Source: Trichocoleus sp.
GTDB lineage: Bacteria > Cyanobacteriota > Cyanobacteriia > Elainellales > Elainellaceae
Direction of reading: 5' to 3'
DNA length: 64,000 bases
NCBI GenBank assembly: GCA_036702865.1
Contig: DATNQD010000024.1
Span: 1 to 64,000 of the forward strand
Both the position numbers and the translations under genes were made by a program. Positions within the stretch are counted from its first letter, which is position 1. Every line of letters starts with the position of its first letter. Positions 1-64,000 of this stretch are shown in pieces. The notes beneath the pieces were generated by a model. It saw nothing but the letters and a program-made list of their open reading frames with translations. It made no database searches and was not told the DNA's origin.

Positions 1-356
1 CCAGAGTGCGATCGTTTTTGAACCCGGAGACGAAGCGGTGGGATGCACCGGGTTTGGGCAATAGTGAGAAGCGGATTACGGCAGACCAAGCCAGAAGGAT
101 GGATGCGATTGCCAGAGCGATCGACTATCAGCAGCAAGTCGTCGTTGGTGAAGTAACCCCTCCACTGCAGGGGCAAAGGATCAGTGAAAATCCACCTGAT
201 GCAGCAGGAATAAACCAACTTTTTGCCCAGAGACCGCTCAATCAGTTCGAGCAACAAACCGAGCAACAAACTGCTCCAGTGATAGAAAAAGCCGATCGCG
301 CACAAGAACTTCCTGGCGTTCCCCTGGTTTTAGACCTGGATCTCTCACCCCGATGA
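1..356 (+). CDS. C-terminal part of an unidentified protein
   Basis: The reading frame is open from the left edge (an in-frame GTG lies at position 6) to a TGA at 354-356, so this is either a short gene or, more likely, the 3' end of a longer gene that starts outside the window. The visible part is polar and rich in Gln, Arg and Pro, with no transmembrane segment or recognisable motif. I do not recognise the family. Codon usage and the presence of CGATCG sites match the neighbours. Confidence 0.35.
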   Translation, partial: RVRSFLNPETKRWDAPGLGNSEKRITADQARRMDAIARAIDYQQQVVVGEVTPPLQGQRISENPPDAAGINQLFAQRPLNQFEQQTEQQTAPVIEKADRAQELPGVPLVLDLDLSPR

Positions 357-683
357 CCAGCAATTGAGCGATTCCTGAAACAAAGTGAAAAAAGTATATA
401 AAGTCTTGATGAAGCTGAGGTGCCCAAAAAGCAATTAGAAGCCTTACTCCATGAGGTCTTAAGTTCTGTTCTGAAATATGAAGTTTATGTGAAGATGTGG
501 CGGTCTACAAACTGTCCCTGATCCCCAGACGAAAAACTTCATGTTAGTCTGTTGCAGTTGCGTAACCAGGAGTGAATACGTAACGAGTACGAGTTAGTGC
601 GGAAGCGCGATCGTCTGATTCATTCAGCGGGCTGTTTCCCCCCTGTTCACTGGCTCCGTCTCCTGTACATTCACAACGGACGT
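357..683. other. Intergenic, no gene seen
   Basis: This gap separates the unknown gene from the RlpA-like gene. No convincing ORF, tRNA or terminator hairpin was seen. It presumably carries the promoter and leader of the RlpA-like gene. An in-frame GTG at 597 would extend that gene, but the added residues do not resemble a signal peptide. Confidence 0.4.
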
Positions 684-1853
684 ATGAACCATACATTTAT
701 GAGCGGTCTGGCTACCGCTACCCTATTGATCACGACGCTGGGAATTTCTCCCTATAGCTCCGCGAATCAATCTGGGAAACCAGACGAAACCTTAGAGGCA
801 GATGTTCCAGTCTTATCGACTACGCCCGTCACGGCGGCATCTCCCTCGGCTACTCCCAACCCAACTGCAACGACGGTTGCCACTACGCCAACCCCAGAAG
901 CGGTGAAAGTTGGAGAGTACCAATCTCAGGAAACCCGTGAGCCACAGTCAGCAATTGCGACAATTTATGCTCACGACTTGGAGGGCAAACAGGCAGCAAC
1001 GGTTTACATCCGTAACATCCCTGTTCTCACGTTCCTCGGCTCAACAACTGCTGATTCTTCCCCCAGTTCTAACTCTGTTTCTCGCAATCCCGCTTCTACC
1101 AAAGTGAAGGTTGCCAGTATCCAGAACCGGGCTGAGCAAGCTGAACCTGAGATGTCTTCTGTTTCTGAGCTGCCACACAACGCGGACAAGGCAAGCAGTC
1201 CCAATGCCGAAGCGTCTGCTGACCCCAATGATCCCGTATGGCGAGCAACAACGATCGCTGCTCGACTCAACCAGCTTTACCGGGAGAACCTGGACGCCAG
1301 TAGCATTACTGCCTCTTGGAACGACCAACAACAGCGTTATGAAATCAAGGCAGGCGACGAAGAACTGCTTGAAATTGATAACACAACAATTCTTCCTGAT
1401 ACCACCAACAGCCCCTCGGAGGATACCCTCCAGGCAGTAAACCGAATTCGTCGTCAGGTTGGTAATGCACCCCCGCTCGATGGTATCTCGGGCGATCCGC
1501 AAGCTCGAACCAGTCAGTTTTCATTTGGGTCAATCCAGCTTGCTTTAACTGGGCTGGCATCCTGGTATGGACCAGGGTTTGACGGTGCTCGCAGTGCAAG
1601 TGGTGAAGTCTTTAATCAAAATGCCCTCACTGCTGCTCATCCGTCTCTTCCCTTTGGAACTCAAGTTCGTGTCACAAACCTAGACAATGGCATGTCTGTG
1701 GTAGTACGGATCAACGATCGAGGCCCTTATGCTCACGATCGAGTGATCGATTTATCAGCAGGAGCTGCCAGAATCATTGGGCTAATGCAGGCTGGTGTTG
1801 CTCCTGTCAATCTTCAGGTTGTTAGCACACTCACCGCTTCTGGTTCGCGATAG
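684..1853 (+). CDS. Septal ring lytic transglycosylase RlpA family protein
   Basis: Secreted protein of 389 residues whose last 100 residues form an RlpA-like double-psi beta-barrel, the domain that cleaves or binds peptidoglycan strands at the septum. The domain opens with GLASWYGPGFDG and contains NDRGPY, which carries the Asp equivalent to the catalytic residue of RlpA lytic transglycosylases. The start at 684 is chosen because it places a hydrophobic signal peptide (about residues 5-25) at the N-terminus; a GTG at 597 is possible. Residues 30-280 are a low-complexity Ser/Thr/Pro/Ala-rich linker typical of cyanobacterial members. There is no C-terminal SPOR domain, unlike E. coli RlpA. Confidence 0.85.
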   Translation: MNHTFMSGLATATLLITTLGISPYSSANQSGKPDETLEADVPVLSTTPVTAASPSATPNPTATTVATTPTPEAVKVGEYQSQETREPQSAIATIYAHDLEGKQAATVYIRNIPVLTFLGSTTADSSPSSNSVSRNPASTKVKVASIQNRAEQAEPEMSSVSELPHNADKASSPNAEASADPNDPVWRATTIAARLNQLYRENLDASSITASWNDQQQRYEIKAGDEELLEIDNTTILPDTTNSPSEDTLQAVNRIRRQVGNAPPLDGISGDPQARTSQFSFGSIQLALTGLASWYGPGFDGARSASGEVFNQNALTAAHPSLPFGTQVRVTNLDNGMSVVVRINDRGPYAHDRVIDLSAGAARIIGLMQAGVAPVNLQVVSTLTASGSR

Positions 1854-1984
1854 ATCAAGATTCAGTCTTCAACCTTTAGGGCTGTTCAACCTGCCGCAAA
1901 AACTCCTGGTTATCTTTCAAGCTATTTACAGCAAATCGTATTCCTGGCAAGTTGACATCTACCAACCGAAAGAGGCTTGAGTCA

Positions 1985-2005
1985 GGGGCATAGTGCCCCT
2001 TTTTT
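1985..2005 (+). terminator. Rho-independent terminator
   Basis: GGGGCA, a 3-nt loop and TGCCCC form a perfect 6-bp stem followed directly by six T residues. It lies about 130 nt past the RlpA-like stop codon and would end that transcript. Confidence 0.8.
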
Positions 2006-2083
2006 GTTTGCAGCGATAGGGTATACGTTGGGCGCTAATCCACTGCTGCTCATTGCGGCAAGAGAAAAGCTAGACTGATTCAC

Positions 2084-2118
2084 AAAAAACGATCGCCCTT
2101 CTCTAGTAGAACGATCGT
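2084..2118 (-). terminator. Rho-independent terminator
   Basis: Read on the minus strand, ACGATCG (2118-2112) pairs with CGATCGT (2095-2089) and is followed by a run of T (2089-2084). It sits 50 nt downstream of the small minus-strand gene ending at 2168 and supports that gene being transcribed. Confidence 0.65.
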
Positions 2119-2167
2119 GTTAGTCAAGCTTTTGTGGAAATGTACTTAAATTTAAGCGTTTGAGTGT

Positions 2168-2344
2168 CTAGTCAGGCTGCTCGCAAAGTTCTTGAATTAC
2201 ATCGATCGCTTGCTGAATCATGGCAATAAGTTCTGCCTCTGAGCCTTCAGAGTGGAAAAGTTGGCGGGTTTGTTCGAGCAGATCGGGTGACGAAAAGCGT
2301 TCTTCTTCAACTGGAGTGGGGAAGCGGTGTAGTTGTTTTAGCAT
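2168..2344 (-). CDS. Small acidic hypothetical protein
   Basis: A 58-residue protein beginning MLKQLHRFPTP; an upstream ATG at 2428 would add 28 mostly hydrophobic residues. It is rich in Glu and Gln and looks alpha-helical, with no membrane segment in the short form. I do not recognise a family. A terminator-like hairpin 50 nt downstream in the same orientation argues for a real gene. It diverges from the small membrane ORF at 2520. Confidence 0.5.
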   Translation of the reverse strand: MLKQLHRFPTPVEEERFSSPDLLEQTRQLFHSEGSEAELIAMIQQAIDVIQELCEQPD

Positions 2345-2519
2345 GGGGGTTGCGGTTAGACATGAGTGGTTATAGAACAAATGTACTATAATTTCTGGCG
2401 CAGTCAAGCCTTGAAGGAAAAATTTCACATTTGGGATTGAGACTGAAGCAGTGCGATCGTCCCATTACACTAGAGACAACCCTCAATCCCTTATCCTTTA
2501 CTCACTAATCCAGATTGCT

Positions 2520-2633
2520 ATGGATACTAAACCTGATCGTCCGCTCTGGCAAAGTCGTTGGCTGAAGCTGTCTTATGGTCTGCTGACTGGAATGGTGATT
2601 GTCTTAATTTTGGGAATTCTGAGTCTCGGCTGA
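2520..2633 (+). CDS. Possible 37-residue single-pass membrane protein
   Basis: Starts MDTKPDRPLWQSRW and continues into one hydrophobic segment of about 20 residues ending at the C-terminus. The pattern (polar, positively charged N-terminus then one helix) resembles small cyanobacterial membrane proteins. An upstream in-frame start at 2451 exists. There is no family match I can name, and the ORF is short enough that chance is possible. It converges on the DUF4126 gene, with only 11 nt between stop codons. Confidence 0.35.
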   Translation: MDTKPDRPLWQSRWLKLSYGLLTGMVIVLILGILSLG

Positions 2634-2644
2634 CGGTCGTAATT

Positions 2645-3289
2645 TTAGCTTTGAGGAACGATCGGCTCTGGGTTGTTCGGTCGGGTTTCGACTTCGGATG
2701 GATTAATTTGGGCTGGCGTTTTTGCCAAGAACCGGCGAATCTTCTGAAAGGTAATCAGGAGAGATGCAATAACTAGAATTCCAGTTGCAGCAGGTAGCAC
2801 AATTGCTAGAGCTGTAAGAAGGACGGCAAACGCGAGTTCGATCGTGGCAACCAACGGATTACTCAATCCTGCCGAGACAGAACTTGAGAGAATTCTGACC
2901 AAATTGCCCATTCCTTTTGTTAAGCCTGCCGTCCCTCCACCAGCAATGATGGCAAGTGTCCAGTGGAGCAAGGGGTTCATTCCAGAAGTGGCAGCCGCAG
3001 TGACGAGCGTGCCTGCAAAAATAGCTGCAGGCGTTGCCACAATATCTAGCATGTGGTCAAGCCAGGGAATGTAATAGCCTGTTACTTCTAGCAGACTCGC
3101 AACTGCCAGCACAATCAACGCTTGATTGGTTTCAATCCAGTCAAAACTGGCAGGTAGATCAACATGCCCCAGCACAGCAGCAGCACTGAGAACCAGAAAC
3201 GGCACAAATACGCGAAAGCCAGTGGCAGCACTCAAGCCAATGCCAAGGAGTAAATCGACAACGGTATCCCAACGAATAAAGCTTTCCAC
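2645..3289 (-). CDS. DUF4126 domain-containing membrane protein
   Basis: A 214-residue integral membrane protein with about five hydrophobic segments. The arrangement (an N-terminal GIGLSAATGFRVFVPFL stretch, a central GYYIPWLDHMLD segment and a Gly-rich AGGGTAGLTKG loop) matches the DUF4126 family common in cyanobacteria and proteobacteria. The C-terminal 35 residues are a polar Pro/Asn-rich tail. Function is unknown. It stands alone, facing a 0.5-kb gap upstream. Confidence 0.8.
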   Translation of the reverse strand: MESFIRWDTVVDLLLGIGLSAATGFRVFVPFLVLSAAAVLGHVDLPASFDWIETNQALIVLAVASLLEVTGYYIPWLDHMLDIVATPAAIFAGTLVTAAATSGMNPLLHWTLAIIAGGGTAGLTKGMGNLVRILSSSVSAGLSNPLVATIELAFAVLLTALAIVLPAATGILVIASLLITFQKIRRFLAKTPAQINPSEVETRPNNPEPIVPQS

Positions 3290-3847
3290 ATCATCCTCCC
3301 ACGACGGTTTAATTCGATATAAGCTGACTATCCTGGGCGAACGATGATAGCAGGGGTCAGGAGTGAGGGGACGAGGGGCATCAATCTGGCTAAATTAGAA
3401 ATTCCAGGTGAGCGATTGGGGAGTTGCCCGATCGGCTTGTCCTGACTCTACCAACGCTGCTATCGACTCAATAGATGTTTACTAGTGTAAGTAATTTTTT
3501 CAGGATAGTTGGCATCCGATGGGCAGAGATTGGATTAATCAGGCTTGAGGTGTTGGAAGACTGATTAGGGATGAGGTTCGCTAAAAGCAGCATGGCAATA
3601 AATAGTAAAAAAGGCTCTCTTACATCAGTACCGAAGTGAGTAGACGTATGAGCCAAGCCAGCACTGCACTACTGTTGCCAACCAGCCAGGAACACTATAC
3701 ACAGATAGTTCTATCATCCGGCATCATGCAAACTCACTCGTAGATTGAACAACTTGGAATCTTCCTAAAGATCATAGGAAAGGCAACCTGAATCAGCATA
3801 GCTTTAATGGTGAGCACCTGAATGACTGAAAGTTGGATGAAAAAAAG
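3290..3847. other. Long intergenic region
   Basis: About 560 bp without a convincing gene. A minus-strand ORF at 3468-3656 encodes 62 residues with an uneven, non-protein-like composition and I do not call it. No tRNA, hairpin-T terminator or repeat was seen. It should contain the divergent promoters for the DUF4126 gene and for the small gene at 3848. Confidence 0.4.
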
Positions 3848-4144
3848 ATGGAAACAACCTACGATTTAGAAACAGATTTAAACACGCTGGTGAACGATTA
3901 TGGGCTAATTTCGGTTTTAGAAGCCTTGAAACAGCTTGTTGAAATTAGAGCCGAGCACACCGCTGAACCTTCCACTGATCAGCAGAGCGAAGAGACTGAA
4001 GCATTCCGCGATGTTGCCCGATCGCTCACCGTATTAATTAAAGCCTTACCACCAGAGCTAGATTACGAAATTGCCTTACAGCAGGTAACACATACCTCTA
4101 CTAATTTAGATCCTCAAGAAGAAATGCTGACTTACGGGCAGTGA
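3848..4144 (+). CDS. Small acidic hypothetical protein
   Basis: A 98-residue acidic protein starting METTYDLETDLNTLV; a TTG five codons earlier (3833) is an alternative start. Predicted to be mostly helical, with two amphipathic helices around residues 10-35 and 55-85 separated by a polar Glu/Gln/Ser segment. No family is recognised, and no membrane segment or metal-binding motif is seen. It is flanked by long gaps on both sides, so it is probably monocistronic. Confidence 0.5.
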   Translation: METTYDLETDLNTLVNDYGLISVLEALKQLVEIRAEHTAEPSTDQQSEETEAFRDVARSLTVLIKALPPELDYEIALQQVTHTSTNLDPQEEMLTYGQ

Positions 4145-4522
4145 TGGCAGGAAATATTCAGTGGGTCGAGAGGAGGGAACAGGGGCAAACCATGATGGTA
4201 GCGATCAAAAAATAAGGTTAAATAACCTATCAAACATAAGCTATTTATGCCAAATTGATGAGGTTCACAACTTGCTATCACCTTTCACTGATTACCTCTG
4301 AAAGATAATTTTTGGATGAAATAGATAATGTTGCCTTGCACTAGCTCTGCGCTGAATTAATCTAGCTTGATACAGTGATAAGAATGGTTTAGCTAATATA
4401 TCAGTCGCAAAAAAGGTTAGATCCAACCCTGTAGATCTAACCCATCAAACAAAATCTAAAGCAGGCTGATAAACGTTTCTAGTTACCGATCCCTATTCTC
4501 TGTTTATCTATCTCCTGCCAGA
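4145..4522. other. Intergenic region with terminator
   Basis: No gene seen. It holds a short inverted repeat (AGGTTA/TAACCT, 4215-4228) without a T-run and a much better minus-strand terminator at 4409-4442. Confidence 0.5.
4409..4442 (-). terminator. Rho-independent terminator of the SDR gene
   Basis: GGTTAGATC (4415-4423) and GATCTAACC (4434-4442) form a perfect 9-bp stem. On the minus strand it is followed by six T residues (4414-4409). It lies 80 nt past the stop codon of the SDR gene. Confidence 0.85.
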
Positions 4523-5338
4523 TCAAGCGTCTTGATTCTGGAACGTTTTTCGCGTTAACCACTGCATTAAGCCAGGAAAAACACTGCTGATTCCAGCCGA
4601 TAATTTTGCAGAACCTACCAACACTTCCGATCGCTGATCCTTCACTGCTTCCCAAATTGCTTTGGCAACGTCTTCTGGCTTCTCGACAATGGGAGCTTTC
4701 AACACCTGGTCAATCTGCTGGCGGCGATCGTGCAAATCCTGTTCGTTTCTGCCTCGGAAGACAGCCCGATCCATGAAGCTAGATTTGATGAGATTGGGAT
4801 AAATACCAGCAACGTGAATCCCTTTCGGTGAGAGTTCAGCATTGAGAGACTGAGTTAATCCAGTGACTGCATATTTACTAGTGACATAAGGAACTAGATA
4901 GGCGGCAGCACTCTTCCCAGCGATCGAACTGAGGTTGACGATCGTGCCTTTACCTCTTGCCAAAAAATGAGGCAACACAGCATTAATGGTGTGAATATAT
5001 CCCCATAGATTAGTATCAAGAATTTGATGCCAGTCTTCCAATGAGAACTGGTCAACCGTACCACTGGCATAAATGCCTGCATTGTTCACCAAAACATCAA
5101 TCGCGCCAAACTCATCCAGTGCGCGTTGAATTAAAGCATTCACTTGATTCGGATCTTTAACATCTGTAGGAACCGTCAGCACCGCATGACCCATCGATCG
5201 AAATTCTTGAGCCACTGCTTCCAGTCGATCAACTTGACGGGCGGCAAGAACGAGATTGTATCCTTCCTTAGCGAATAGAGTGGCAGTTGCCTTGCCAATT
5301 CCTTGAGATGCGCCAGTAATGAGAACAGTAGGAGCCAT
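4523..5338 (-). CDS. SDR family NAD(P)-dependent oxidoreductase
   Basis: A 271-residue classical short-chain dehydrogenase/reductase. The Rossmann motif TGASQGIGKA is at residues 8-17, NNAG follows around residue 87, the catalytic Ser lies in NLSSIAGKSAA, and YVTSK supplies the YxxxK pair. The C-terminal extension past residue 240 ends in a short hydrophobic stretch (FPGLMQWLTRK), as in SDRs related to membrane-associated acyl or sphingoid reductases. The substrate cannot be read from the sequence. It has its own terminator downstream and a 66-nt gap to the next minus-strand gene upstream, so co-transcription with the protease gene is possible. Confidence 0.85.
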   Translation of the reverse strand: MAPTVLITGASQGIGKATATLFAKEGYNLVLAARQVDRLEAVAQEFRSMGHAVLTVPTDVKDPNQVNALIQRALDEFGAIDVLVNNAGIYASGTVDQFSLEDWHQILDTNLWGYIHTINAVLPHFLARGKGTIVNLSSIAGKSAAAYLVPYVTSKYAVTGLTQSLNAELSPKGIHVAGIYPNLIKSSFMDRAVFRGRNEQDLHDRRQQIDQVLKAPIVEKPEDVAKAIWEAVKDQRSEVLVGSAKLSAGISSVFPGLMQWLTRKTFQNQDA

Positions 5339-5404
5339 AGAGCCTTTTAAGAATCGTAAACGACTTTATTTTCCAGTGTTCATAAAAATGGCTCATAAAC
5401 CGTC

Positions 5405-6091
5405 TTACTTTTGCGAGAGATATGCTTCGATCGCCTGCTCACATTCTGCCACTGGAAGCCGTTGCTCCATTGCTGCTACTAGCGCCTCATACGCTGCCCA
5501 ATTCTCCTGTAAACGAGTTTTTGCCTGCAACAGTGCCCACCGTTCTTTCTGTTCTCGTTCGCTGTTGGGTCGCCGCAACTGTGACCAGAGCAACTGAAGC
5601 TTCTGGCGATCGTCTACGCCACCTTGGGCATTCTCGTAAACCAGCATCTCAGCCGCGAGTCCCGCCATCCAAACGGCACAATAGCGTTCGACTAACTGCA
5701 CAGAGAGTTTCCCTTCTGCCACTTGAGAATCGAGTTCTGCCGTACCAAAGCTGACGCCACCCAGCCCCGGTTGCCCCTGCCGGAAAGCTTCCCAGGCGCT
5801 CAAGGTATATCCAGTAATGGGGATATTCAGCAAATGAGCCACTAAAAAATGTCCGGCTTCATGACGCAAAACCCGATCGCGCTGCTCTGGCGAAAATCGC
5901 GACATCCAGTCCACCAGAAGCGTTCCTGCCCGTCCTTGCCAGCTTAAAGTATCCAGAGTTGCAATTCCTAGAATTCCGAAGACTGCAATTGCCGGAACTG
6001 CTGGAGAAATATGCAGCAAAGGTCCGAGCAAACTGGTCATGACCAGCGTGAAGATCGTGACGGCAACCAAATTCAGGGTAGTTTGACTCAT
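5405..6091 (-). CDS. Membrane-anchored M41-like zinc protease without AAA domain
   Basis: A 228-residue protein with two hydrophobic segments (about 7-27 and 31-48) followed by a soluble domain with the zinc-protease motif HEAGH at 77-81. The helix after it (FLVAHLL) and the downstream GGVDDRQK segment, possibly holding the third zinc ligand, resemble the protease domain of FtsH (family M41), but there is no AAA ATPase module. Such stand-alone FtsH-protease-like proteins are conserved in cyanobacteria and plastids, often auto-named ATP-dependent Zn protease although they cannot hydrolyse ATP. The substrate is unknown, probably a membrane protein. Confidence 0.7.
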   Translation of the reverse strand: MSQTTLNLVAVTIFTLVMTSLLGPLLHISPAVPAIAVFGILGIATLDTLSWQGRAGTLLVDWMSRFSPEQRDRVLRHEAGHFLVAHLLNIPITGYTLSAWEAFRQGQPGLGGVSFGTAELDSQVAEGKLSVQLVERYCAVWMAGLAAEMLVYENAQGGVDDRQKLQLLWSQLRRPNSEREQKERWALLQAKTRLQENWAAYEALVAAMEQRLPVAECEQAIEAYLSQK

Positions 6092-6269
6092 GCAAGGCAG
6101 AGAGTGAGTTTATCGTTTTGTTAATTTATTGTGACAGGTATTGCAAGAGATAGGTTATGCATGGCAGAGGTTAGACCACTGTATGAACAAATGTATGAAC
6201 AAAATACGTTTGCGATATTACCCTCAAGGTTGCTTTGGGGGCAGTTCTCCTGCTTTTCCATATCTATAT

Positions 6270-6302
6270 CTGATCGCTATCTAATCGCTATCCGATCGCT
6301 AC
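6270..6302. repeat. Three 11-bp tandem units across a stop codon
   Basis: Three near-identical units (CTGATCGCTAT, CTAATCGCTAT, CCGATCGCTAC). The last contains the stop codon (6299-6301) of the minus-strand VanY-type gene. Confidence 0.8.
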
Positions 6303-7138
6303 TGTCGTTTGCCTTCCTCTGACAGCATTCTCGCCCGATAAAAAGTCTCCAGGCTCTCTCGATCGCCCACAAATCGCCAGTGCCAGGGTTCATAGCTAAC
6401 GTTCATCGGATTGTCTTTAGAAAAAGATAGCTCGAAGCTATAGAAGGCAGCGTTTTGTTTCAGCCAGCGATAGGCAGGAGTGGCATCAAAACTGGGTTGT
6501 AAGTCGCTGCTGGATCGCTCGCCATCTCCAATATCAACCGCATAGCCTGTGTGATGCTCGCTGTATCCTGGTGGCGCACTGACGGAGGCTCGTTTGTTTA
6601 CGTCTTGTCCTCGTTCGGCTTTCAGGTCAAAGAAGACGTGCTCTTGCTCTGCGATCGATCGAAAACCAGATAGGGGAACCAGAGTAACACCATCAGCTTT
6701 TGCGGCAGCCATCATTGCTTGAAATTTACTTGCGGCACTGCGGCGCAGCAGCACATTTGTATTGGAGGAAACAGGTTGCAAGTCATTCTGTGGCGCTTCT
6801 TTGTAGCGTAAGTGTCCTAAAAGTGTGGATGCACCTTCACCACCAAACAGATCGATCGCCTGTGCCATGATCGTCTCGGCAGCAGAGGTTGCTGTCAAAG
6901 CGGGGGCTTGGGAAAGAGAGCGAGGCATGAGTGCCAGCGAAACCAACCCAATAGAAGCAACAACACCGCTACCGAATGCCCATAGAATCAGGGGGTATCG
7001 CCGTGAGCCTGATTTTTCTGTGCCCGAGGTTTCACGCACGGCTTCTGGAATGTCTTGGATAGGCGCATTGGAAAACTCAGAAAGTTCTCCTGTCTCCTTC
7101 GGTAGCCCTGCATCATTCACGCGCAAGTCCTCCTGCAT
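6299..7138 (-). CDS. M15 family D-alanyl-D-alanine carboxypeptidase (VanY/DdcB type)
   Basis: A 279-residue peptidoglycan carboxypeptidase anchored by one transmembrane segment (about 48-70) with the catalytic domain outside the membrane. Zinc ligands are visible in the family order: SEHHTGYAVD gives His195 and Asp202, and PWHW gives His253. SGFRS around residue 157-161 supplies the conserved substrate-binding Arg. This is the M15B pattern of enzymes that trim the terminal D-Ala of stem peptides. The first 45 residues are an acidic cytoplasmic tail. It diverges from the AEC permease gene. Confidence 0.88.
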   Translation of the reverse strand: MQEDLRVNDAGLPKETGELSEFSNAPIQDIPEAVRETSGTEKSGSRRYPLILWAFGSGVVASIGLVSLALMPRSLSQAPALTATSAAETIMAQAIDLFGGEGASTLLGHLRYKEAPQNDLQPVSSNTNVLLRRSAASKFQAMMAAAKADGVTLVPLSGFRSIAEQEHVFFDLKAERGQDVNKRASVSAPPGYSEHHTGYAVDIGDGERSSSDLQPSFDATPAYRWLKQNAAFYSFELSFSKDNPMNVSYEPWHWRFVGDRESLETFYRARMLSEEGKRQ

Positions 7139-7263
7139 CTAGTGGCAAGCCTAGCCCATTGTAAGTAGACTAGGGCAGTTTTCGTACCGACGTATTCTTA
7201 ATTCCTCTATATCATCTGTATCTTTATCAGTCTCCCTATCTGTCTTTTGCTCTGCTCGATCGC

Positions 7264-8226
7264 ATGAATGAAGCTACAAGCTTACTACGACTCTATGTTC
7301 CACTCATCATTTGGATTGGGTCAGGCTGGGTTTTGGGTCGCTGGCTGCCCAATTCTATCCCACTAAAGCTGGGAAAATTTTTGTTTTGGGTGGGAGTGCC
7401 GTTGAGCATTGTCGCATTTTTACGGCAAGCAAATCTGTCTGCTGCGGTTTGGCTCGCGCCCTTCACTGCCTGGGCTGCTTTGCTGCTGGGTGCTTTGCTG
7501 GCTTGGGGCTGGATTCAAGGACAGATCTATCTCGCCCGCTTCTTCACCTCTGGCGATCGCCTTCTTGATCACCCGCTCCAGCATCGACCCACCCAAGGAA
7601 GTTTTCTACTGGCTGCCATGGTTGGCAATACAGGCTATCTGGGCTATCCGGTGTCGCTGGCTTTAGTCGGCACAGAGCACTTCGGTTGGGCAGTGTTTTA
7701 CGACACGATGGGCAGTACCTTGGGAGCCTATGGGCTGGGCGTGATGTTGGCAGCTCACTTCAGCGAATCGCAGCATTCGGGGCAATTGTGGCAGTCGATC
7801 CTCAAAAACCCTGCTTTCTGGAGCTTCTGGCTTGGCTTAGGGCTAAGATCTGTTCCCTTACCAGGCGTTGTCGAGTTGGGGCTGAAAAATTGCGCCTGGG
7901 TCATCATCGCCCTCTCCCTGCTGCTGTTGGGAATGCGGCTGAGCCAACTATCTTCCTGGCATAGCGTCCAGCCCGCTGCGATCAGTTTGGGAATAAAAAT
8001 GCTAATTGTGCCACTGCTGCTGGGGTTTGAACTCCCCCGTCTGGGAATTACCGGATTGCCGCAACTGTCGATCGTCCTTCAAATGGCGATGCCGCCTGCT
8101 TTCGCAACCCTTGTCATTGCAGAAGCCTATGATCTCGATCGCGACTTGACTGTGACAACGCTGGCGCTAGGCTCGATCGGGCTATTGGTCTTGCTTCCCC
8201 TCTGGATCTGGCTCTTCGCACCGTAA
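7264..8226 (+). CDS. AEC family transporter (auxin efflux carrier-like)
   Basis: A 320-residue integral membrane protein with roughly ten hydrophobic segments in two halves, the layout of the AEC (auxin efflux carrier/malonate permease) family. Family-like stretches include GNTGYLGYPVSLAL in the middle, with the Asn-Xaa-Gly and Pro residues of the permease core, and AMPPAFATLVIAEAYDLD near the C-terminus. The substrate is probably a small organic acid or other anion and is not predictable here. Its stop codon is 4 nt from the end of the converging gene at 8231. Confidence 0.85.
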   Translation: MNEATSLLRLYVPLIIWIGSGWVLGRWLPNSIPLKLGKFLFWVGVPLSIVAFLRQANLSAAVWLAPFTAWAALLLGALLAWGWIQGQIYLARFFTSGDRLLDHPLQHRPTQGSFLLAAMVGNTGYLGYPVSLALVGTEHFGWAVFYDTMGSTLGAYGLGVMLAAHFSESQHSGQLWQSILKNPAFWSFWLGLGLRSVPLPGVVELGLKNCAWVIIALSLLLLGMRLSQLSSWHSVQPAAISLGIKMLIVPLLLGFELPRLGITGLPQLSIVLQMAMPPAFATLVIAEAYDLDRDLTVTTLALGSIGLLVLLPLWIWLFAP

Positions 8227-8230
8227 AAGC

Positions 8231-8689
8231 TTAACCCACCCAGTTGACATCTCCATCAGATGATTTCACCGAAGGCAGCGGTTTAGAAATTGGCGCTTCC
8301 CGTCGTACAAATCCGCGCTGAATAACGGTGTCCCCTCCATCGGTTGAGGTTGCACCGGGAGGAACTGTTTTAGAGGACGGAGCAACCTTCACTGTGCTGG
8401 AATGAGGGTGATCGGCTGTGACAACGGTTGGGGAAGGGTCATCTTGGCTAGAGGTGCGTTCGGGTTCGATCACCTTTTGCACAATCCACTCGATCGTCTG
8501 CTCTTTCAGCCAGCCTCGTGCAACAACGATCTCACCAAACCGCATTCCGGTGGCTTGCTGATCATTCAAAATCACCATAATTTGATCCGAAGTCAGCAGC
8601 CCCGCATCTGCCAGGTAGCTACCAATCCGCTTAGGTGAAGTTAAGGCAGTAACAGGCTGGACTCGATAGTGATCGCTATAGTTTTTCAT
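8231..8689 (-). CDS. Protein with a stand-alone T2SSE_N (GspE/PilB N-terminal)-like domain
   Basis: A 152-residue soluble protein. Residues about 20-75 (RIGSYLADAGLLTSDQI, then a FGEIVVARGWL segment) match the paired-helix pattern of the N-terminal domain of type II secretion/type IV pilus ATPases (T2SSE_N/MshEN), which in some proteins binds c-di-GMP. Residues 80-152 are a disordered Ser/Pro/Thr-rich tail. There is no ATPase domain, so it could act as an adaptor or regulator. The assignment rests on my reading of the pattern. It converges on the AEC gene and is likely monocistronic. Confidence 0.6.
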   Translation of the reverse strand: MKNYSDHYRVQPVTALTSPKRIGSYLADAGLLTSDQIMVILNDQQATGMRFGEIVVARGWLKEQTIEWIVQKVIEPERTSSQDDPSPTVVTADHPHSSTVKVAPSSKTVPPGATSTDGGDTVIQRGFVRREAPISKPLPSVKSSDGDVNWVG

Positions 8690-9098
8690 AGATAAAATTA
8701 CTCCAAACGCCTTCAGATCACCCAGGGGGGGCGGGTAGATGCCTGGAGAATCAGATTTTTAGTCAGTAATTTCAATTAGTGAATTAAAGGTCTGCATCCT
8801 GTAGGTTTTCACAGTATAGCAATTGAAGTTCAAGATCCTGGAAAGCAGTTTCATCAAGAATTTGTAAAGACCTCTGTAAATAGACGCAGTTCTACCACCA
8901 ACCAGCCGATAAAACTTCGTCTAGAAGTTAAACTCTCTTGGAAGGAGTTAAATCTGTAATTCAGCAATTTTTAGGATCTTAATTTAAGTGAATTGAGCAA
9001 AATCTTGGTCAGTCCACCTGTTTGCCACCCCTTGCGATGCTGTTAGTTTCAGCAAGCGATCGGGTACTACTAAAAGAGCTTTTTCAGGGTTCCGCATC
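8690..9098. other. Intergenic region
   Basis: About 410 bp with no convincing gene. It lies between two divergently transcribed genes and must hold both promoters. It includes a G-rich stretch (8727-8735) flanked by CCAGG/CCTGG and an otherwise AT-rich segment (8760-9000). No tRNA or riboswitch fold was recognised. Confidence 0.4.
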
Positions 9099-10616
9099 GT
9101 GCGTTTATTTTCCTCATTCTGGTTTCGCGGTGCTGTTTTATTCGGATTGGGAATCGTTCTGGTTCTTTGCTTTACTTTCAAGCAACGCACTCCGGCTTTC
9201 CGTGCTCCACTGTCTTCCCTGCCCCAAGATCCGCTTATTCAGGCTTATTTCAATCATTCGCAGGCTGCTTTCTACACAGAACCTTATCGACACCAGCAGC
9301 GGCTCGGCGACGACCTGGAACAACTGATTGTGGAGACGATCGACTCGGCTCAGTCTTCGATTGATGTAGCAGCCCATGAACTCAATCTCCCGAAGATTGC
9401 TCAAGCCCTGAAAGCGCGACAGGAGGCAGGGGTTCAGGTACGAGTGGTTGTGGAGCATACCTACCGTCAGCCTTTGAGCCAAATGAAGCCGCAGCAAATC
9501 TCGAAGCTAGACGATCGCGGTCGCAAAAAATACCAGGAATTTGTCCGGATGGTTGATTTAAACCAGGACGGCAAGCTGGCAGCAGAGGAAATTGCCCAGC
9601 GTGATGCGATCGTCGTTCTGGAAAATGCCAACATTCCAATCATTGACGATACCGCCGACGGTTCTCGAGGCAGTGCCCTGATGCATCACAAGTTTGTGGT
9701 GGTAGACCAGCAGACCGTCATTGCAGGATCAGCAAACTTTACCTGGAGCGATATTCACGGGGATTTTGGCTCTCCTGAAAGCCAGGGCAACGCAAATCAT
9801 TTGCTAAAGATCAATAGTGTAGCTGTAGCCCAATTGTTTACTCAAGAATTCAACGCGATGTGGGGAGATCAAACCTCATCCCCGCGATTCGGACTGCAAA
9901 AGCCTTACCGCTCACCCAAAACAATCACCCTTGCGCCCAATTCAACTCTCACCATTCAGTTTTCACCCACCTCAACTCGCCAGTCCTGGGAGCAAAGCGG
10001 CAACGGCCTAATTGGCAGAACCTTGAGTCAGGCAAAGCAAACGATCGAGATGGCGCTGTTTGTCTTCTCAGACCAGAGTTTGAGTAACTTGCTGGAAATC
10101 GATCGCCAGCGCGGGGTCGAAATTCGGACATTAATTGATCCCCAATTTGCTTACCGGGATTACAGCGAAGGACTAGATTTAATGGGCGTTGCGCTAGCGG
10201 ATCAACAATGCCAAACCGAAGTGGAAAATCATCCCTGGAAACAAGGCATTACCAGTGTGGGAATTCCAGCTTTACCCAGAGGCGATCTGCTGCACCACAA
10301 GATGGGCATCGTCGATCGCCAAGCAGTGATCACAGGTTCACAAAACTGGAGCGAAGCAGCCAATTACAGTAATGACGAAACGCTGTTAGTGGTCAATAAT
10401 CCAACCGTTGCTGCACATTTTGAACGGGAGTTCGATCGACTTTACAGCACTGCAATTTTAGGAATTCCGCCTCAGCTTCAGCACAAACTGCAACAGCAGA
10501 AGCATTGCCGTACAATAACTCCGAAATCAAAAGCTGCGAAATCAAAGCATCAATCTCATGCCTCAGGTAAAGCTGAATCTAAAGGAAAAGGAAGAGCTAA
10601 GAAGTCTACAAATTAA
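9099..10616 (+). CDS. Phospholipase D-like protein with an embedded EF-hand loop
   Basis: A 505-residue protein with an N-terminal signal anchor (about 9-27) and two PLD-family phosphodiesterase halves. The first HKD motif is HHKFVVVDQQTVIAGSAN (from residue 196), the second HHKMGIVDRQAVITGSQN (around 400), so both active-site halves are intact. Between the first conserved strand and the first HKD motif sits DLNQDGKLAAEE at 153-164, which fits the 12-residue calcium-binding EF-hand loop. The C-terminal 45 residues are a Lys/Ser-rich tail. The start is GTG at 9099. Likely substrates are phospholipids or nucleic acid outside the cytoplasm; a cardiolipin synthase-like role is the alternative. 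Confidence 0.85.
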   Translation: MRLFSSFWFRGAVLFGLGIVLVLCFTFKQRTPAFRAPLSSLPQDPLIQAYFNHSQAAFYTEPYRHQQRLGDDLEQLIVETIDSAQSSIDVAAHELNLPKIAQALKARQEAGVQVRVVVEHTYRQPLSQMKPQQISKLDDRGRKKYQEFVRMVDLNQDGKLAAEEIAQRDAIVVLENANIPIIDDTADGSRGSALMHHKFVVVDQQTVIAGSANFTWSDIHGDFGSPESQGNANHLLKINSVAVAQLFTQEFNAMWGDQTSSPRFGLQKPYRSPKTITLAPNSTLTIQFSPTSTRQSWEQSGNGLIGRTLSQAKQTIEMALFVFSDQSLSNLLEIDRQRGVEIRTLIDPQFAYRDYSEGLDLMGVALADQQCQTEVENHPWKQGITSVGIPALPRGDLLHHKMGIVDRQAVITGSQNWSEAANYSNDETLLVVNNPTVAAHFEREFDRLYSTAILGIPPQLQHKLQQQKHCRTITPKSKAAKSKHQSHASGKAESKGKGRAKKSTN

Positions 10617-10680
10617 CAGATGATAGACTACGGGCAATTTCGCATAAAGAAATAGCAGTCAATAAAGCAGTTCACTGTAA

Positions 10681-11715
<1,035 letters not shown>

Positions 11716-11722
11716 GTTGCTG

Positions 11723-12559
11723 CTATCGTTCGCCTGTAAAAACCAGTTCAGCCGGACCAGTCATATAAATTCGCTGTGAGTCAGACCACTCAATTTCCAG
11801 GCAACCACCAGGGAGTTCGACTGTGGCACGTCGATCGCACCGATCGGTTAACACCGCCGCTACCAGGGAAGCACAAGCTCCTGTTCCACAAGCCAACGTG
11901 ATCCCGGCACCCCGTTCCCAAACGCGCATTTTCAAATAATTCCGGTTAACCACCTGAATAAACTCGGTATTTGTGCGTTGCGGAAACACAGCATGATGCT
12001 CAAACTGAGGACCGATCGCCTCTAGCGGTACAACTGCCACATCTTCAACAAAGGTAATGCAGTGGGGATTGCCCATACTGACACAGGTGACATCCCAGTT
12101 TTGTCCTGCTACTTCTAAGGCTTTGCTGATCACCTTTTCATCGGGTGCAGCCAAAGTCGTGGGAATCTCAGCCGCGGTTAAACGTGGCAATCCCATATCC
12201 ACCGTCACTCGATTATTTGCCTCTAGCTTGGGCGTAATCACTCCCGCAGGCGTGTGGATGCGATAGGCGATCGATTCCTCGTTCTTTCCTTCCAACTCTG
12301 CGATAAACCGCGCCAGACAGCGAATCCCATTGCCGCACATCTCTGGCTCCGACCCATCGGAGTTAAAAATTCGCATCGTGTAGTCTGTACCATCCTGCCC
12401 TGGCAAGGCAAAAATGACCCCATCTGCCCCAATGCCAAAGTGACGATCGCACCATTTCACCGCTTGCTCTGGCGTAAGATAAGGCTCAGCCTGATGCCGA
12501 TTGTCAATCAAGATAAAGTCGTTCCCTAAACCGTGATATTTTGCAAACGCGATTGCCAT
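11723..12559 (-). CDS. dapF: Diaminopimelate epimerase
   Basis: A 278-residue enzyme converting LL- to meso-diaminopimelate for lysine and peptidoglycan synthesis. Both halves of the active site are present: Cys75 in MCGNGIRC and Cys224 in ACGTGACAS, the acid/base pair of this cofactor-independent epimerase. The start at 12559 ([15 protein letters not shown]) matches the family N-terminus; an ATG 13 codons upstream would add residues not typical of DapF. It is divergent from hfq, with about 200 bp between them. Confidence 0.95.
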
Positions 12560-12762
12560 GATCGAACTCCATATCGTGAGCAATTGGGGCAATTCCATCC
12601 AACAGAGGATCGGGTGATCTAGTCTACAGTCTAGAAAGCATCAATGCAGACTAAAGCCTTATTTTTTCGCTAAATTTGGATTTTATAAGAAGGCAAGTCC
12701 CTTCCCTGAGATTCCTCACACCCTACCTGACCTCTGATTCCTAATCTCTACCCCCTAACCCT

Positions 12763-12978
12763 ATGACAGCTGAACTTCCCACCGGACTCCCCAGCATTCG
12801 CCAGATCCAAACCCTGATTCGTGAAACCCGCGAGGTCGAAGTGAAACTCAGCACTGGCGATCTTCTCACTGGAAAAATTCGCTGGCAAGACCCTGACTGC
12901 GTTTGCTTGTTCGACCACTATGAGCAATCCACCATCATCTGGAAACAGGCGATCGTCTATATGAAGCCCAGAGCATAG
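12763..12978 (+). CDS. hfq: RNA-binding protein Hfq, cyanobacterial type
   Basis: A 71-residue Sm-like protein. Sm1 covers about residues 22-50 (VEVKLSTGDLLTGKIRWQD) and Sm2 about 55-69 (QSTIIWKQAIVYMKP). Cyanobacterial Hfq lacks the YKHA signature of the enterobacterial protein and binds RNA poorly. In Synechocystis it acts through the pilus ATPase PilB1 and is needed for phototaxis, which is knowledge of the family and not seen here. It is divergent from dapF, and 21 nt separate its stop from the end of the converging antiporter gene. Confidence 0.9.
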   Translation: MTAELPTGLPSIRQIQTLIRETREVEVKLSTGDLLTGKIRWQDPDCVCLFDHYEQSTIIWKQAIVYMKPRA

Positions 12979-12999
12979 CGCCAAATTCTATCCCTTCCC

Positions 13000-15366
13000 T
13001 TACTCCTCACCCCATCGAGCTTCTTCTCCATCGCTTGCCACTTCCACCGGAACAAATTCCCGCACCGCTTCATTCATTGCTGCTTGGACGATCGGGATTT
13101 GTAGAATTTGGGGTTCAGGCATCGGAACAATCCAGCGGCTGGCTTGAGTTAGGGCATGGAAGTTGCCGCAGAGCAGCAGCCGATCGCCTGCCTGAAGATC
13201 GCTTTGTCCGTGAGGAAAGCTGATGAATTTGTCATCGCGTCGAATCGCCTGGATCAGGATGCCAAACTGCCGCCGAATGTGCAGATCACGCAGGGTTTTA
13301 CCAACAACAGGGCTGTTTTGAGGCACCAAAAGCCACTGACAGGAAGCATTTTCTCCAGGAACGGCGGCTTCTCCTTTGGCTAATTCATGGAATGCCGCGA
13401 TTTCGTCTGCTTCTCCAACCACCAGGAGCCGATCGCCCTGTTCCAGACGGGTCTTAGCATCAGGGTAGTCAATCTCTTCGCCATGCGATCGCCGGATTGC
13501 CATCAAGCTAACTCCTGTCAAGCGGCGCAGATTTGTTTCTTCCAGCGTCATGCCTGCTAAGGGGGAATCTTCAGGGAGCGTGTACCATTTGCGGTTCATG
13601 TCCTGGGTAGCAGCATTGAGATCGCGGGCAATCTGGCTGGGCAAACGTTCAGTTCGCAGATCAAGATAATGAGAATTGCGAATTTGCTGCACTTCCCGTT
13701 GAATAATTGGCAATGGAATTCCTAGCCCGGTTAATAGATGAGAAGAAAGCTCCAGACTTGCTTCAAATTCTGGCTGCACGACCTCTCTTGCACCAAGCTG
13801 ATAGAGCAGTTCAATCTCTTTGTCCTGGGTCGCCCGAACGACAACGTCCAGATCAGGAGCGAGTTCCAAGGCGCGTTTAATCGTTAGCCGGATGCTCATG
13901 GGGTCAGGCAGAGTGATCGATAGTCCTTTTGCTTCTTTGACTCCTGCCGACTCCAGAACATGCAGACTTGCTGCATTGCCATAAACATAGGGAATGCCCG
14001 CCTCCCGAAGCTGCTGAATTGCCTGCTCAGACTGGTCAATTACAACAACGGGTTGCTGATGGGACTGGAGCAACTGCACAATATTCCGCCCAATTTGTCC
14101 ATAGCCACAAACCACCGTATGACCAGAAGTAGGCAAATTTTCAGGCACTTCGATCGGCTCGTCGCTGCCATCAAGAATTGCCTTCAGCCAGGGTACAGAA
14201 TCTGCCCACAAGACAAGCTGAGGAACCAGCCGCAGCACAAAAGGCGTAATCACCAGCGTCACGGCAGTCGTGCCTAGAATCAGCAGATATACACGCCGCG
14301 AAACGATTCCCAACGCCTGCCCCTTACTTGCTAAGACAAACGAGAATTCACCAATCTGCGCCAGCCCCAGCCCCACAATCAAGGAAGTCTTGAGCGGGTA
14401 ACCGAATGCCCGAACCAGCGGCGTCACAATCAAGAATTTGCCAACAAATGCCAGTGCCACCAGTCCCAGGATGAGTTCCAGGTTGTTCCAGATGAACAGT
14501 GGGTCAATTAGCATCCCGACTGCCGCAAAAAATAGACTGGCAAAAATATCTCGAATTGGCTCTACATAAGTCAGGGTTTGGTCAGCATATTCGACCTCAG
14601 AGATCATCAATCCGGCAATAAACGCTCCCATTTCAATCGACAATCCCAAATACTCTGTCAGCAGGGCAATTCCCAGACAGAGCGCTACCACACCCAGCAA
14701 GAAGAGTTCCCGACTTTCTGTACGAGCCAGCAATCGCAAAAGCTGTGGAATAATCCAAATTCCAGCAATGACAGAACCCAGGGCAATGAGGGCAGTTTTG
14801 AGTAAAGCAATGCCGATCGCAATCCGGATCTCTTCTGGGGGACGATCGAGCGCAGGCAACACCGCCAGCATTAGACCCAGTGCCAAATCTTGCACAACGA
14901 GAATGCCCAGCATCACCCGCCCATGAGCAGTTTCCGTCTCGCCTCGCTCCATCAGAGACTTCAGAACAACTGCGGTTGAAGAGAGCGACAAAATTGCGCC
15001 CAGGAAAATACCCTGAGTCGGAGAAGTGACCCAACCGACGCCCACCGAAACGATCGCTGTCACCAAAATCGTCGTCAGGATTTGCAGCCCCCCCCCACCG
15101 AGGCTGATCCACTGAACTTTTCTGATTTCTGAGAACGAAAACTCAACGCCAAGGGCAAACAAGAGGAAGGCGGCTCCAAACTGTGCCAGAGTTTCCACCT
15201 GGATCAATTCTTTGACCAACCCCAGACCAGCAGGCCCGACGATCGCCCCTCCTGCCAAATAGCCCAACAGCACAGGCTGTTTTAGCAGGGCTGCCAGCAA
15301 CCCGCCTCCTGCCGCTGCAGCGAATACGACCACTAAATCAACAATTAGTCTGAAGTCTTCTTGCAC
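13000..15366 (-). CDS. CPA2-type cation:proton antiporter with RCK and two TrkA-C domains
   Basis: A 788-residue protein. Residues 1-385 hold about 12 membrane helices of a Kef-type sodium/potassium:proton exchanger, with the conserved Asp160 in VVQDLALG and family segments LSSTAVVLKSL and GLAQIGEFSFVL. Residues 416-535 are a Rossmann RCK/TrkA-N domain (HTVVCGYGQIGRNIV), likely binding NAD(H), and two TrkA-C domains follow (about 570-660 and 670-750). This is the full-length regulated antiporter layout, probably for K+ or Na+ homeostasis. A run of nine G lies in the coding strand at 15088-15096 (Gly-rich turn, residues 90-93). Confidence 0.9.
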   Translation of the reverse strand: MQEDFRLIVDLVVVFAAAAGGGLLAALLKQPVLLGYLAGGAIVGPAGLGLVKELIQVETLAQFGAAFLLFALGVEFSFSEIRKVQWISLGGGGLQILTTILVTAIVSVGVGWVTSPTQGIFLGAILSLSSTAVVLKSLMERGETETAHGRVMLGILVVQDLALGLMLAVLPALDRPPEEIRIAIGIALLKTALIALGSVIAGIWIIPQLLRLLARTESRELFLLGVVALCLGIALLTEYLGLSIEMGAFIAGLMISEVEYADQTLTYVEPIRDIFASLFFAAVGMLIDPLFIWNNLELILGLVALAFVGKFLIVTPLVRAFGYPLKTSLIVGLGLAQIGEFSFVLASKGQALGIVSRRVYLLILGTTAVTLVITPFVLRLVPQLVLWADSVPWLKAILDGSDEPIEVPENLPTSGHTVVCGYGQIGRNIVQLLQSHQQPVVVIDQSEQAIQQLREAGIPYVYGNAASLHVLESAGVKEAKGLSITLPDPMSIRLTIKRALELAPDLDVVVRATQDKEIELLYQLGAREVVQPEFEASLELSSHLLTGLGIPLPIIQREVQQIRNSHYLDLRTERLPSQIARDLNAATQDMNRKWYTLPEDSPLAGMTLEETNLRRLTGVSLMAIRRSHGEEIDYPDAKTRLEQGDRLLVVGEADEIAAFHELAKGEAAVPGENASCQWLLVPQNSPVVGKTLRDLHIRRQFGILIQAIRRDDKFISFPHGQSDLQAGDRLLLCGNFHALTQASRWIVPMPEPQILQIPIVQAAMNEAVREFVPVEVASDGEEARWGEE

Positions 15367-15580
15367 GGGTTTGTTATCAGAATGAGAAGAAAGTTAAAGT
15401 CTTTTAATCTAAAGCATACAGAGTTTAGAGACGGCTGGGGAGAATTAGTGGCATCTGAAATTGGCAGGAATGGAGGATGAGGAGATGGGAAGTAATTTGC
15501 TTGGAACTCTGGGGAAGAGGTGCTAATCTATCTGTCCATTAAGTTCAGTCCATGAAGTTCAGTCATCTCCTCCCACAACT

Positions 15581-16492
15581 ATGTTTCGTTCCATTTCCAA
15601 CTGGTTTACGCCAGTCAGCCAAATCCGCCGATCGCTCTGGAAATATCGGCTGCTGATTGGGATTTTAGTCAGTAGTGTGGCGCTGATTTCCTTGCTAACA
15701 AGTCCAGCTCAGGCGGTTCAGGTTCAGGTCAATCCAACCAATCCACAGCTTGGCGAAACGATTTCGGTGATTGTTCAGGGTGCAGCAGACGCAGCGGCTC
15801 CGACGGTTACCTTCAAGCAAAAGAATTATCAGACTTTTCCGCTGGGAAACAACCGCTATCGGGCACTACTGCCCACAACCCCGCTCGATCGCCCCGGTCG
15901 GTTGACGATTCAGGTCAAAGCGGGTAGCGATGTGCAAAATTTAGCGGTGCAGTTGCGCGATCGATCGTTCCCAACTCAAAGTATTTGGGTCAGCGGGGGC
16001 GGGTCGGATGGGTCAAATTATGAGTTCGATCGGATTGACGCCTTCAGAGCCTTAGTTACTCCGCAAAAGCTTTGGAATGGCGCATTTCAGCGTCCGAGTC
16101 AGGGTGAGGTTACAACGGTATATGGCGTGCGACGCTACTACAACGGCGAGTTTGCCCAAGACTATTACCACCGGGGCGTAGACTATGCGGCTCCAACGGG
16201 TGATCCAATTACAGCTCCGGCTGCTGGGAAAGTCATGCTGGTTGGACGCGAAGCAGATGGATTTAAGCTACATGGCAATACGATCGGCATTGATCACGGT
16301 CAGGGCATCACGAGCATTTTCATCCACCTCAGCCGCATTGAAGTCAAAGAAGGGGATATGGTGCAGGCAGGTCAACGGATTGGCGCACTCGGCGCAACAG
16401 GTTCTGCCACCGGACCCAATTTACACTGGGGCTTGAACGTCAACGGTGAGTCGATCGACCCAGTTCCCTGGCGATATCAGGGTTTTGAGTAG
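15581..16492 (+). CDS. M23 family metallopeptidase (LytM-like)
   Basis: A 303-residue secreted peptidoglycan endopeptidase. An N-terminal signal sequence with a basic n-region and hydrophobic core (about 24-43) ends in AQA at 45. A beta-rich domain (about 47-128) precedes the M23 domain. Zinc ligands His197 and Asp201 (YHRGVDYAAPTG) and the HxH-region residues His249 and His282 (LHWGLNVNG) are present, so it should be active, unlike degenerate EnvC/NlpD activators. It is upstream of the ComFB gene in the same direction with a 128-nt gap. Confidence 0.9.
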   Translation: MFRSISNWFTPVSQIRRSLWKYRLLIGILVSSVALISLLTSPAQAVQVQVNPTNPQLGETISVIVQGAADAAAPTVTFKQKNYQTFPLGNNRYRALLPTTPLDRPGRLTIQVKAGSDVQNLAVQLRDRSFPTQSIWVSGGGSDGSNYEFDRIDAFRALVTPQKLWNGAFQRPSQGEVTTVYGVRRYYNGEFAQDYYHRGVDYAAPTGDPITAPAAGKVMLVGREADGFKLHGNTIGIDHGQGITSIFIHLSRIEVKEGDMVQAGQRIGALGATGSATGPNLHWGLNVNGESIDPVPWRYQGFE

Positions 16493-16620
16493 CAGAAGTG
16501 GTTTCTGTTGCAATCCATCTCAATTTTTCGTGATTTTTTTGCGGAGTAGGGCACACTAAGAGCAAGAACAAATCTCGTTTCCCCATGCGCTGATGGTGCG
16601 GCGGAGCTTAGGAAAGCCCT

Positions 16621-17160
16621 ATGAGTATTGAGAAAATTGTCGAACAGGCTCTACAAGACGGTTATTTGACTCCTGCCATGGAAGCAGAGGTCGGTCGCAT
16701 TTGTGATACTGCCTCTGAACTGTCGATCGAAGAATATATGGCTCTCGATCGGTTGATGGGGTCTCTGCTGACGGGTGAAGTGGTTGCAGTGCCGCGTAAG
16801 CAATTCATTAACGTAATGGAAGAACTCGTTCTTACCGAAGCCATTGCCCGAGTTGCAGAAATTGAGGCGAGCAGCGATTGTACGCTCGATCTCGGAGATA
16901 TTGCTGCCTATGCACTGAACCGCCTTCCACCCCTTTATGCCACGACCGAGGAAGGAGCAGATTATCAGCGTTCTCGCGCCAAAGACGAGCTGCAAGAGCT
17001 GATTGCTCAACAGGTGAGCGAAGCAATTGCCCGAAACCTGGATCAGCCAGAATTCTTCCCTGAACGGCAGGTCATTGGCAAGAACTCAGGGGATGAAGTG
17101 CTTAGCCAGGTCAGTACTTTGCTGAAGAGCTACGCGCACAAGTTTGAAGAAAGACCTTAA
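16621..17160 (+). CDS. ComFB family protein
   Basis: A 179-residue soluble protein with a central ComFB (late competence) domain: a helical segment MEELVLTEAIARVAE (66-80), an acidic cluster with Cys87, then LGDIAAYALNRLPPLYAT (91-108), the family hallmark. Recent work on cyanobacterial ComFB/CdgR proteins describes them as cyclic dinucleotide receptors affecting competence, pili or cell size; that is family knowledge. This member has longer N- and C-terminal extensions than the compact Bacillus protein. It ends 3 nt before the end of the converging L,D-transpeptidase gene, and a 12-bp palindrome (AACCTTAAGGTT) covers the junction. Confidence 0.85.
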   Translation: MSIEKIVEQALQDGYLTPAMEAEVGRICDTASELSIEEYMALDRLMGSLLTGEVVAVPRKQFINVMEELVLTEAIARVAEIEASSDCTLDLGDIAAYALNRLPPLYATTEEGADYQRSRAKDELQELIAQQVSEAIARNLDQPEFFPERQVIGKNSGDEVLSQVSTLLKSYAHKFEERP

Positions 17161-17163
17161 ACC

Positions 17164-17790
17164 TTAAGGTTGGACTTCGACAGACGTTCCTACTGCAACT
17201 CGAGAAAAGAGGGCTTGCACATCCTGGTCACGCATCCGCACACACCCATGCGAAACAGCTTGACCGATCAGATCTTCCTGATTTGTGCCATGAAAACCGA
17301 TTTGATGGACGCCATCCGTCCAGAAGCCAATCCAACGTGAGCCGAGGGGGTTATCTGTCCCTGCTGGCACAATCTCTCCAGTAAAGGGATGTCGCCATGT
17401 GGGGTCTTTTTGCATGGAAATCACCTGATACTTGCCCGTCGGAGTCTCCCAGCCTTCCCGACCAACTGCGATCGGGTATTGTGCCGCTATCTGCTCATTG
17501 TGGTAAAGGTAAACCTGCCGTTCGCTCAAGCGGATAAGCAGTTTTGTTTGAGCTGCGATCGGATCTGGGTTGAGCCGCGATTGCAGCAGAGCAGCTAGTC
17601 CAGTACGAGTCGGGCTCACAGTTTGAAAAGACAGGTCTTCTTGAGGAGGCAGAGTGGCGATCGGGGGCAGCATCATGGAAGTCGCTGAATTAGGCGCAGA
17701 ACTCCGCAACTGAACGCCGACGAGCAGCGCAGTGGTCATAAAGCTCAGAACCATAAAACTATGGGCAAGGGATTCGTACCACCCCTTCAT
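17164..17790 (-). CDS. L,D-transpeptidase (YkuD/ErfK family)
   Basis: A 208-residue envelope enzyme with an N-terminal hydrophobic segment (about 11-27). The YkuD domain spans about 82-206 and has His167 in GFHGTN and the catalytic Cys183 in SHGCVRM. Such enzymes make 3-3 peptidoglycan cross-links or attach proteins to the wall. The segment between (ETPTGKYQV) is also typical. It lies upstream of the beta-helix/SPOR gene on neither shared strand order nor overlap; their 37-nt gap in the same direction allows co-transcription, with the SPOR gene first. Confidence 0.9.
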   Translation of the reverse strand: MKGWYESLAHSFMVLSFMTTALLVGVQLRSSAPNSATSMMLPPIATLPPQEDLSFQTVSPTRTGLAALLQSRLNPDPIAAQTKLLIRLSERQVYLYHNEQIAAQYPIAVGREGWETPTGKYQVISMQKDPTWRHPFTGEIVPAGTDNPLGSRWIGFWTDGVHQIGFHGTNQEDLIGQAVSHGCVRMRDQDVQALFSRVAVGTSVEVQP

Positions 17791-17827
17791 GCCGCATTCC
17801 CCGTGACGATTTCTCCTTTAGCTATTC

Positions 17828-19795
17828 CTATTCTAAAGGCTGAATCAAGGCTCTTATCCCATTCCGATTGAGCATTCTCACTGCGTCTTCAGCATTATCT
17901 CGGCTGCTAAAGGCTCCAACCTGCATCAGCGATCGTCCTCGATCAGAAATGGGAAAGGCATTGGGCATGATCGATCGCACGATTGCCTGAGATCGCTCAC
18001 TCCTTGCCTCAACAACGACGCGATATTTCAGGGATGCCCGGTTTCCTGTGTCACTGTAGACTGCACTTCCTGCATTCAACTCTCCCCCTGCCGCAGGCTC
18101 AACTCTGGGCATATCTCCGGTATCGCCGATCGGCACATCTCCATCTGGAACCGGAAGCACCTGTGCCTGAAGGCTTTGTGTTGGATTCGCTGAGGCATTG
18201 CTAATGGCAAATGGAGCTGCAACAGGAACAGGCGGTGGCTCTGGAATCTGAATTCCCTGATTAATCTGCAGTACCGCTGACGGCACAGCAGCCATAGATT
18301 GCCTGGGAAGACTGACTGAAGCCTGAACTGGAACCATCGCGACATTCACCGGAGCCACCGGAGCCACTGGAGCCACTGGAGCTACTGGAGTCACTGGAGC
18401 AACAGGCTGAAAGCCCAAGGTTTGAACCGGAGGAACGGGAATCTCGATCGCCCCAGAATCTGGCACTGCGCTGTGTACCGGGCTTGGCAGCGGGCTGTCC
18501 TGATGCTCAGGCGGCGGAACGGGAATGGAGATGGCGCTGGGGATGGGTCTTGCTGGCGCTGCGATGGGGCGACTGTTAGGGGGAAATTGGGTGATGAGGG
18601 GTGGGCTAGAGGGGCGGGATACAGGAACGCGGCGAGAAGACGTAGGGGGAGAAGACGCAGGGCGAGGAGATGAAGAGACAGAGGTAGGAGGGAGAGAAGC
18701 AGATCGGCTAGAACGAGGGGTGGATTCCTGAGGTAGCGCTGAGTTGTTGATAGCAACGGTTCCGTTCAAGTCTACTTGTCCAGCAACCCGATCGCGCTTC
18801 AGATCGTTTCCAGCGGCTGGAATGGTCATTGTACCCGTAGCATTGACGTCATAGCGACGGTTGTCTCGAAATTGGTTTTTTCCCGGTTCTTCGGCTGTAC
18901 CCAAATCAGGCTGAGCCTGTGCCTGTGCAGTTAAACCGTCTTCTGTACTGCCTTCTATCTGGTTGCTCCGGAGAACAGGACGAGCGTTGTCCTGCACCAT
19001 CATCCCAACAAGATTTTGGCTGAAGCGATTGCGAATGACTAGAGGAGAAGCATTTTGCCCAATTAAGATGCCCTGACCCGTCTGCTCAAACCGATTCTCT
19101 CGAATTTCAGGCTGAGCACTGCCACGAATTGAGATGCCGCTGTCTTTGTTTTGGGTAAATTGATTGAACTGAATGGAAGCCAGGCTGTTACCGTCGATCG
19201 CGATGCCAGATTGGGCGTTTCCGGTGAAGGTGTTGTTGTGAATCGTGGCATTACTGGAACCTGCCCAAAGCCCGTTCCCTTGAGGATTTGTGACTGTCAC
19301 CCCTGTTAGCACTGAATCCGTTGCGCCAACAAAAGCCGCAGAGATGCCATTTGCAGTCACACCACCCCCCTGAACTAAGATTCCTTGCCCATTCGTATTC
19401 GGATCGCCCTGAATCGTCACGCCTGCTTTGAGCTGGATCGGGAAGGTTTCACCGCTGGCTGTATTGTAGGTTCCTGCTGTCAGCAGAATCGTCGTATTGC
19501 CGCTGGCAGGGGCTGATTGAAGGGCACGGGTAAGGCTGCGAAAAGGGGTGCCTTGATAACCGTTTCCGGTCGTATCGTTGCCGTTTTTAGCATCCACAAA
19601 CAGCAGAGTCTGCATTTTTGGGGACTGAAGTTGTCCTGCTGAAACTTGGGCAATTTGAACAGGAGTTGACAAAGCGTGAGCGATCGTTTGAGTTCCGGTG
19701 ATACTCAGAGCAGCAGCGAATCCCAGGCTGAGAGACGGTACAAAACAATTCATGATTGAGGTAGCATGACGGCAGGGGTGAAAGATTAGACGCAT
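17828..19795 (-). CDS. Secreted DUF1565/parallel beta-helix protein with C-terminal SPOR domain
   Basis: A 655-residue protein. The start at 19795 gives a basic n-region plus signal peptide ending near AHA and has an AGGAG ribosome site 8 nt upstream. Residues about 55-330 form a DUF1565/right-handed beta-helix: a DAKNGNDTTGNG opening, then repeated N-x-F and G-I turns typical of pectate-lyase-like folds. A long Pro/Ser/Val-rich linker follows, with a run of PVA units encoded by 9-bp tandem repeats. The last 35 residues (LMQVGAFSSRDNAEDAVRML) look like a SPOR domain, which binds denuded septal glycan. It may be a septal or cell-surface carbohydrate-binding protein. Confidence 0.8.
   Translation of the reverse strand: MRLIFHPCRHATSIMNCFVPSLSLGFAAALSITGTQTIAHALSTPVQIAQVSAGQLQSPKMQTLLFVDAKNGNDTTGNGYQGTPFRSLTRALQSAPASGNTTILLTAGTYNTASGETFPIQLKAGVTIQGDPNTNGQGILVQGGGVTANGISAAFVGATDSVLTGVTVTNPQGNGLWAGSSNATIHNNTFTGNAQSGIAIDGNSLASIQFNQFTQNKDSGISIRGSAQPEIRENRFEQTGQGILIGQNASPLVIRNRFSQNLVGMMVQDNARPVLRSNQIEGSTEDGLTAQAQAQPDLGTAEEPGKNQFRDNRRYDVNATGTMTIPAAGNDLKRDRVAGQVDLNGTVAINNSALPQESTPRSSRSASLPPTSVSSSPRPASSPPTSSRRVPVSRPSSPPLITQFPPNSRPIAAPARPIPSAISIPVPPPEHQDSPLPSPVHSAVPDSGAIEIPVPPVQTLGFQPVAPVTPVAPVAPVAPVAPVNVAMVPVQASVSLPRQSMAAVPSAVLQINQGIQIPEPPPVPVAAPFAISNASANPTQSLQAQVLPVPDGDVPIGDTGDMPRVEPAAGGELNAGSAVYSDTGNRASLKYRVVVEARSERSQAIVRSIMPNAFPISDRGRSLMQVGAFSSRDNAEDAVRMLNRNGIRALIQPLE
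18348..18401. repeat. Six 9-bp in-frame tandem repeats encoding a Pro-Val-Ala linker
   Basis: Six consecutive units of the form ACYGGAGYM lie inside the linker of the beta-helix/SPOR gene and encode repeated Pro-Val-Ala/Thr tripeptides on the minus strand. Replication slippage could change the linker length. Confidence 0.85.
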
Positions 19796-20080
19796 GATCC
19801 GGTCTCCTAGCATCGATGGGGCTGCACAGCGAAGCAAAAAAGAGACGCTAAACCTGGAGAAGATTCAGTCGTTCTGTTGAAAGCAGCTCCGCTCGTAGCG
19901 TAGTTGGACGCTGGCAAGTCTACTAAATTTTGCCTGATTTTCCTTAAGTAGCAACAAGTTAAGGTAAATTTTTTTTACTTTATGGCGTGAGCCTGATCGG
20001 ATGACCTTACCAAGACCTTTGCGAAACAGCCGATCGCTCTGCCCTGATTCTGACAATAGAACTTTATACTGCACACTCCG

Positions 20081-21160
20081 ATGAGTGAAATCTACTCAGC
20101 AGGACTGGCTCAGTCCGCAATCTACCGTATTCTTGACGCCAATCTCGATCGTGCCCGTGAGGGACTGCGAACCATCGAAGAGTGGTGTCGGTTTGGGCTA
20201 AATCACAGCCAGTTTACCGAGGAATGCAAGCAGCTTCGCCAGCAAATTGCCCAATGGCACAGCGAGGCAATCCGGATTGCCAGAGATACGTCTAATGATC
20301 TGGGTACCGCTTTAACGCATTCTCAGGAAGAGCAGCGATCGAACATTGCTCATTTGCTCCGAGCCAACTTTTGCCGCACTCAGGAAGCCCTACGAGTTTT
20401 AGAGGAATATGGCAAGATCGAGTCGTCTGAAATGGGCGCTGCTTTTAAGCAAATGCGCTACCGCGTTTATGAACTGGAAACAAACTTAACGGGCTATCAG
20501 CGGCATCAGAAGCTAAGCCAAGCACACCTTTATCTAGTCACTTCTCCGACAGAAAATCTGTTTGAGACGGTCGAAGCAGCGCTGCAAGGAGGCTTGTCTC
20601 TGGTACAGTACCGCGATAAAAATGCGGATGACCTGACCCGGATGCGCCATGCTGAACGACTGAAGCAGCTTTGTCACAAGTATGATGCTCTGTTCATCAT
20701 TAACGATCGCGTTGATCTGGCGCTGGCAGTTGAGGCAGACGGCGTGCATTTAGGACAGGAGGATGTGCCAATCGCCTTTGCTAGGCAGCTTTTAGGCTCC
20801 CAAAAAATTATTGGTCGTTCAACACACAAACCTGATGATTTGAAACGGGCGATCGAAGAAGGAGCCGATTATGTGGGCGTGGGTCCCGTTTATGAAACAC
20901 CGACGAAAGCAGGCAGAGCCGCTGTTGGATTGGACTATGTGCGATATGCAGCTCAAAATGCCTCACTACCCTGGTTTGCGATCGGTGGGATTGATACAGA
21001 CAACCTGGAAGAAGTCTTGGCGGCAGGTGCAGAACGGGTTGCTGTCGTTCGGGCAATTATGAGCACAGAACAACCGATGCTCGTAAGCCAATATTTCATC
21101 TCCCAGCTCAATCGCAGCCAGACGCTTCGCTACCGTGAATCTCATGTCCTCCACAGGTGA
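20081..21160 (+). CDS. thiE: Thiamine phosphate synthase with cyanobacterial N-terminal domain
   Basis: A 359-residue enzyme joining HMP-pyrophosphate and thiazole phosphate to form thiamine phosphate. The TIM-barrel ThiE domain occupies about 148-350, with VQYRDKNADD, INDRVDLALAVEADGVHLGQED in two parts, GRSTH, GADYVGVGPVYETPTK and AIGGI. The first 145 residues are the helical ThiD2-like extension (RILDANLDRAREGLRTIEEW) that makes cyanobacterial ThiE longer than the roughly 215-residue bacterial form. thiS follows, so the pair likely forms an operon. I looked for a TPP riboswitch in the 240-nt leader and saw none. Confidence 0.95.
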   Translation: MSEIYSAGLAQSAIYRILDANLDRAREGLRTIEEWCRFGLNHSQFTEECKQLRQQIAQWHSEAIRIARDTSNDLGTALTHSQEEQRSNIAHLLRANFCRTQEALRVLEEYGKIESSEMGAAFKQMRYRVYELETNLTGYQRHQKLSQAHLYLVTSPTENLFETVEAALQGGLSLVQYRDKNADDLTRMRHAERLKQLCHKYDALFIINDRVDLALAVEADGVHLGQEDVPIAFARQLLGSQKIIGRSTHKPDDLKRAIEEGADYVGVGPVYETPTKAGRAAVGLDYVRYAAQNASLPWFAIGGIDTDNLEEVLAAGAERVAVVRAIMSTEQPMLVSQYFISQLNRSQTLRYRESHVLHR

Positions 21161-21191
21161 AAATAGCGGAGGAGAATTATTAAGGCTTGAA

Positions 21192-21410
21192 ATGCAATCC
21201 ACGCACATGATTACCCTTCAGGTCAACGGCGAACCTCGTCAGTGCCCATCCCAAACTCGCTTACCCGATCTCCTGACCCTTTTGGGTATGAACCCGCGCT
21301 TAGTAGCAGTCGAATACAACGGCGAAATTCTGCATCGGCAATTTTGGACAGACACTCAGATGCAGGAAGGCGATCGATTAGAGATTGTGACGATCGTGGG
21401 CGGCGGGTAA
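21192..21410 (+). CDS. thiS: Sulfur carrier protein ThiS
   Basis: A ubiquitin-like sulfur carrier for thiazole synthesis, ending in the required C-terminal Gly-Gly (VTIVGGG). The central GMNPRLVAVEYNGEILHR and EGDRLEIVTIVGGG match the family. The start could be the ATG at 21192 (72 residues), which sits 17 nt after GGAGGAG (21168-21174), or the ATG at 21207 (67 residues), which gives the usual N-terminus MITLQVNGEP. It lies 31 nt after thiE and is probably co-transcribed. Confidence 0.92.
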   Translation: MQSTHMITLQVNGEPRQCPSQTRLPDLLTLLGMNPRLVAVEYNGEILHRQFWTDTQMQEGDRLEIVTIVGGG

Positions 21411-21666
21411 GACGCGGGAGAAGATTTTTCATCTAGAAGCAAGATGGGGAGTCAGCGATCTCTTGTCCGCCCTTTCTGAGTACGGTTATCTCTCTAAAAT
21501 CAGCCTTAAGCTTGCTTTTGTGGGTAATTGGAAGACGGTAGACTAAGAGAGTAACGACTTTGTAACGTTTGGTTAATTCTGGTAGATCGATCGTCTGTAA
21601 TTTTGATCTGCTACCCACCAGCCAAAGCCGATACGTATACTCATCAGCTTGGATAGGCAAGGGACT

Positions 21667-22635
21667 ATGCACAAAAAACTATTTGCGTTAATCAAACCGC
21701 TTTTAAAACCTTTTCTGATTGCCAGCCTGGTTATCGCGCTCGTCTTTAGCCATGCCGATGGCGCACTAGCAGCAAGAAGTGGCGGACGTGTGGGTGGAGG
21801 GAGCTTCCGCGCCCCAAGCCGTACCTACAGCAGCCCTCCTCGCACCTATGTTTCCCCTGGCGGCGGCTATGGCGGGGGCTATGGTGGAGGATACTATCCG
21901 GGCGGTGGGTTTGGCTTCCCCTTTGTCATGCCGATCTTTGGCTTTGGTGGTGGTGGACTGTTCACAATCCTGATCTTCATTGCCATTGCCACTTTCCTGA
22001 CGAGGGCTTTCCGTAGTTCTCAATCTGAAGACGGCTATGGCTACAGCGACTCGCCAGCCGTCTCAGTTGCAGAAGTGCAGGTCGGGCTGTTGTCTGAGGC
22101 AAGAGGTTTGCAGGCAGATCTCGATCGCATTGGCAAAACCGCAGACACCAGTTCTGCTGAAGGTTTAGCTCAAGTACTGCAAGAATCGACGCTGGCACTG
22201 CTGCGCCACCCAGAATATTGGGTCTATGCAGGCAGCAAAGCAGCTCAAACCAGTTTGCAAGCGGCTGAAGATCAGTTCAATCGGCTGGCATTAGCAGAAC
22301 GGAGCAAATTCTCGGAAGAAACGCTGTCAAACGTCAACAATCTGCTGAAGCAAGCTCCTGATCGTCAGGCTTTACCTGAAGCAGGAGGTCAGTTAGTTCA
22401 ATCGCAAGACCCTGGTGAATACATTGTGGTAACGCTGCTTGTTGCAACACAGGGAAAACTGCAACTGCCATCAATTAACGATACACAGGGCTTACGGCAG
22501 GCACTTAGCCAGATTGGTTCTATTCCCAGTGAACGGCTCATGGCAGTTGAACTGCTCTGGGCGCCTCAAGCATCAGGAGATACCCTAACGGGTGAACAAA
22601 TGATCGAAGGCTACCCCGATCTCAAATTAATTTAG
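21667..22635 (+). CDS. DUF1517 domain-containing membrane protein
   Basis: A 322-residue protein with a signal peptide ending near GALAA (about 32-38), a Gly/Tyr/Pro-rich segment (about 60-92, repeated GGGY units), one transmembrane helix (GGGLFTILIFIAIATFL, about 98-118) and a soluble DUF1517 domain (about 140-322). The family is conserved in cyanobacteria and plastids; the Arabidopsis member FLAP1 affects acclimation to fluctuating light. Its biochemical role is unknown. An ATG at 21649 is a less likely start because it would put charged residues ahead of the signal sequence. It is followed by a terminator. Confidence 0.85.
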   Translation: MHKKLFALIKPLLKPFLIASLVIALVFSHADGALAARSGGRVGGGSFRAPSRTYSSPPRTYVSPGGGYGGGYGGGYYPGGGFGFPFVMPIFGFGGGGLFTILIFIAIATFLTRAFRSSQSEDGYGYSDSPAVSVAEVQVGLLSEARGLQADLDRIGKTADTSSAEGLAQVLQESTLALLRHPEYWVYAGSKAAQTSLQAAEDQFNRLALAERSKFSEETLSNVNNLLKQAPDRQALPEAGGQLVQSQDPGEYIVVTLLVATQGKLQLPSINDTQGLRQALSQIGSIPSERLMAVELLWAPQASGDTLTGEQMIEGYPDLKLI

Positions 22636-22659
22636 TAACCTGGAGATGCGGGATGCAAT

Positions 22660-22691
22660 GGGGGCTGAAGTTTCGGTCCCCGTATTTTTTT
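22660..22691 (+). terminator. Rho-independent terminator after the DUF1517 gene
   Basis: GGGGCTGA and TCGG(T)CCCC form a GC-rich stem with one bulge and a 4-nt loop, followed by seven T residues (22685-22691). It lies 25 nt past the stop codon. Confidence 0.8.
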
Positions 22692-22738
22692 GTTTGTAGA
22701 AGGGAATCGAGATTAGGGGTTAGGTTGTTCCGGGCTAC

Positions 22739-24151
22739 TTATGCCTCATCTTTTCTGTTGCCCTGATACCACTGCACCAATCGATCGGACGGTATTCCTA
22801 AAAGGTACCCAATAATCACCGCTTGATTAATCAACGTTGTTCTGATTACGCCTAATTTTTGCCATCTGCGTCCAGAGGTGACGACAGAACAGGGAACGAT
22901 CGCTATTTGCCCCAGCTTTTGCAGCCGACGAATCATCTCAAAGTCTTCCATAATCGGCATTTCGCTAAAGCCCTCAATCTGATGAAAAGTGCGAGCTCTG
23001 AGGAAAACTGCCTGATCGCCGTAGGGAAGTTGCAGCAGGGACGATCGCCACTTCACACCCCATTCCACTATCCGTAACCCAAACTCTTTGCCCTGAATCT
23101 GCAACTCAAATGCCCCTGCAATGACATCGGGCTGCGCCAGAACTTTTCTAATTTGATCGGCAAAGCCAGCAGGTAGGTTTGTGTCGCTGTGCAGAAACAG
23201 CAAAATTTCACCTGTAGCAATCTGCGCTCCGATGTTCATCTGCTTTGCCCGTCCGCGTGGCGTCGTGATCACCGTTACCCCTGTCTCTCTTGCCCCTGTC
23301 TCTCTTGCCAGATCTACGGTGTGATCTTCACTTGAGCCATCCACAACAATTATTTCGATCGCCTGTTCAGCAACCTGTTGCAATGACTGTAAAGCGGTTT
23401 GAATCTTGGGGGCTTCATTCACAACAGGAATAATAATAGAAATTTTGCCTGTGCTCCGAGACTTTACCTGCTGCCAGATGCTCAGATCTTCGAGTCGATC
23501 GATATCAGTCAATGGTTCTAGGGTAATGATATCTAGATTGAGCGATTCGCCGATCGTCCTGGTCTGCTGCAAAACGGTATCTGTGCCCCAAGCAATCCCT
23601 TGAAACAAAGCAGGAATCGATCGCCGTAGCCCAATCAGGTAATATCCACCGTCTGTCGCTCTGCCTAGAACGAGATCTTTCTCTTGCAGCGATTCAAAGG
23701 CTTGTTGCAGCCGGGTACTGTCTAAACTAGGGCAGTCTGTCCCGATCGCGACAACTCGTTCTGCTCCAGTTGCAAAAGCAGCCTCAAAGGCATGAATTAA
23801 CCGTTCTCCTAAATCTCCTTGATGCTGTGGCTGATAATGCCATTGGTTGCCCAACCATTGCTCCATTAAGGTGCGATCGTCGATCGTTTTCCCTGTTTCA
23901 AACGGAGGCTGACTAGCGGCATACCAGATTTCGGGCATCACTAAATTCGTTTTGCTGAGTTGGCTCACCTGCCGTAGCGTGTGCTCAGTCATCTGCCGCT
24001 GTAGGATGGCTGCTCCTTCTGCCCCTAATGCCGGAATTAAGCGAGTTTTCGTTCTTCCGGGCTGTGGATAGCGGGTGAAAATAATCAGACGGTTCGGATG
24101 AGACAAGGGATACTCTTTAGATATGCGCACTACAGTCTCAAGTCTATGCAA
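22739..24151 (-). CDS. Fused glycosyltransferase: TIGR04282 plus TIGR04283 domains
   Basis: A 470-residue two-domain protein. Residues about 18-215 are a CofC-like nucleotidyl/glycosyl transferase of the TIGR04282 type (FTRYPQPGRTKTRLIPALG, GTDCPSLD, GRATDGGYYLIGL). Residues about 233-455 are a GT-A family 2 glycosyltransferase of the TIGR04283 type (ISIIIPVVNEA, VVDGSSEDHT, FLHSDTNLP with the DxD-like metal site). Both models are named for arsenosugar biosynthesis, but many members have other or unknown roles, and no ArsM-type methyltransferase is adjacent. A perfect 15-bp in-frame duplication (23280-23309) repeats Ala-Arg-Glu-Thr-Gly in the second domain. Confidence 0.85.
   Translation of the reverse strand: MHRLETVVRISKEYPLSHPNRLIIFTRYPQPGRTKTRLIPALGAEGAAILQRQMTEHTLRQVSQLSKTNLVMPEIWYAASQPPFETGKTIDDRTLMEQWLGNQWHYQPQHQGDLGERLIHAFEAAFATGAERVVAIGTDCPSLDSTRLQQAFESLQEKDLVLGRATDGGYYLIGLRRSIPALFQGIAWGTDTVLQQTRTIGESLNLDIITLEPLTDIDRLEDLSIWQQVKSRSTGKISIIIPVVNEAPKIQTALQSLQQVAEQAIEIIVVDGSSEDHTVDLARETGARETGVTVITTPRGRAKQMNIGAQIATGEILLFLHSDTNLPAGFADQIRKVLAQPDVIAGAFELQIQGKEFGLRIVEWGVKWRSSLLQLPYGDQAVFLRARTFHQIEGFSEMPIMEDFEMIRRLQKLGQIAIVPCSVVTSGRRWQKLGVIRTTLINQAVIIGYLLGIPSDRLVQWYQGNRKDEA
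23280..23309. repeat. Perfect 15-bp in-frame tandem duplication
   Basis: Two adjacent copies of CCTGTCTCTCTTGCC within the fused glycosyltransferase gene, duplicating five residues between beta-strands of the second domain. Confidence 0.85.
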
Positions 24152-24224
24152 ACTCTGGTAGTTGCTGGACAGCAGATTCTTCTTAGTAAAAGTAATATCA
24201 GTTAGGCAGCTCGTCTCTACTAAG

Positions 24225-24254
24225 GTTAGAACCAGGAAAGTTAGAACCAGGAAA
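24225..24254. repeat. Perfect 15-bp tandem duplication across a stop codon
   Basis: Two copies of GTTAGAACCAGGAAA. The second contains the stop codon and last residues (Ser-Trp-Phe) of the minus-strand exonuclease; the first lies just beyond it. Confidence 0.85.
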
Positions 24255-25026
24255 GCGATGTTCCGTGCTGTTCATAAAAAACTCGCTCTACATCACCCCG
24301 ACGATACATCCAGGTGCCTTTCTTACCCCATCCTACAAACTTTGCCGGAACCTGAGCCGCTTTGAGTTGCTCTTGTGCTTCAACAGCAGAACAACCTAAC
24401 AGTTCAGCAGCATACTTTAAGGGCATTCTCTGGTAAGCAAATCGAGCCAGCAAAACCTCATCGTCTTCGTTCAAAATTTCGGTCAATAGATGCTTTGCCA
24501 GGAGCCAGCAGGCTAAGGTATCAGCGGCTGCCCGATGCGATCGACCCACATCAAATTGAAAATGCTGCACCAAGTCAGGTAAACAGCGCGATCGAAGCTG
24601 CGGCAACATCAGGCGCGATAGCTGCACCGTACAAAGCTGCTGATTGGTTGGTCGAGAGAAAGCAATTCCCAAGCGATCGAATTCTGTTTGCAAGAACGAA
24701 TAATCAAACTCTAGATTGTGAGCCGTTAAAACGCCCTGGCTTAAAGGGAGCAGTACTGCGGGTAGAACATCTGCGGCGACCGGAGCCATCGCGACCATGC
24801 CTGGCGTAATGCCCGTAAATCGAACAATTCGATCGGGGATCGGAGTTTGGGGGTTAATCAGGTAGGTTTGCTGCTGCTGAATCCCATCGGCTAGGGTGGC
24901 TTGTAGCACCGAGACTTCCATCATTCGATCGCAGTTGGCAAACCGTCCGGTTGTCTCAACATCTACAACCGTTAGCATCTGCTGACTAACGTGGCGATAA
25001 TAACCCAGCAACTCTTTAGACAGCAC
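24241..25026 (-). CDS. 3'-5' exonuclease, DEDDh family
   Basis: A 261-residue protein with a DnaQ/PolC-epsilon-type exonuclease domain at about 17-185. The four metal-binding acids and the catalytic His are visible: Asp22 and Glu24 (VVDVETTG), Asp108 (HNLEFDYSFL), and His164 and Asp169 (HRAAADT). The last 75 residues are a separate small domain with an EVLLARFAYQRMPLKY segment and basic C-terminus, perhaps for DNA binding. It is not the polymerase subunit context, so a repair or RNA-trimming role is possible. A tandem duplication covers its stop codon. Confidence 0.88.
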   Translation of the reverse strand: MLSKELLGYYRHVSQQMLTVVDVETTGRFANCDRMMEVSVLQATLADGIQQQQTYLINPQTPIPDRIVRFTGITPGMVAMAPVAADVLPAVLLPLSQGVLTAHNLEFDYSFLQTEFDRLGIAFSRPTNQQLCTVQLSRLMLPQLRSRCLPDLVQHFQFDVGRSHRAAADTLACWLLAKHLLTEILNEDDEVLLARFAYQRMPLKYAAELLGCSAVEAQEQLKAAQVPAKFVGWGKKGTWMYRRGDVERVFYEQHGTSLSWF

Positions 25027-25267
25027 CGTTTTCCTGACTCCGCTTTTTTCCTTACTTCACCCAAAACTGTTGCTCAACCCACTACGACCCGTAATCCTTA
25101 AAATCCTCCCGTCTCTTACAAAAAACTCTGCTTTTGAGAGAATGCATATTTACTGCGATACAGACAACAATAGGTGTTGCAAAAATACTCCAGGAAGAAC
25201 ATTAGGAGATTTTCTCCTCAAGAATCCTCGTAGTTGACACTAACTTGTTTCAGTCAGGAGCAGCAGG

Positions 25268-28200
25268 ATGTCTGACACGGCACTCAATTCATGGTACGGC
25301 ATCATTGGAGGTGCATTCGCTCTCAAGTTTGATGCCTTCCAGCGGATTGCAACGCTTCACAACGGGCTTTGGTTAGCCTTGCTGATTGTGGTGTTGTCTG
25401 GTCTATCGCTTGCGGTTGGGCAAAGTATTGTTTTGTTCATTAACCGTGTGAAGCCAGGACGATTTGCATTTAGTTTGCTGCTGAATGCAGCTCTGTTTAC
25501 CTTTGGCTTTCTTTTTCTTGCCTTGAGTACTTGGCTCATTGGTCTGCTGCCCGGATTGGTATCTGTACCCCTGTCAACCCTGCTCACAGTATTGGGGCTA
25601 GGCTATGCGCCCTTACTATTTGGTTTTCTGGGAGCCTTACCTTACTTGGGCTATCCCATTGGTAATTTGCTTTCCGTCTGGAACTTGCTGGCAATGGTAG
25701 TGGGGTTTGCGACGGTTGCTCAAATTGAAGCGGGTTCTGCGATCGTCTATGTCGCGTTGGGCTGGGTGGTGAAGCAGCTTCTAGAAAGAACGATCGGACA
25801 GCCAGTTACTCGGTTGGGACGCAGCCTTGCAGAGCGCGTTGCTGGAGTCGATCTAGCAGATACACCCCAGGAGTTAATGGAGCGAGTTTTAGCAGGAGTT
25901 AGACCGACGCAACCGAGCATTGGAGCAGATCGAACACCACTCTCCCCAGTGCGCCAATTGATTCAAGTCTCAGGACGTTCTGCGCCAGAGGCAGCCCGAG
26001 CCGTCGCTCAAACTCTAACGACTCAACCCACTGCCTCAACCAATCTCACGGTTACGCAAGGGAGCAACGCAGCCAATCCCTTAGTGCAGCTTGACCACAA
26101 AACGCGCAACATTCCCCAACCCGTCAAACTAGCACTCAGCCTGCTGGTGATGGCGATCGTGTTTGTCATTATCCTGGTGCTGCTGCGTCCGATCCACAAC
26201 AATCTATTTGGCTGGCACAGAAAGTTACCCAGCTTATTTCGGCTGATGTTTGATCTAGGCTGGATTGGCATAGGGGCGATCGTCTTTGCTGGCATTCTCG
26301 CGCCGCTGGAGTCGTTGGGCTGGTGGGCGGGTTGGTATGGCGATGAGCTTGATACCATGACAGCTTCTGGAGCAACTTCGGTTGCCTCGCCTGTGAATAG
26401 TCGATCGATCGATCGCTATGTCGTTTATCTCGATGGAATTGCTCAGTCAGGAAGCGAATATACGCCGGATATCGAAGACTTTTTGATGGCGCTGAAGCCT
26501 GCTCTGCCGCAAGAAATGGAATTAGTGCAGGGCTTAATGATGTATTCGGTGCTGAACAAGCCCCTAGACGAAGACCGTCCCCTCGCGTTTTTGTGGCGGA
26601 TGGCAGACAAAGTGCGGTGGAGCAATCCTGCTGCTTTGTTAGGCTTGCTGGTAAACCTGCGAAACATGATCATTGTGGCAGTGTCGTCCGACAAACGCTA
26701 TGGTCCCATCTACAATCAGGGCATTGCTCAGGTGATTTTTGATGGCTTAATTGAGCGAGGCTATCAGCCCGATAGCGGCGTGCCCATTACCTTGATTGGC
26801 TACAGCGGTGGGGGAGAAATGTCAGTTGCCGCTGCTCCCTATTTAAAGCGATCGATCGGCGCACCAATTGATGTAATTTCGATCGGCGGCGTGATGAGCG
26901 CCAATAACAATATTTTGAAGCTGGAGCAGCTCTATCACATTGTCGGCGACAAAGACATGGTTGAGCGGCTAGGTCCAATTATGTTTCCGGGTCGCTGGAA
27001 GATCTTTCCGCTGTCGTTTTGGAATCGCAGTAAGCGTAAAGGCAATATTACGATTCTCTCTGCCGGACCCGTTGGACATCAGGTGCCCGGAGGATATCTG
27101 GACCCACAAGCTAAACTGCCAGATGGACGAACTCACCTGCAACAGACGATCGAGATGATCCTCCAGATTTTGCAGGGCAAACCACTGGACGCAGAGCAGC
27201 CAATTCCCAGACAAACCAGTAATTACGCACTGTATCAAACGGCAGCCTTTAACCGTCCTGACTATTACCCAATCGCACAAACTGTGGATTTGCAGTGGTA
27301 TCGTCCGATCGGAAACTGGATGGGGCGATTGATCCTGCCTACACCAGATCAGCGATCGCAGGTACGGGGAGTGTTGTTTGAAGTTCACTACGCGCCAAGC
27401 GAGCATCGTCATCTCATTGGACAGACCGTGAAATTGCGTTGGGCAGAGCAGCCCAGAGTCCGGCAGGCAGTGAAGGCAGTTACCAAAGACCTTCACTTCA
27501 GTGCGGATGCAGAATTCGGCAGTCTTTATGGCGGCACAATCCACCCCGACCGCCTCAATCACTGGCGACAGGTTGATCCGCTGGAGTCTCTGGCAGGGCC
27601 ACATCCAACCGATGACATAATTGTGATGCTCGATCAATCAGTGGGAGTCAACGGAGATACCCTGTACATCGACAGCACGCCGATTCAAATTACAGGACGC
27701 TTTTACGCGCTGGTGCAGTTTAGGCAGCCCCTAGCTGGAACAGATCAGTTTCAAGTGACCCATTTCGATCGCGCTTCGCGTCAGTTTAGCGGCAAAGCAG
27801 AGGTAATGCACTTACCGCAGGTTGTACTGGCAAAGGCTTACGGGAGCTATCCCTCAACAACCCGTGGTTTAGAGAAATCACCATTCAACGAGATGGGCTG
27901 GTATGTGTACGGGGCAAAGGATGCTCAAGGCAGGTTTGTCGTACAGGCGATCGCTCCACGGGGGCTATTCCGGCTGCAGCCGGACATCGTTCTGTTTGGT
28001 TACGAAGCTGCTTACACCTACATTCGCAAGCGAGCCTGGGCAGATATCGCCGAGCAGAAGGGCAAAATTACTTCAGTCCTTTGTACCAGCCAATCAAACA
28101 GTTCCGATGCCGAAATCCAGGCAGCAATTGATCATTGGCGAGTGGGGGATCAAGCGTTAGTGCTGCACACTTATGGCGGTATTGGCGGTAAGCAAAAAGA

Positions 28201-28981
28201 GCCAGCGGCAGCCCTGCCGATTTTCTTTGGTCATTTTGCTTATGGTGTCGCAAAAGTGATCCATGAGCCGTTAGCGGATGAACCTCGATTTGATATCTGC
28301 TACCACCAGGTCTACACCCAAAACACAGATGGTTTAGTAGCTGGCACGCTCCACTGGTCGCGCTACATGGGCGATCGACAGTTTGGCTGGTTGGGTACTC
28401 GTCCTACCTGCGATATTTTGATCAAACTGGATGCCTTTACCGATGCTTATGCGATCGGCAGCGTTACTGTTTCTCCTTTAGAGTCGATGATGCGCCAGCT
28501 TCAGGTGATGACTGCTCGCTACCGAATTGGGGATGGCACTGGCGGCACCTATGTAGGACCTGCCAATAACTGTTCCCAAGACTCAAATCAGGCACTCTTT
28601 GCCAGCATCCGTGCCACAGCTCATACCCTGCAAGAAAATCCCCAACTTTTACAACTTCTCTTTCAGGAAGCTGGACAGAAACAGCGATTTAGGAAGCTCC
28701 GGGCGTTGGGGAGAGATTTAGAGCGGACACTTCAACCATTTGGAGGTCCCAGAGCAGATTGGGAAAAGAATGAATACAACCTAGGTAGCACGCTCGAAGA
28801 TAATCCATTGCAGAACTTATGGACGGGGTTGGGGAGTTGGCGAACAATGCTGCCGCGCAAAGCCAGTGATGCGATCGTCCGAAAGTTTTTGAAGTACGGT
28901 GCATCGGTATGGGTGCTTCGAACGAATCAAGTCGGCGGATACGACCCAGATATTGAACCGATCGCCCCGATCACACTCTAG
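25268..28981 (+). CDS. Large membrane protein with hydrolase-like elbow and C-terminal Asn-Cys motif
   Basis: A 1237-residue protein of unknown function. Residues about 30-190 contain five or six hydrophobic segments; two more lie at about 285-305 and 325-350. The middle domain has GYSGGGEMS at 511-519, a nucleophile elbow of the alpha/beta-hydrolase type with Ser513, preceded by a LIxV/strand-like stretch. The C-terminal third (about 860-1170) has a segment ending in GPANNCSQDSNQALF with Cys1102, which resembles a papain-like or NlpC-like nucleophile site. I recall automated names such as Abi (CAAX) family protease for relatives, but I do not see the EExxxR motif of CAAX proteases. It has a clear ribosome site (AGGAGCAGCAGG) and stands alone. 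Confidence 0.6.
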   Translation: MSDTALNSWYGIIGGAFALKFDAFQRIATLHNGLWLALLIVVLSGLSLAVGQSIVLFINRVKPGRFAFSLLLNAALFTFGFLFLALSTWLIGLLPGLVSVPLSTLLTVLGLGYAPLLFGFLGALPYLGYPIGNLLSVWNLLAMVVGFATVAQIEAGSAIVYVALGWVVKQLLERTIGQPVTRLGRSLAERVAGVDLADTPQELMERVLAGVRPTQPSIGADRTPLSPVRQLIQVSGRSAPEAARAVAQTLTTQPTASTNLTVTQGSNAANPLVQLDHKTRNIPQPVKLALSLLVMAIVFVIILVLLRPIHNNLFGWHRKLPSLFRLMFDLGWIGIGAIVFAGILAPLESLGWWAGWYGDELDTMTASGATSVASPVNSRSIDRYVVYLDGIAQSGSEYTPDIEDFLMALKPALPQEMELVQGLMMYSVLNKPLDEDRPLAFLWRMADKVRWSNPAALLGLLVNLRNMIIVAVSSDKRYGPIYNQGIAQVIFDGLIERGYQPDSGVPITLIGYSGGGEMSVAAAPYLKRSIGAPIDVISIGGVMSANNNILKLEQLYHIVGDKDMVERLGPIMFPGRWKIFPLSFWNRSKRKGNITILSAGPVGHQVPGGYLDPQAKLPDGRTHLQQTIEMILQILQGKPLDAEQPIPRQTSNYALYQTAAFNRPDYYPIAQTVDLQWYRPIGNWMGRLILPTPDQRSQVRGVLFEVHYAPSEHRHLIGQTVKLRWAEQPRVRQAVKAVTKDLHFSADAEFGSLYGGTIHPDRLNHWRQVDPLESLAGPHPTDDIIVMLDQSVGVNGDTLYIDSTPIQITGRFYALVQFRQPLAGTDQFQVTHFDRASRQFSGKAEVMHLPQVVLAKAYGSYPSTTRGLEKSPFNEMGWYVYGAKDAQGRFVVQAIAPRGLFRLQPDIVLFGYEAAYTYIRKRAWADIAEQKGKITSVLCTSQSNSSDAEIQAAIDHWRVGDQALVLHTYGGIGGKQKEPAAALPIFFGHFAYGVAKVIHEPLADEPRFDICYHQVYTQNTDGLVAGTLHWSRYMGDRQFGWLGTRPTCDILIKLDAFTDAYAIGSVTVSPLESMMRQLQVMTARYRIGDGTGGTYVGPANNCSQDSNQALFASIRATAHTLQENPQLLQLLFQEAGQKQRFRKLRALGRDLERTLQPFGGPRADWEKNEYNLGSTLEDNPLQNLWTGLGSWRTMLPRKASDAIVRKFLKYGASVWVLRTNQVGGYDPDIEPIAPITL

Positions 28982-29042
28982 TTTTGGCAGCAGCAGTTTT
29001 GGCAGCAACTTCACAGGCATCAGGCAGATCGCTCCCAAAAAT

Positions 29043-29078
29043 AATCCCGAAAACAATCCCGAAAACAATCCTAAAAAC
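29043..29078. repeat. Three 12-bp tandem units
   Basis: AATCCCGAAAAC twice, then AATCCTAAAAAC, in the gap between the 1237-residue gene and the crhR terminator. Confidence 0.85.
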
Positions 29079-29103
29079 AAAAAGAGGCGACCTCTCGATC
29101 GCC
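29079..29103 (-). terminator. Probable terminator of the rimO-crhR operon
   Basis: On the minus strand GGCGA (29103-29099) pairs with TCGCC (29090-29086) around an 8-nt loop and is followed by TCTTTTTG. It is 23 nt past the crhR stop codon. The stem is short (5 bp), so strength is moderate. Confidence 0.6.
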
Positions 29104-29125
29104 CCCTTCATTCAATTACCTGATA

Positions 29126-30559
29126 TTACGACTGAGAAGGCACGGGAGCCTTGCGCTTAATCGGCTTAGATTTTGCCCCACCGTTGTTCGATCGGGGAGA
29201 ATGATGCCGAGGCCTTGGTTCATCCATCATTGGCTCATCAACATAGCCCTGATCAACACGCATCCAGCTAGGACGAATCTGATCGTATGCCATTTGCAGC
29301 GCTGCTGCCGCAATCATCTGTGGCTCAAACTCTTCACCAAGCTGAGCAATGATTGGGAGGAAGGATGCCATCCGTTCGCCCGCAAGCGCTTCGCGGAGGC
29401 TACCTTGTAGCTTCTGTAAATGTCTTGCTTCAATCTGAGCACGAGTTGGGATCGTACCTATTTCCAAGCGTTGACGAACGTGATGCTCAATATCGCGCAG
29501 CTTCCGCTTGTCTAGAGTATGAACCAGCGAGATAGCTGTACCTTCCTTACCTGCACGCCCAGTTCTGCCGATCCGGTGAACATAGCTCTCAACGCTGTCC
29601 GGTAGATCGTAGTTAATAACGTGAGTCAGATCTTCAACGTGCAGACCCCTTGCTGCAATGTCTGTTGCAACCACCCAGCGCACCTGACGCTGACGGAACC
29701 GCAGTAAGAGACGCTCCCGCTGAGATTGGCTCAAATCACCGTGGTATTCATCGACGCTGTGACCTGCAGCCTGCAGTTGGCGAGTTAGCTCAGCCGCCGC
29801 TTTACGGGTGCGAACAAAGATCAGCGCTGATTCTGGATCTTCCATTTCCAGAATTGGCTGCAGTGCTCTGGCTTTTGTCCAGCCGCGCGGCACAATATAA
29901 GCAACCTGATTAATCCGAGTGGGTGCAGCTTTGGGCTGCTCAACAGTAACGGTAACGGGAGAACGTAAGAATTTCGTTGCCAGTTCCCGAACCGAGGGTT
30001 CCATCGTGGCAGAGAAGAAGGCGGTTTGCCGCTCTCCTGGAGCCTGACTGAGGATTTTCTCCACATCTTGAATGAAGCCCATATTGAGCATTTCATCTGC
30101 TTCATCCAGCACCAGCCAGTTGAGCTGGTTGAGTTTGAGTGCGCCCCGGTTTAACATGTCTAGCACTCGTCCGGGTGTGCCAACAACAACCTGGCAGCCG
30201 CGCTGTAAACGACGTACCTGAAGATCGATCGCCTGTCCGCCATAAATTGGAACCAGGTTTAGGCGACGATCGTGGCTCAGCGTCCGCATCGATTGATAGA
30301 CCTGGAGCGCGAGTTCGCGGGTTGGCGTCAAGATCAACGCTTGAACGGCGTTGCTATTTAGGTCAATCCGGTCTAGCAGAGGCAGTGAGAAGGCAGCAGT
30401 TTTGCCTGTTCCGGTCTGCGCCTGACCAACCACATCCCGACCCGATAGCAGGTGAGGAATGGCTTGTGCTTGAATGGCTGTCGGGACGGTGAAACCTGAT
30501 TTTTCGAGATGGCGAACCCGTGCTTCTGACAAACCTAAGCTATTGAAAGAGAGTGTCAT
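29126..30559 (-). CDS. crhR: DEAD-box RNA helicase, CrhR-like
   Basis: A 477-residue ATP-dependent RNA helicase with all core motifs: the Q motif (TAIQAQAIP), AQTGTGKT, PTRELA, TPGRVLD, DEAD, SAT, and HRIGRTGRAG in the second RecA domain. A C-terminal extension (about 375-477) ends in a basic Arg/Lys/Ser tail. Length, tail and position behind rimO match CrhR of Synechocystis, a redox- and cold-induced helicase encoded in a rimO-crhR operon with autoregulated transcript processing. Only 13 nt separate it from rimO here, so co-transcription is very likely. Confidence 0.9.
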   Translation of the reverse strand: MTLSFNSLGLSEARVRHLEKSGFTVPTAIQAQAIPHLLSGRDVVGQAQTGTGKTAAFSLPLLDRIDLNSNAVQALILTPTRELALQVYQSMRTLSHDRRLNLVPIYGGQAIDLQVRRLQRGCQVVVGTPGRVLDMLNRGALKLNQLNWLVLDEADEMLNMGFIQDVEKILSQAPGERQTAFFSATMEPSVRELATKFLRSPVTVTVEQPKAAPTRINQVAYIVPRGWTKARALQPILEMEDPESALIFVRTRKAAAELTRQLQAAGHSVDEYHGDLSQSQRERLLLRFRQRQVRWVVATDIAARGLHVEDLTHVINYDLPDSVESYVHRIGRTGRAGKEGTAISLVHTLDKRKLRDIEHHVRQRLEIGTIPTRAQIEARHLQKLQGSLREALAGERMASFLPIIAQLGEEFEPQMIAAAALQMAYDQIRPSWMRVDQGYVDEPMMDEPRPRHHSPRSNNGGAKSKPIKRKAPVPSQS

Positions 30560-30572
30560 TGAATCTCCTTAA

Positions 30573-31937
30573 TTAAGGGTGAACAGAGACACGGCTGAAC
30601 GCGCCTCGCAATTGAGTTTTGGAATCGGCAATTTGACCGTGGAGGTCATACACATCAGCATCGGTAACCACAACAGGGATAATTGATCCCAGTCGCGCTG
30701 AACCCTGTACATAAACCAAGCCATCGACTTCTGGCGCAAAGCGAGCAGAGCGACCGACCAGTTCGCCCGTTTCCGGGTTTTCCTGTTCAATCAAAACATC
30801 GACAACCTTACCGATTTCAGCCTGATTTTTCTTGAGCGAAATAGACTGCTGCATTGTCATCAGTGCATCGCGGCGATCGTCCATCACCGACTGAGGCACC
30901 TGATCCGGCAGGTCATAAGCAGGCGTGCCTTCCTCAGGGGAGAAAGTGAAAACGCCAACGTGATCAAACTCATGACGCTGCACAAATTGCAGCAGATGCT
31001 CAAAATGTTCATCGGTTTCGCCCGGAAAACCGACGATAAACGTGGTGCGGAGGACAGCATTGGGGAGCGCTTCCTTAATGCGTTCGATAATGCCATCATT
31101 GACGCGACCTTGCCAGGGACGATTCATCGCCCGGAGCACTTCCGGATGCGAATGTTGCAGCGGCAAATCCAAATAGGGTAGAACATTGGGCGTTTCTCGG
31201 ATTGCCTCTAACACTTTTGGTGTTAAGCCCGTTGGGTAAGCGTAATGCATCCGAATCCAGGGGATCTCAACTTTACCAAGTGCCCGCAGGAGTTCGGCAA
31301 GCTTGGGTTCACCATACAGGTCAAGCCCATAGTTCGTTGTGATCTGAGAAATTAGGATGATTTCTTGTACCCCTTCTGCTGCAAGCTGTTCAGCTTCTTT
31401 AACAATCGACTCGATCGAGCGGGATCGCTGGTTGCCGCGCAATTTAGGGATGATGCAGAAAGCACAGCGATAATCACAGCCTTCCGCCACCCGTAGATAG
31501 GCGACACCTTCCGTCGTCGTGCGATAGCGAGGGGTTGCTTCGTCAGCAATGTAAATTGGTTCAGCGGTAATTTCTTTAACCCGCTCACCTAGTTCAGCCC
31601 GTTGAATGACCTGAACAATTTTTTGATAGTCCCCTGTTCCGACAACTGCGACTGCTTCCGGTAGCTCATCCAGCAGTTCTTGCTGAAAGTGCTGTGCCAT
31701 GCAGCCCGTAATCACGATCTTTTTGTTTGCTTCTGCCAGTTCAACTAAGGTGCGAACCGATTCTTCGCGTGCTGCCTGGATGAAGCTACATGTATTAACG
31801 ATAACGTAATCTGCGAGTTCTTCGTTGGAATCGACTTGATAACCAGATTGAACCAACAGACCGAGCATATGCTCTGAATCGATTCGATTTTTCTCGCAAC
31901 CCAAGTGTGTGATTGCAATTGTTGGCTTTTCGCCCAT
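30573..31937 (-). CDS. rimO: Ribosomal protein S12 methylthiotransferase RimO
   Basis: A 454-residue radical-SAM enzyme that methylthiolates Asp88 of ribosomal protein S12. The N-terminal MTTase domain has its cluster cysteines Cys14, Cys50 and Cys79. The radical SAM cluster motif CxxxCxxC is at Cys154, Cys158 and Cys161 ([10 protein letters not shown]). A C-terminal TRAM domain follows (about 370-440). It is the first gene of the rimO-crhR pair, and its promoter should lie in the 388-bp gap shared with btpA. Confidence 0.95.
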
Positions 31938-32325
31938 GCAGTTAACCGTATATTGAACGAGACAAACAGAATAGTCTTAACTTGCGAACTTACTTGCGAA
32001 ATGGAGCGATCGCGTCATCAACGGACTAGACTTCTGCCTCTCTGGTCACCTGCGCTCATTCGTTCAACTCAATTCCTAAACTGAGTCACTAGAATTAGCT
32101 GCTGGCGCGTACCGTCAACTGCAATCGCGTATGCTAATTATCTTACCCGAAATCAATCTTAACATACGACCGGGTAGTCTGTGTCAGAACCTAAAAACTT
32201 TCTGATTCGAGCAGAGACGAAGCCTCGAGGCGCATTGCTGTTAAAGTAGGTCTATGGGGCACAGAGTGCTCTTGTGCTTCCTGATGTTGTTTACCATTGC
32301 CGAGTCCGATTTCAACTGAAGACAA
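31938..32325. other. Divergent intergenic region between rimO and btpA
   Basis: 388 bp with no gene, carrying the promoters and leaders of both divergent genes. No riboswitch-like fold or tRNA was recognised. Its length fits the long regulated leader known for the Synechocystis rimO-crhR transcript, but I see no specific conserved element. Confidence 0.4.
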
Positions 32326-33174
32326 GTGGACTTAAAACAGATTTTCAAAACCGCCAATCCCATCATCGGTGTTGTTCATTTGCTGCCGTTGCCCACGTCT
32401 CCTCGTTGGGGAGGTAGCCTCAAAGCCGTGATTGACCGTGCAGAACAAGAAGCAACGGCACTGGCGTCGGGGGGCGTTGACGGCATTATTGTCGAGAATT
32501 TTTTTGATGCGCCTTTTGCCAAAGATGCTGTTGATCCTGCTGTCGTCAGTGCGATGAGTTTAGTTGTACAGCGATTAACCAGTCTAGTGACGCTGCCGCT
32601 GGGGTTAAACGTTCTGCGGAATGATGCCCGGAGCGCACTGGCGATCGCATCTTGTGTTCAGTCACAGTTTATTCGGGTCAATGTGCTGACGGGCGTTATG
32701 GCAACTGATCAGGGCTTCATTGAAGGTCAAGCGCATCAGCTCCTGCGCTATCGACGTGAATTAGGAAGTGATGTCAAAATTTTGGCGGATGTGCTCGTTA
32801 AACATGCTCGTCCATTAGGTTCACCAAACTTAACAACTGCGGTTCAAGAAACGATCGAGCGCGGTTTGGCAGACGGCGTCATTTTATCGGGATGGGCAAC
32901 CGGTAGCCCGCCGAGCCTGGAAGATCTGGAGCTTGCCAGTGCTGCTGCAAACGGGACGCCTGTGTTCATTGGCAGTGGCGCAAGCTGGGAGAATATTCCG
33001 CAATTGATTCAGGCAGCCGATGGGGTGATTGTGTCCAGTTCCCTGAAGCGGCGCGGCAAAATTGAGCAACCGATCGATCCCATTCGCGTGAGCCAATTTG
33101 TGGAAGCAATGCGGCGGAGTTTGGCGGTGAAAGAGCAATCTCAAGTTCCAAATTCTGTGCCAGTTCACTCTTAA
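32326..33174 (+). CDS. btpA: Photosystem I biogenesis protein BtpA
   Basis: A 282-residue BtpA/SgcQ-family TIM-barrel protein. The opening PIIGVVHLLPLPTSPRW and the central DGIIVENFFDAPF and LGLNVLRNDA match the family closely. In Synechocystis BtpA is a peripheral thylakoid protein that stabilises PsaA/PsaB reaction-centre proteins, notably in the cold; its enzymatic activity, if any, is unknown. The start used is GTG at 32326 because no upstream ATG fits. It is divergent from rimO. Confidence 0.92.
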   Translation: MDLKQIFKTANPIIGVVHLLPLPTSPRWGGSLKAVIDRAEQEATALASGGVDGIIVENFFDAPFAKDAVDPAVVSAMSLVVQRLTSLVTLPLGLNVLRNDARSALAIASCVQSQFIRVNVLTGVMATDQGFIEGQAHQLLRYRRELGSDVKILADVLVKHARPLGSPNLTTAVQETIERGLADGVILSGWATGSPPSLEDLELASAAANGTPVFIGSGASWENIPQLIQAADGVIVSSSLKRRGKIEQPIDPIRVSQFVEAMRRSLAVKEQSQVPNSVPVHS

Positions 33175-33315
33175 AAAACCACCCACTGGGAGACTGACTC
33201 TCTTGAGCCGATCGCATCTCTAGCGGTTTGAGCCAGAATAGATAAGTCAAGATAGAGTCTGCTGACTTATAAATAAAGCTTGACTGGTAAAATTTCACGC
33301 TTCGCAAGAGGTTAT

Positions 33316-34254
33316 ATGAGTAGCCGTCGCCGCCAAGCTCCTTGGATTCAGCGGAATTCGCGTTATTTAATCGCCGCTGTTGCCGTTTTAGGAGCAATCA
33401 ATACGGGATATATCACTGCCACTAAGCTGTTTGGAGGCGAGACAGCCTGCCCTACCAGTGGTTGTGAACAGGTTTTGTCTAGCGGTTATGCCTATGTATT
33501 TGGCTTGCCGCTGGCGCTGTTTGGGTTATTTGCCTATTTAGCAATGGCAGCGTTTGCTCTTGCTCCTTTGGCAATTAATCCCGAAAAAAATAAGCCGCTC
33601 CGAGCAGAAGTTGAAAACTGGACTTGGCTGCTGCTATTTCTGGGCGCAACTGCCATGCTGGTTTTCAGCGGCTACCTGATGTTCATTATGTTCAGTCAGT
33701 TTGTCGCGGTGTATGGCACAAAGGGACTTTGCTTCTACTGTTTAGCGTCAGCATTGTTTGCCCTGTCTCTGTTTGTCCTGACGCTGGTAGGGCGTGCCTG
33801 GGAAGACCGAGGACAATTATTCTTCTCTGGGATTATCATCGCGCTAATCACGATCGTTGGAGCATTGGGAGTCTATGCCAATGTGGGAGGGTCAGCAACG
33901 GCTGAGGTTCCAGGGCAGGCAGGACCACCGATTCAGGCATCATCAGGGCAGGCTGAACTGGAGTTGGCTCGTCATCTTAAACAGATTGGCGCAAAGATGT
34001 ATGGAGCTTATTGGTGTCCACATTGCCATGACCAAAAGGAACTGTTTGGCAGACAAGCATTCAAAGAAATCACTTATGTTGAGTGTGCACCAGATGGGCA
34101 AAATGCTCAAACTGACCTTTGCCAAACCAAAAAGATTGAGGGTTTCCCCACCTGGGAGATCAACGGCAAGCTTTATCCGGGAACCCAAACTCTGCAACAG
34201 TTAGCAGACGAATCTGGCTATCAGGGAGCGCGAAACTTCCAAAGTGGCGGTTAA
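33316..34254 (+). CDS. Vitamin K epoxide reductase-thioredoxin fusion protein
   Basis: A 312-residue thylakoid or plasma membrane oxidoreductase that introduces disulfides using quinone as electron acceptor. The VKOR domain has four or five membrane helices (about 16-180) with the loop pair Cys45/Cys50 and the active-site CxxC at Cys139/Cys142 (GLCFYC). A thioredoxin-like domain follows from about 215 with CPHC at 234-237 and an extra pair, Cys257 and Cys269. This is the layout of cyanobacterial and plant LTO1. The ATG at 33316 is preferred over 33280. Its TAA overlaps the stop codon of the converging kinase gene. Confidence 0.93.
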   Translation: MSSRRRQAPWIQRNSRYLIAAVAVLGAINTGYITATKLFGGETACPTSGCEQVLSSGYAYVFGLPLALFGLFAYLAMAAFALAPLAINPEKNKPLRAEVENWTWLLLFLGATAMLVFSGYLMFIMFSQFVAVYGTKGLCFYCLASALFALSLFVLTLVGRAWEDRGQLFFSGIIIALITIVGALGVYANVGGSATAEVPGQAGPPIQASSGQAELELARHLKQIGAKMYGAYWCPHCHDQKELFGRQAFKEITYVECAPDGQNAQTDLCQTKKIEGFPTWEINGKLYPGTQTLQQLADESGYQGARNFQSGG

Positions 34255-36434
34255 CGTTTTGTTTGCGTTAACGGTGCTGAAGTAACAGGCTTTGGCGGCT
34301 CTAAGCCTCCAGTCAAGCTAACGCTCGATCGAGCGACAATGACCGAAACCCCCGCCAGGAAAAATGCGATCGTTGGGGCAACGCTGGGAATCCAGAGATG
34401 GAAGCTAAAAGCGACAAATGTTGTTCCGGCGATCGTGCCAATTAAAACAATTGTGCCTAGCCCTAAGCGCAGGGGACGACGGTACACAACCCAAACAAAG
34501 CCACTGCCGATCGCTGCCCAAGTGCCAATCCACAGCAGTTCTGTCCATTCTGGAATGAAGTGAAAGAGCGGCTGTTGATCGATCGATGCTTGCAGAATTT
34601 GACTGACAATTTGAGCGTGAACTGCCACGCCTGGCATTTTATGTTCTGTTTGAGTGCCGCCACTGAAAGGCGTGAAGAACAAATCTTTGCCGCTTGGGGC
34701 AGTGGTACCAATCAAAACGACTTTATCTTTGACCCACTCTGGCTTAATTTTGCCTTGAAGCACTGCTGTAAAAGCGATCGTTTGGGCGGGTGAGTTGGGC
34801 GAACGGTAATCCAATAACGTTTGATAGCCTTTTCCGGCATCCTCGCTGTGGTAACCACCAGACGTTTGCTCTAGCGGCAAAAACAGCGCAGCACCTAGCT
34901 GCATATTTCCGGGAGACACAGGGCTATTTTGAGGCTGAATCTGCTCGGTTGCCAGGTATTTGAGAGCAATTTGCAGCGCGAATGATGTATAAGTTGTTCC
35001 CTGAGACGAGCCAAATAGTAAGCCTCGCCGGACGACGCCATCGGGATCGATCGGAAAATCACTAAAGCCAATCTGCTCAGAGGGTAATGTTGACGGGGCA
35101 GGAGTGCCGATCGTGCCATTTTCAGCAAACGTCATAATGGTGATAACCCCTGCGGCTCGGAGCTGCTGCATCAGGTTTGCGTGTCCTGGTTCCTGCGGTA
35201 ATTCTCGGTGCAGGTCAAGCCCGATGACACGAGGTTGATATTGGCTAAGGGTTTTGATGACTTGAGCCACGTCCTGATCACTGGGAGTCGATCGACGCAA
35301 CGCTTGGAGATCAGATTCTGTGATCTCAACTAACAGGAGCCGGGGATCAGTGCCGCGATCGGGGCGAAGCCGAACGATTTGATCATAAGCAGAGAGTTCT
35401 GGAGCTTGAAGCCAGCCGAGACTGCGCGCGCCGCCGAGTAGCCCGGTCACTGCAAGCGTTGTGAGTGCGATCGTCCGCCATGCCTTGGGCTGCTTTGAAC
35501 GAACAGGTCGAGGAGCCATTCCCCGGTGATCAAATGTGTTTGTTTGATCAGTTTCAAAATCAAGCGGTTCTGATCGCAGCAACGCTGAAGGCAGAGTAGT
35601 GGTATCGCTGAGTGAGTCAGATAAACGATCGAGTGCTTGAAGTGCCTCAGTTGCAGACTGATATCGCTGGCTAAAGTGGTAGCGTACCAGTCGGGTCAGA
35701 ATTGCCTGAAGTCGGGGCGTAATTTCTGCCTGATTTTGCCAGACAAATTCGCCAGTGCTGGAGTCGGTAAGGAACTGGGCGGGTTGTAGCCCGGTTAAGG
35801 CTTGAATCGTTGTCACTCCTAACGAATATAAATCACTGCAGTAGCGGGGCTTACCAGCCAGTTGCTCCATTGCCGTATATCCGGGTGTGCCAATGCTGAT
35901 GGTGAGGGTGGAATGTCCCGGTTCTGTACTCAATTGGCTGTGAATTTCTTTGACTGCGCCGAAATCAATCAACACAAATTGACCATCCGGACGGCGAATC
36001 AGGTTTGCAGGTTTGATATCTCGGTGGATGACATGGTGATGATGCACAAACTCCAGAATGTCTAATCCATTGCGGAGGAAGTCGATCGCCTGAGTTTCTG
36101 TCCAGCGATGAGAAGGCGAAAGTTCCTGGCTCAGAGGGGTTCCGGCAATAAATTCCTGAACCAGATAGAACTCATGATCTTGCTCAAAAAATTCGAGAAA
36201 GGTGGGAATTTGGGGATGCTCTCCCAGCTTTTCCAGCGTTGCCGCTTCTGTTTTAAATAATCTCCGGGCAACCTCTAAGTAATGGGCATCCGTCTTAATA
36301 GGCTTGAAATGCTTGACGACACAGCGAGGCTGCTCAGGCTGCTGCAAATCTTCAGCCAAATAAGTTTGACCAAAGCCGCCTGCACCTAAGACTGCGATCA
36401 GTTTGTATCGTTCCCTCAACAACAGCCCTAGCAT
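34251..36434 (-). CDS. Serine/threonine protein kinase with CHASE2 sensor domain
   Basis: A 727-residue transmembrane kinase. The kinase domain (about 10-270) is complete: glycine loop GAGGFGQ, Lys41, HRDIKPAN with Asp139, and DFG at 157-159. A membrane helix at about 321-341 leads to an extracytoplasmic CHASE2 domain (about 345-620), and three C-terminal helices follow (about 630-715). The kinase and its final helices therefore flank an external ligand sensor; the ligand is unknown. It is divergent from a second kinase gene (36701), which suggests duplication or shared control. Confidence 0.92.
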   Translation of the reverse strand: MLGLLLRERYKLIAVLGAGGFGQTYLAEDLQQPEQPRCVVKHFKPIKTDAHYLEVARRLFKTEAATLEKLGEHPQIPTFLEFFEQDHEFYLVQEFIAGTPLSQELSPSHRWTETQAIDFLRNGLDILEFVHHHHVIHRDIKPANLIRRPDGQFVLIDFGAVKEIHSQLSTEPGHSTLTISIGTPGYTAMEQLAGKPRYCSDLYSLGVTTIQALTGLQPAQFLTDSSTGEFVWQNQAEITPRLQAILTRLVRYHFSQRYQSATEALQALDRLSDSLSDTTTLPSALLRSEPLDFETDQTNTFDHRGMAPRPVRSKQPKAWRTIALTTLAVTGLLGGARSLGWLQAPELSAYDQIVRLRPDRGTDPRLLLVEITESDLQALRRSTPSDQDVAQVIKTLSQYQPRVIGLDLHRELPQEPGHANLMQQLRAAGVITIMTFAENGTIGTPAPSTLPSEQIGFSDFPIDPDGVVRRGLLFGSSQGTTYTSFALQIALKYLATEQIQPQNSPVSPGNMQLGAALFLPLEQTSGGYHSEDAGKGYQTLLDYRSPNSPAQTIAFTAVLQGKIKPEWVKDKVVLIGTTAPSGKDLFFTPFSGGTQTEHKMPGVAVHAQIVSQILQASIDQQPLFHFIPEWTELLWIGTWAAIGSGFVWVVYRRPLRLGLGTIVLIGTIAGTTFVAFSFHLWIPSVAPTIAFFLAGVSVIVARSSVSLTGGLEPPKPVTSAPLTQTKR

Positions 36435-36700
36435 GATGACGATTTATCCATTCCTTCCTGATTTTGGCATAGGGGAAGAAGACGAGACGGGAGAGGCAAT
36501 CCTTATTTTTATTCAGTAGCAAATGATATAAATCCGTTTGGTTCTGCCAGCGAGGTCAAGGACGATGCGATGTTCTTCTACCCGTTGTGGGGTTGAGGGT
36601 TGTTAAAGATGTAACGCCTGGCTGGAAGCGCAAGCAGTATGCTAAAGAAAAGCCTTGGTTTGGGGCATGCTTTGACTTCCTGATTTTATCTGGCGTACCG

Positions 36701-38116
36701 ATGGAAACGACACTGGCGGGTCGCTATCAAATCAGCAATTATTTAGGCGGCGGTGGGTTTGGGCAAACTTTTCTGGCGCGCGATGTTCACTTACCCAGCC
36801 AGCCCTGGTGTGTGGTAAAGCAACTGAAACCTGGATCAAGCCATCCTAAAACCTTAGAAACGGCAAAGCGATTGTTCGATCGAGAGGCAGAAATGCTGTA
36901 TCGGTTGGGACACCATGACCAGATTCCGCGCCTGATGGCGCACTTTGAGCAAAACCACGAGTTTTACCTGGTGCAAGAGTATGTGGCAGGGCATCCGCTC
37001 AATAAGGAGCTTGTGTCAGGGGTGCAGTTCAGTGAAGCGAATGTGATCCAGTTATTGCGCGACATTCTGATCGTGCTGTCGTTTGTGCATCAGCAGCAGG
37101 TGATTCATCGCGATGTTAAGCCCGCGAATTTGATCCGACGCAACCTGGATAACCGGATTGTCTTGATTGATTTTGGGGCAGTGAAAGAAGTGCGAAACCG
37201 GGTAATTCACACCACTGAGCAAACCAGTTTAACGATCGCGGTTGGCTCTCCTGGCTATATGCCCAGTGAACAGCAAGCCCTTCAACCCCGCTACAGCAGC
37301 GATATTTATGCCGTGGGAATTGTGGGTTTACAGGCACTATCAGGGCTTTCGCCCAAGCTGTTCCCGAAAGATGAAGCGAGCAATGAATTCTGCTGTGCTG
37401 CCTTTGGCGATCGAATCAAGGTCAGCCCAGATTTTGCAGCAGTGTTAGATCAGATGGTGCGCTATGACTATCGGCAGCGATATCAAAACGCTACTGTTGC
37501 CCTGGATGCGCTGCAAGCCTTACAGCCCGATCGTGAAAACGTTTTGGAGCAGGACTATCAAAGCATTGATGCCGCCACTCTTGAACCTTTGACTGCTCCC
37601 TGGCTGAGTCAACCCGTCGTCTCAATGACGCAGCCCCCAGGTGATCTACCGTTCGTTGACCAAGAGACAGAAAAACAGCTCGAACGACTTTTAGCAGAAG
37701 CGATCGGTCCAGTTGCACCCATGCTCTTGCAAGCGGCACTGCTCCAAGCCTTAACGATTTCTGATCTGATAGACCAGTTAGCGAATCGAGTCCCAGACGC
37801 CAAACGATCGCAGTTTCAACGACAGGCTGAATCCTTGCTTCGATCGCCCCGTCTCACTACAGGCATGATTCAATCGCAAGCGACTCCCAGCACTGCCCCC
37901 ACATCCGCCAATCGGTCTAGTCTCAGCGTTGAATTTCTGAAGCAATGCGAACTAGAACTGATGCGGGCGATCGGTCCCATTGCGCCTTTACTGCTCCAGC
38001 GAACCCTTGCCCAGCATCCGGGTTGCACGATGAGTCAGCTAGTCGATGCCTTAACTCAGCAGATGGCTCCTCAGACGGCAACAGCCTTCCGCCAGTCATT
38101 AAAGTCCTTGCTTTAG
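36701..38116 (+). CDS. Serine/threonine protein kinase with two C-terminal repeats
   Basis: A 471-residue soluble kinase. The catalytic domain (about 8-275) has glycine loop GGGGFGQ, Lys40, HRDVKPAN with Asp138 and DFG at 157-159, so it should be active. After a linker come two similar domains at about 324-380 and 411-471, each with AIGPxAPxLLQ; this repeat occurs at the C-terminus of many cyanobacterial kinases (I believe it is DUF8082) and may mediate partner binding. The start at 36701 (METTLAGRYQ) is chosen over 36587 on domain alignment. The last 18 nt overlap the converging haem-sensor gene. Confidence 0.9.
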   Translation: METTLAGRYQISNYLGGGGFGQTFLARDVHLPSQPWCVVKQLKPGSSHPKTLETAKRLFDREAEMLYRLGHHDQIPRLMAHFEQNHEFYLVQEYVAGHPLNKELVSGVQFSEANVIQLLRDILIVLSFVHQQQVIHRDVKPANLIRRNLDNRIVLIDFGAVKEVRNRVIHTTEQTSLTIAVGSPGYMPSEQQALQPRYSSDIYAVGIVGLQALSGLSPKLFPKDEASNEFCCAAFGDRIKVSPDFAAVLDQMVRYDYRQRYQNATVALDALQALQPDRENVLEQDYQSIDAATLEPLTAPWLSQPVVSMTQPPGDLPFVDQETEKQLERLLAEAIGPVAPMLLQAALLQALTISDLIDQLANRVPDAKRSQFQRQAESLLRSPRLTTGMIQSQATPSTAPTSANRSSLSVEFLKQCELELMRAIGPIAPLLLQRTLAQHPGCTMSQLVDALTQQMAPQTATAFRQSLKSLL

Positions 38117-38998
38117 CATCTCCATTGCCATCATTAAACTTGTTTTCATCCGATTAAACGCAGCCGCTAATTTGCCAATTTCATCTTTGCCTTCAGCCGG
38201 AAATTCCGCTGCCATGTTGCCCATACTGACTTCATTTGCAGCAGTTGAAATCCGGTTCAGGGGATTGATGACAACTCGCTTCAGCAGAAAGTTGACGATC
38301 AGCAGCACGATCGCAAAGGCAGCTGCCATCAGCCCGACAAACAGCAGCGCATCCCGACGAGCACTCTCGACTAACCCTGCCGTCGGCACCGAGATCATCT
38401 GAGCACCAACAATTTCATTCAGCTTCCAGCCAAACCCATTGTCACTGCCGTAGGTTGTCAGCAGACTTTTGGGAGCCGCCTGAGGGGTACTGTGGCAGCG
38501 GAGACAGCTTTCCTGGCTGATGGCGATCGGTCGGGCAATGTAAAACAAATCTCCGACAGACGAGGTGCGATATCCGGTGAGTTCACGTCTAGCAGCATTG
38601 CTGCGAAACTGATTAATGATTCCGCTTTCAAATTCGTCAGCTTTATCGCGCAGATTCGTGGGATTGAGTGTTGCTTCTTTGTAGAAGAAGTCTTTGTATT
38701 CTGGGCTATTGCGCAAGCGATCGACCACGCCTCGCGCCGAGTAGCCTGGTACAGTTTGCGGCAAAAATTCTGCCTCAGTTTCCAGGCGGGCAGTCAGTTC
38801 GGGGGTGATTTCTTCCAGCGTGTACTGCCGCACAGAAAGCATGGTTTGCATCAGCAGATTTGCCCTAGTCGTAACCTGATATTCGGCTCTTTGCGTCAAA
38901 ATGCTGGAAAAGATGACACCACATAGCAATACTGCTCCCAGAAATACAAATAGCAAAATCAGGTTAAATTTCTTGCTTAGTCTTAAGCCTTGCAGCAT
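38099..38998 (-). CDS. DUF3365 (Tll0287-like) haem sensor with HAMP domain
   Basis: A 299-residue membrane protein. One helix (12-34), an extracytoplasmic DUF3365 domain (about 40-210) with a CxxCH c-type haem motif at 165-169 (CLRCH), a second helix (218-239), then a HAMP domain (240-293) that ends the protein. Tll0287, the founding structure, is a PAS-like c-haem protein. There is no kinase or cyclase output domain, so it must signal through a partner, possibly the adjacent kinase. The start has a GGAGG ribosome site 6 nt upstream. It overlaps the kinase gene by 18 nt and starts 18 nt from the PhnD-like gene. Confidence 0.85.
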   Translation of the reverse strand: MLQGLRLSKKFNLILLFVFLGAVLLCGVIFSSILTQRAEYQVTTRANLLMQTMLSVRQYTLEEITPELTARLETEAEFLPQTVPGYSARGVVDRLRNSPEYKDFFYKEATLNPTNLRDKADEFESGIINQFRSNAARRELTGYRTSSVGDLFYIARPIAISQESCLRCHSTPQAAPKSLLTTYGSDNGFGWKLNEIVGAQMISVPTAGLVESARRDALLFVGLMAAAFAIVLLIVNFLLKRVVINPLNRISTAANEVSMGNMAAEFPAEGKDEIGKLAAAFNRMKTSLMMAMEMLKQGL

Positions 38999-39016
38999 CC
39001 CTACCTCCAGAATTCT

Positions 39017-39874
39017 ATGATTTCACGTCGCACCTTTCTGCTTCAGATCCTCTTGACGTTGGCAGGTTGTCAATTTTCGAAAACCAGCACTCCTCAGGGG
39101 TTAGATCAAATTACGATCGGCACGGTTGCTTACGGTGAGGGTTCACAAACGGCTGACCAGTATCAGAGATTTACCCAGTACTTAGAGCAGCAGACGAAAT
39201 CATTTGTGCAGCTAGAACCAGCCTACAACGAGGTGCAGGCGATCGAGCAAATTCAGCGACAGGCTTGGTCTTTAGTATTCGCGCCGCCCGGTTTAGCGGC
39301 AATTGCTGTGGCAAAAGCGATGTATGTGCCTTTGTTTCCGCTGTCAGGCGTTGCCAATCTTAGTTCTATTTTAGTGGTGCGGCAAGATAGCCCGATTCGA
39401 GCTTTAACAGATGTAAATGGTCAAGTTTTGGCACTGGGACAACCGGGATCAGCAACCGCCTATTATGTGCCGCTCTATGAACTTTATGGAACTGAGCCGG
39501 CGGAAGTGCGAATTGCCCCGACGCCAAAAATGATTTTGGAATGGCTGGCTCGATCGCAAGTGGGAGTTGGCGCAATGGCAAAAAATGAGTTCGATCGCTA
39601 TCGTTCAACCATCCGAGGAACTGCCTTCCGGGTACTGCATACCAGTCGCCGCCTGCCATCGGGCTCTGTTCTGATTAGTCCTAAAGTCGATCGAAACCTG
39701 CAAGAAGTAATTCAACAGGCAATGAATCGTGCCCTGCCCACGATCGCTCAGGAAGCTGGCTATATTCCCAACGCCCAACCCCCAAACTATGAAACACTCA
39801 TCACCTTTATTCAGAAAGTTGAGCCGATCGAAACTCACATTCAAGAAAAGCCGGCCCCGCTTTATACTCGATAA
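39017..39874 (+). CDS. PhnD-like substrate-binding lipoprotein
   Basis: A 285-residue lipoprotein. An Arg-rich start with hydrophobic core and lipobox LAGC puts the acylated Cys at residue 18. The rest is a periplasmic-binding fold of the phosphate/phosphonate (PhnD) family: ITIGTVAYGEG near the start, SSILVVRQDSPI and an LGQPGSATAYYVP segment that lines the ligand site. No ABC permease or ATPase genes are nearby, so it probably feeds a sensor, the divergent HAMP protein being the obvious candidate, and not a transporter. A start at 38990 is possible but less likely. Confidence 0.85.
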   Translation: MISRRTFLLQILLTLAGCQFSKTSTPQGLDQITIGTVAYGEGSQTADQYQRFTQYLEQQTKSFVQLEPAYNEVQAIEQIQRQAWSLVFAPPGLAAIAVAKAMYVPLFPLSGVANLSSILVVRQDSPIRALTDVNGQVLALGQPGSATAYYVPLYELYGTEPAEVRIAPTPKMILEWLARSQVGVGAMAKNEFDRYRSTIRGTAFRVLHTSRRLPSGSVLISPKVDRNLQEVIQQAMNRALPTIAQEAGYIPNAQPPNYETLITFIQKVEPIETHIQEKPAPLYTR

Positions 39875-40026
39875 TTTCCTACGGTTCAGGTGGGATGAAA
39901 GATGAAATATTAAATACTGGGAATGGAGCTGAAGCAGCAAAAACAGAATAACAGTGAAAACAGAATAACAAGGTGAAATCTCTGCTCTTTCATTCCAAAC
40001 CCCTACCCCCTACTCCCTGACTTTCC

Positions 40027-40899
40027 ATGATCAACGGCAAAACTCAGCTCCTTGGCGTCATTGGACATCCGATCGAACATTCCCTGTCTCCTGTAATGCA
40101 TAATGCGGCGATCGAGCAGCTGGGCGCGAACTTTGTTTATCTGCCCTTTCCCATTGCTCCGGCAAACTTACCCCAAGCCCTTGAGGGGTTCCGAGCAGTT
40201 GGGCTAAAGGGCTTTAGCGTCACGATTCCCCATAAGCAAGCGATCATGCCCCTCCTGTCAGAAATTTCACCTGTGGCACAGGCGATCGGGGCAGTGAATA
40301 CGGTTTGCTGGACGGAATCAGGCTGGAGCGGCACCAATACCGACGTTACGGGATTTTTGGCTCCTCTCATTGCAAAGCAGCAAGACTGGACAAAGGCAAC
40401 AGCCCTCATTTTGGGCAATGGCGGCGCAGCCAGAGCAGTCGTGGCAGGCTGTCATCAGCTCGGCTATGCCCAGATTCAAGTTGTCGGACGTAACCCCCAA
40501 AAGCTTGAGGAGTTCCTGCAAAGCTGGTCGAATTCTTCCTTTTCTGGCAATCTCTCTGTCCACACCTGGAATGAACTGCCTGACTTGCTGCCCAACACCG
40601 ATCTCCTGGTCAACACCACGCCAATCGGAATGTATCCCCAAACAGATGCCTCACCGCTCACCACGGATGAGATGGCAAAACTACGACCCGGATCGATCGC
40701 CTATGACCTGATCTACACTCCCCGCCCCACTCAGTTTTTGCAGCAGGCACAAGCACAAGGAGCGATCGGGATTGATGGATTAGAAATGCTGGTGCAACAA
40801 GGGGCAGCCGCTCTCGAACTCTGGCTGGAAATGCCCGCCCCAGTCGCAGTGATGCGAGAAGCCCTATTAGGGTATTTGCAGAAGTCGGGAAAGCCATAA
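40027..40899 (+). CDS. aroE: Shikimate dehydrogenase
   Basis: A 290-residue enzyme reducing 3-dehydroshikimate to shikimate with NADPH. The substrate domain has GVIGHPIEHSLSPVMHN and the catalytic Lys in VTIPHKQAIMP; NTD follows (TNTDVTGFL). The NADP domain contains LGNGGAARAV and the Arg-rich loop VVGRNPQK that recognises the 2' phosphate. It appears to be a single-gene unit followed by a terminator-like element. Confidence 0.95.
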   Translation: MINGKTQLLGVIGHPIEHSLSPVMHNAAIEQLGANFVYLPFPIAPANLPQALEGFRAVGLKGFSVTIPHKQAIMPLLSEISPVAQAIGAVNTVCWTESGWSGTNTDVTGFLAPLIAKQQDWTKATALILGNGGAARAVVAGCHQLGYAQIQVVGRNPQKLEEFLQSWSNSSFSGNLSVHTWNELPDLLPNTDLLVNTTPIGMYPQTDASPLTTDEMAKLRPGSIAYDLIYTPRPTQFLQQAQAQGAIGIDGLEMLVQQGAAALELWLEMPAPVAVMREALLGYLQKSGKP

Positions 40900-40971
40900 G
40901 GCAGGCGCTAAGTTAGCGTCGCTGCATCAAGGAATGAATGACGCCTATCTACCGACGACATTGCCCCTTAA

Positions 40972-41005
40972 ATCCCCCAATTGTGCCCGATTTTGGGAGA
41001 TTTTT
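40972..41005 (+). terminator. Terminator-like hairpin of a dispersed cyanobacterial type
   Basis: ATCCCCCAA (40972-40980) pairs, with one mismatch, with TTGGGAGAT (40993-41001), followed by TTTTT. It lies 73 nt after aroE. The wording (TTAAATCCCCCAA...TTGGG.GATTT) resembles a short palindromic sequence that I recall being repeated in many cyanobacterial genomes, so it may be a repeat acting as terminator. Confidence 0.6.
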
Positions 41006-41102
41006 AACTTTTTTGATTCTTCACTTCAGAGCAGAGGGGGCAAAGGACAGGATCGCGTTTGATCCAGGCAATCCCTTGATGCAGTGACATGCTATGACAG
41101 AA

Positions 41103-44100
41103 TTACGACAGGATGAAGTTTGCGGCGATCGGCGTTGCTCCACTGAGCGTGCAAACTGTGGCAAGTCCGCCATTTGCATCCCCATTCCCATCAACTCGCA
41201 CGATCGTCTTTCCACCCGTTTCAATCAGACGCACATATTTTTGAAAACGGTTGCTGCTGGCATAGCCTTCCCGGTTAAGGATGCCCCGCAGGTCGATCCG
41301 GTCTTGACGCTGGAAATCAAGAATCTGATCATTGCCATGCTTGACCGAACGATAGACGAATCGATCGCGCCCACCATTGCCTGACAGGACATCTGCACCG
41401 CCGCCACCCGTGATCGTATCTCGACCCAGACCGCCAATCACGCGATCGATTTGAGAACCGCCAACCAGGATATCGTTGCCGCGCTTTCCTTGCAGCAAAT
41501 CTGCCCCACCGTTACCTCTGACGTTGTCAGCACCTCGTCCACCAAAGGCAATATCGGCTTTTTTGCCGCCAATCACGCGATCGCGTCCTAGACCGCCATA
41601 GATGGTGTCTGTGCCGTTGCCGCCATTAATCACGTCATTGTTTTGCTGTCCATGCAGCAGATCAGCATTTGCTCCGCCAGCAAGCCGATCGTTGTTGCGT
41701 CCGCCTCTTAGCTCGTCATTGCCGCTCTTACCCTGGATGCGATCGACCCCACGCCTACCAAAGCCCAGGTCATCGCCCCGTCCACCAGAGACAAAGTCAT
41801 TGCCTAAGCCACCGTCGAGCGTGTCGCGTCCATTGTTGCCCATTAGCCGATCTCGATTCTGAGCCCCTCTCAGCGTATCTCTAGCAGCCCCACCCATGAG
41901 TGTGTCATTGCCTCGATTGCCGATCAGGGTATCATTACAGGCGCGACCTCGCAGCAAATCATTCCCCGACTTTCCAACCAGCGTATCGCCGTCCACACCG
42001 CCTGTTAGCTTGTTGTTGCGCGGGTTGCCTTTTAGATCTTTTCCGGGTTTACAGCCTAGTCGCACTGGCGCAACTGCATTTGAGAGGTTCAGCGTCACAA
42101 TTGCAGGAGTCAGGTCAGTTGCCCCCTGGTCGTCGGTTGCGGCATAGGTAAAGCTACCGCCCTGAAACTCAGCAGTGGATTCAAAATAAAGCTGACCAAT
42201 TTGGGCTGGCGTTAAAATTTGTCCTGCTTGAACAGGCGCGCCATTCACATCAGGGTCGCCAACGTAAAGTGTGCCCTGGCTGCTAAGCGGCACTGTGACG
42301 ATCGTGTAGGAAGCGATCGAGCCATCTAAATCAGTACCCGAAAGCCCTGGAACGGTGACCACTGAGTTTTGGGGCAGGCTCACCAATGCATTGTTTGTCT
42401 CAGGCAGTCGGTTGTTAGGATTAACACCACCCCCTCCTTGCAGTCCCAGCGTCACCACACCTGGCGTCAAATCTTCTGCGCCCAAGTTATCCACTGCAGT
42501 ATAGGTAAAGCTATCGCCTGTAAAACCGCCGGTGGATTGGAAGAAAACCTGCGAGATCTGATCTGGGGTAAGGGTTTGCCCTACTGTAATTAACGTCCCA
42601 CCGTTCGATGGATTGCCGAGATACAGCGTCCCCTGAGTTGCCTGAGGAAGCGTCAGAATGCGGAAGGACTGAACCGTTCCATCTGAGTCTGTACCAGATA
42701 GCCCCGCAACATTGACAGCAGTACCAGCTTGCAGGCTGACAAGAGCATCGGTTGTTTCTGGGGGCGAGGTAAAGGACTGAACCGTTAGATTGCGGATTTC
42801 GTGAATATTGGTAGAAGCACCTGTACCTGCTGTAAAGCCAAACTTAAAGGTGTCTGGAATGATGCCATTGTCAATGCCTGTTGCACCCGATCGAATATTG
42901 AAGTTGCTGATCAGCGATTCACCAGCATCAGTAAAGACATTGTTGTTGTTCAAGTCCATTGCAACGCTGAGCAGACCCGTTGGATCGAGGTCTACCTGGA
43001 CTCGACGGAGGGAATTTGCCCGAGTACCTGCTGCACCGGGAACATCAAGGCTAAAGGGTAGTGTCCCGGTACTGGTGAGAAAGCCATATTGCGTTGCTTC
43101 ACTCCCACGCACCGTTACTGCATCTGGCAGTTGTCCCCCTCCCGCAACGCCGCCGACCCGTCCTTCTGTCGCTCTAGCGTAGTTTCCAAAGGCATCGAAA
43201 CCAATGCCTAAGTATCCACCCGCAATTCCCGGAACAACTGTCGGTGTATTTTTTTGCGCGTAGCCAAGCGAACCCCCAAATGCACCTGCCACTGGGGTTG
43301 TCGAAATTGGAGTTGCACCGTTGAGCAGGAAGAAGTTGATGCCATCTGCACCGGGTGGAATGTTAGGGTCTGACGTTGCCCCACCATACTGAAACATATC
43401 GAAGGTGATGCGTAGACCCGCATCCGATCGGACTGGCGTATTGTAGAGAACAAACGCTGCCTGATTGTTGGTCGCATTGGTTAGACGTAGCGTTCCAAGT
43501 CCTGGCGTATCAAGTGGGGTAGCAATGCCAGGAATTCCGCCTAAGGGTGGCGTGACAATCGGACTAGCAGTCAGGAATGGATCAGCCTGTGTCGCTGCTG
43601 TGGGATCACCCACTCCATAGAGCCAAGTTCCAAGAACGCTGGTTCCGGTGAAAGATTCAGTGACAAAGTTGATGATTTCGAGAACCCCTTCATAAGCAGC
43701 CATTGCTGCCGTTGAGAAAGCAAGGGAAGACTGAATTTCTGCGGTTTGATAATCCAGAACCCAGCGACCACCTTTGTCAGCGTTACCAACGAGATGCGTT
43801 GAAGCAGCGATCGAGGTTTGAGTCAGGCGGCTCAACTGCTGGACAAATTGCCGTCCTAGTTCTCCTGCTGCCACTTCACAGCCATACAGCAAAACTTCAG
43901 CCCGCTCTGTTAAACCGTGAACCCACTGCTGGAGCTGGTGCCTGTAGCGATCGAGGGAGGCGTTGCTCAGTTGGGTAGAGCCAAGCTGGAGCGTACCAGG
44001 AGCGCCATGAGAGAGGATATGAAGGCTTTGAACGGAGCGACGATCGGCAAGTGCTTGCGTGATTTGCTCAATCCCATCCTGTTCAGGTTCTAGGACGACA

Positions 44101-44180
44101 ATCTCAATATCCGTAGAAACACTATTAACAAGATGCTGGTAGCTGCAAACTGATGGATCGGCAATAACGAGAGTTTTCAT
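41103..44180 (-). CDS. Large RTX calcium-binding protein with DUF4347, lectin-like and cadherin-like domains
   Basis: A 1025-residue modular exoprotein. Residues 1-165 are DUF4347, with ILSHGAPG (His58) and LLYGCEVA (Cys101) resembling the His-Cys dyad of caspase/gingipain-fold proteases. About 170-460 is a beta-rich lectin or laminin-G-like domain. Two cadherin-like repeats follow (about 470-575 and 590-690), each starting DALVSL/NALVSL and ending in SFTYxAxDxxGAxDLTP. About 705-960 is a long RTX array (GGxGxDxLxGxxGxD) that binds calcium and targets type I secretion. There is no classical signal peptide, which agrees with type I export. No secretion genes are nearby. Likely a surface adhesin or processed exoprotein. 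Confidence 0.85.
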   Translation of the reverse strand: MKTLVIADPSVCSYQHLVNSVSTDIEIVVLEPEQDGIEQITQALADRRSVQSLHILSHGAPGTLQLGSTQLSNASLDRYRHQLQQWVHGLTERAEVLLYGCEVAAGELGRQFVQQLSRLTQTSIAASTHLVGNADKGGRWVLDYQTAEIQSSLAFSTAAMAAYEGVLEIINFVTESFTGTSVLGTWLYGVGDPTAATQADPFLTASPIVTPPLGGIPGIATPLDTPGLGTLRLTNATNNQAAFVLYNTPVRSDAGLRITFDMFQYGGATSDPNIPPGADGINFFLLNGATPISTTPVAGAFGGSLGYAQKNTPTVVPGIAGGYLGIGFDAFGNYARATEGRVGGVAGGGQLPDAVTVRGSEATQYGFLTSTGTLPFSLDVPGAAGTRANSLRRVQVDLDPTGLLSVAMDLNNNNVFTDAGESLISNFNIRSGATGIDNGIIPDTFKFGFTAGTGASTNIHEIRNLTVQSFTSPPETTDALVSLQAGTAVNVAGLSGTDSDGTVQSFRILTLPQATQGTLYLGNPSNGGTLITVGQTLTPDQISQVFFQSTGGFTGDSFTYTAVDNLGAEDLTPGVVTLGLQGGGGVNPNNRLPETNNALVSLPQNSVVTVPGLSGTDLDGSIASYTIVTVPLSSQGTLYVGDPDVNGAPVQAGQILTPAQIGQLYFESTAEFQGGSFTYAATDDQGATDLTPAIVTLNLSNAVAPVRLGCKPGKDLKGNPRNNKLTGGVDGDTLVGKSGNDLLRGRACNDTLIGNRGNDTLMGGAARDTLRGAQNRDRLMGNNGRDTLDGGLGNDFVSGGRGDDLGFGRRGVDRIQGKSGNDELRGGRNNDRLAGGANADLLHGQQNNDVINGGNGTDTIYGGLGRDRVIGGKKADIAFGGRGADNVRGNGGADLLQGKRGNDILVGGSQIDRVIGGLGRDTITGGGGADVLSGNGGRDRFVYRSVKHGNDQILDFQRQDRIDLRGILNREGYASSNRFQKYVRLIETGGKTIVRVDGNGDANGGLATVCTLSGATPIAANFILS

Positions 44181-44770
44181 GAATGTTTGGTAGATGGAGA
44201 ATGACCTAGAAACAAAAATATTTGCGTAAACTTACTGGAACACAAAAATCTAACTTTATCAATCCTGCCAGCAATACAGTAATTTTGCGTAAGAAGCGAT
44301 TTTGGTTTGGCAAATCTGAACAATTGCTGCTGCGGACATTACCAAAACCTCATAAATGCTGCGTAATATTGACTACCTGTAGTGGTGAGCGATCGCTGCT
44401 GGAAGACTGCAAACAGATGCCAAACCAGCGCCAAATCAGGGATAGTGGTTAAAAGCCAGACCAAACTCTATACGTTCTATCAAGCACATGCCACCCTGGC
44501 GCTTATGAATGAATTGACCTAACAGGGCAACGACTCTTCGTAAAACTTATTGAGGTTAAAACTTTCCTTTAATGAGTAAAAGTTTTGGTTGATTTATCAA
44601 ATTGTGAAGTATTTTTTGAACACAACGGAAAGGCTGCATTTTGACACAGCAACTCGATCGATCAAAAAGCAAGACTTGGCGCGAAACATGACAGGAATGA
44701 TGCAGGAAAGGCATGATGGAGATGAGCTGCTGAAGCAATATTGAGCCAGATTGATTTCATCCCTGTTGTC
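44181..44770. other. Long AT-rich intergenic region
   Basis: About 590 bp with no gene I would call; a plus-strand ORF at 44222-44452 looks like chance. It holds the divergent promoters of the RTX gene and folC, and an 8-bp inverted repeat (AAAACTTT at 44558-44565, AAAGTTTT at 44579-44586) without a T-run. Confidence 0.4.
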
Positions 44771-46150
44771 ATGACTGACCCCCTAATTCACCGATCGCCA
44801 AAGAACGATACTGCTGCCCTAACTGAAGTTGATGCCATCCTGAACCGTTTTGCTCACTTTGGGGTAGAACTCGGTCTAGAGCGAATTCAGCGGCTATTAA
44901 CTCATTTAGGCAACCCCCAAACACAAGTTCCCATCTTGCACGTTGCCGGAAGTAACGGGAAAGGCTCAGTCTGTGCCTATTTGTCTTCAGTTCTTGCGGA
45001 AGCAGGGTATCGAGTTGGGCGCTACACTTCACCGCATTTGGTGAGCTGGTGTGAGCGGATTTCGGTCAACGGGCAGGATATCTCACCCGTCGCGCTTCGG
45101 GATCTGCTGCTGCAAGTTTTAGCGGCAATCCAGTCTGACCAGCCTTCACCCACTCAGTTTGAAGTCGTAACCGCCGCTGCATGGCTCTACTTTGCCCAAC
45201 AAAAGGTTGATATTGCCGTTATTGAAGTGGGGCTGGGCGGACGGCTTGATGCCACCAACGTTTGCGATCGTCCCCTGGTCAGCATCATTACTTCCCTCAG
45301 CCGCGAACACTGGCAGCGCCTCGGACCGACGTTGGCAAATATTGCCTTTGAGAAAGCAGGCATTCTGAAACCCGCCTGTCCTGCTGTGATCGCTCCCCAA
45401 CCCCCTGAAGCCGAACTCGTCCTCCAGCAGCGCCTCACTGAGCTGAACTGTCCTGCGCTTTGGGTCAAACCAGCGATCGATCTGGGTTTGGGATGGGCAG
45501 AATTTGTGGGCAGTGCAGCAGATGCGGAAAAAGAGGAAGGCACAAATCATCCCTTACCCATTCCCTACTCCCTGAAGTACCCTCTCCCACTTCTAGGTCA
45601 ACACCAATTGATTAACTCCGCTCTCGCGATCGCAACGCTGCAAATTCTTCAGGCACAAGGATGGCAAATCAGCGAGAAGCAGATTGTACAGGGAATGGCA
45701 AAAACTCAGTGGTTGGGGCGGATGCAGTGGATGGAGTGGCAGGGGCAGCCGTTACTCATTGATGGGGCACATAACCCGGCAGGAGCGGCAATGCTGCGGC
45801 AATATGTGGATCAGAGTGAACGAGTCTTGCGTCCGGTGCGATGGGTAATCGGTATGATTGGCACAAAAGATCATCGCGATGTGCTGAAGGCTTTATTGCG
45901 TCCGGGCGATCGGCTCTCCCTGGTGCCTGTACCGGATCATCTTCCAGCCGATTTGCATGTATTGGCAGGTTTAGCGCAGGAGATTTGTCCTGAGTTGGCA
46001 GAAATTCGGGTTGACGAGGACGTTATTACCGGATTGGAAAGGGCGATCGATCCAACCTCAACGACTGTTCTCTGTGGTTCTCTCTATCTCATTGGACACT
46101 TTTTCAGCCTGCTGCAAGGTCAATCTGGACAGGTGCAAGAGCGAATCTAG
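44771..46150 (+). CDS. folC: Bifunctional dihydrofolate/folylpolyglutamate synthase
   Basis: A 459-residue Mur-ligase-family enzyme adding glutamate to dihydropteroate and folates. The ATP loop is HVAGSNGKGSVCAYL, followed by YTSPHLVSWCERI and the central EVGLGGRLDATNV. The C-terminal domain starts at DGAHNPAGA. The ATG at 44771 gives the normal length; a TTG at 44741 would add ten residues. Residues about 255-265 contain an acidic insert (AEKEEGTNH). The gene is 112 nt upstream of the DUF6391 gene in the same direction. Confidence 0.93.
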   Translation: MTDPLIHRSPKNDTAALTEVDAILNRFAHFGVELGLERIQRLLTHLGNPQTQVPILHVAGSNGKGSVCAYLSSVLAEAGYRVGRYTSPHLVSWCERISVNGQDISPVALRDLLLQVLAAIQSDQPSPTQFEVVTAAAWLYFAQQKVDIAVIEVGLGGRLDATNVCDRPLVSIITSLSREHWQRLGPTLANIAFEKAGILKPACPAVIAPQPPEAELVLQQRLTELNCPALWVKPAIDLGLGWAEFVGSAADAEKEEGTNHPLPIPYSLKYPLPLLGQHQLINSALAIATLQILQAQGWQISEKQIVQGMAKTQWLGRMQWMEWQGQPLLIDGAHNPAGAAMLRQYVDQSERVLRPVRWVIGMIGTKDHRDVLKALLRPGDRLSLVPVPDHLPADLHVLAGLAQEICPELAEIRVDEDVITGLERAIDPTSTTVLCGSLYLIGHFFSLLQGQSGQVQERI

Positions 46151-46262
46151 CCCTGAGGAAAAGGAGTAACAAATCACCAGACATCTTCCGGAAGTTCGCT
46201 AGAGTGAGAAGACGCAGGATTTTCTGCAATGCTCTCCACATACACTCATCAGGAGTTTTGCA

Positions 46263-46904
46263 ATGGCAGATGCAACGCCTCCATTCAGCCAGTCTCCCTT
46301 CGATTTTGCCCCTCATGCAACTCAAGATACAGAGCTGCTGCATCAGCTTAATTTTGTCCCTGGACTAAAAGAAATTTTGATGGTGCGTCAGGTGCACGCC
46401 CTAGAACATGCAACGGTTTGGGTTCTAAGTGAGACAATGCCTCCAGCACAATCAACCACTCCCCTTTCGTTTTTTTCCAGTGCAGCAGAGGTCAATCAAC
46501 TGGGGGGAATGTCTACCAGTGAAGGGTTTTACCTCTATGGCAAGCTAGAGACATTAACGCTTCGCAGAGCCGTTCAACAAGCCCTTCAGCGGATGACGCA
46601 AGGAGAATGGGATCTGGCAGTACACCCTCGCTGCGGCACAAATCTCTCAGTGGGGATGCTAATGACGGCAGGTTTGGCGTTAGGGGCACATTTCGTCATG
46701 CCGCGCGATCCTGTGAGCCAATTGGTAGGCTTGGGTGCAGCCGCTCTGACGACAATGCAGCTCGCCCCTGAGATCGGTGGTTGGGTGCAAAAGTATCTAA
46801 CGACTGCGGTTCCGTTTAACCTGACAGTTGCCGACATTCGATCGATCGCAGAACATCAGGGACATCCAGCGCATTTTGTTCGGGTTCAGTGGATTGAACG
46901 TTAA
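46263..46904 (+). CDS. DUF6391 family protein
   Basis: A 213-residue cyanobacterial protein of unknown function. It contains VRQVHALEHATVWVL (about 41-55) with a His-Ala-Leu-Glu-His arrangement that could bind metal, VHPRCGTNLSVG (about 119-130), then two hydrophobic segments (about 130-150 and 155-175) and a soluble C-terminus. I recognise the pattern as DUF6391. The start is supported by CAGGAG 8-13 nt upstream. It may be co-transcribed with folC. Confidence 0.75.
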   Translation: MADATPPFSQSPFDFAPHATQDTELLHQLNFVPGLKEILMVRQVHALEHATVWVLSETMPPAQSTTPLSFFSSAAEVNQLGGMSTSEGFYLYGKLETLTLRRAVQQALQRMTQGEWDLAVHPRCGTNLSVGMLMTAGLALGAHFVMPRDPVSQLVGLGAAALTTMQLAPEIGGWVQKYLTTAVPFNLTVADIRSIAEHQGHPAHFVRVQWIER

Positions 46905-47118
46905 TTGATGTTTCAACATCGGTCTGCATATTCAGCAATAAAACTTAAAGCTCTGATCAGTTGAACGCTCAAACAGACGTAGTACGCTGAAAGACGATTC
47001 CTGTCATGTAAAACCCCGCCTAGCAATCCATTTCATCGATTTAAGTGATTCATTTGAATTGATGTTGGTTAATGCTGTGGGGCAGTTTTATAAAACAAAC
47101 CCTCAAAGGAAAATACTC

Positions 47119-47361
47119 ATGGTTCAACGCGGTTCTAAGGTTCGGATTCTCCGGAAAGAGTCTTTCTGGTACAACGAAGTTGGTACTGTTGCGTCGATCG
47201 ACCAGAGCGGTATCAAGTACCCCGTCATTGTTCGCTTTGACAGCGTCAACTACAACGGCTCCAGCGGTTCTTCGGGTGGTGTCAACACCAACAACTTTGC
47301 TCTAGCCGAAGTGACCGAAGTTGAAGCTCCCAAGGCTGCTGCAAAAGCGGCGAAGGCATAA
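47119..47361 (+). CDS. psaE: Photosystem I subunit IV (PsaE)
   Basis: An 80-residue peripheral stromal subunit of photosystem I, needed for ferredoxin docking and cyclic electron flow. The SH3-like fold is evident: [17 protein letters not shown], then [22 protein letters not shown] and [10 protein letters not shown]. The C-terminal Ala/Lys-rich tail is typical of cyanobacterial PsaE. The ATG at 47119 is the family start; an upstream ATG at 47059 is spurious. mutM follows 39 nt downstream, a linkage known from other cyanobacteria. Confidence 0.97.
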
Positions 47362-47400
47362 GGCTCTACAGTAAGAAAGCGGTTTCGCTTGATCTAACTT

Positions 47401-48270
47401 GTGCCTGAACTGCCAGAAGTTGAAACAGTTCGTCGGGGTCTCAATCGCGTGACCCTGAACCAACCTTTGAGGGGTGGGAATGTGCTGCTCCATCGCACGA
47501 TCGCCTACCCCTTCTCTGCTGCCGATTTTTTAGCCGGAATTGAGGGAAAGTCGATCGTCCAGTGGCATCGACGCGGCAAATATTTGTTGGCGGAGTTGAG
47601 TGAAGCAGGAGAAAAGCTGCCATCCCCCGTTACTCAAAATCTAAGCTGGCTTGGCGTCCACCTCCGCATGACCGGACAACTGCTCTGGATGACCGAAGAC
47701 GAGCCCCTACAGAAGCATTGTCGAGTGCAGTTGTTTTTTCCTGAAAGACGCGAGTTGCGCTTTGTCGATCAGCGGACATTTGGGCAGATGTGGTATGTGC
47801 CGCCCGATCGCACACCCGAAGAGATCATTCCAACCTTAAAGCTGTTGGGAGTTGAGCCATTATCAGACGCATTCACCGTTGAATATTTGGTCGAACGATT
47901 GCGCGATCGAAAACGCCCGATTAAAAATGCGCTTTTGGATCAAACGATCGTGGCTGGAATTGGAAATATCTATGCGGATGAGTCATTGTTTTTGAGCGGA
48001 ATTCGACCAGAGACTTTATCCGCAAATTTGCAGCTAGACCAAATCGCCAAACTGCATGGGGCGATCGTGCGCGTCTTGCAAGACAGCATTGGCGCAGGCG
48101 GCACCACCTTCAGCGATTTTCGAGACGTCTCCGGCATCAACGGCAACTATGGCGGCATTGCCTGGGTTTACGATCGCAAAGGTGAACCTTGCCGAACCTG
48201 TGATACGCCAATCGAGCGGACTAAGATGGCAGGACGATCGGCGCACTATTGCCCAAATTGTCAGCAGTAA
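47401..48270 (+). CDS. mutM: Formamidopyrimidine-DNA glycosylase
   Basis: A 289-residue base-excision repair enzyme removing 8-oxoguanine. After Met removal the N-terminus is the catalytic PELPEVETVRRGL (Pro1, Glu2). The helix-two-turn-helix contains IKNALLDQTIVAGIGNIYADE, here spread over about 178-198, and the C-terminal zinc finger is CRTCDTPIERTKMAGRSAHYC in two CxxC halves. The start is GTG at 47401. It follows psaE closely, linking oxidative-damage repair to a photosystem gene. Its last 50 nt overlap the converging LysR gene, and a 15-bp tandem repeat begins at its stop codon. Confidence 0.96.
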   Translation: MPELPEVETVRRGLNRVTLNQPLRGGNVLLHRTIAYPFSAADFLAGIEGKSIVQWHRRGKYLLAELSEAGEKLPSPVTQNLSWLGVHLRMTGQLLWMTEDEPLQKHCRVQLFFPERRELRFVDQRTFGQMWYVPPDRTPEEIIPTLKLLGVEPLSDAFTVEYLVERLRDRKRPIKNALLDQTIVAGIGNIYADESLFLSGIRPETLSANLQLDQIAKLHGAIVRVLQDSIGAGGTTFSDFRDVSGINGNYGGIAWVYDRKGEPCRTCDTPIERTKMAGRSAHYCPNCQQ

Positions 48271-49183
48271 CTTGGTGAGCAGTAACTTGGTGAGCAGTCA
48301 GTTGATAAACAACTTCGAGGAATCGCTGGATAACAGCAGATCGATCGTCTTTTCGCCAAACAATCGCAATTTGAGCTTTTGGGGTTGGTTCAATGAGCGA
48401 TCGGTAAACAACTCCGGTTCGCTGCAAGTTTTGGAGGGAAATGGGAACGATCGCGATGCCAATTTCGGCAGCCACTAAACTGATAATTGTTTGCATCTGA
48501 ATTGCCTCTTGCACCACGTTTGGGCTGAAGCCGCTTTGTTGACACAAACTAATAATTTGGTCATACAGCCCAGGAGCCAGAAGACGCGGAAAGAGAATAA
48601 AAGGTGCAGACGAAATCGATAATAAAGAGATACAAGATTGATGAATCAATGAATGATTTTCGGGAAGCGCAACGACTAATGGTTCTTCCAAAATTGTCAT
48701 CGTTTGCAGAAATGAATCATCGATCGGTGGACGAATAAACCCGACATCAATCCGGCTTTCACTGAGCCACTGTAACTGTTGATCAGTCGTTAGTTCATGG
48801 AGTTCAAGTTTTACTTCTGGTAAATAAGTCCGCGCCGATTGCAAAATTCCTGGCAGCACATTATAAGCAGCCGAACTGACAAACCCGATCGCCAACTGCC
48901 CCTTCTCGCCCCGACTCACCTGCCGTCCTGTTTGAACTGCTTGATCAAGCTGCCGCAATAGTTTTCGCGCTTCTAGCAAAAAGGTTTCCCCGGCTTCGGT
49001 TAACTGAACCGATCGCTTGGTGCGGTAAAACAACTGAAACCCTAATTCTGCTTCAAACTGCCGGATTTGCTGACTCAGAGGAGGTTGCGCCATGTGCAGA
49101 CGCTCGGCAGCACGTCCGAAGTGCAATTCTTCAGCAACAGCGATGAAATAGCGCAGGTGGCGGAGTTCGATCATGGGATTCAT
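48221..49183 (-). CDS. LysR family transcriptional regulator
   Basis: A 320-residue regulator with an N-terminal winged helix (about 4-65: ELRHLRYFIAVAEELHFGRAAERLHM, then PPLSQQIRQFE) and a LysR substrate-binding domain (about 90-295). The C-terminus is extended by a VTAHQ repeat encoded by a 15-bp tandem duplication and overlaps the end of mutM by 50 nt. It is divergent from a methyltransferase gene, the usual arrangement for a LysR regulator and its target, with an operator-like palindrome between them. The effector is unknown; CbbR/CatR-like ligands are possible. Confidence 0.92.
   Translation of the reverse strand: MNPMIELRHLRYFIAVAEELHFGRAAERLHMAQPPLSQQIRQFEAELGFQLFYRTKRSVQLTEAGETFLLEARKLLRQLDQAVQTGRQVSRGEKGQLAIGFVSSAAYNVLPGILQSARTYLPEVKLELHELTTDQQLQWLSESRIDVGFIRPPIDDSFLQTMTILEEPLVVALPENHSLIHQSCISLLSISSAPFILFPRLLAPGLYDQIISLCQQSGFSPNVVQEAIQMQTIISLVAAEIGIAIVPISLQNLQRTGVVYRSLIEPTPKAQIAIVWRKDDRSAVIQRFLEVVYQLTAHQVTAHQVTADNLGNSAPIVLPS
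48264..48308. repeat. 15-bp tandem repeat at the mutM/LysR convergent overlap
   Basis: Two perfect copies of GCAGTAACTTGGTGA (48264-48278, 48279-48293) and a degenerate third copy. The first contains the mutM stop codon (48268-48270); on the minus strand they encode repeated Val-Thr-Ala-His-Gln near the LysR C-terminus. Confidence 0.9.
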
Positions 49184-49250
49184 TTTCGCACCCTTAATAT
49201 GCAGGAGATCTTAATTGCACCCTAAAAATATATTGGACATACTCGATCGC

Positions 49251-49267
49251 ATCTCATACCGTGAGAT
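49251..49267. promoter_or_regulatory. Probable LysR-type operator
   Basis: ATCTCA, TACCG, TGAGAT is a perfect 6-bp inverted repeat with 5-nt spacing and contains the T-N11-A core of LysR binding sites. It is in the 108-bp gap between the LysR gene and the methyltransferase, 25 nt before the methyltransferase ATG. Confidence 0.6.
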
Positions 49268-49291
49268 CAGCAATGCGTTGAGGTTGCCGCA

Positions 49292-50068
49292 ATGATGAAT
49301 CAAATCTCAGTTTCCGAACCGGGATGGAATGCCAGCCTTTATCAGAAGAACTATGGCTTCATCTGGCAGTATGGTGAAAACCTGATTGACCTGCTTGCAC
49401 CACAGCCAGGAGAGCGAATTTTAGATTTGGGGTGCGGCACAGGGCAACTCACCACCAAAATTGCCGAAACAGGCGCAGAAGTTGTGGGGATCGATCGTTC
49501 TCCAGAAATGATCGCAACCGCAAAGCAAAACTATCCAGAGTTATTGTTTGAAGTTGCAGATGCCCGTCAGCTTCAGTTTCCTCAACCGTTCGATGCCGTC
49601 TTCTCAAATGCAGTGTTGCACTGGATTTTGGAACCCGATGCAGCAATTCGATCGATTTATCAAGCCCTAAAACCAGGGGGTCGATTGGTTGCAGAGTTTG
49701 GTGGCAAAGGGAACGTTAACGGGGTTGTCGCCGCTTTAAAGGAGGCACTCGTTGCAGTAGGCTGTTCGATCGATTCCAATCTCTGGTACTTCCCCAGCAT
49801 CAGCGACTATACGACTCGCCTGGAACAGCAGGGATTTGAAGTGACCTATGCGGCTTTGTTCGATCGCCGCACCGCTTTGGCATCCGGCGAAACCGGACTG
49901 GTCAACTGGCTACAGATGTTTGCCGAAAAATTTATTGGAGGACTCCCAAATGAACAACAAACTGAAGTGATTCGATCAATTGAAACTCGGCTACGTCCCC
50001 TGTTTTTTCAAAATGGAACTTGGACGATCGACTATCGCAGAATTCAAATCAGAGCAATTCGCCGCTAA
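49292..50068 (+). CDS. Class I SAM-dependent methyltransferase
   Basis: A 258-residue Rossmann-fold methyltransferase. Motif I is ILDLGCGTGQLTTK, followed by VVGIDRSPEMI, then VADARQLQFPQPFD and FSNAVLHWI, the set typical of trans-aconitate 2-methyltransferase-like enzymes. The substrate is not predictable. Its position divergent from a LysR regulator suggests regulated expression. The gene is upstream of leuC in the same orientation but separated by 159 nt. Confidence 0.88.
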   Translation: MMNQISVSEPGWNASLYQKNYGFIWQYGENLIDLLAPQPGERILDLGCGTGQLTTKIAETGAEVVGIDRSPEMIATAKQNYPELLFEVADARQLQFPQPFDAVFSNAVLHWILEPDAAIRSIYQALKPGGRLVAEFGGKGNVNGVVAALKEALVAVGCSIDSNLWYFPSISDYTTRLEQQGFEVTYAALFDRRTALASGETGLVNWLQMFAEKFIGGLPNEQQTEVIRSIETRLRPLFFQNGTWTIDYRRIQIRAIRR

Positions 50069-50227
50069 AGTTTGTCAGTCAAAGTTTCCAAAATTAGAGA
50101 ATTTAGGGGACAAATGCAGCATCGTTAAAGCTTCTCAGACATCTTTTAACGCTGGACATCTTTTTAGCTAGGATCAAACATCGGGCTGATCTTGCCAACC
50201 CACTACACAGGAACATCTCATTTCGCC

Positions 50228-51631
50228 ATGAGCAAAGGCACACTTTTCGATAAAGTTTGGGATTTACATACCGTCAGTACTTTTCCTTCTGGGCAAACGC
50301 AACTCTTCATCGGACTGCATCTGATTCACGAAGTCACCAGTCCTCAAGCCTTTGCCATGCTGCGCGATCGAGGGCTAAACGTTTTGTTTCCAGAACGCAC
50401 TGTCGCCACTGTCGATCACATCGTCCCGACCACGAATCAGTCGCGCCCCTTTGCCGATGATCTGGCAGAGGAAATGATGCAGTCTTTAGAGAAAAACTGC
50501 GCCGAAAACGGCATTCGATTCTACAACATTGGGTCTGGCAGCCAGGGCATTGTCCATGTGATTGCCCCAGAACAAGGCTTAACGCAACCCGGCATGACGA
50601 TCGCCTGCGGAGACAGCCACACTTCAACTCACGGAGCCTTCGGCGCGATCGCTTTCGGCATTGGCACCAGTCAGGTACGGGATGTCCTCGCTTCCCAAAC
50701 ACTGGCACTCGCTAAGCTAAAAGTCCGCAAGATCGAAGTCAACGGCAAACTGCCAACCGGGGTCTATGCCAAAGATGTCATCCTACACATCATCCGCAAA
50801 CTGGGTGTGACAGGCGGTGTGGGCTATGCCTATGAATTCGCTGGAACCACCTTTGAACAGATGAGCATGGAAGAACGGATGACCGTCTGCAATATGGCGA
50901 TCGAGGGTGGCGCACGCTGCGGCTATGTCAATCCGGATCAGGTGACTTATGACTATCTCCAGGGTCGAGAATTCGCGCCGCAAGGAGCCGAGTGGGACAA
51001 AGCGGTTGGCTGGTGGAATTCCCTTCGCAGTGATGCTGATGCCGTCTACGACGATGTGGTCGTCTTCAATGCTGCCGACATTCCCCCGACCGTGACTTGG
51101 GGCATCACACCTGGGCAAGGCATTGGCGTTGATCAGCCCGTTCCCACCCCCGAAGAACTTTCCGAACAAGATCGAACGATCGCCCAGGAAGCTTATCAGT
51201 ATATGGAGCTGCAGCCCGGACAGCCGATTCAGGGTACGCCGATCGATGTTTGCTTTATCGGTAGCTGTACAAATGGACGGATTAGCGATCTGCGAGAAGC
51301 GGCAAAAATCGCCAAAGGTCGCCGTGTGGCAGAGAGCGTCACTGCCTTTGTGGTTCCGGGTTCCGAGCGAGTCAAACAGCAAGCTGAGGCAGAAGGACTG
51401 CATGACATTTTTGTGGCAGCAGGTTTCGAGTGGCGTGAACCGGGATGCTCGATGTGTCTGGCAATGAACCCCGATAAGCTGGTCGGACGGCAAATCAGCG
51501 CTTCTTCCTCCAACCGTAACTTTAAGGGTCGTCAAGGTTCTGCATCCGGTCGTACACTGCTCATGAGTCCGGCAATGGTCGCAGCAGCAGCGATCGCAGG
51601 TCACGTAACCGATGTGCGCGAATTACTATAG
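50228..51631 (+). CDS. leuC: 3-isopropylmalate dehydratase large subunit
   Basis: A 467-residue aconitase-family subunit isomerising 2- to 3-isopropylmalate in leucine synthesis. The [4Fe-4S] ligands are visible in [15 protein letters not shown] and [13 protein letters not shown]; the substrate loop [13 protein letters not shown] is intact. The ATG at 50228 ([14 protein letters not shown]) is the family start. It is followed not directly by leuD but by a two-gene toxin-antitoxin module 79 nt downstream. Confidence 0.96.
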
Positions 51632-51710
51632 CTCACAGATCCGGTATTTTGACGCAACATTTGACCCAACAGAAGCTTGGTGTAACAGACGATCGGCTAG
51701 AGGAGAATGT

Positions 51711-51908
51711 ATGACGACGAAAGAGCAAATTATTCAAGCCCTCGATCGGATGCCAGAATCTTCACTGCAAAAAGTGTTGGCGTTTACAAAGGAACTCCAG
51801 TTCAAAGCAAACTCGCCTGAAGCAGCTTTAGATGAGCAAGCCTGGCAAGCTTATCTAGAGTCTGAACAAGAAAGGGAAGAGGTGTATCGTCGTCTTGCAA
51901 ACTCCTAA
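51711..51908 (+). CDS. Probable antitoxin of a Doc-type module
   Basis: A 65-residue protein with helical N-terminus (KEQIIQALDRMPESSLQKVL) of the DUF2281-like kind often paired with toxins, and a very acidic C-terminal helix ([13 protein letters not shown]). It has a strong ribosome site (AGAGGAG) and overlaps the following toxin gene by 14 nt, the usual antitoxin-first arrangement that couples translation. It does not resemble Phd itself, so its identity as antitoxin is inferred from size and position. Confidence 0.7.
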   Translation: MTTKEQIIQALDRMPESSLQKVLAFTKELQFKANSPEAALDEQAWQAYLESEQEREEVYRRLANS

Positions 51909-52293
51909 ATTTCTGAACCTCCAGCTTGTGTTGAGGTTGCACAACAGGCAGATCGAGCGATTTGGTGGTTCTCTCGGCATCCGAGACCAGGGTTTGCTAG
52001 AGTCTGCCCTTGCCCAACCTGAAGCAACCTTCGGCGGCGAATTACTGCACTCAACCCTTTACGACCAAGCTGCTGCTTATCTTTACCATCTGTCGCGCAA
52101 TCACCCATTTGTTGACGGCAACAAGCGTACTGCCTTCGCTGTAACGGATACATTTCTGCGACTTAATGGCTGTGTACTGACACTCACGAATGACCAAATT
52201 TATGAGCTAGTCTTGCAGGTCGCGCAGGGTCAGATGGACAAGGAAGAATTAGCGATCGTCCTCAAATCCAACGTCATTCTCAAAGAAAACTAG
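51895..52293 (+). CDS. doc: Death-on-curing (Doc) family toxin
   Basis: A 132-residue Fic/Doc-fold protein. The catalytic motif [11 protein letters not shown] (around residues 62-72) fits the Doc consensus HxFx(D/N)(A/G)NKR, with an upstream [13 protein letters not shown] segment typical of the family. Doc of phage P1 phosphorylates elongation factor Tu; activity here is inferred. The start is TTG at 51895, inside the end of the antitoxin gene. leuD begins 32 nt after its stop codon, so the toxin is likely on the leuCD transcript. Confidence 0.88.
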
Positions 52294-52325
52294 AACCTTA
52301 TTTCTTTAATCAGGAGAAAAATTTC

Positions 52326-52925
52326 ATGAGTCAAGTTCAATCCGTTTCTGGTCGTGCAGTTCCCCTTGTTGGAAATGACATCGACACCGATCGCATCATC
52401 CCAGCTCGCTTCTTGCGCTGCGTCACTTTCGATGGACTGGGAGCACAGGTGTTTGCAGACGATCGGACTCAAAACCCAAACCATCCGTTCAACCAACCCC
52501 AATATCAAGGTGCAACGCTCCTGGTCGTTAATCGTAACTTTGGCTGCGGCTCCTCACGGGAACATGCACCCCAGGCAATTGCGAAGTGGGGCATTCAGGC
52601 GATCGTTGGTGAAAGCTTTGCCGAGATTTTCTTTGGCAACTGTGTTGCAATGGGCATTCCTTGTGTCACGGCTGACGCAACAGTAATTTCTCAGTTACAG
52701 GAGCAAATTACAGCCCATCCCGAAGCGCCAATCACGCTAAACTTGGAGAAGATGCAGGTTAACATTGGAGACTTTTCTGCCCCTGTTTCAATGGGTAAAG
52801 GAGCACGGAATATGTTCCTCAGCGGTACGTGGGATGCTTGCGGTCAACTGGTCGCTCAAGCCGATCGGATCCGTCAGACAGCATCTCAGCTACCCTATAT
52901 TCAATGGGGGCAAGCGACCGCCTAG
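52326..52925 (+). CDS. leuD: 3-isopropylmalate dehydratase small subunit
   Basis: A 199-residue swivel-domain subunit completing the LeuCD isomerase. [16 protein letters not shown] and [13 protein letters not shown] are the family signatures; the loop selects isopropylmalate over citrate. A ribosome site (CAGGAG) lies 8 nt upstream. It is downstream of the doc toxin gene in the same direction. Confidence 0.95.
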
Positions 52926-53249
52926 TTGCAAAGCAGGTTTTTCTGTAGTGATAAGATAACTATTTGTCAAACCTTCAGAGCCAAACTACAGATTCGCCAC
53001 TAGAACAGGGCATACTGGATTCAGATTCGGTATGTCCAATGTGTTTATTTTTGCCAGGGCAGTGGCTTAACAAGGGCAGACAGTTCAAAAACCTCTGTCT
53101 AATTTCACACACTTCGGAGCCAGAAGGTGAAAATAATAATAGGTTCAGTTTGCTCCAGGGCTGTCGGTGATATCTTTTTGTATTAACTCTGTCCTGTCTC
53201 CGCTTGCACCCGTTCACCTTTCCCTTGATGGATTTTTGAGGCTACGCCA
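52926..53249. other. Intergenic region
   Basis: About 320 bp between leuD and the DUF151 gene. Short ORFs in both strands lack protein-like composition. No clear terminator or known RNA motif was seen. Confidence 0.4.
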
Positions 53250-53756
53250 ATGATCGAGATGAAAGTCGCTGGAATCGCCTTGGATGCAGTCTCTCGCAGC
53301 CCGATCGTCTTACTGCGAGATGCTACAGAACGTCGCCAGTTGCCCATCTATATTGGACAAGATCAGGCGAGAGCGATCATCAGTGCGCTGGAAGGACAAA
53401 CGCCGCCCCGTCCGTTGACCCATGATTTGATGGTCAATATGATGGATGAGTGGGACATGGTGTTGGAGCGCATTGTGATTCACTCCCTCCAAGACAACAC
53501 CTTCTACGCCATTCTTCAGGTGCGGCAGGGAGAAGCCAAAAAAGAAATTGACTCTCGCCCCAGTGATGCCATTGCCATTGCCCTCCGGACAAAAAGCCCC
53601 ATTTGGGTGATGGAAGAAGTCGTCGCTGATGCTTCGATTCCGGTCGATCGCGATGCCGACGAAGCCGAACGAAAAGCTTTCCGCGATTTTCTCTCAAACC
53701 TGCGTCCCGAAGACTTTAAGCAAGGTGGGCGGTTCACGAAGCAGGATGAGGGATAG
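53250..53756 (+). CDS. Bifunctional nuclease family protein (DUF151)
   Basis: A 168-residue soluble protein. The opening MIEMKVAGIALDAVSRSPIV, the LPIYIGQDQARAI stretch and EIDSRPSDAIAIALR with the invariant Arg-Pro-Ser-Asp-Ala mark DUF151. The plant member has DNase and RNase activity; bacterial roles are unclear. The C-terminal 45 residues are charged. The gene is 19 nt upstream of the aldo/keto reductase gene, so the two likely share a transcript. Confidence 0.92.
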   Translation: MIEMKVAGIALDAVSRSPIVLLRDATERRQLPIYIGQDQARAIISALEGQTPPRPLTHDLMVNMMDEWDMVLERIVIHSLQDNTFYAILQVRQGEAKKEIDSRPSDAIAIALRTKSPIWVMEEVVADASIPVDRDADEAERKAFRDFLSNLRPEDFKQGGRFTKQDEG

Positions 53757-53775
53757 GCACCCTTTACCGCTTCCT

Positions 53776-54906
53776 ATGCGCTACCGTCGGTTTGGTAAAA
53801 CAAATCTACTGCTGTCTGTTTTCTCGTTAGGAACGATGCGCTACTTAGCGTCTGAGGAGAACGCAATCAAGACGGTGCAGGCAGCGATCGAGCAAGGCAT
53901 TAACCACATTGAGACTGCTAGAGGCTACGGCAACAGTGAGCTGTATTTAGGGGCAGCATTGCGATCGGGTTTGCCCTTGTCGCGGGATCAGCTTTATCTC
54001 ACCAGCAAGATTCCGCCCACTCCAGACGCAGAAGCAATGGCAAGAGCGATCGAGGAGTCTCTCAGCCGGTTAGGCGTTGATTATCTGGATTGTTTGGGCA
54101 TTCATGGGCTAAATACCTGGGAGCATTTGGGCTGGATTGAAGACCCTCAAGGCTGTATGCAGGCAGTACGCCAAGCGATCGATGCTGGATTGGTGCGTCA
54201 TGTGGGCTTCTCGACTCATGCGCCTCTGGAAATCATATTGCGGGCGATCGAGACAGATCAGTTTGAGTTCGTCAATCTGCACTATTACCTGTTCAACCAG
54301 CGCAATGCAGCGGCAGTGGCTCTCGCGCATCAAAAGGACATGGGCGTATTTATCATCTCACCTGCGGATAAAGGTGGAATGCTCTATACGCCACCCCAGA
54401 CCCTCAGCGATCTCTGCCGACCGTTTACGCCATTGGAGCTAAACTATCGGTTTCTGTTGAGCGATTGCCGCATCACAACCTTGAGTGTCGGGGCAGCCAA
54501 GCCAGAGGAGTTGGAGTTGCCGCTCCCAATGGGCGATCGAACGGAGCCGCTGACACCAGAAGAACAGAAAACCCTGGAAGGGCTATATCTGCACCAGGAA
54601 GCCGCATTAGGCACGGATCACTGTCGCCAATGCTTTGAGTGTCTGCCCTGTCCGGAGAATATTAACATTCCAGAAGTTCTGCGGCTGCGCAACTTGACCG
54701 TCGCCTATGATATGCAAACTTTTGGAGAATATCGCTATCAAATGTTTGAAAATGCGGGGCACTGGTTTCCGGGCATGAAAGCGAGTCGCTGTACTGATTG
54801 CGGAGATTGCTTGCCTCGCTGCCCCGAAGAACTCAACATTCCAAGCCTGCTCCGAGACACGCACGATCGCCTCAACGGCGCACCAAGACGGAGGCTGTGG
54901 GGGTAG
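53776..54906 (+). CDS. Aldo/keto reductase with C-terminal iron-sulfur domain
   Basis: A 376-residue protein with an N-terminal AKR barrel (about 1-270), starting MRYRRFGKTNLLLSVFSLG and including the HIETARGYGNSE and LDCLGIHGL segments, and a C-terminal region with two Cys clusters: HCRQCFECLPC, and CTDCGDCLPRC followed by Pro. These resemble [4Fe-4S] ferredoxin sites. The usual AKR Tyr is retained in the ARGYGNSE loop. Substrate and electron partner are unknown. The start at 53776 avoids a long overlap with the DUF151 gene. Confidence 0.88.
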   Translation: MRYRRFGKTNLLLSVFSLGTMRYLASEENAIKTVQAAIEQGINHIETARGYGNSELYLGAALRSGLPLSRDQLYLTSKIPPTPDAEAMARAIEESLSRLGVDYLDCLGIHGLNTWEHLGWIEDPQGCMQAVRQAIDAGLVRHVGFSTHAPLEIILRAIETDQFEFVNLHYYLFNQRNAAAVALAHQKDMGVFIISPADKGGMLYTPPQTLSDLCRPFTPLELNYRFLLSDCRITTLSVGAAKPEELELPLPMGDRTEPLTPEEQKTLEGLYLHQEAALGTDHCRQCFECLPCPENINIPEVLRLRNLTVAYDMQTFGEYRYQMFENAGHWFPGMKASRCTDCGDCLPRCPEELNIPSLLRDTHDRLNGAPRRRLWG

Positions 54907-55356
54907 CAGCTCAGAGGCAGGGGAAAAATCTTGGCGTTGCTAAATCCAGGGATGGTTCACCCCCTAACCAAGCGGACTGGCTGAAGCCGGGGCACTGCGG
55001 TCAACTCCTAAAGATATGCTTAAATTCATTGCGGCAAGTTTGGGTCAGAATAGCCCGGTAAAAACCGCAATCGAACGGTCGATAGGACTGGGGCGATCGG
55101 GCTGGCTTGGCAACTCTTAAACCTGCATGGAGGATTGACTCTGCACTAGCACAATGGCGGTACAGGAGGTTACTCTCGCTTTTTAGCGATCGACAGAACG
55201 CATCAGACGGGCGTGGTTTTGCTGGCAAACTCTGGTGATAGACTGGCAAACGACAATTCACTGGACGAGATTGACGGACAGCTCCTTCTCGCGGCGGCAC
55301 AAATCCCGCTGGAGTAACCTACAGTGAAAGATAGATTGGCAGTAAGGAAAGATGCG
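54907..55356. other. Long intergenic region
   Basis: About 450 bp between two plus-strand genes. A minus-strand ORF at 55001-55300 has no protein-like features. The GC-rich part (54960-55100) has several short complementary segments, but I cannot match it to a known RNA. Possible decayed gene or leader. Confidence 0.35.
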
Positions 55357-56031
55357 ATGTCTGATGCTGGAGTTGTGTTTTTGGCAGGGGCAAGTCGGGG
55401 GATTGGGCGAGAAATTGCTCAGCGGCTCGTCAACCGATCGCTTAAGGTCAGAGCACTTTTACGCTCTCCAGCCACGCAAGCCGAGCTAGAAGCAATGGGA
55501 ATTGAGACGGTGATGGGCGATGCCTTGAATCCAGATGAAGTGGATCAAGCGATGTTGTTGGCTCCTGTCAAAGCAGTGATCAGTACGATCGGTGGGTTGC
55601 CTCAGGACGGGCAGCGATCGGACTATCTGGGTAACAAGAATTTGATTGATGCGGCAGTAAAAGCCAATGTCCAGAAGTTTATTTTAGTGACTTCGTTAGG
55701 GGCTGGCAAAAGCAAAGTTGCCCTCTCTCCGCAGGTTTTACAGGCGTTAGGGGCAGTTTTGGCAGAGAAAGAGCAGGCGGAGCAATACCTCATTCAGAGC
55801 GGCTTGACCTATACAATTATTCGACCAGGCGGGCTGAAGTCAGAGTCGCCCACCGGAACTGCTGTTTTAACACCCGACTATACGATCGCGGGTTCAGTGC
55901 ATCGGGCAGATGTCGCAGATTTAGTCTGTCAGTGTTTAGTATCCGAAAAGGCAAATAATCGGGTACTTTCTGCAATCGATCGCCAAATGCTTTACGTGCA
56001 GCGAGCCTTTGAAGCCTTCTATGCCGATTAG
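55357..56031 (+). CDS. Atypical SDR, NAD(P)H-binding protein
   Basis: A 224-residue NmrA/SDR-a5-like protein. The glycine motif is GASRGIGREIA, with MGDALNPDEVDQAM and FILVTSLGAG following, and YTIIRPGGLKSE near the C-terminus. It has the Rossmann core but lacks the classical YxxxK pair, as in atypical SDRs that act as redox sensors, chaperones or reductases in cyanobacteria. The ATG at 55357 is favoured over a GTG at 55324. It converges on the SAM-hydroxide gene with 12 nt between stops. Confidence 0.85.
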   Translation: MSDAGVVFLAGASRGIGREIAQRLVNRSLKVRALLRSPATQAELEAMGIETVMGDALNPDEVDQAMLLAPVKAVISTIGGLPQDGQRSDYLGNKNLIDAAVKANVQKFILVTSLGAGKSKVALSPQVLQALGAVLAEKEQAEQYLIQSGLTYTIIRPGGLKSESPTGTAVLTPDYTIAGSVHRADVADLVCQCLVSEKANNRVLSAIDRQMLYVQRAFEAFYAD

Positions 56032-56043
56032 CCTTAACCGAGA

Positions 56044-56832
56044 CTAACCAAGTCGAGCGATCGGTTGATTTAGTCGAGGTCTACCAAACCGCTCCCAGGC
56101 ACTACCGCCCCGCAAGAATAGCTCCATCCAACGAATATTCCGTCCTTCGATTGTCTGCCAGCCAGAGCTACCGGGGGAAAATGCCAATGTGCCTTCCGGA
56201 ACGCGGAAACTGCCATCCGAGTAAATGGCATCACTGACGACATCACCAATCCGAACCACAATTTTGGTTTCAGGTTGCAGATCGATCGTGTCTGCCGGAA
56301 TCGTGGTTTTGATGTTGCCGTAGCCATCTATCCAGGCAATGCGATCGAGCGGGGCATCGGGTAACTGAGCTGGATCAAGCGGTTCTCCTAGCAGGCTGAA
56401 ATCGTCTAGCGCAATTGCTGCTGCCGCTGGCGGAAAGACATCCCGCGATCGAAACTGAGAGCCGCCGCGCGACACATTAATGCTGTGCAACGCCTTCGCC
56501 TGATTTTTGATAAACGAGAGCGTATAGCCCGCATTCACGCCTACCACCTTCACGCCATTGTGCAACAGCGCATAAGTCAAGCCTTCACCCTCGTTGTCAC
56601 GTCGGGCTTCTGGATCATCCTGGCGCGGGGCGCAGTTGTGATAGATGAGGCGATCGGGTGAGCCTGGATTCAACCCCAGTTGAGCGATCCAAAAGCCAGT
56701 CGCTAAGGTGCTAAAGGGTGGCACTGAGAGTTGATGGATTTGTGCCTGGGGCAGTGCCATGAGGAGACGCTGCTGCACTTCTGCAAAGGCAGGATCACCA
56801 ATGCCATAGTCTGCGATAAGAGAGATAAACAT
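56044..56832 (-). CDS. SAM hydroxide adenosyltransferase/halogenase-like protein (DUF62)
   Basis: A 262-residue protein resembling the DUF62 family, which hydrolyses S-adenosylmethionine to adenosine and methionine, or in a few members halogenates it. Visible signs are ISLIADYGIGDPAFAEVQ at the start, SRDVFPPAAAAIAL (the family RDxFxPxAA) and WIDGYGNIKTTI (the DxFGN-like strand) in the C-terminal domain. The usual DxxDxxVxxxKG sequence is altered, so it is a divergent member, and halogenation should not be assumed. Confidence 0.65.
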   Translation of the reverse strand: MFISLIADYGIGDPAFAEVQQRLLMALPQAQIHQLSVPPFSTLATGFWIAQLGLNPGSPDRLIYHNCAPRQDDPEARRDNEGEGLTYALLHNGVKVVGVNAGYTLSFIKNQAKALHSINVSRGGSQFRSRDVFPPAAAAIALDDFSLLGEPLDPAQLPDAPLDRIAWIDGYGNIKTTIPADTIDLQPETKIVVRIGDVVSDAIYSDGSFRVPEGTLAFSPGSSGWQTIEGRNIRWMELFLRGGSAWERFGRPRLNQPIARLG

Positions 56833-56979
56833 AGACAGGAGTTAGGTTAAGTAGGGGGCAGGAGCACATTGTCTCCCAGGATTTAGATGATCGGGGGATT
56901 CAGGAGGGATACCCGTTTTCCGATCCTCTTATTTTTATTTCACATCATGCCGTAGAAAATGGATGTCGTCTGCACCGCT

Positions 56980-57372
56980 CTATCCGCCTGCCCAAGATCG
57001 CAGGAGCCACCCCAGCACAATACCCAGTCCACCAAACCGAACAGCCTGCCAAAAGACTTCTTTAAGCCCGCTCCATGAAAAAAGTTGGCTCTCTAGAGCA
57101 ACTTCAATCTCGTCGAGCTGCTGTTGAATTGCTTTGAGTTCTGCTTTGAGGGCAGGGGTTCGATCGCGCCTTAGCCCCTGGCGAGTGTCTTCCAGGCGAT
57201 ACTGTAGCTCTTGCTGCCGCTGCTGATCAGCCTGGATTTGAGCATAGCGGGCTTTCAGACGCAATAGCGTTTCTTCAGCTTGGCGTAAGCTTTGTGCCAC
57301 ATCGATCGAATCGGCACTAGAAGCGGCTTGAGATGAGCGATCGTCGTCAGGTGGAGTACTTGGGGGTCGCAT
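56980..57372 (-). CDS. Coiled-coil protein with C-terminal membrane helix
   Basis: A 130-residue protein. Residues 1-22 are disordered; about 24-98 form a long coiled coil rich in Gln, Arg, Leu and Glu; about 109-127 form one hydrophobic helix (FGGLGIVLGWLLRSW). This is a tail-anchored layout with the coiled coil in the cytoplasm. No family is recognised. It is divergent from the small gene at 57439. Confidence 0.65.
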   Translation of the reverse strand: MRPPSTPPDDDRSSQAASSADSIDVAQSLRQAEETLLRLKARYAQIQADQQRQQELQYRLEDTRQGLRRDRTPALKAELKAIQQQLDEIEVALESQLFSWSGLKEVFWQAVRFGGLGIVLGWLLRSWAGG

Positions 57373-57438
57373 GGAGGGACATAGTAGAGTAGTAGAAGAC
57401 CAGACAAATTATCATTCTTGCTAACCCTCGATACTACT

Positions 57439-57735
57439 ATGCCTCACCCCCAACCTCTTACCTCAGAAGACTTATCCAACCCACAAACGAGCCGTCTGGC
57501 AGAAGTGAGTACACTAGAACTGGCGCAAGCTCTCGCAGAACGGCTCGCCATCACCCCGGCAGACTGGCATCGCCTCAAAGCAAACCGCACCGCACGATCG
57601 AGTGAACAAGCTGCCATTGCCTTACTCTATCTCTTGAAGGAAAACCCCCAGGAGGCATTGCCCCGACTCCAACAGGCTGCTGGATGGCTCGATCGCTCTG
57701 TTTCTGCTCCACCATGCCCGACTCATGGACATTAG
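57439..57735 (+). CDS. Small helical protein (DUF6439-like)
   Basis: A 98-residue soluble, helical protein. The segment STLELAQALAERLAITPADWHRLKANRTAR (in two helices) and EQAAIALLYLLKENPQEALPRL is a conserved cyanobacterial pattern I associate with DUF6439. Function is unknown. The start at 57439 is chosen over 57418 because the conserved part begins later. It is 22 nt upstream of the next plus-strand gene. Confidence 0.65.
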   Translation: MPHPQPLTSEDLSNPQTSRLAEVSTLELAQALAERLAITPADWHRLKANRTARSSEQAAIALLYLLKENPQEALPRLQQAAGWLDRSVSAPPCPTHGH

Positions 57736-57757
57736 TTTTGTGCAGGAGTAAACAGCA

Positions 57758-58459
57758 ATGGGACGATGGCTTGATATTTTCAGTGATGGGCGCGTATTTG
57801 AGATGGAGGGCAGCAAGCCGCTGCGGGTTTTTGATACTCAGGGAGAAGTGAAGCGGCTCCTGAATGTGCTGCAACAAACAGAGGCCGGAAGGTTTGCTGT
57901 TGCACCTGCTGGGAAAAAACCCCCGACTCTAGATCCAACTCCGCCGAAGCCGCCTGCCACAGAACGTGCGGTGATTCAGATTACCAGAACCGATCGCCTC
58001 AACCCAAAGGGATTGGTAGAACTAGAAGTGGCGTTAGTTCGCAATCAGAAGGTGATCGATCGCATTCCGGCGATTTCGGGTCAGGCGGGACAGCAATATT
58101 TTCGTACCGTCACAATGAGCCGTGGTGGATCGATGGAACCTTTACCAGAAGGCTATTGGCTGATTGGTCTGGTGGAGTGGGCAAGCGGGGTATGGGGCGA
58201 CTACTCAAAAAGCTGGGCAGATCCAAATGATGGCTTAGGTCCGGTTTGGGTAGGGCTGCGCTGCAATTCTCCCACTGAAAGAACAGCGATCGGCTTTCAC
58301 CTTGATAACAATGCAGCAGTTTCACCGGGAACGAATGGCTGCGTAGGAATTACGAATGGGGCGGATTTGAAGAAGTTTGTCGGCTGGTTTACTGACCCCC
58401 GCTATTCGCCCAAAGTGGCGATCGTTAATTGGGGATTGGGAACGGTGAAAGCCGCATGA
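57758..58459 (+). CDS. Hypothetical protein with an L,D-transpeptidase-like C-terminal motif
   Basis: A 233-residue protein. Residues 1-45 form a short MGRWLDIFSDGRVFEME domain, then a Pro-rich linker (about 50-70). The rest is beta-rich and ends with IGFHLDNNAAVSPGTNGCVGI, in which His and Cys spacing resembles the HX14-17[S/T]HGCh active site of YkuD-type L,D-transpeptidases, with Asn in place of the usual His before Gly-Cys. No signal peptide is visible. It may be a divergent envelope enzyme or a phage-derived one. Confidence 0.5.
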   Translation: MGRWLDIFSDGRVFEMEGSKPLRVFDTQGEVKRLLNVLQQTEAGRFAVAPAGKKPPTLDPTPPKPPATERAVIQITRTDRLNPKGLVELEVALVRNQKVIDRIPAISGQAGQQYFRTVTMSRGGSMEPLPEGYWLIGLVEWASGVWGDYSKSWADPNDGLGPVWVGLRCNSPTERTAIGFHLDNNAAVSPGTNGCVGITNGADLKKFVGWFTDPRYSPKVAIVNWGLGTVKAA

Positions 58460-58764
58460 GAAACCAACTTCTAAAAGAACGTGACAAACATGACAAAAAG
58501 TAGCAATCTTGCCTCTTTGCAAGCGTTGTCGTTTACACTCACATCAAGTTGACATTTTACGGTGTCTAACTATATCTTTCGCTTCAGTCTGCGAAACGGT
58601 TTCGCTCTTTTGTTCTGTTGTCTTGTTTCAAACGAGTTGATGACATTGGCGATCGCAAAATGGGTTCTAGCCTGTCCTGAAAACTCTTTGAAATAAGTTG
58701 ATGCTTTTTAGGTTTTGATCACTCTTCTGCTGAAGCGAGTCGCATCACATCGAGGAGAGGAGAA
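58460..58764. other. Leader region of the nag operon
   Basis: 305 bp with no gene. It contains a sigma-70-like promoter (58549-58576), a HIP1-like GGCGATCGCA site and a ribosome site. I looked for a palindromic NagC/NagR operator and saw none. Confidence 0.5.
58549..58576 (+). promoter_or_regulatory. Sigma-70-like promoter upstream of nagE
   Basis: A perfect TTGACA -35 box (58549-58554), a 16-nt spacer and a TATATC -10-like box (58571-58576), about 185 nt before the nagE start codon. Confidence 0.5.
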
Positions 58765-60225
58765 ATGGCTGGTTTTAGTGAATTGCAGCGTCTCGGAAAG
58801 GCGTTGATGTTGCCGATCGCAGTTTTGCCTGCGGCAGGGTTGCTGTTGCGATTGGGTGCGCCAGATGTGCTGAATATTCCCGTCATGACCAAGGCAGGCG
58901 GAGCTGTATTTGATAACCTACCTGCAATTTTTGCGACGGGTATTGCGATCGGGTTTGCCAGAGATGCTTCTGGTGCGGCTGCGTTGGCGGGGCTAGTCGG
59001 CTACTATGTGCTGACGGTTGGCACCAAGGCAATCAACGAAGATATCAATATGGGTGTGCTGGCTGGCATCATTACGGGTGTGGTGGCTGGGCTGCTCTAC
59101 AACCGTTTTTACAACATCAAGCTGCCCGACTATTTGGGGTTCTTTGGCGGCAAGCGGTTTGTGCCGATCGCCACAGGCGGCGTTTGCTTTTTGTTGGCGG
59201 TGCTGTTTGGCTTCATCTGGCCTCCCATTCAGGCAGTGATTGAAGGGATTGGCAACTGGATTGTCACGTCAGGACCGATCGGCACGTTTGTTTATGGGAG
59301 CCTCAATCGTTTATTGATTCCGGTCGGCTTGCACCATATTCTCAACAGTTTGGTCTGGTTCGTATTTGGCACATTTAACGGAGCGAAGGAAGTCGTTACG
59401 GGAGACTTAAACCGCTACTTTGCTGGCGACCCCACAGCAGGAACATTTATGGCGGGCTTCTATCCTGTGATGATGTTTGGCTTACCTGCTGCCTGTTTAG
59501 CGATGGCACATGCTGCCTTCCCGGAGAAGCGCCGAGTTACCTCTGGGGTGATGCTCAGTATGGCACTCACTTCTTTCCTGACAGGCATTACTGAGCCGAT
59601 CGAATTTACCTTCATGTTCCTGGCTCCAGTACTATATGCCATCCATGCCTTTCTTACCGGAATCTCGATGGCGCTGCTCAATCTGTTGGGGGTCAAACAT
59701 GGTTTTACTTTTTCGGCAGGTGCGATCGACTTTATCCTCAACTTTGGGCTATCTACAAAAGGCTGGCTGATTCTACCGATCGGATTGGTCTATGGATTGA
59801 TCTACTATTTCCTGTTCCTGTTCTGCATCCGCAAACTGAATCTGCGAACCCCAGGACGCGAAGCAGAGGTTGTGGAAGATCCGCTTCAAGCCGCAACAGA
59901 AGCACCTGTTCCGGTGGGCGCAAGGATGGCAGCAGTTCCAGCAGCAGCTCCAACGATGACGCGATCGACCTATGCGCCTGAAAACGATACCACTACCCTG
60001 GCAAGACGCTATCTGGCGGCGTTGGGCGGAGAAGATAACATCAGGACGATTGATGCCTGCATTACCCGCTTGCGGTTGACGTTGGTGAATCGAGATGTGG
60101 TCTCCGATGAGCAACTAAAAGCTTTGGGCGCGAAAGGAGTGATTCGTCTGGGATCAGACGGAATGCAGATTGTTTTAGGGCCGATGGCAGAGACAATCGC
60201 AGAAGAGATGCGAAACTTACGGTAG
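58765..60225 (+). CDS. nagE: N-acetylglucosamine-specific PTS permease, EIICB
   Basis: A 486-residue PTS permease importing and phosphorylating GlcNAc. EIIC (about 1-360) has the membrane core and motifs of NagE: LPIAVLPAAGLLLRLG, INMGVLAGIITG, LIPVGLHHILN, GITEPIEF and FSFSAGAIDF-like. EIIB (about 400-486) carries the phosphorylated Cys432 in IDACITRLRL. There is no fused EIIA, unlike the 648-residue E. coli NagE, so a separate EIIA plus EI and HPr are needed. It is followed by nagB and nagA. The sequence looks closely similar to gammaproteobacterial NagE from memory, which suggests transfer. Confidence 0.95.
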   Translation: MAGFSELQRLGKALMLPIAVLPAAGLLLRLGAPDVLNIPVMTKAGGAVFDNLPAIFATGIAIGFARDASGAAALAGLVGYYVLTVGTKAINEDINMGVLAGIITGVVAGLLYNRFYNIKLPDYLGFFGGKRFVPIATGGVCFLLAVLFGFIWPPIQAVIEGIGNWIVTSGPIGTFVYGSLNRLLIPVGLHHILNSLVWFVFGTFNGAKEVVTGDLNRYFAGDPTAGTFMAGFYPVMMFGLPAACLAMAHAAFPEKRRVTSGVMLSMALTSFLTGITEPIEFTFMFLAPVLYAIHAFLTGISMALLNLLGVKHGFTFSAGAIDFILNFGLSTKGWLILPIGLVYGLIYYFLFLFCIRKLNLRTPGREAEVVEDPLQAATEAPVPVGARMAAVPAAAPTMTRSTYAPENDTTTLARRYLAALGGEDNIRTIDACITRLRLTLVNRDVVSDEQLKALGAKGVIRLGSDGMQIVLGPMAETIAEEMRNLR

Positions 60226-60331
60226 GTCTGATTAGTAAGATCCGAAAATAAGAGTCGAAAAATTGTCTCTCTCAATCGACCCCAATTGACCTCAAATTGA
60301 CAAATCCCCAATGCATCCGGGAGAAAGGTGT

Positions 60332-61141
60332 ATGCGTTTAGTCATCTGCGAGTCAGCCAAGGCAGTAGCAGATTGGGCAGCTCGCTATGTGCAGCAAAGA
60401 ATTCAAGCGTTTGCACCAACCGCCGATCGCCCGTTTGTGTTGGGGTTGCCAACTGGGGGCACGCCACTCAAAATGTACCAGCGATTGATCGAGTTTTATC
60501 AACAGGGGGAGATCAGCTTTCGGCATGTAGTCACGTTCAACATGGATGAGTATGTGGGCTTACCGGAAGACCATCCACAGAGCTATCACACCTATATGTA
60601 CAGCAATTTTTTTAACCACATTGATATTCCGCGCGACCAGATTCATATTCTGGATGGAAACGCGATCGATATTGAAGCAGAATGTCAGAAATACGAAGAT
60701 AAAATTGCTGCCTTTGGTGGCGTGGAGTTATTTGTGGGGGGTGTCGGTGAAGATGGTCATATAGCATTTAATGAGCCTGGTTCGTCTTTGGAATCGCGGA
60801 CGCGCATCAAAACACTGACCTACAGCACGAAGTTAGCCAATGCTCGTTTCTTTGATGATGAGATTGATCAGGTTCCGAAATATGCTTTAACTGTGGGTGT
60901 CGGGACGATTCGGGATGCGCGAGAAGTGATGATTTTGGCACAGGGATATCAGAAAGCAAATGCACTGCGCTGTGCGATCGAGGAAGGTGTGAACCATATG
61001 TGGACAATTTCTGCGCTTCAGCTTCATCCAACCAGTATTGTCGTGTGCGATGAAGATGCGACACTAGAGCTAAAAGTGAAAACCGTGAAATATTTCAAAC
61101 AGCTAGAACGCGATAGCCCCACGCTAAAAAATCAGGGATAG
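60332..61141 (+). CDS. nagB: Glucosamine-6-phosphate deaminase
   Basis: A 269-residue enzyme converting glucosamine 6-phosphate to fructose 6-phosphate and ammonia. Motifs are [33 protein letters not shown] (catalytic Asp and the E-Y-V-G loop), [16 protein letters not shown] and ALTVGVGTI. It matches the 266-residue hexameric E. coli type along the whole length, including the C-terminal [10 protein letters not shown]. The start at 60332 has GGGAGAAAGG upstream. It lies 106 nt after nagE and 15 nt before nagA. Confidence 0.95.
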
Positions 61142-61156
61142 ATTAGGGATAGACTC

Positions 61157-62338
61157 ATGTTTGCGTTAACGAATTGCACCCTTTATACCGGAAAAGAAGA
61201 AGTCAAAGATGATGCTTTGTTGATTGAGCAGGATCGAATTGTTGATCGCATCTCAGCTAAAAATTTGCATGTCGATTGTCCAGTAATTGACGCAAAAGGA
61301 TACTCTGTTGCTCCTGGATTTATTGATTTACAGTTAAACGGCTGTGGTGGCGTCATGTTCAACGATGCGATCGAACCCAACACATTCGACGTAATGCATC
61401 AAACCAACCTCAAGAGCGGTACAACCAGCTTTTTGCCGACGCTGATCACATCACCCGATGCCGACATGATGCAGGCGATCGAGATCACAAAAGCCTATCG
61501 CCAGTCGCAAAAATATAACGTGCTGGGATTACATCTTGAAGGACCCTATTTCAACCGCAAGCGTAAAGGCATCCACAACGAAGCCTATATTCGCAAGCCC
61601 GATCGCGCCATGCTTAAGAGGATTGCCCAGGCAGGCAAAGAAGTCGTGCGAATCATGACGCTGGCTCCAGAAATGGTAGAGCCGGATGAGATTCGTCTAT
61701 TAGCCGATGCTGGAATTATTGTCTCAGGCGGACATACTGACGCGACCTATGAGCAAGCGATCGCGGGATTTGATGCGGGTGTGCAAATGGTGACGCACTT
61801 ATTTAACGCCATGTCTCCCTGGCAGGGGCGCAGTCCGGGGGGCGTGGGAGCAGTGTTCGATCGTCCCGAAATCTATGCTGGAATAATTGCCGATGGCTAT
61901 CACGTTCATTACGCTTCGATCCGGTTAGCGCATCAACTCAAGCAAGACAAACTTGTATTAGTCACGGATGCCACACCACCTGTTGGGACAGCAATGGAGT
62001 CCTTCTGGATTGGCGGGCATGAAGTGTTTTATCAAGATGGGAAATGCGTTGCTGCAGATGGAACGCTCGGCGGCTCTGCCCTGACCATGATTGAAGCGGT
62101 CGCTAATGTAGTTCGCCATGCCCAAATTCCGCTCTCCGAAGCCCTCCGCATGGCATCGACTTACCCCGCTCACCTCATCAACGTGGCTCAGGAATTCGGA
62201 TATATTGCCCCTGGCTATGTGGCAAATCTGGCAATTTTTGATCAAGACTTTCAAATGCGCGGCATTGTCGATCGCGGTGAGTTGCAGTGGTTTCAACCTA
62301 TCCGCTCTCATGCGCTACACTCTCATGCGCTACAGTAG
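61157..62338 (+). CDS. nagA: N-acetylglucosamine-6-phosphate deacetylase
   Basis: A 393-residue amidohydrolase removing acetate from GlcNAc 6-phosphate. It has GFIDLQLNGCGG, HLEGPYFNRKRKGIHN with the metal-binding Glu, and GGHTDA, THLFNAM and VTDATPPVG with the His and Asp ligands. The E. coli type motif Gln-Leu-Asn replaces the first His pair of other amidohydrolases, as expected for NagA. The C-terminus has a 15-bp tandem duplication (His-Ala-Leu repeat) directly before the stop codon. mnmD starts 5 nt downstream. Confidence 0.95.
   Translation: MFALTNCTLYTGKEEVKDDALLIEQDRIVDRISAKNLHVDCPVIDAKGYSVAPGFIDLQLNGCGGVMFNDAIEPNTFDVMHQTNLKSGTTSFLPTLITSPDADMMQAIEITKAYRQSQKYNVLGLHLEGPYFNRKRKGIHNEAYIRKPDRAMLKRIAQAGKEVVRIMTLAPEMVEPDEIRLLADAGIIVSGGHTDATYEQAIAGFDAGVQMVTHLFNAMSPWQGRSPGGVGAVFDRPEIYAGIIADGYHVHYASIRLAHQLKQDKLVLVTDATPPVGTAMESFWIGGHEVFYQDGKCVAADGTLGGSALTMIEAVANVVRHAQIPLSEALRMASTYPAHLINVAQEFGYIAPGYVANLAIFDQDFQMRGIVDRGELQWFQPIRSHALHSHALQ
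62306..62335. repeat. 15-bp tandem duplication at the nagA stop codon
   Basis: TCTCATGCGCTACAC and TCTCATGCGCTACAG are adjacent, and the stop codon TAG follows at 62336-62338. It extends NagA by five residues. Confidence 0.85.
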
Positions 62339-62343
62339 ATTTC

Positions 62344-63237
62344 ATGTCATCTCCACCCGATCGCGCTTGGACTCCGCAACCCACGAATGACGGCTCGTTT
62401 ACCTTTTTCTCAAACGAGTTCGGTGAAGCCTTTCACAGCACAAAGGGAGCTAGAGAAGAAGCCTTTCTCAAGTTTGTGAAAGCCACAGATCTCGCCCAAA
62501 AAGCAACCCGCGATCGGCTCTTGCTGCTTGATGTCTGCTATGGTCTGGGCTACAACACCGCAGCGGCGCTGGAAACAATTTGGGCAGTCAATCCGAACTG
62601 TCGAGTGGAGTGGTATGGGCTAGAACTCGATGCATCTGTTCCCCAGGCAGCGATCGAACCTCCGCTGATTGAATCCTGGTCGCCTGCGGTGCAAAAGGTG
62701 CTGCAATCGATCGCCCAGTTCCATCACTGCAAAACGGATACTCTCACTGCAACCTTACTCATTGGCGATGCGCGTCATTGCCTTCAAGACATTCGTGCAG
62801 CCAAATTTCAGGCAGATGCTATCTTCTTTGACCCCTTCTCGCCACGCCGCTGTCCCCAACTCTGGACAGTCGAGTTTTTTACCCAAATCGCTCACTGCCT
62901 CGCTCCAGACGGCAAACTCGCAACTTATTCGCGATCGGCATCGGTGCGATCGGCAATGATTGAGGCTGGGCTGGCGATCGGCACAATTCCCCTGAATCAT
63001 CCTTCTGATCTGTCGCATGAGTGGTCTCAGGGAACCGTCGGCGGTTGGTCTTCAAACGGGCTACCGCTACTTTCGCTCATGGAACAGGAGCATCTGCAAA
63101 CCCGCGCCGCCATCCCTTATCGCGATCCAACCCTATCAGACTCAGCAGCCAGCATTCTGCACCGACAACAGCAAGAGCAACAAGCCTCAACGCGAGAATC
63201 CACTTCAAGCTGGCGCAGACGTTGGGGGATTGTCTAA
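62344..63237 (+). CDS. mnmD: MnmD-like tRNA methyltransferase
   Basis: A 297-residue protein with the DUF752/MnmD fold, which methylates 5-aminomethyl-2-thiouridine at tRNA position 34. The N-terminus NDGSFTFFSNEFGEAFHS and the SAM site LLLDVCYGLGYNTAAAL, plus FFDPFSPRRCPQLWT with the D-P-F/Y-type catalytic motif, fit the stand-alone family. There is no fused MnmC oxidase domain. The C-terminal 40 residues are Gln/Ser/Arg-rich. It is probably co-transcribed with nagA (5-nt gap) but has no functional link to it. Confidence 0.88.
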   Translation: MSSPPDRAWTPQPTNDGSFTFFSNEFGEAFHSTKGAREEAFLKFVKATDLAQKATRDRLLLLDVCYGLGYNTAAALETIWAVNPNCRVEWYGLELDASVPQAAIEPPLIESWSPAVQKVLQSIAQFHHCKTDTLTATLLIGDARHCLQDIRAAKFQADAIFFDPFSPRRCPQLWTVEFFTQIAHCLAPDGKLATYSRSASVRSAMIEAGLAIGTIPLNHPSDLSHEWSQGTVGGWSSNGLPLLSLMEQEHLQTRAAIPYRDPTLSDSAASILHRQQQEQQASTRESTSSWRRRWGIV

Positions 63238-63240
63238 GTA

Positions 63241-63276
63241 GAAATCTATGCAGAAATCTATGCAGAAATCTATGCA
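63241..63276. repeat. Three perfect 12-bp tandem repeats
   Basis: GAAATCTATGCA is present three times in a row, starting 3 nt after the mnmD stop codon, in the gap before uvrC. Confidence 0.9.
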
Positions 63277-63468
63277 GGAATAAGGCAAAAGAAACGCAGC
63301 GCAGGGAATTTGTCTGTTCCTTGCCCCTGATTTCTCCCCTCGCCTGATTACGATGGCGGCAATCCCACCTCGCTGATTCCTGTTGCTTCGGACATCTCTC
63401 CTCGGCACAAACGAATCGATCGCAGTATTCTTAAGGTAGATCCCTACAGACTTGAGACTCGATCGCCT

Positions 63469-64000
63469 GTGACCACCACCAAGCCTCAGCCCCTCGTCAA
63501 AGATCCAGAACGGTTAGAAGCGCGACTGAAAGAGATTCCGCCAGAACCGGGCGTGTATTTTATGCGCGATGGCGAGGATCATATTATTTACATTGGTAAA
63601 TCAAAAAAGCTGCGATCGCGGGTGCGGTCTTATTTCCGCGAGCATCACGATCACAACGAGCGGATTGCCCTCATGGTGCGGCAGGTGGTAGACATTGAGT
63701 TTATTGTCACCGACACCGAAGCCGAAGCCTTAGCACTTGAGGCAAACCTGATTAAGCAGCATCAGCCGCATTTTAATGTGTTGCTCAAGGATGACAAGAA
63801 ATATCCTTATCTCTGTGTCACTTGGTCTGAAGAATATCCGCGTATTTTTATTACCCGTAAACGGCATCTAGGCAAAAATAAAGACCGCTATTATGGTCCC
63901 TATGTTGATGTTCATGCGCTGCGAAGTACGCTCAATTTGGTGAAACGAATTTTTCCGCTACGGCAGCGTCCTCAGCCCTTATTTAAAGACCGTCCTTGCC
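63469..64000 (+). CDS. uvrC: Excinuclease ABC subunit C, 5' part
   Basis: Start of the nucleotide-excision-repair endonuclease, cut by the right edge after 177 codons. The GIY-YIG nuclease domain is evident: [28 protein letters not shown] in two parts, then [30 protein letters not shown], in which the Glu and Arg/Lys residues of the 3' incision site lie. The following [25 protein letters not shown] segment is typical of the N-terminal half of UvrC. The start used is GTG at 63469, which puts about 20 residues before the GIY motif. Confidence 0.95.

Follow-up and report, generated by a model that had tools for sequence, protein, structure and literature searches.

A conserved membrane protein family of cyanobacteria and Eremiobacterota with an α/β-hydrolase domain and a putative papain-like cysteine site

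Introduction

In the permuted NlpC/P60 enzymes, the Cys helix follows a sheet on which the His and the polar residues are placed; a C-terminal strand adds to this sheet, and a conserved Tyr has an assisting role (PMC3142127). A GD motif on strand 1 is also typical of the permuted cluster (PMC10318531). As a rule, acyl lipids serve the permuted enzymes as ligands or substrates (PMC3142127, PMC12994826), and canonical NlpC/P60 relatives cut peptidoglycan (PMC3142127). In S. aureus, the permuted NlpC/P60 protein LnsA and the CPBP-like protein LnsB jointly N-acylate lipoproteins (PMC7387801).

The 1237-residue protein described here is encoded in a window of 64,000 nucleotides of Trichocoleus sp. 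(contig DATNQD010000024.1, positions 1 to 64,000). Its C-terminal part, hereafter the C-module, shares with the permuted papain-like NlpC/P60 enzymes the order of a GD motif, a His, a polar residue, a Tyr-bearing helix and a Cys at a helix N-terminus, as well as the association with membrane modules. However, the C-module has larger loops, an OB-like half in front and Gln as the third residue, and no sequence-profile or structure match to these enzymes was found for it. The likeness to LnsA/LnsB lies in the pairing of a Cys/His enzyme with a CPBP-type membrane domain, which recurs in fusions of the C-module to CPBP in other genomes, whereas the 1237-residue protein itself carries a Yip1-like domain and a hydrolase instead of CPBP and its host possesses Lnt. 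LnsA/LnsB show no sequence link to the C-module, so that the parallel is one of design and homology is not claimed. The literature searched contains no description of this protein family. It is a real, conserved and previously undescribed family of membrane proteins with two conserved, putatively catalytic sites.

Architecture of the protein

The ORF (25268..28981, + strand, ATG start) lies in a genome of 5.93 Mb. Homologues were found in 30/40 related genomes, many of them full-length with 55–75% identity. Because these homologues span most of the length of the protein in most relatives, the alignment indicates that the ORF is a conserved gene and not a chance reading frame. A sequence-only reading of this DNA had listed the ORF, a GYSGGGEMS elbow with Ser513 and a C-terminal NNCSQDSNQALF motif with Cys1102, all of which were located at those residues, and a multi-helix membrane region, which the AlphaFold model resolves into five helices within residues 1–200 and two more at 284–353. 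That reading was right in part; it did not recognise the chain as a fusion of modules also found apart. The chain consists of three separable modules, namely a Yip1-like domain (Y), an α/β-hydrolase (H) and the C-module (C), and their features are collected in Table 1.

Table 1 Features of the protein and their positions in the window. Fractions give the alignment rows that keep the residue; the 38 further rows include Eremiobacterota, and some of them are the same gene fetched twice.
Feature	Position	Strand	Evidence
Yip1-like membrane domain, residues 1–200	25268..25867	+	Pfam Yip1 match, AlphaFold model
Two extra transmembrane helices leading into the hydrolase, residues 284–353	26117..26326	+	AlphaFold, hydropathy
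α/β-hydrolase domain, residues 380–640	26405..27187	+	Model m9c6840c1ab2c, VIA
Ser513, nucleophile elbow G-Y-S-G-G after strand	26804..26806	+	111/111; 38/38 further rows
Asp563, triad acid	26954..26956	+	111/111; 38/38 further rows
His604, triad base	27077..27079	+	110/111; 38/38 further rows
C-module first half, residues 650–905, OB-like β-barrel	27215..27982	+	Model m79d0f68b2223, pLDDT above 90
C-module second half, residues 906–1237, β-sheet then helices, Cys1102 site	27983..28978	+	AlphaFold
Gly960-Asp961, GD on first strand of putative papain-like sheet	28145..28150	+	Gly 100%, Asp 87%, 141 rows
His989, start of next strand, putative catalytic base	28232..28234	+	141/141
Gln1014, following strand, putative third polar residue	28307..28309	+	141/141
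Tyr1085, in the R-Y-R that ends the helix ahead of the Cys helix, putative Tyr signature	28520..28522	+	99%
Cys1102, N-terminus of helix 1102–1123, putative nucleophile	28571..28573	+	139/140; helix from model residue 463

Searches of Pfam, NCBIfam, PADLOC and PDB sequences with the whole chain and with module profiles returned nothing useful for the C-module, the PADLOC anti-phage defence models gave no match at E 0.01 or better, and no match was found in the viral contigs searched. A weak ParBc_2 match, seen in single members only, was taken as chance.

Membrane modules and the Ser513 hydrolase

The Yip1-like domain is modelled with helices at about 31–54, 65–92, 103–124, 131–151 and 157–175, mostly at pLDDT 90 or more, and its five transmembrane helices are supported by both the model and hydropathy. 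Like the Yip1 family (PF04893), it is a five-helix domain, and the stand-alone Yip1-like homologues at L050, L044 and L038 score 31.3–34.5 bits, which exceeds the Pfam cut-off. However, the 1237-residue protein stays under this 28.6-bit cut-off (24.5 bits, E 2.8e-5) and differs from that family in being fused to enzyme modules. The extra helices that lead into the hydrolase lie at 284–313 and 322–353 (AlphaFold, and hydropathy over 56 homologues). Charge bias gave conflicting topologies, both from loop to loop and from one stand-alone member to another, and for this reason no claim is made on the membrane side of the enzyme modules.

The region around Ser513, for which a hydrolase elbow had been proposed from the motif, is confidently predicted to adopt an α/β-hydrolase fold (AlphaFold model of residues 1–660, pLDDT 87.6), and the alignment bears the motif out, with Ser513 identical throughout and its partners Asp563 and His604 invariant or nearly so. 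In the VIA comparison, 693/1000 chains reached Z 8 or more, and the two best rows gave Z 13.1–13.2 with an rmsd of 3.4–3.7 over 206–208 residues. The top 50 rows (Z 13.2 to 11.4) begin with dienelactone hydrolases and also comprise esterases, lipases and thioesterases; because these ranks are nearly tied, no subfamily is assigned. The fold and the Ser513-Asp563-His604 triad are thus secure as predicted features of residues 380–640, suggesting that the domain has hydrolytic activity. It resembles the superfamily (dienelactone hydrolase, carboxylesterase and thioesterase types) in fold, in the Ser-Asp-His order and in the G-x-S-x-G elbow, but differs in its membrane anchoring via the Yip1-like domain and in lying below the Pfam cut-offs, where weak Thioesterase matches only (best E 0.0016) were obtained.

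The C-module and the Cys1102 site

The C-module (residues 640–1237) is modelled by AlphaFold with a mean pLDDT of 92.3 and a pTM of 0.93. Its first half gives a best VIA Z of 6.2 to OB-type barrels, which is weak and within the background range, and its second half includes a late strand at 1213–1220 in the model. The order of the GD motif, His989, Gln1014, Tyr1085 and Cys1102, with this strand following them, agrees with a permuted papain-like core, and the nearly invariant Cys1102 is accompanied by the conserved His989 and Gln1014. The spacing of 113 between His989 and Cys1102 exceeds that of cyanobacterial LRAT proteins and falls within the Lnb_N range.

No Pfam or NCBIfam family matched the C-module, and a Foldseek search against PDB and BFVD gave no match at E 0.001 or better. 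A papain-like structure was not among the matches in the Foldseek PDB search, in the viral libraries or in VIA. However, the VIA rows mostly touch the OB-like half, so that the missing papain-like match does not speak for a new fold. Profile comparison of the C-module with LRAT, C92 and Lnb_N by hhalign gave no signal, and this null result is not conclusive because, although the control pair LRAT–C92 was detected (65%), the known related pair Lnb_N–C92 was missed as well. The proposal of a second hydrolase-like centre in this chain therefore stands as regards the conserved Cys1102 site, whereas neither a solved or viral structure nor a permuted-family profile matched it. Judged from the alignments, the Cys1102 region is secure as a well-supported conserved site; it is probably of the permuted papain-like type (NlpC/P60, LRAT, YiiX), and Cys1102 may act as the nucleophile.

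Natural variants bear on the composition of this site. The Eremiobacterota proteins at L297 and L298 read HNSTQDS in place of NNCSQDS and HLY in place of QVY, such that Cys1102 → Ser co-occurs with Gln1014 → His, and the H967-GGIGG loop is absent from both. Because the nucleophile, the third residue and the loop change together in these two proteins, the comparison suggests that Cys1102, Gln1014 and the loop may form one shared site. In addition, a protein of Stenomitos frigidus (L092) has Ser at the 1102 position and keeps Gln1014 and His989, and the stand-alone C proteins at L022 and L033, which have no hydrolase domain, keep Cys, His and Gln.

Module shuffling and CPBP fusions

BLAST with the modules over the fetched loci gave 98 ORF entries for YHC, 25 for HC, 40 for C, 22 for Y, 9 for H and one for YH, counts that include a few genes twice. 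Y is encoded separately, beside an HC gene, in at least ten loci; at L040, three neighbouring genes of the same strand encode H, Y and C; in eight loci (L036–L039 and L053–L056), Y and H are divergent neighbours; and L304 carries a Y-H chain without C. From these split, divergent and adjacent arrangements, the 1237-residue chain is seen to be a fusion whose modules remain genetically linked.

A different partner is attached to the C-module in 27 proteins, which carry a C-terminal extension that matches the Rce1-like CPBP domain (PF02517) in 4/4 sequences scanned, three of them above the cut-off. In the tree, the C-CPBP rows group in a single clade (SH-aLRT 100, one change), and the EExxFR-type residues are largely present (E in 21/27, E in 26/27 and R in 27/27). 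The C-module is what the family has in common with these 27 sequenced relatives of CPBP/Rce1-like CAAX protease type, whereas the 1237-residue protein has no CPBP domain. The two forms can also lie close together, since the distance from a full-length gene to the start of the C-CPBP gene behind it is about 15 bases at L035, about 113 bases at L104 and about 1.5 kb at L089.

Proposed mechanism and alternatives

The reading put forward here, tentatively and with somewhat less than even confidence, is that a membrane-anchored serine hydrolase and a permuted-papain-like Cys centre work in tandem on acylated membrane substrates. The Yip1-like bundle and the two further helices would hold the enzyme in the membrane, and both centres would form acyl-enzyme intermediates on lipids, lipidated proteins or acyl esters, with the Ser513 hydrolase cleaving an ester or thioester and the Cys-His-Gln centre transferring or hydrolysing an acyl or amide group. 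The acyl or lipid substrate and the cooperation between the two centres are putative parts of this mechanism; what points to a preference for lipids or acyl groups is how permuted NlpC/P60 enzymes are described in the literature, along with the membrane anchoring. The wider proposal, that residues 640–1237 found a family of permuted papain-like Cys acyltransferases, coupled to the hydrolase and Yip1 or to CPBP, so that cyanobacteria and Eremiobacterota would possess an acyl relay with two centres, is possible but somewhat doubtful.

The C-module could instead be a peptidase or amidase acting on protein or peptidoglycan and the hydrolase an esterase or peptidase, with peptides or cell-wall stems as the substrates that the two would process at the membrane. 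The cleavage of peptidoglycan by canonical NlpC/P60 relatives (PMC3142127) speaks for such a role, as does the fusion to CPBP, many members of which are intramembrane proteases and whose EExxFR residues are mostly kept. However, the His-then-Cys order is the one found in the permuted group, those members of which that have been studied target lipids or acyl groups, and the stand-alone C-modules at L040 and L158 have no evident signal peptide, a poor fit to a periplasmic cell-wall role; this explanation is considered unlikely. An equally unlikely one holds that the serine hydrolase is the sole enzyme and that the Cys1102 region is a conserved domain with a binding or structural role that presents the substrate to it. 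Such a domain would accord with the lack of a fold match for the C-module and with the Ser of the S. frigidus protein, in which Gln1014 and His989 are kept. In contrast, almost no variation is seen across two phyla at Cys1102, His989, Gln1014 and Tyr1085, the paired Cys → Ser and Gln → His changes at L297 and L298 are of the kind seen in a catalytic site, and Cys, His and Gln persist in the C proteins at L022 and L033, which lack a hydrolase domain.

An enzyme strictly devoted to acyl modification of lipoproteins, analogous to LnsAB or Lnb, is the least probable of these explanations. The C-module–CPBP fusion parallels the LnsA and LnsB pair (PMC7387801), and the His-Cys spacing lies within the range of Lnb_N, but the hhalign comparison showed no profile signal between the C-module and Lnb_N or the LnsA relatives LRAT and C92, and Lnb_N (PF13387) had no match in the Trichocoleus genome or in 244 genomes of the phylum. 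Furthermore, Lnt is present in the Trichocoleus genome and in 40/40 genomes searched (35 above the curated cut-off), so that lipoprotein N-acylation needs no second enzyme and a role of the two-centre protein as the main lipoprotein N-acyltransferase is unlikely.

If the tandem mechanism holds, the family would be a large unnamed enzyme family of two bacterial phyla in which one Cys module is combined with either of two membrane partners, and the LnsA/LnsB theme, in which a permuted Cys enzyme is paired with a CPBP-like membrane protein, would reach photosynthetic bacteria. Ser513, Cys1102, His989 and Gln1014 provide concrete residues for mutational tests.

Distribution and gene neighbourhood

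Within the cyanobacterial phylum, the C-module was found in 32/244 and the hydrolase in 29/244 sampled genomes, and the named relatives are cyanobacteria, both Leptolyngbya-like and of other groups. The C-module also occurs in 20/148 genomes of Candidatus Eremiobacterota, the phylum of the MAG G277, where full-length Y-H-C proteins are encoded at L163, in G277 and in its relatives G303, G350, G357 and G373. The cyanobacterial loci contain no counterparts of the genes that flank L163, which argues against this locus being a contaminating cyanobacterial contig. The Eremiobacterota members suggest that the gene was transferred between phyla or that the family is old and common to both. Recurrent neighbours in a minority of loci are DUF3611, BrkB, DUF308, an AI-2E transporter and DUF3124; the neighbourhoods of the family loci hold no gene that names a substrate or pathway.

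In a genome that carries the label Candidatus Gracilibacteria (SU_1_2, 6.0 Mb; L128), the family gene has cyanobacteria-like neighbours, and this MAG is probably a mislabelled cyanobacterium. At L015 and L101, possibly from the same species, Y overlaps HC by ~68 bases in another frame, which is either a natural split or a frameshift, and in one MAG the hydrolase is split into two overlapping frames (L115:5878-5914), probably through a sequencing error or in a pseudogene. The genome G023 (contigs C1, C3 and C6) carries several paralogues, including full-length, HC and separate-gene forms. Finally, the Trichocoleus genome (G000) itself encodes a bacterial LRAT-domain protein (contig C71:181620-181928, L205; E 6.7e-25) with NNCEHFANWCKTG, and LRAT-domain proteins occur in 61/244 sampled genomes of the phylum.
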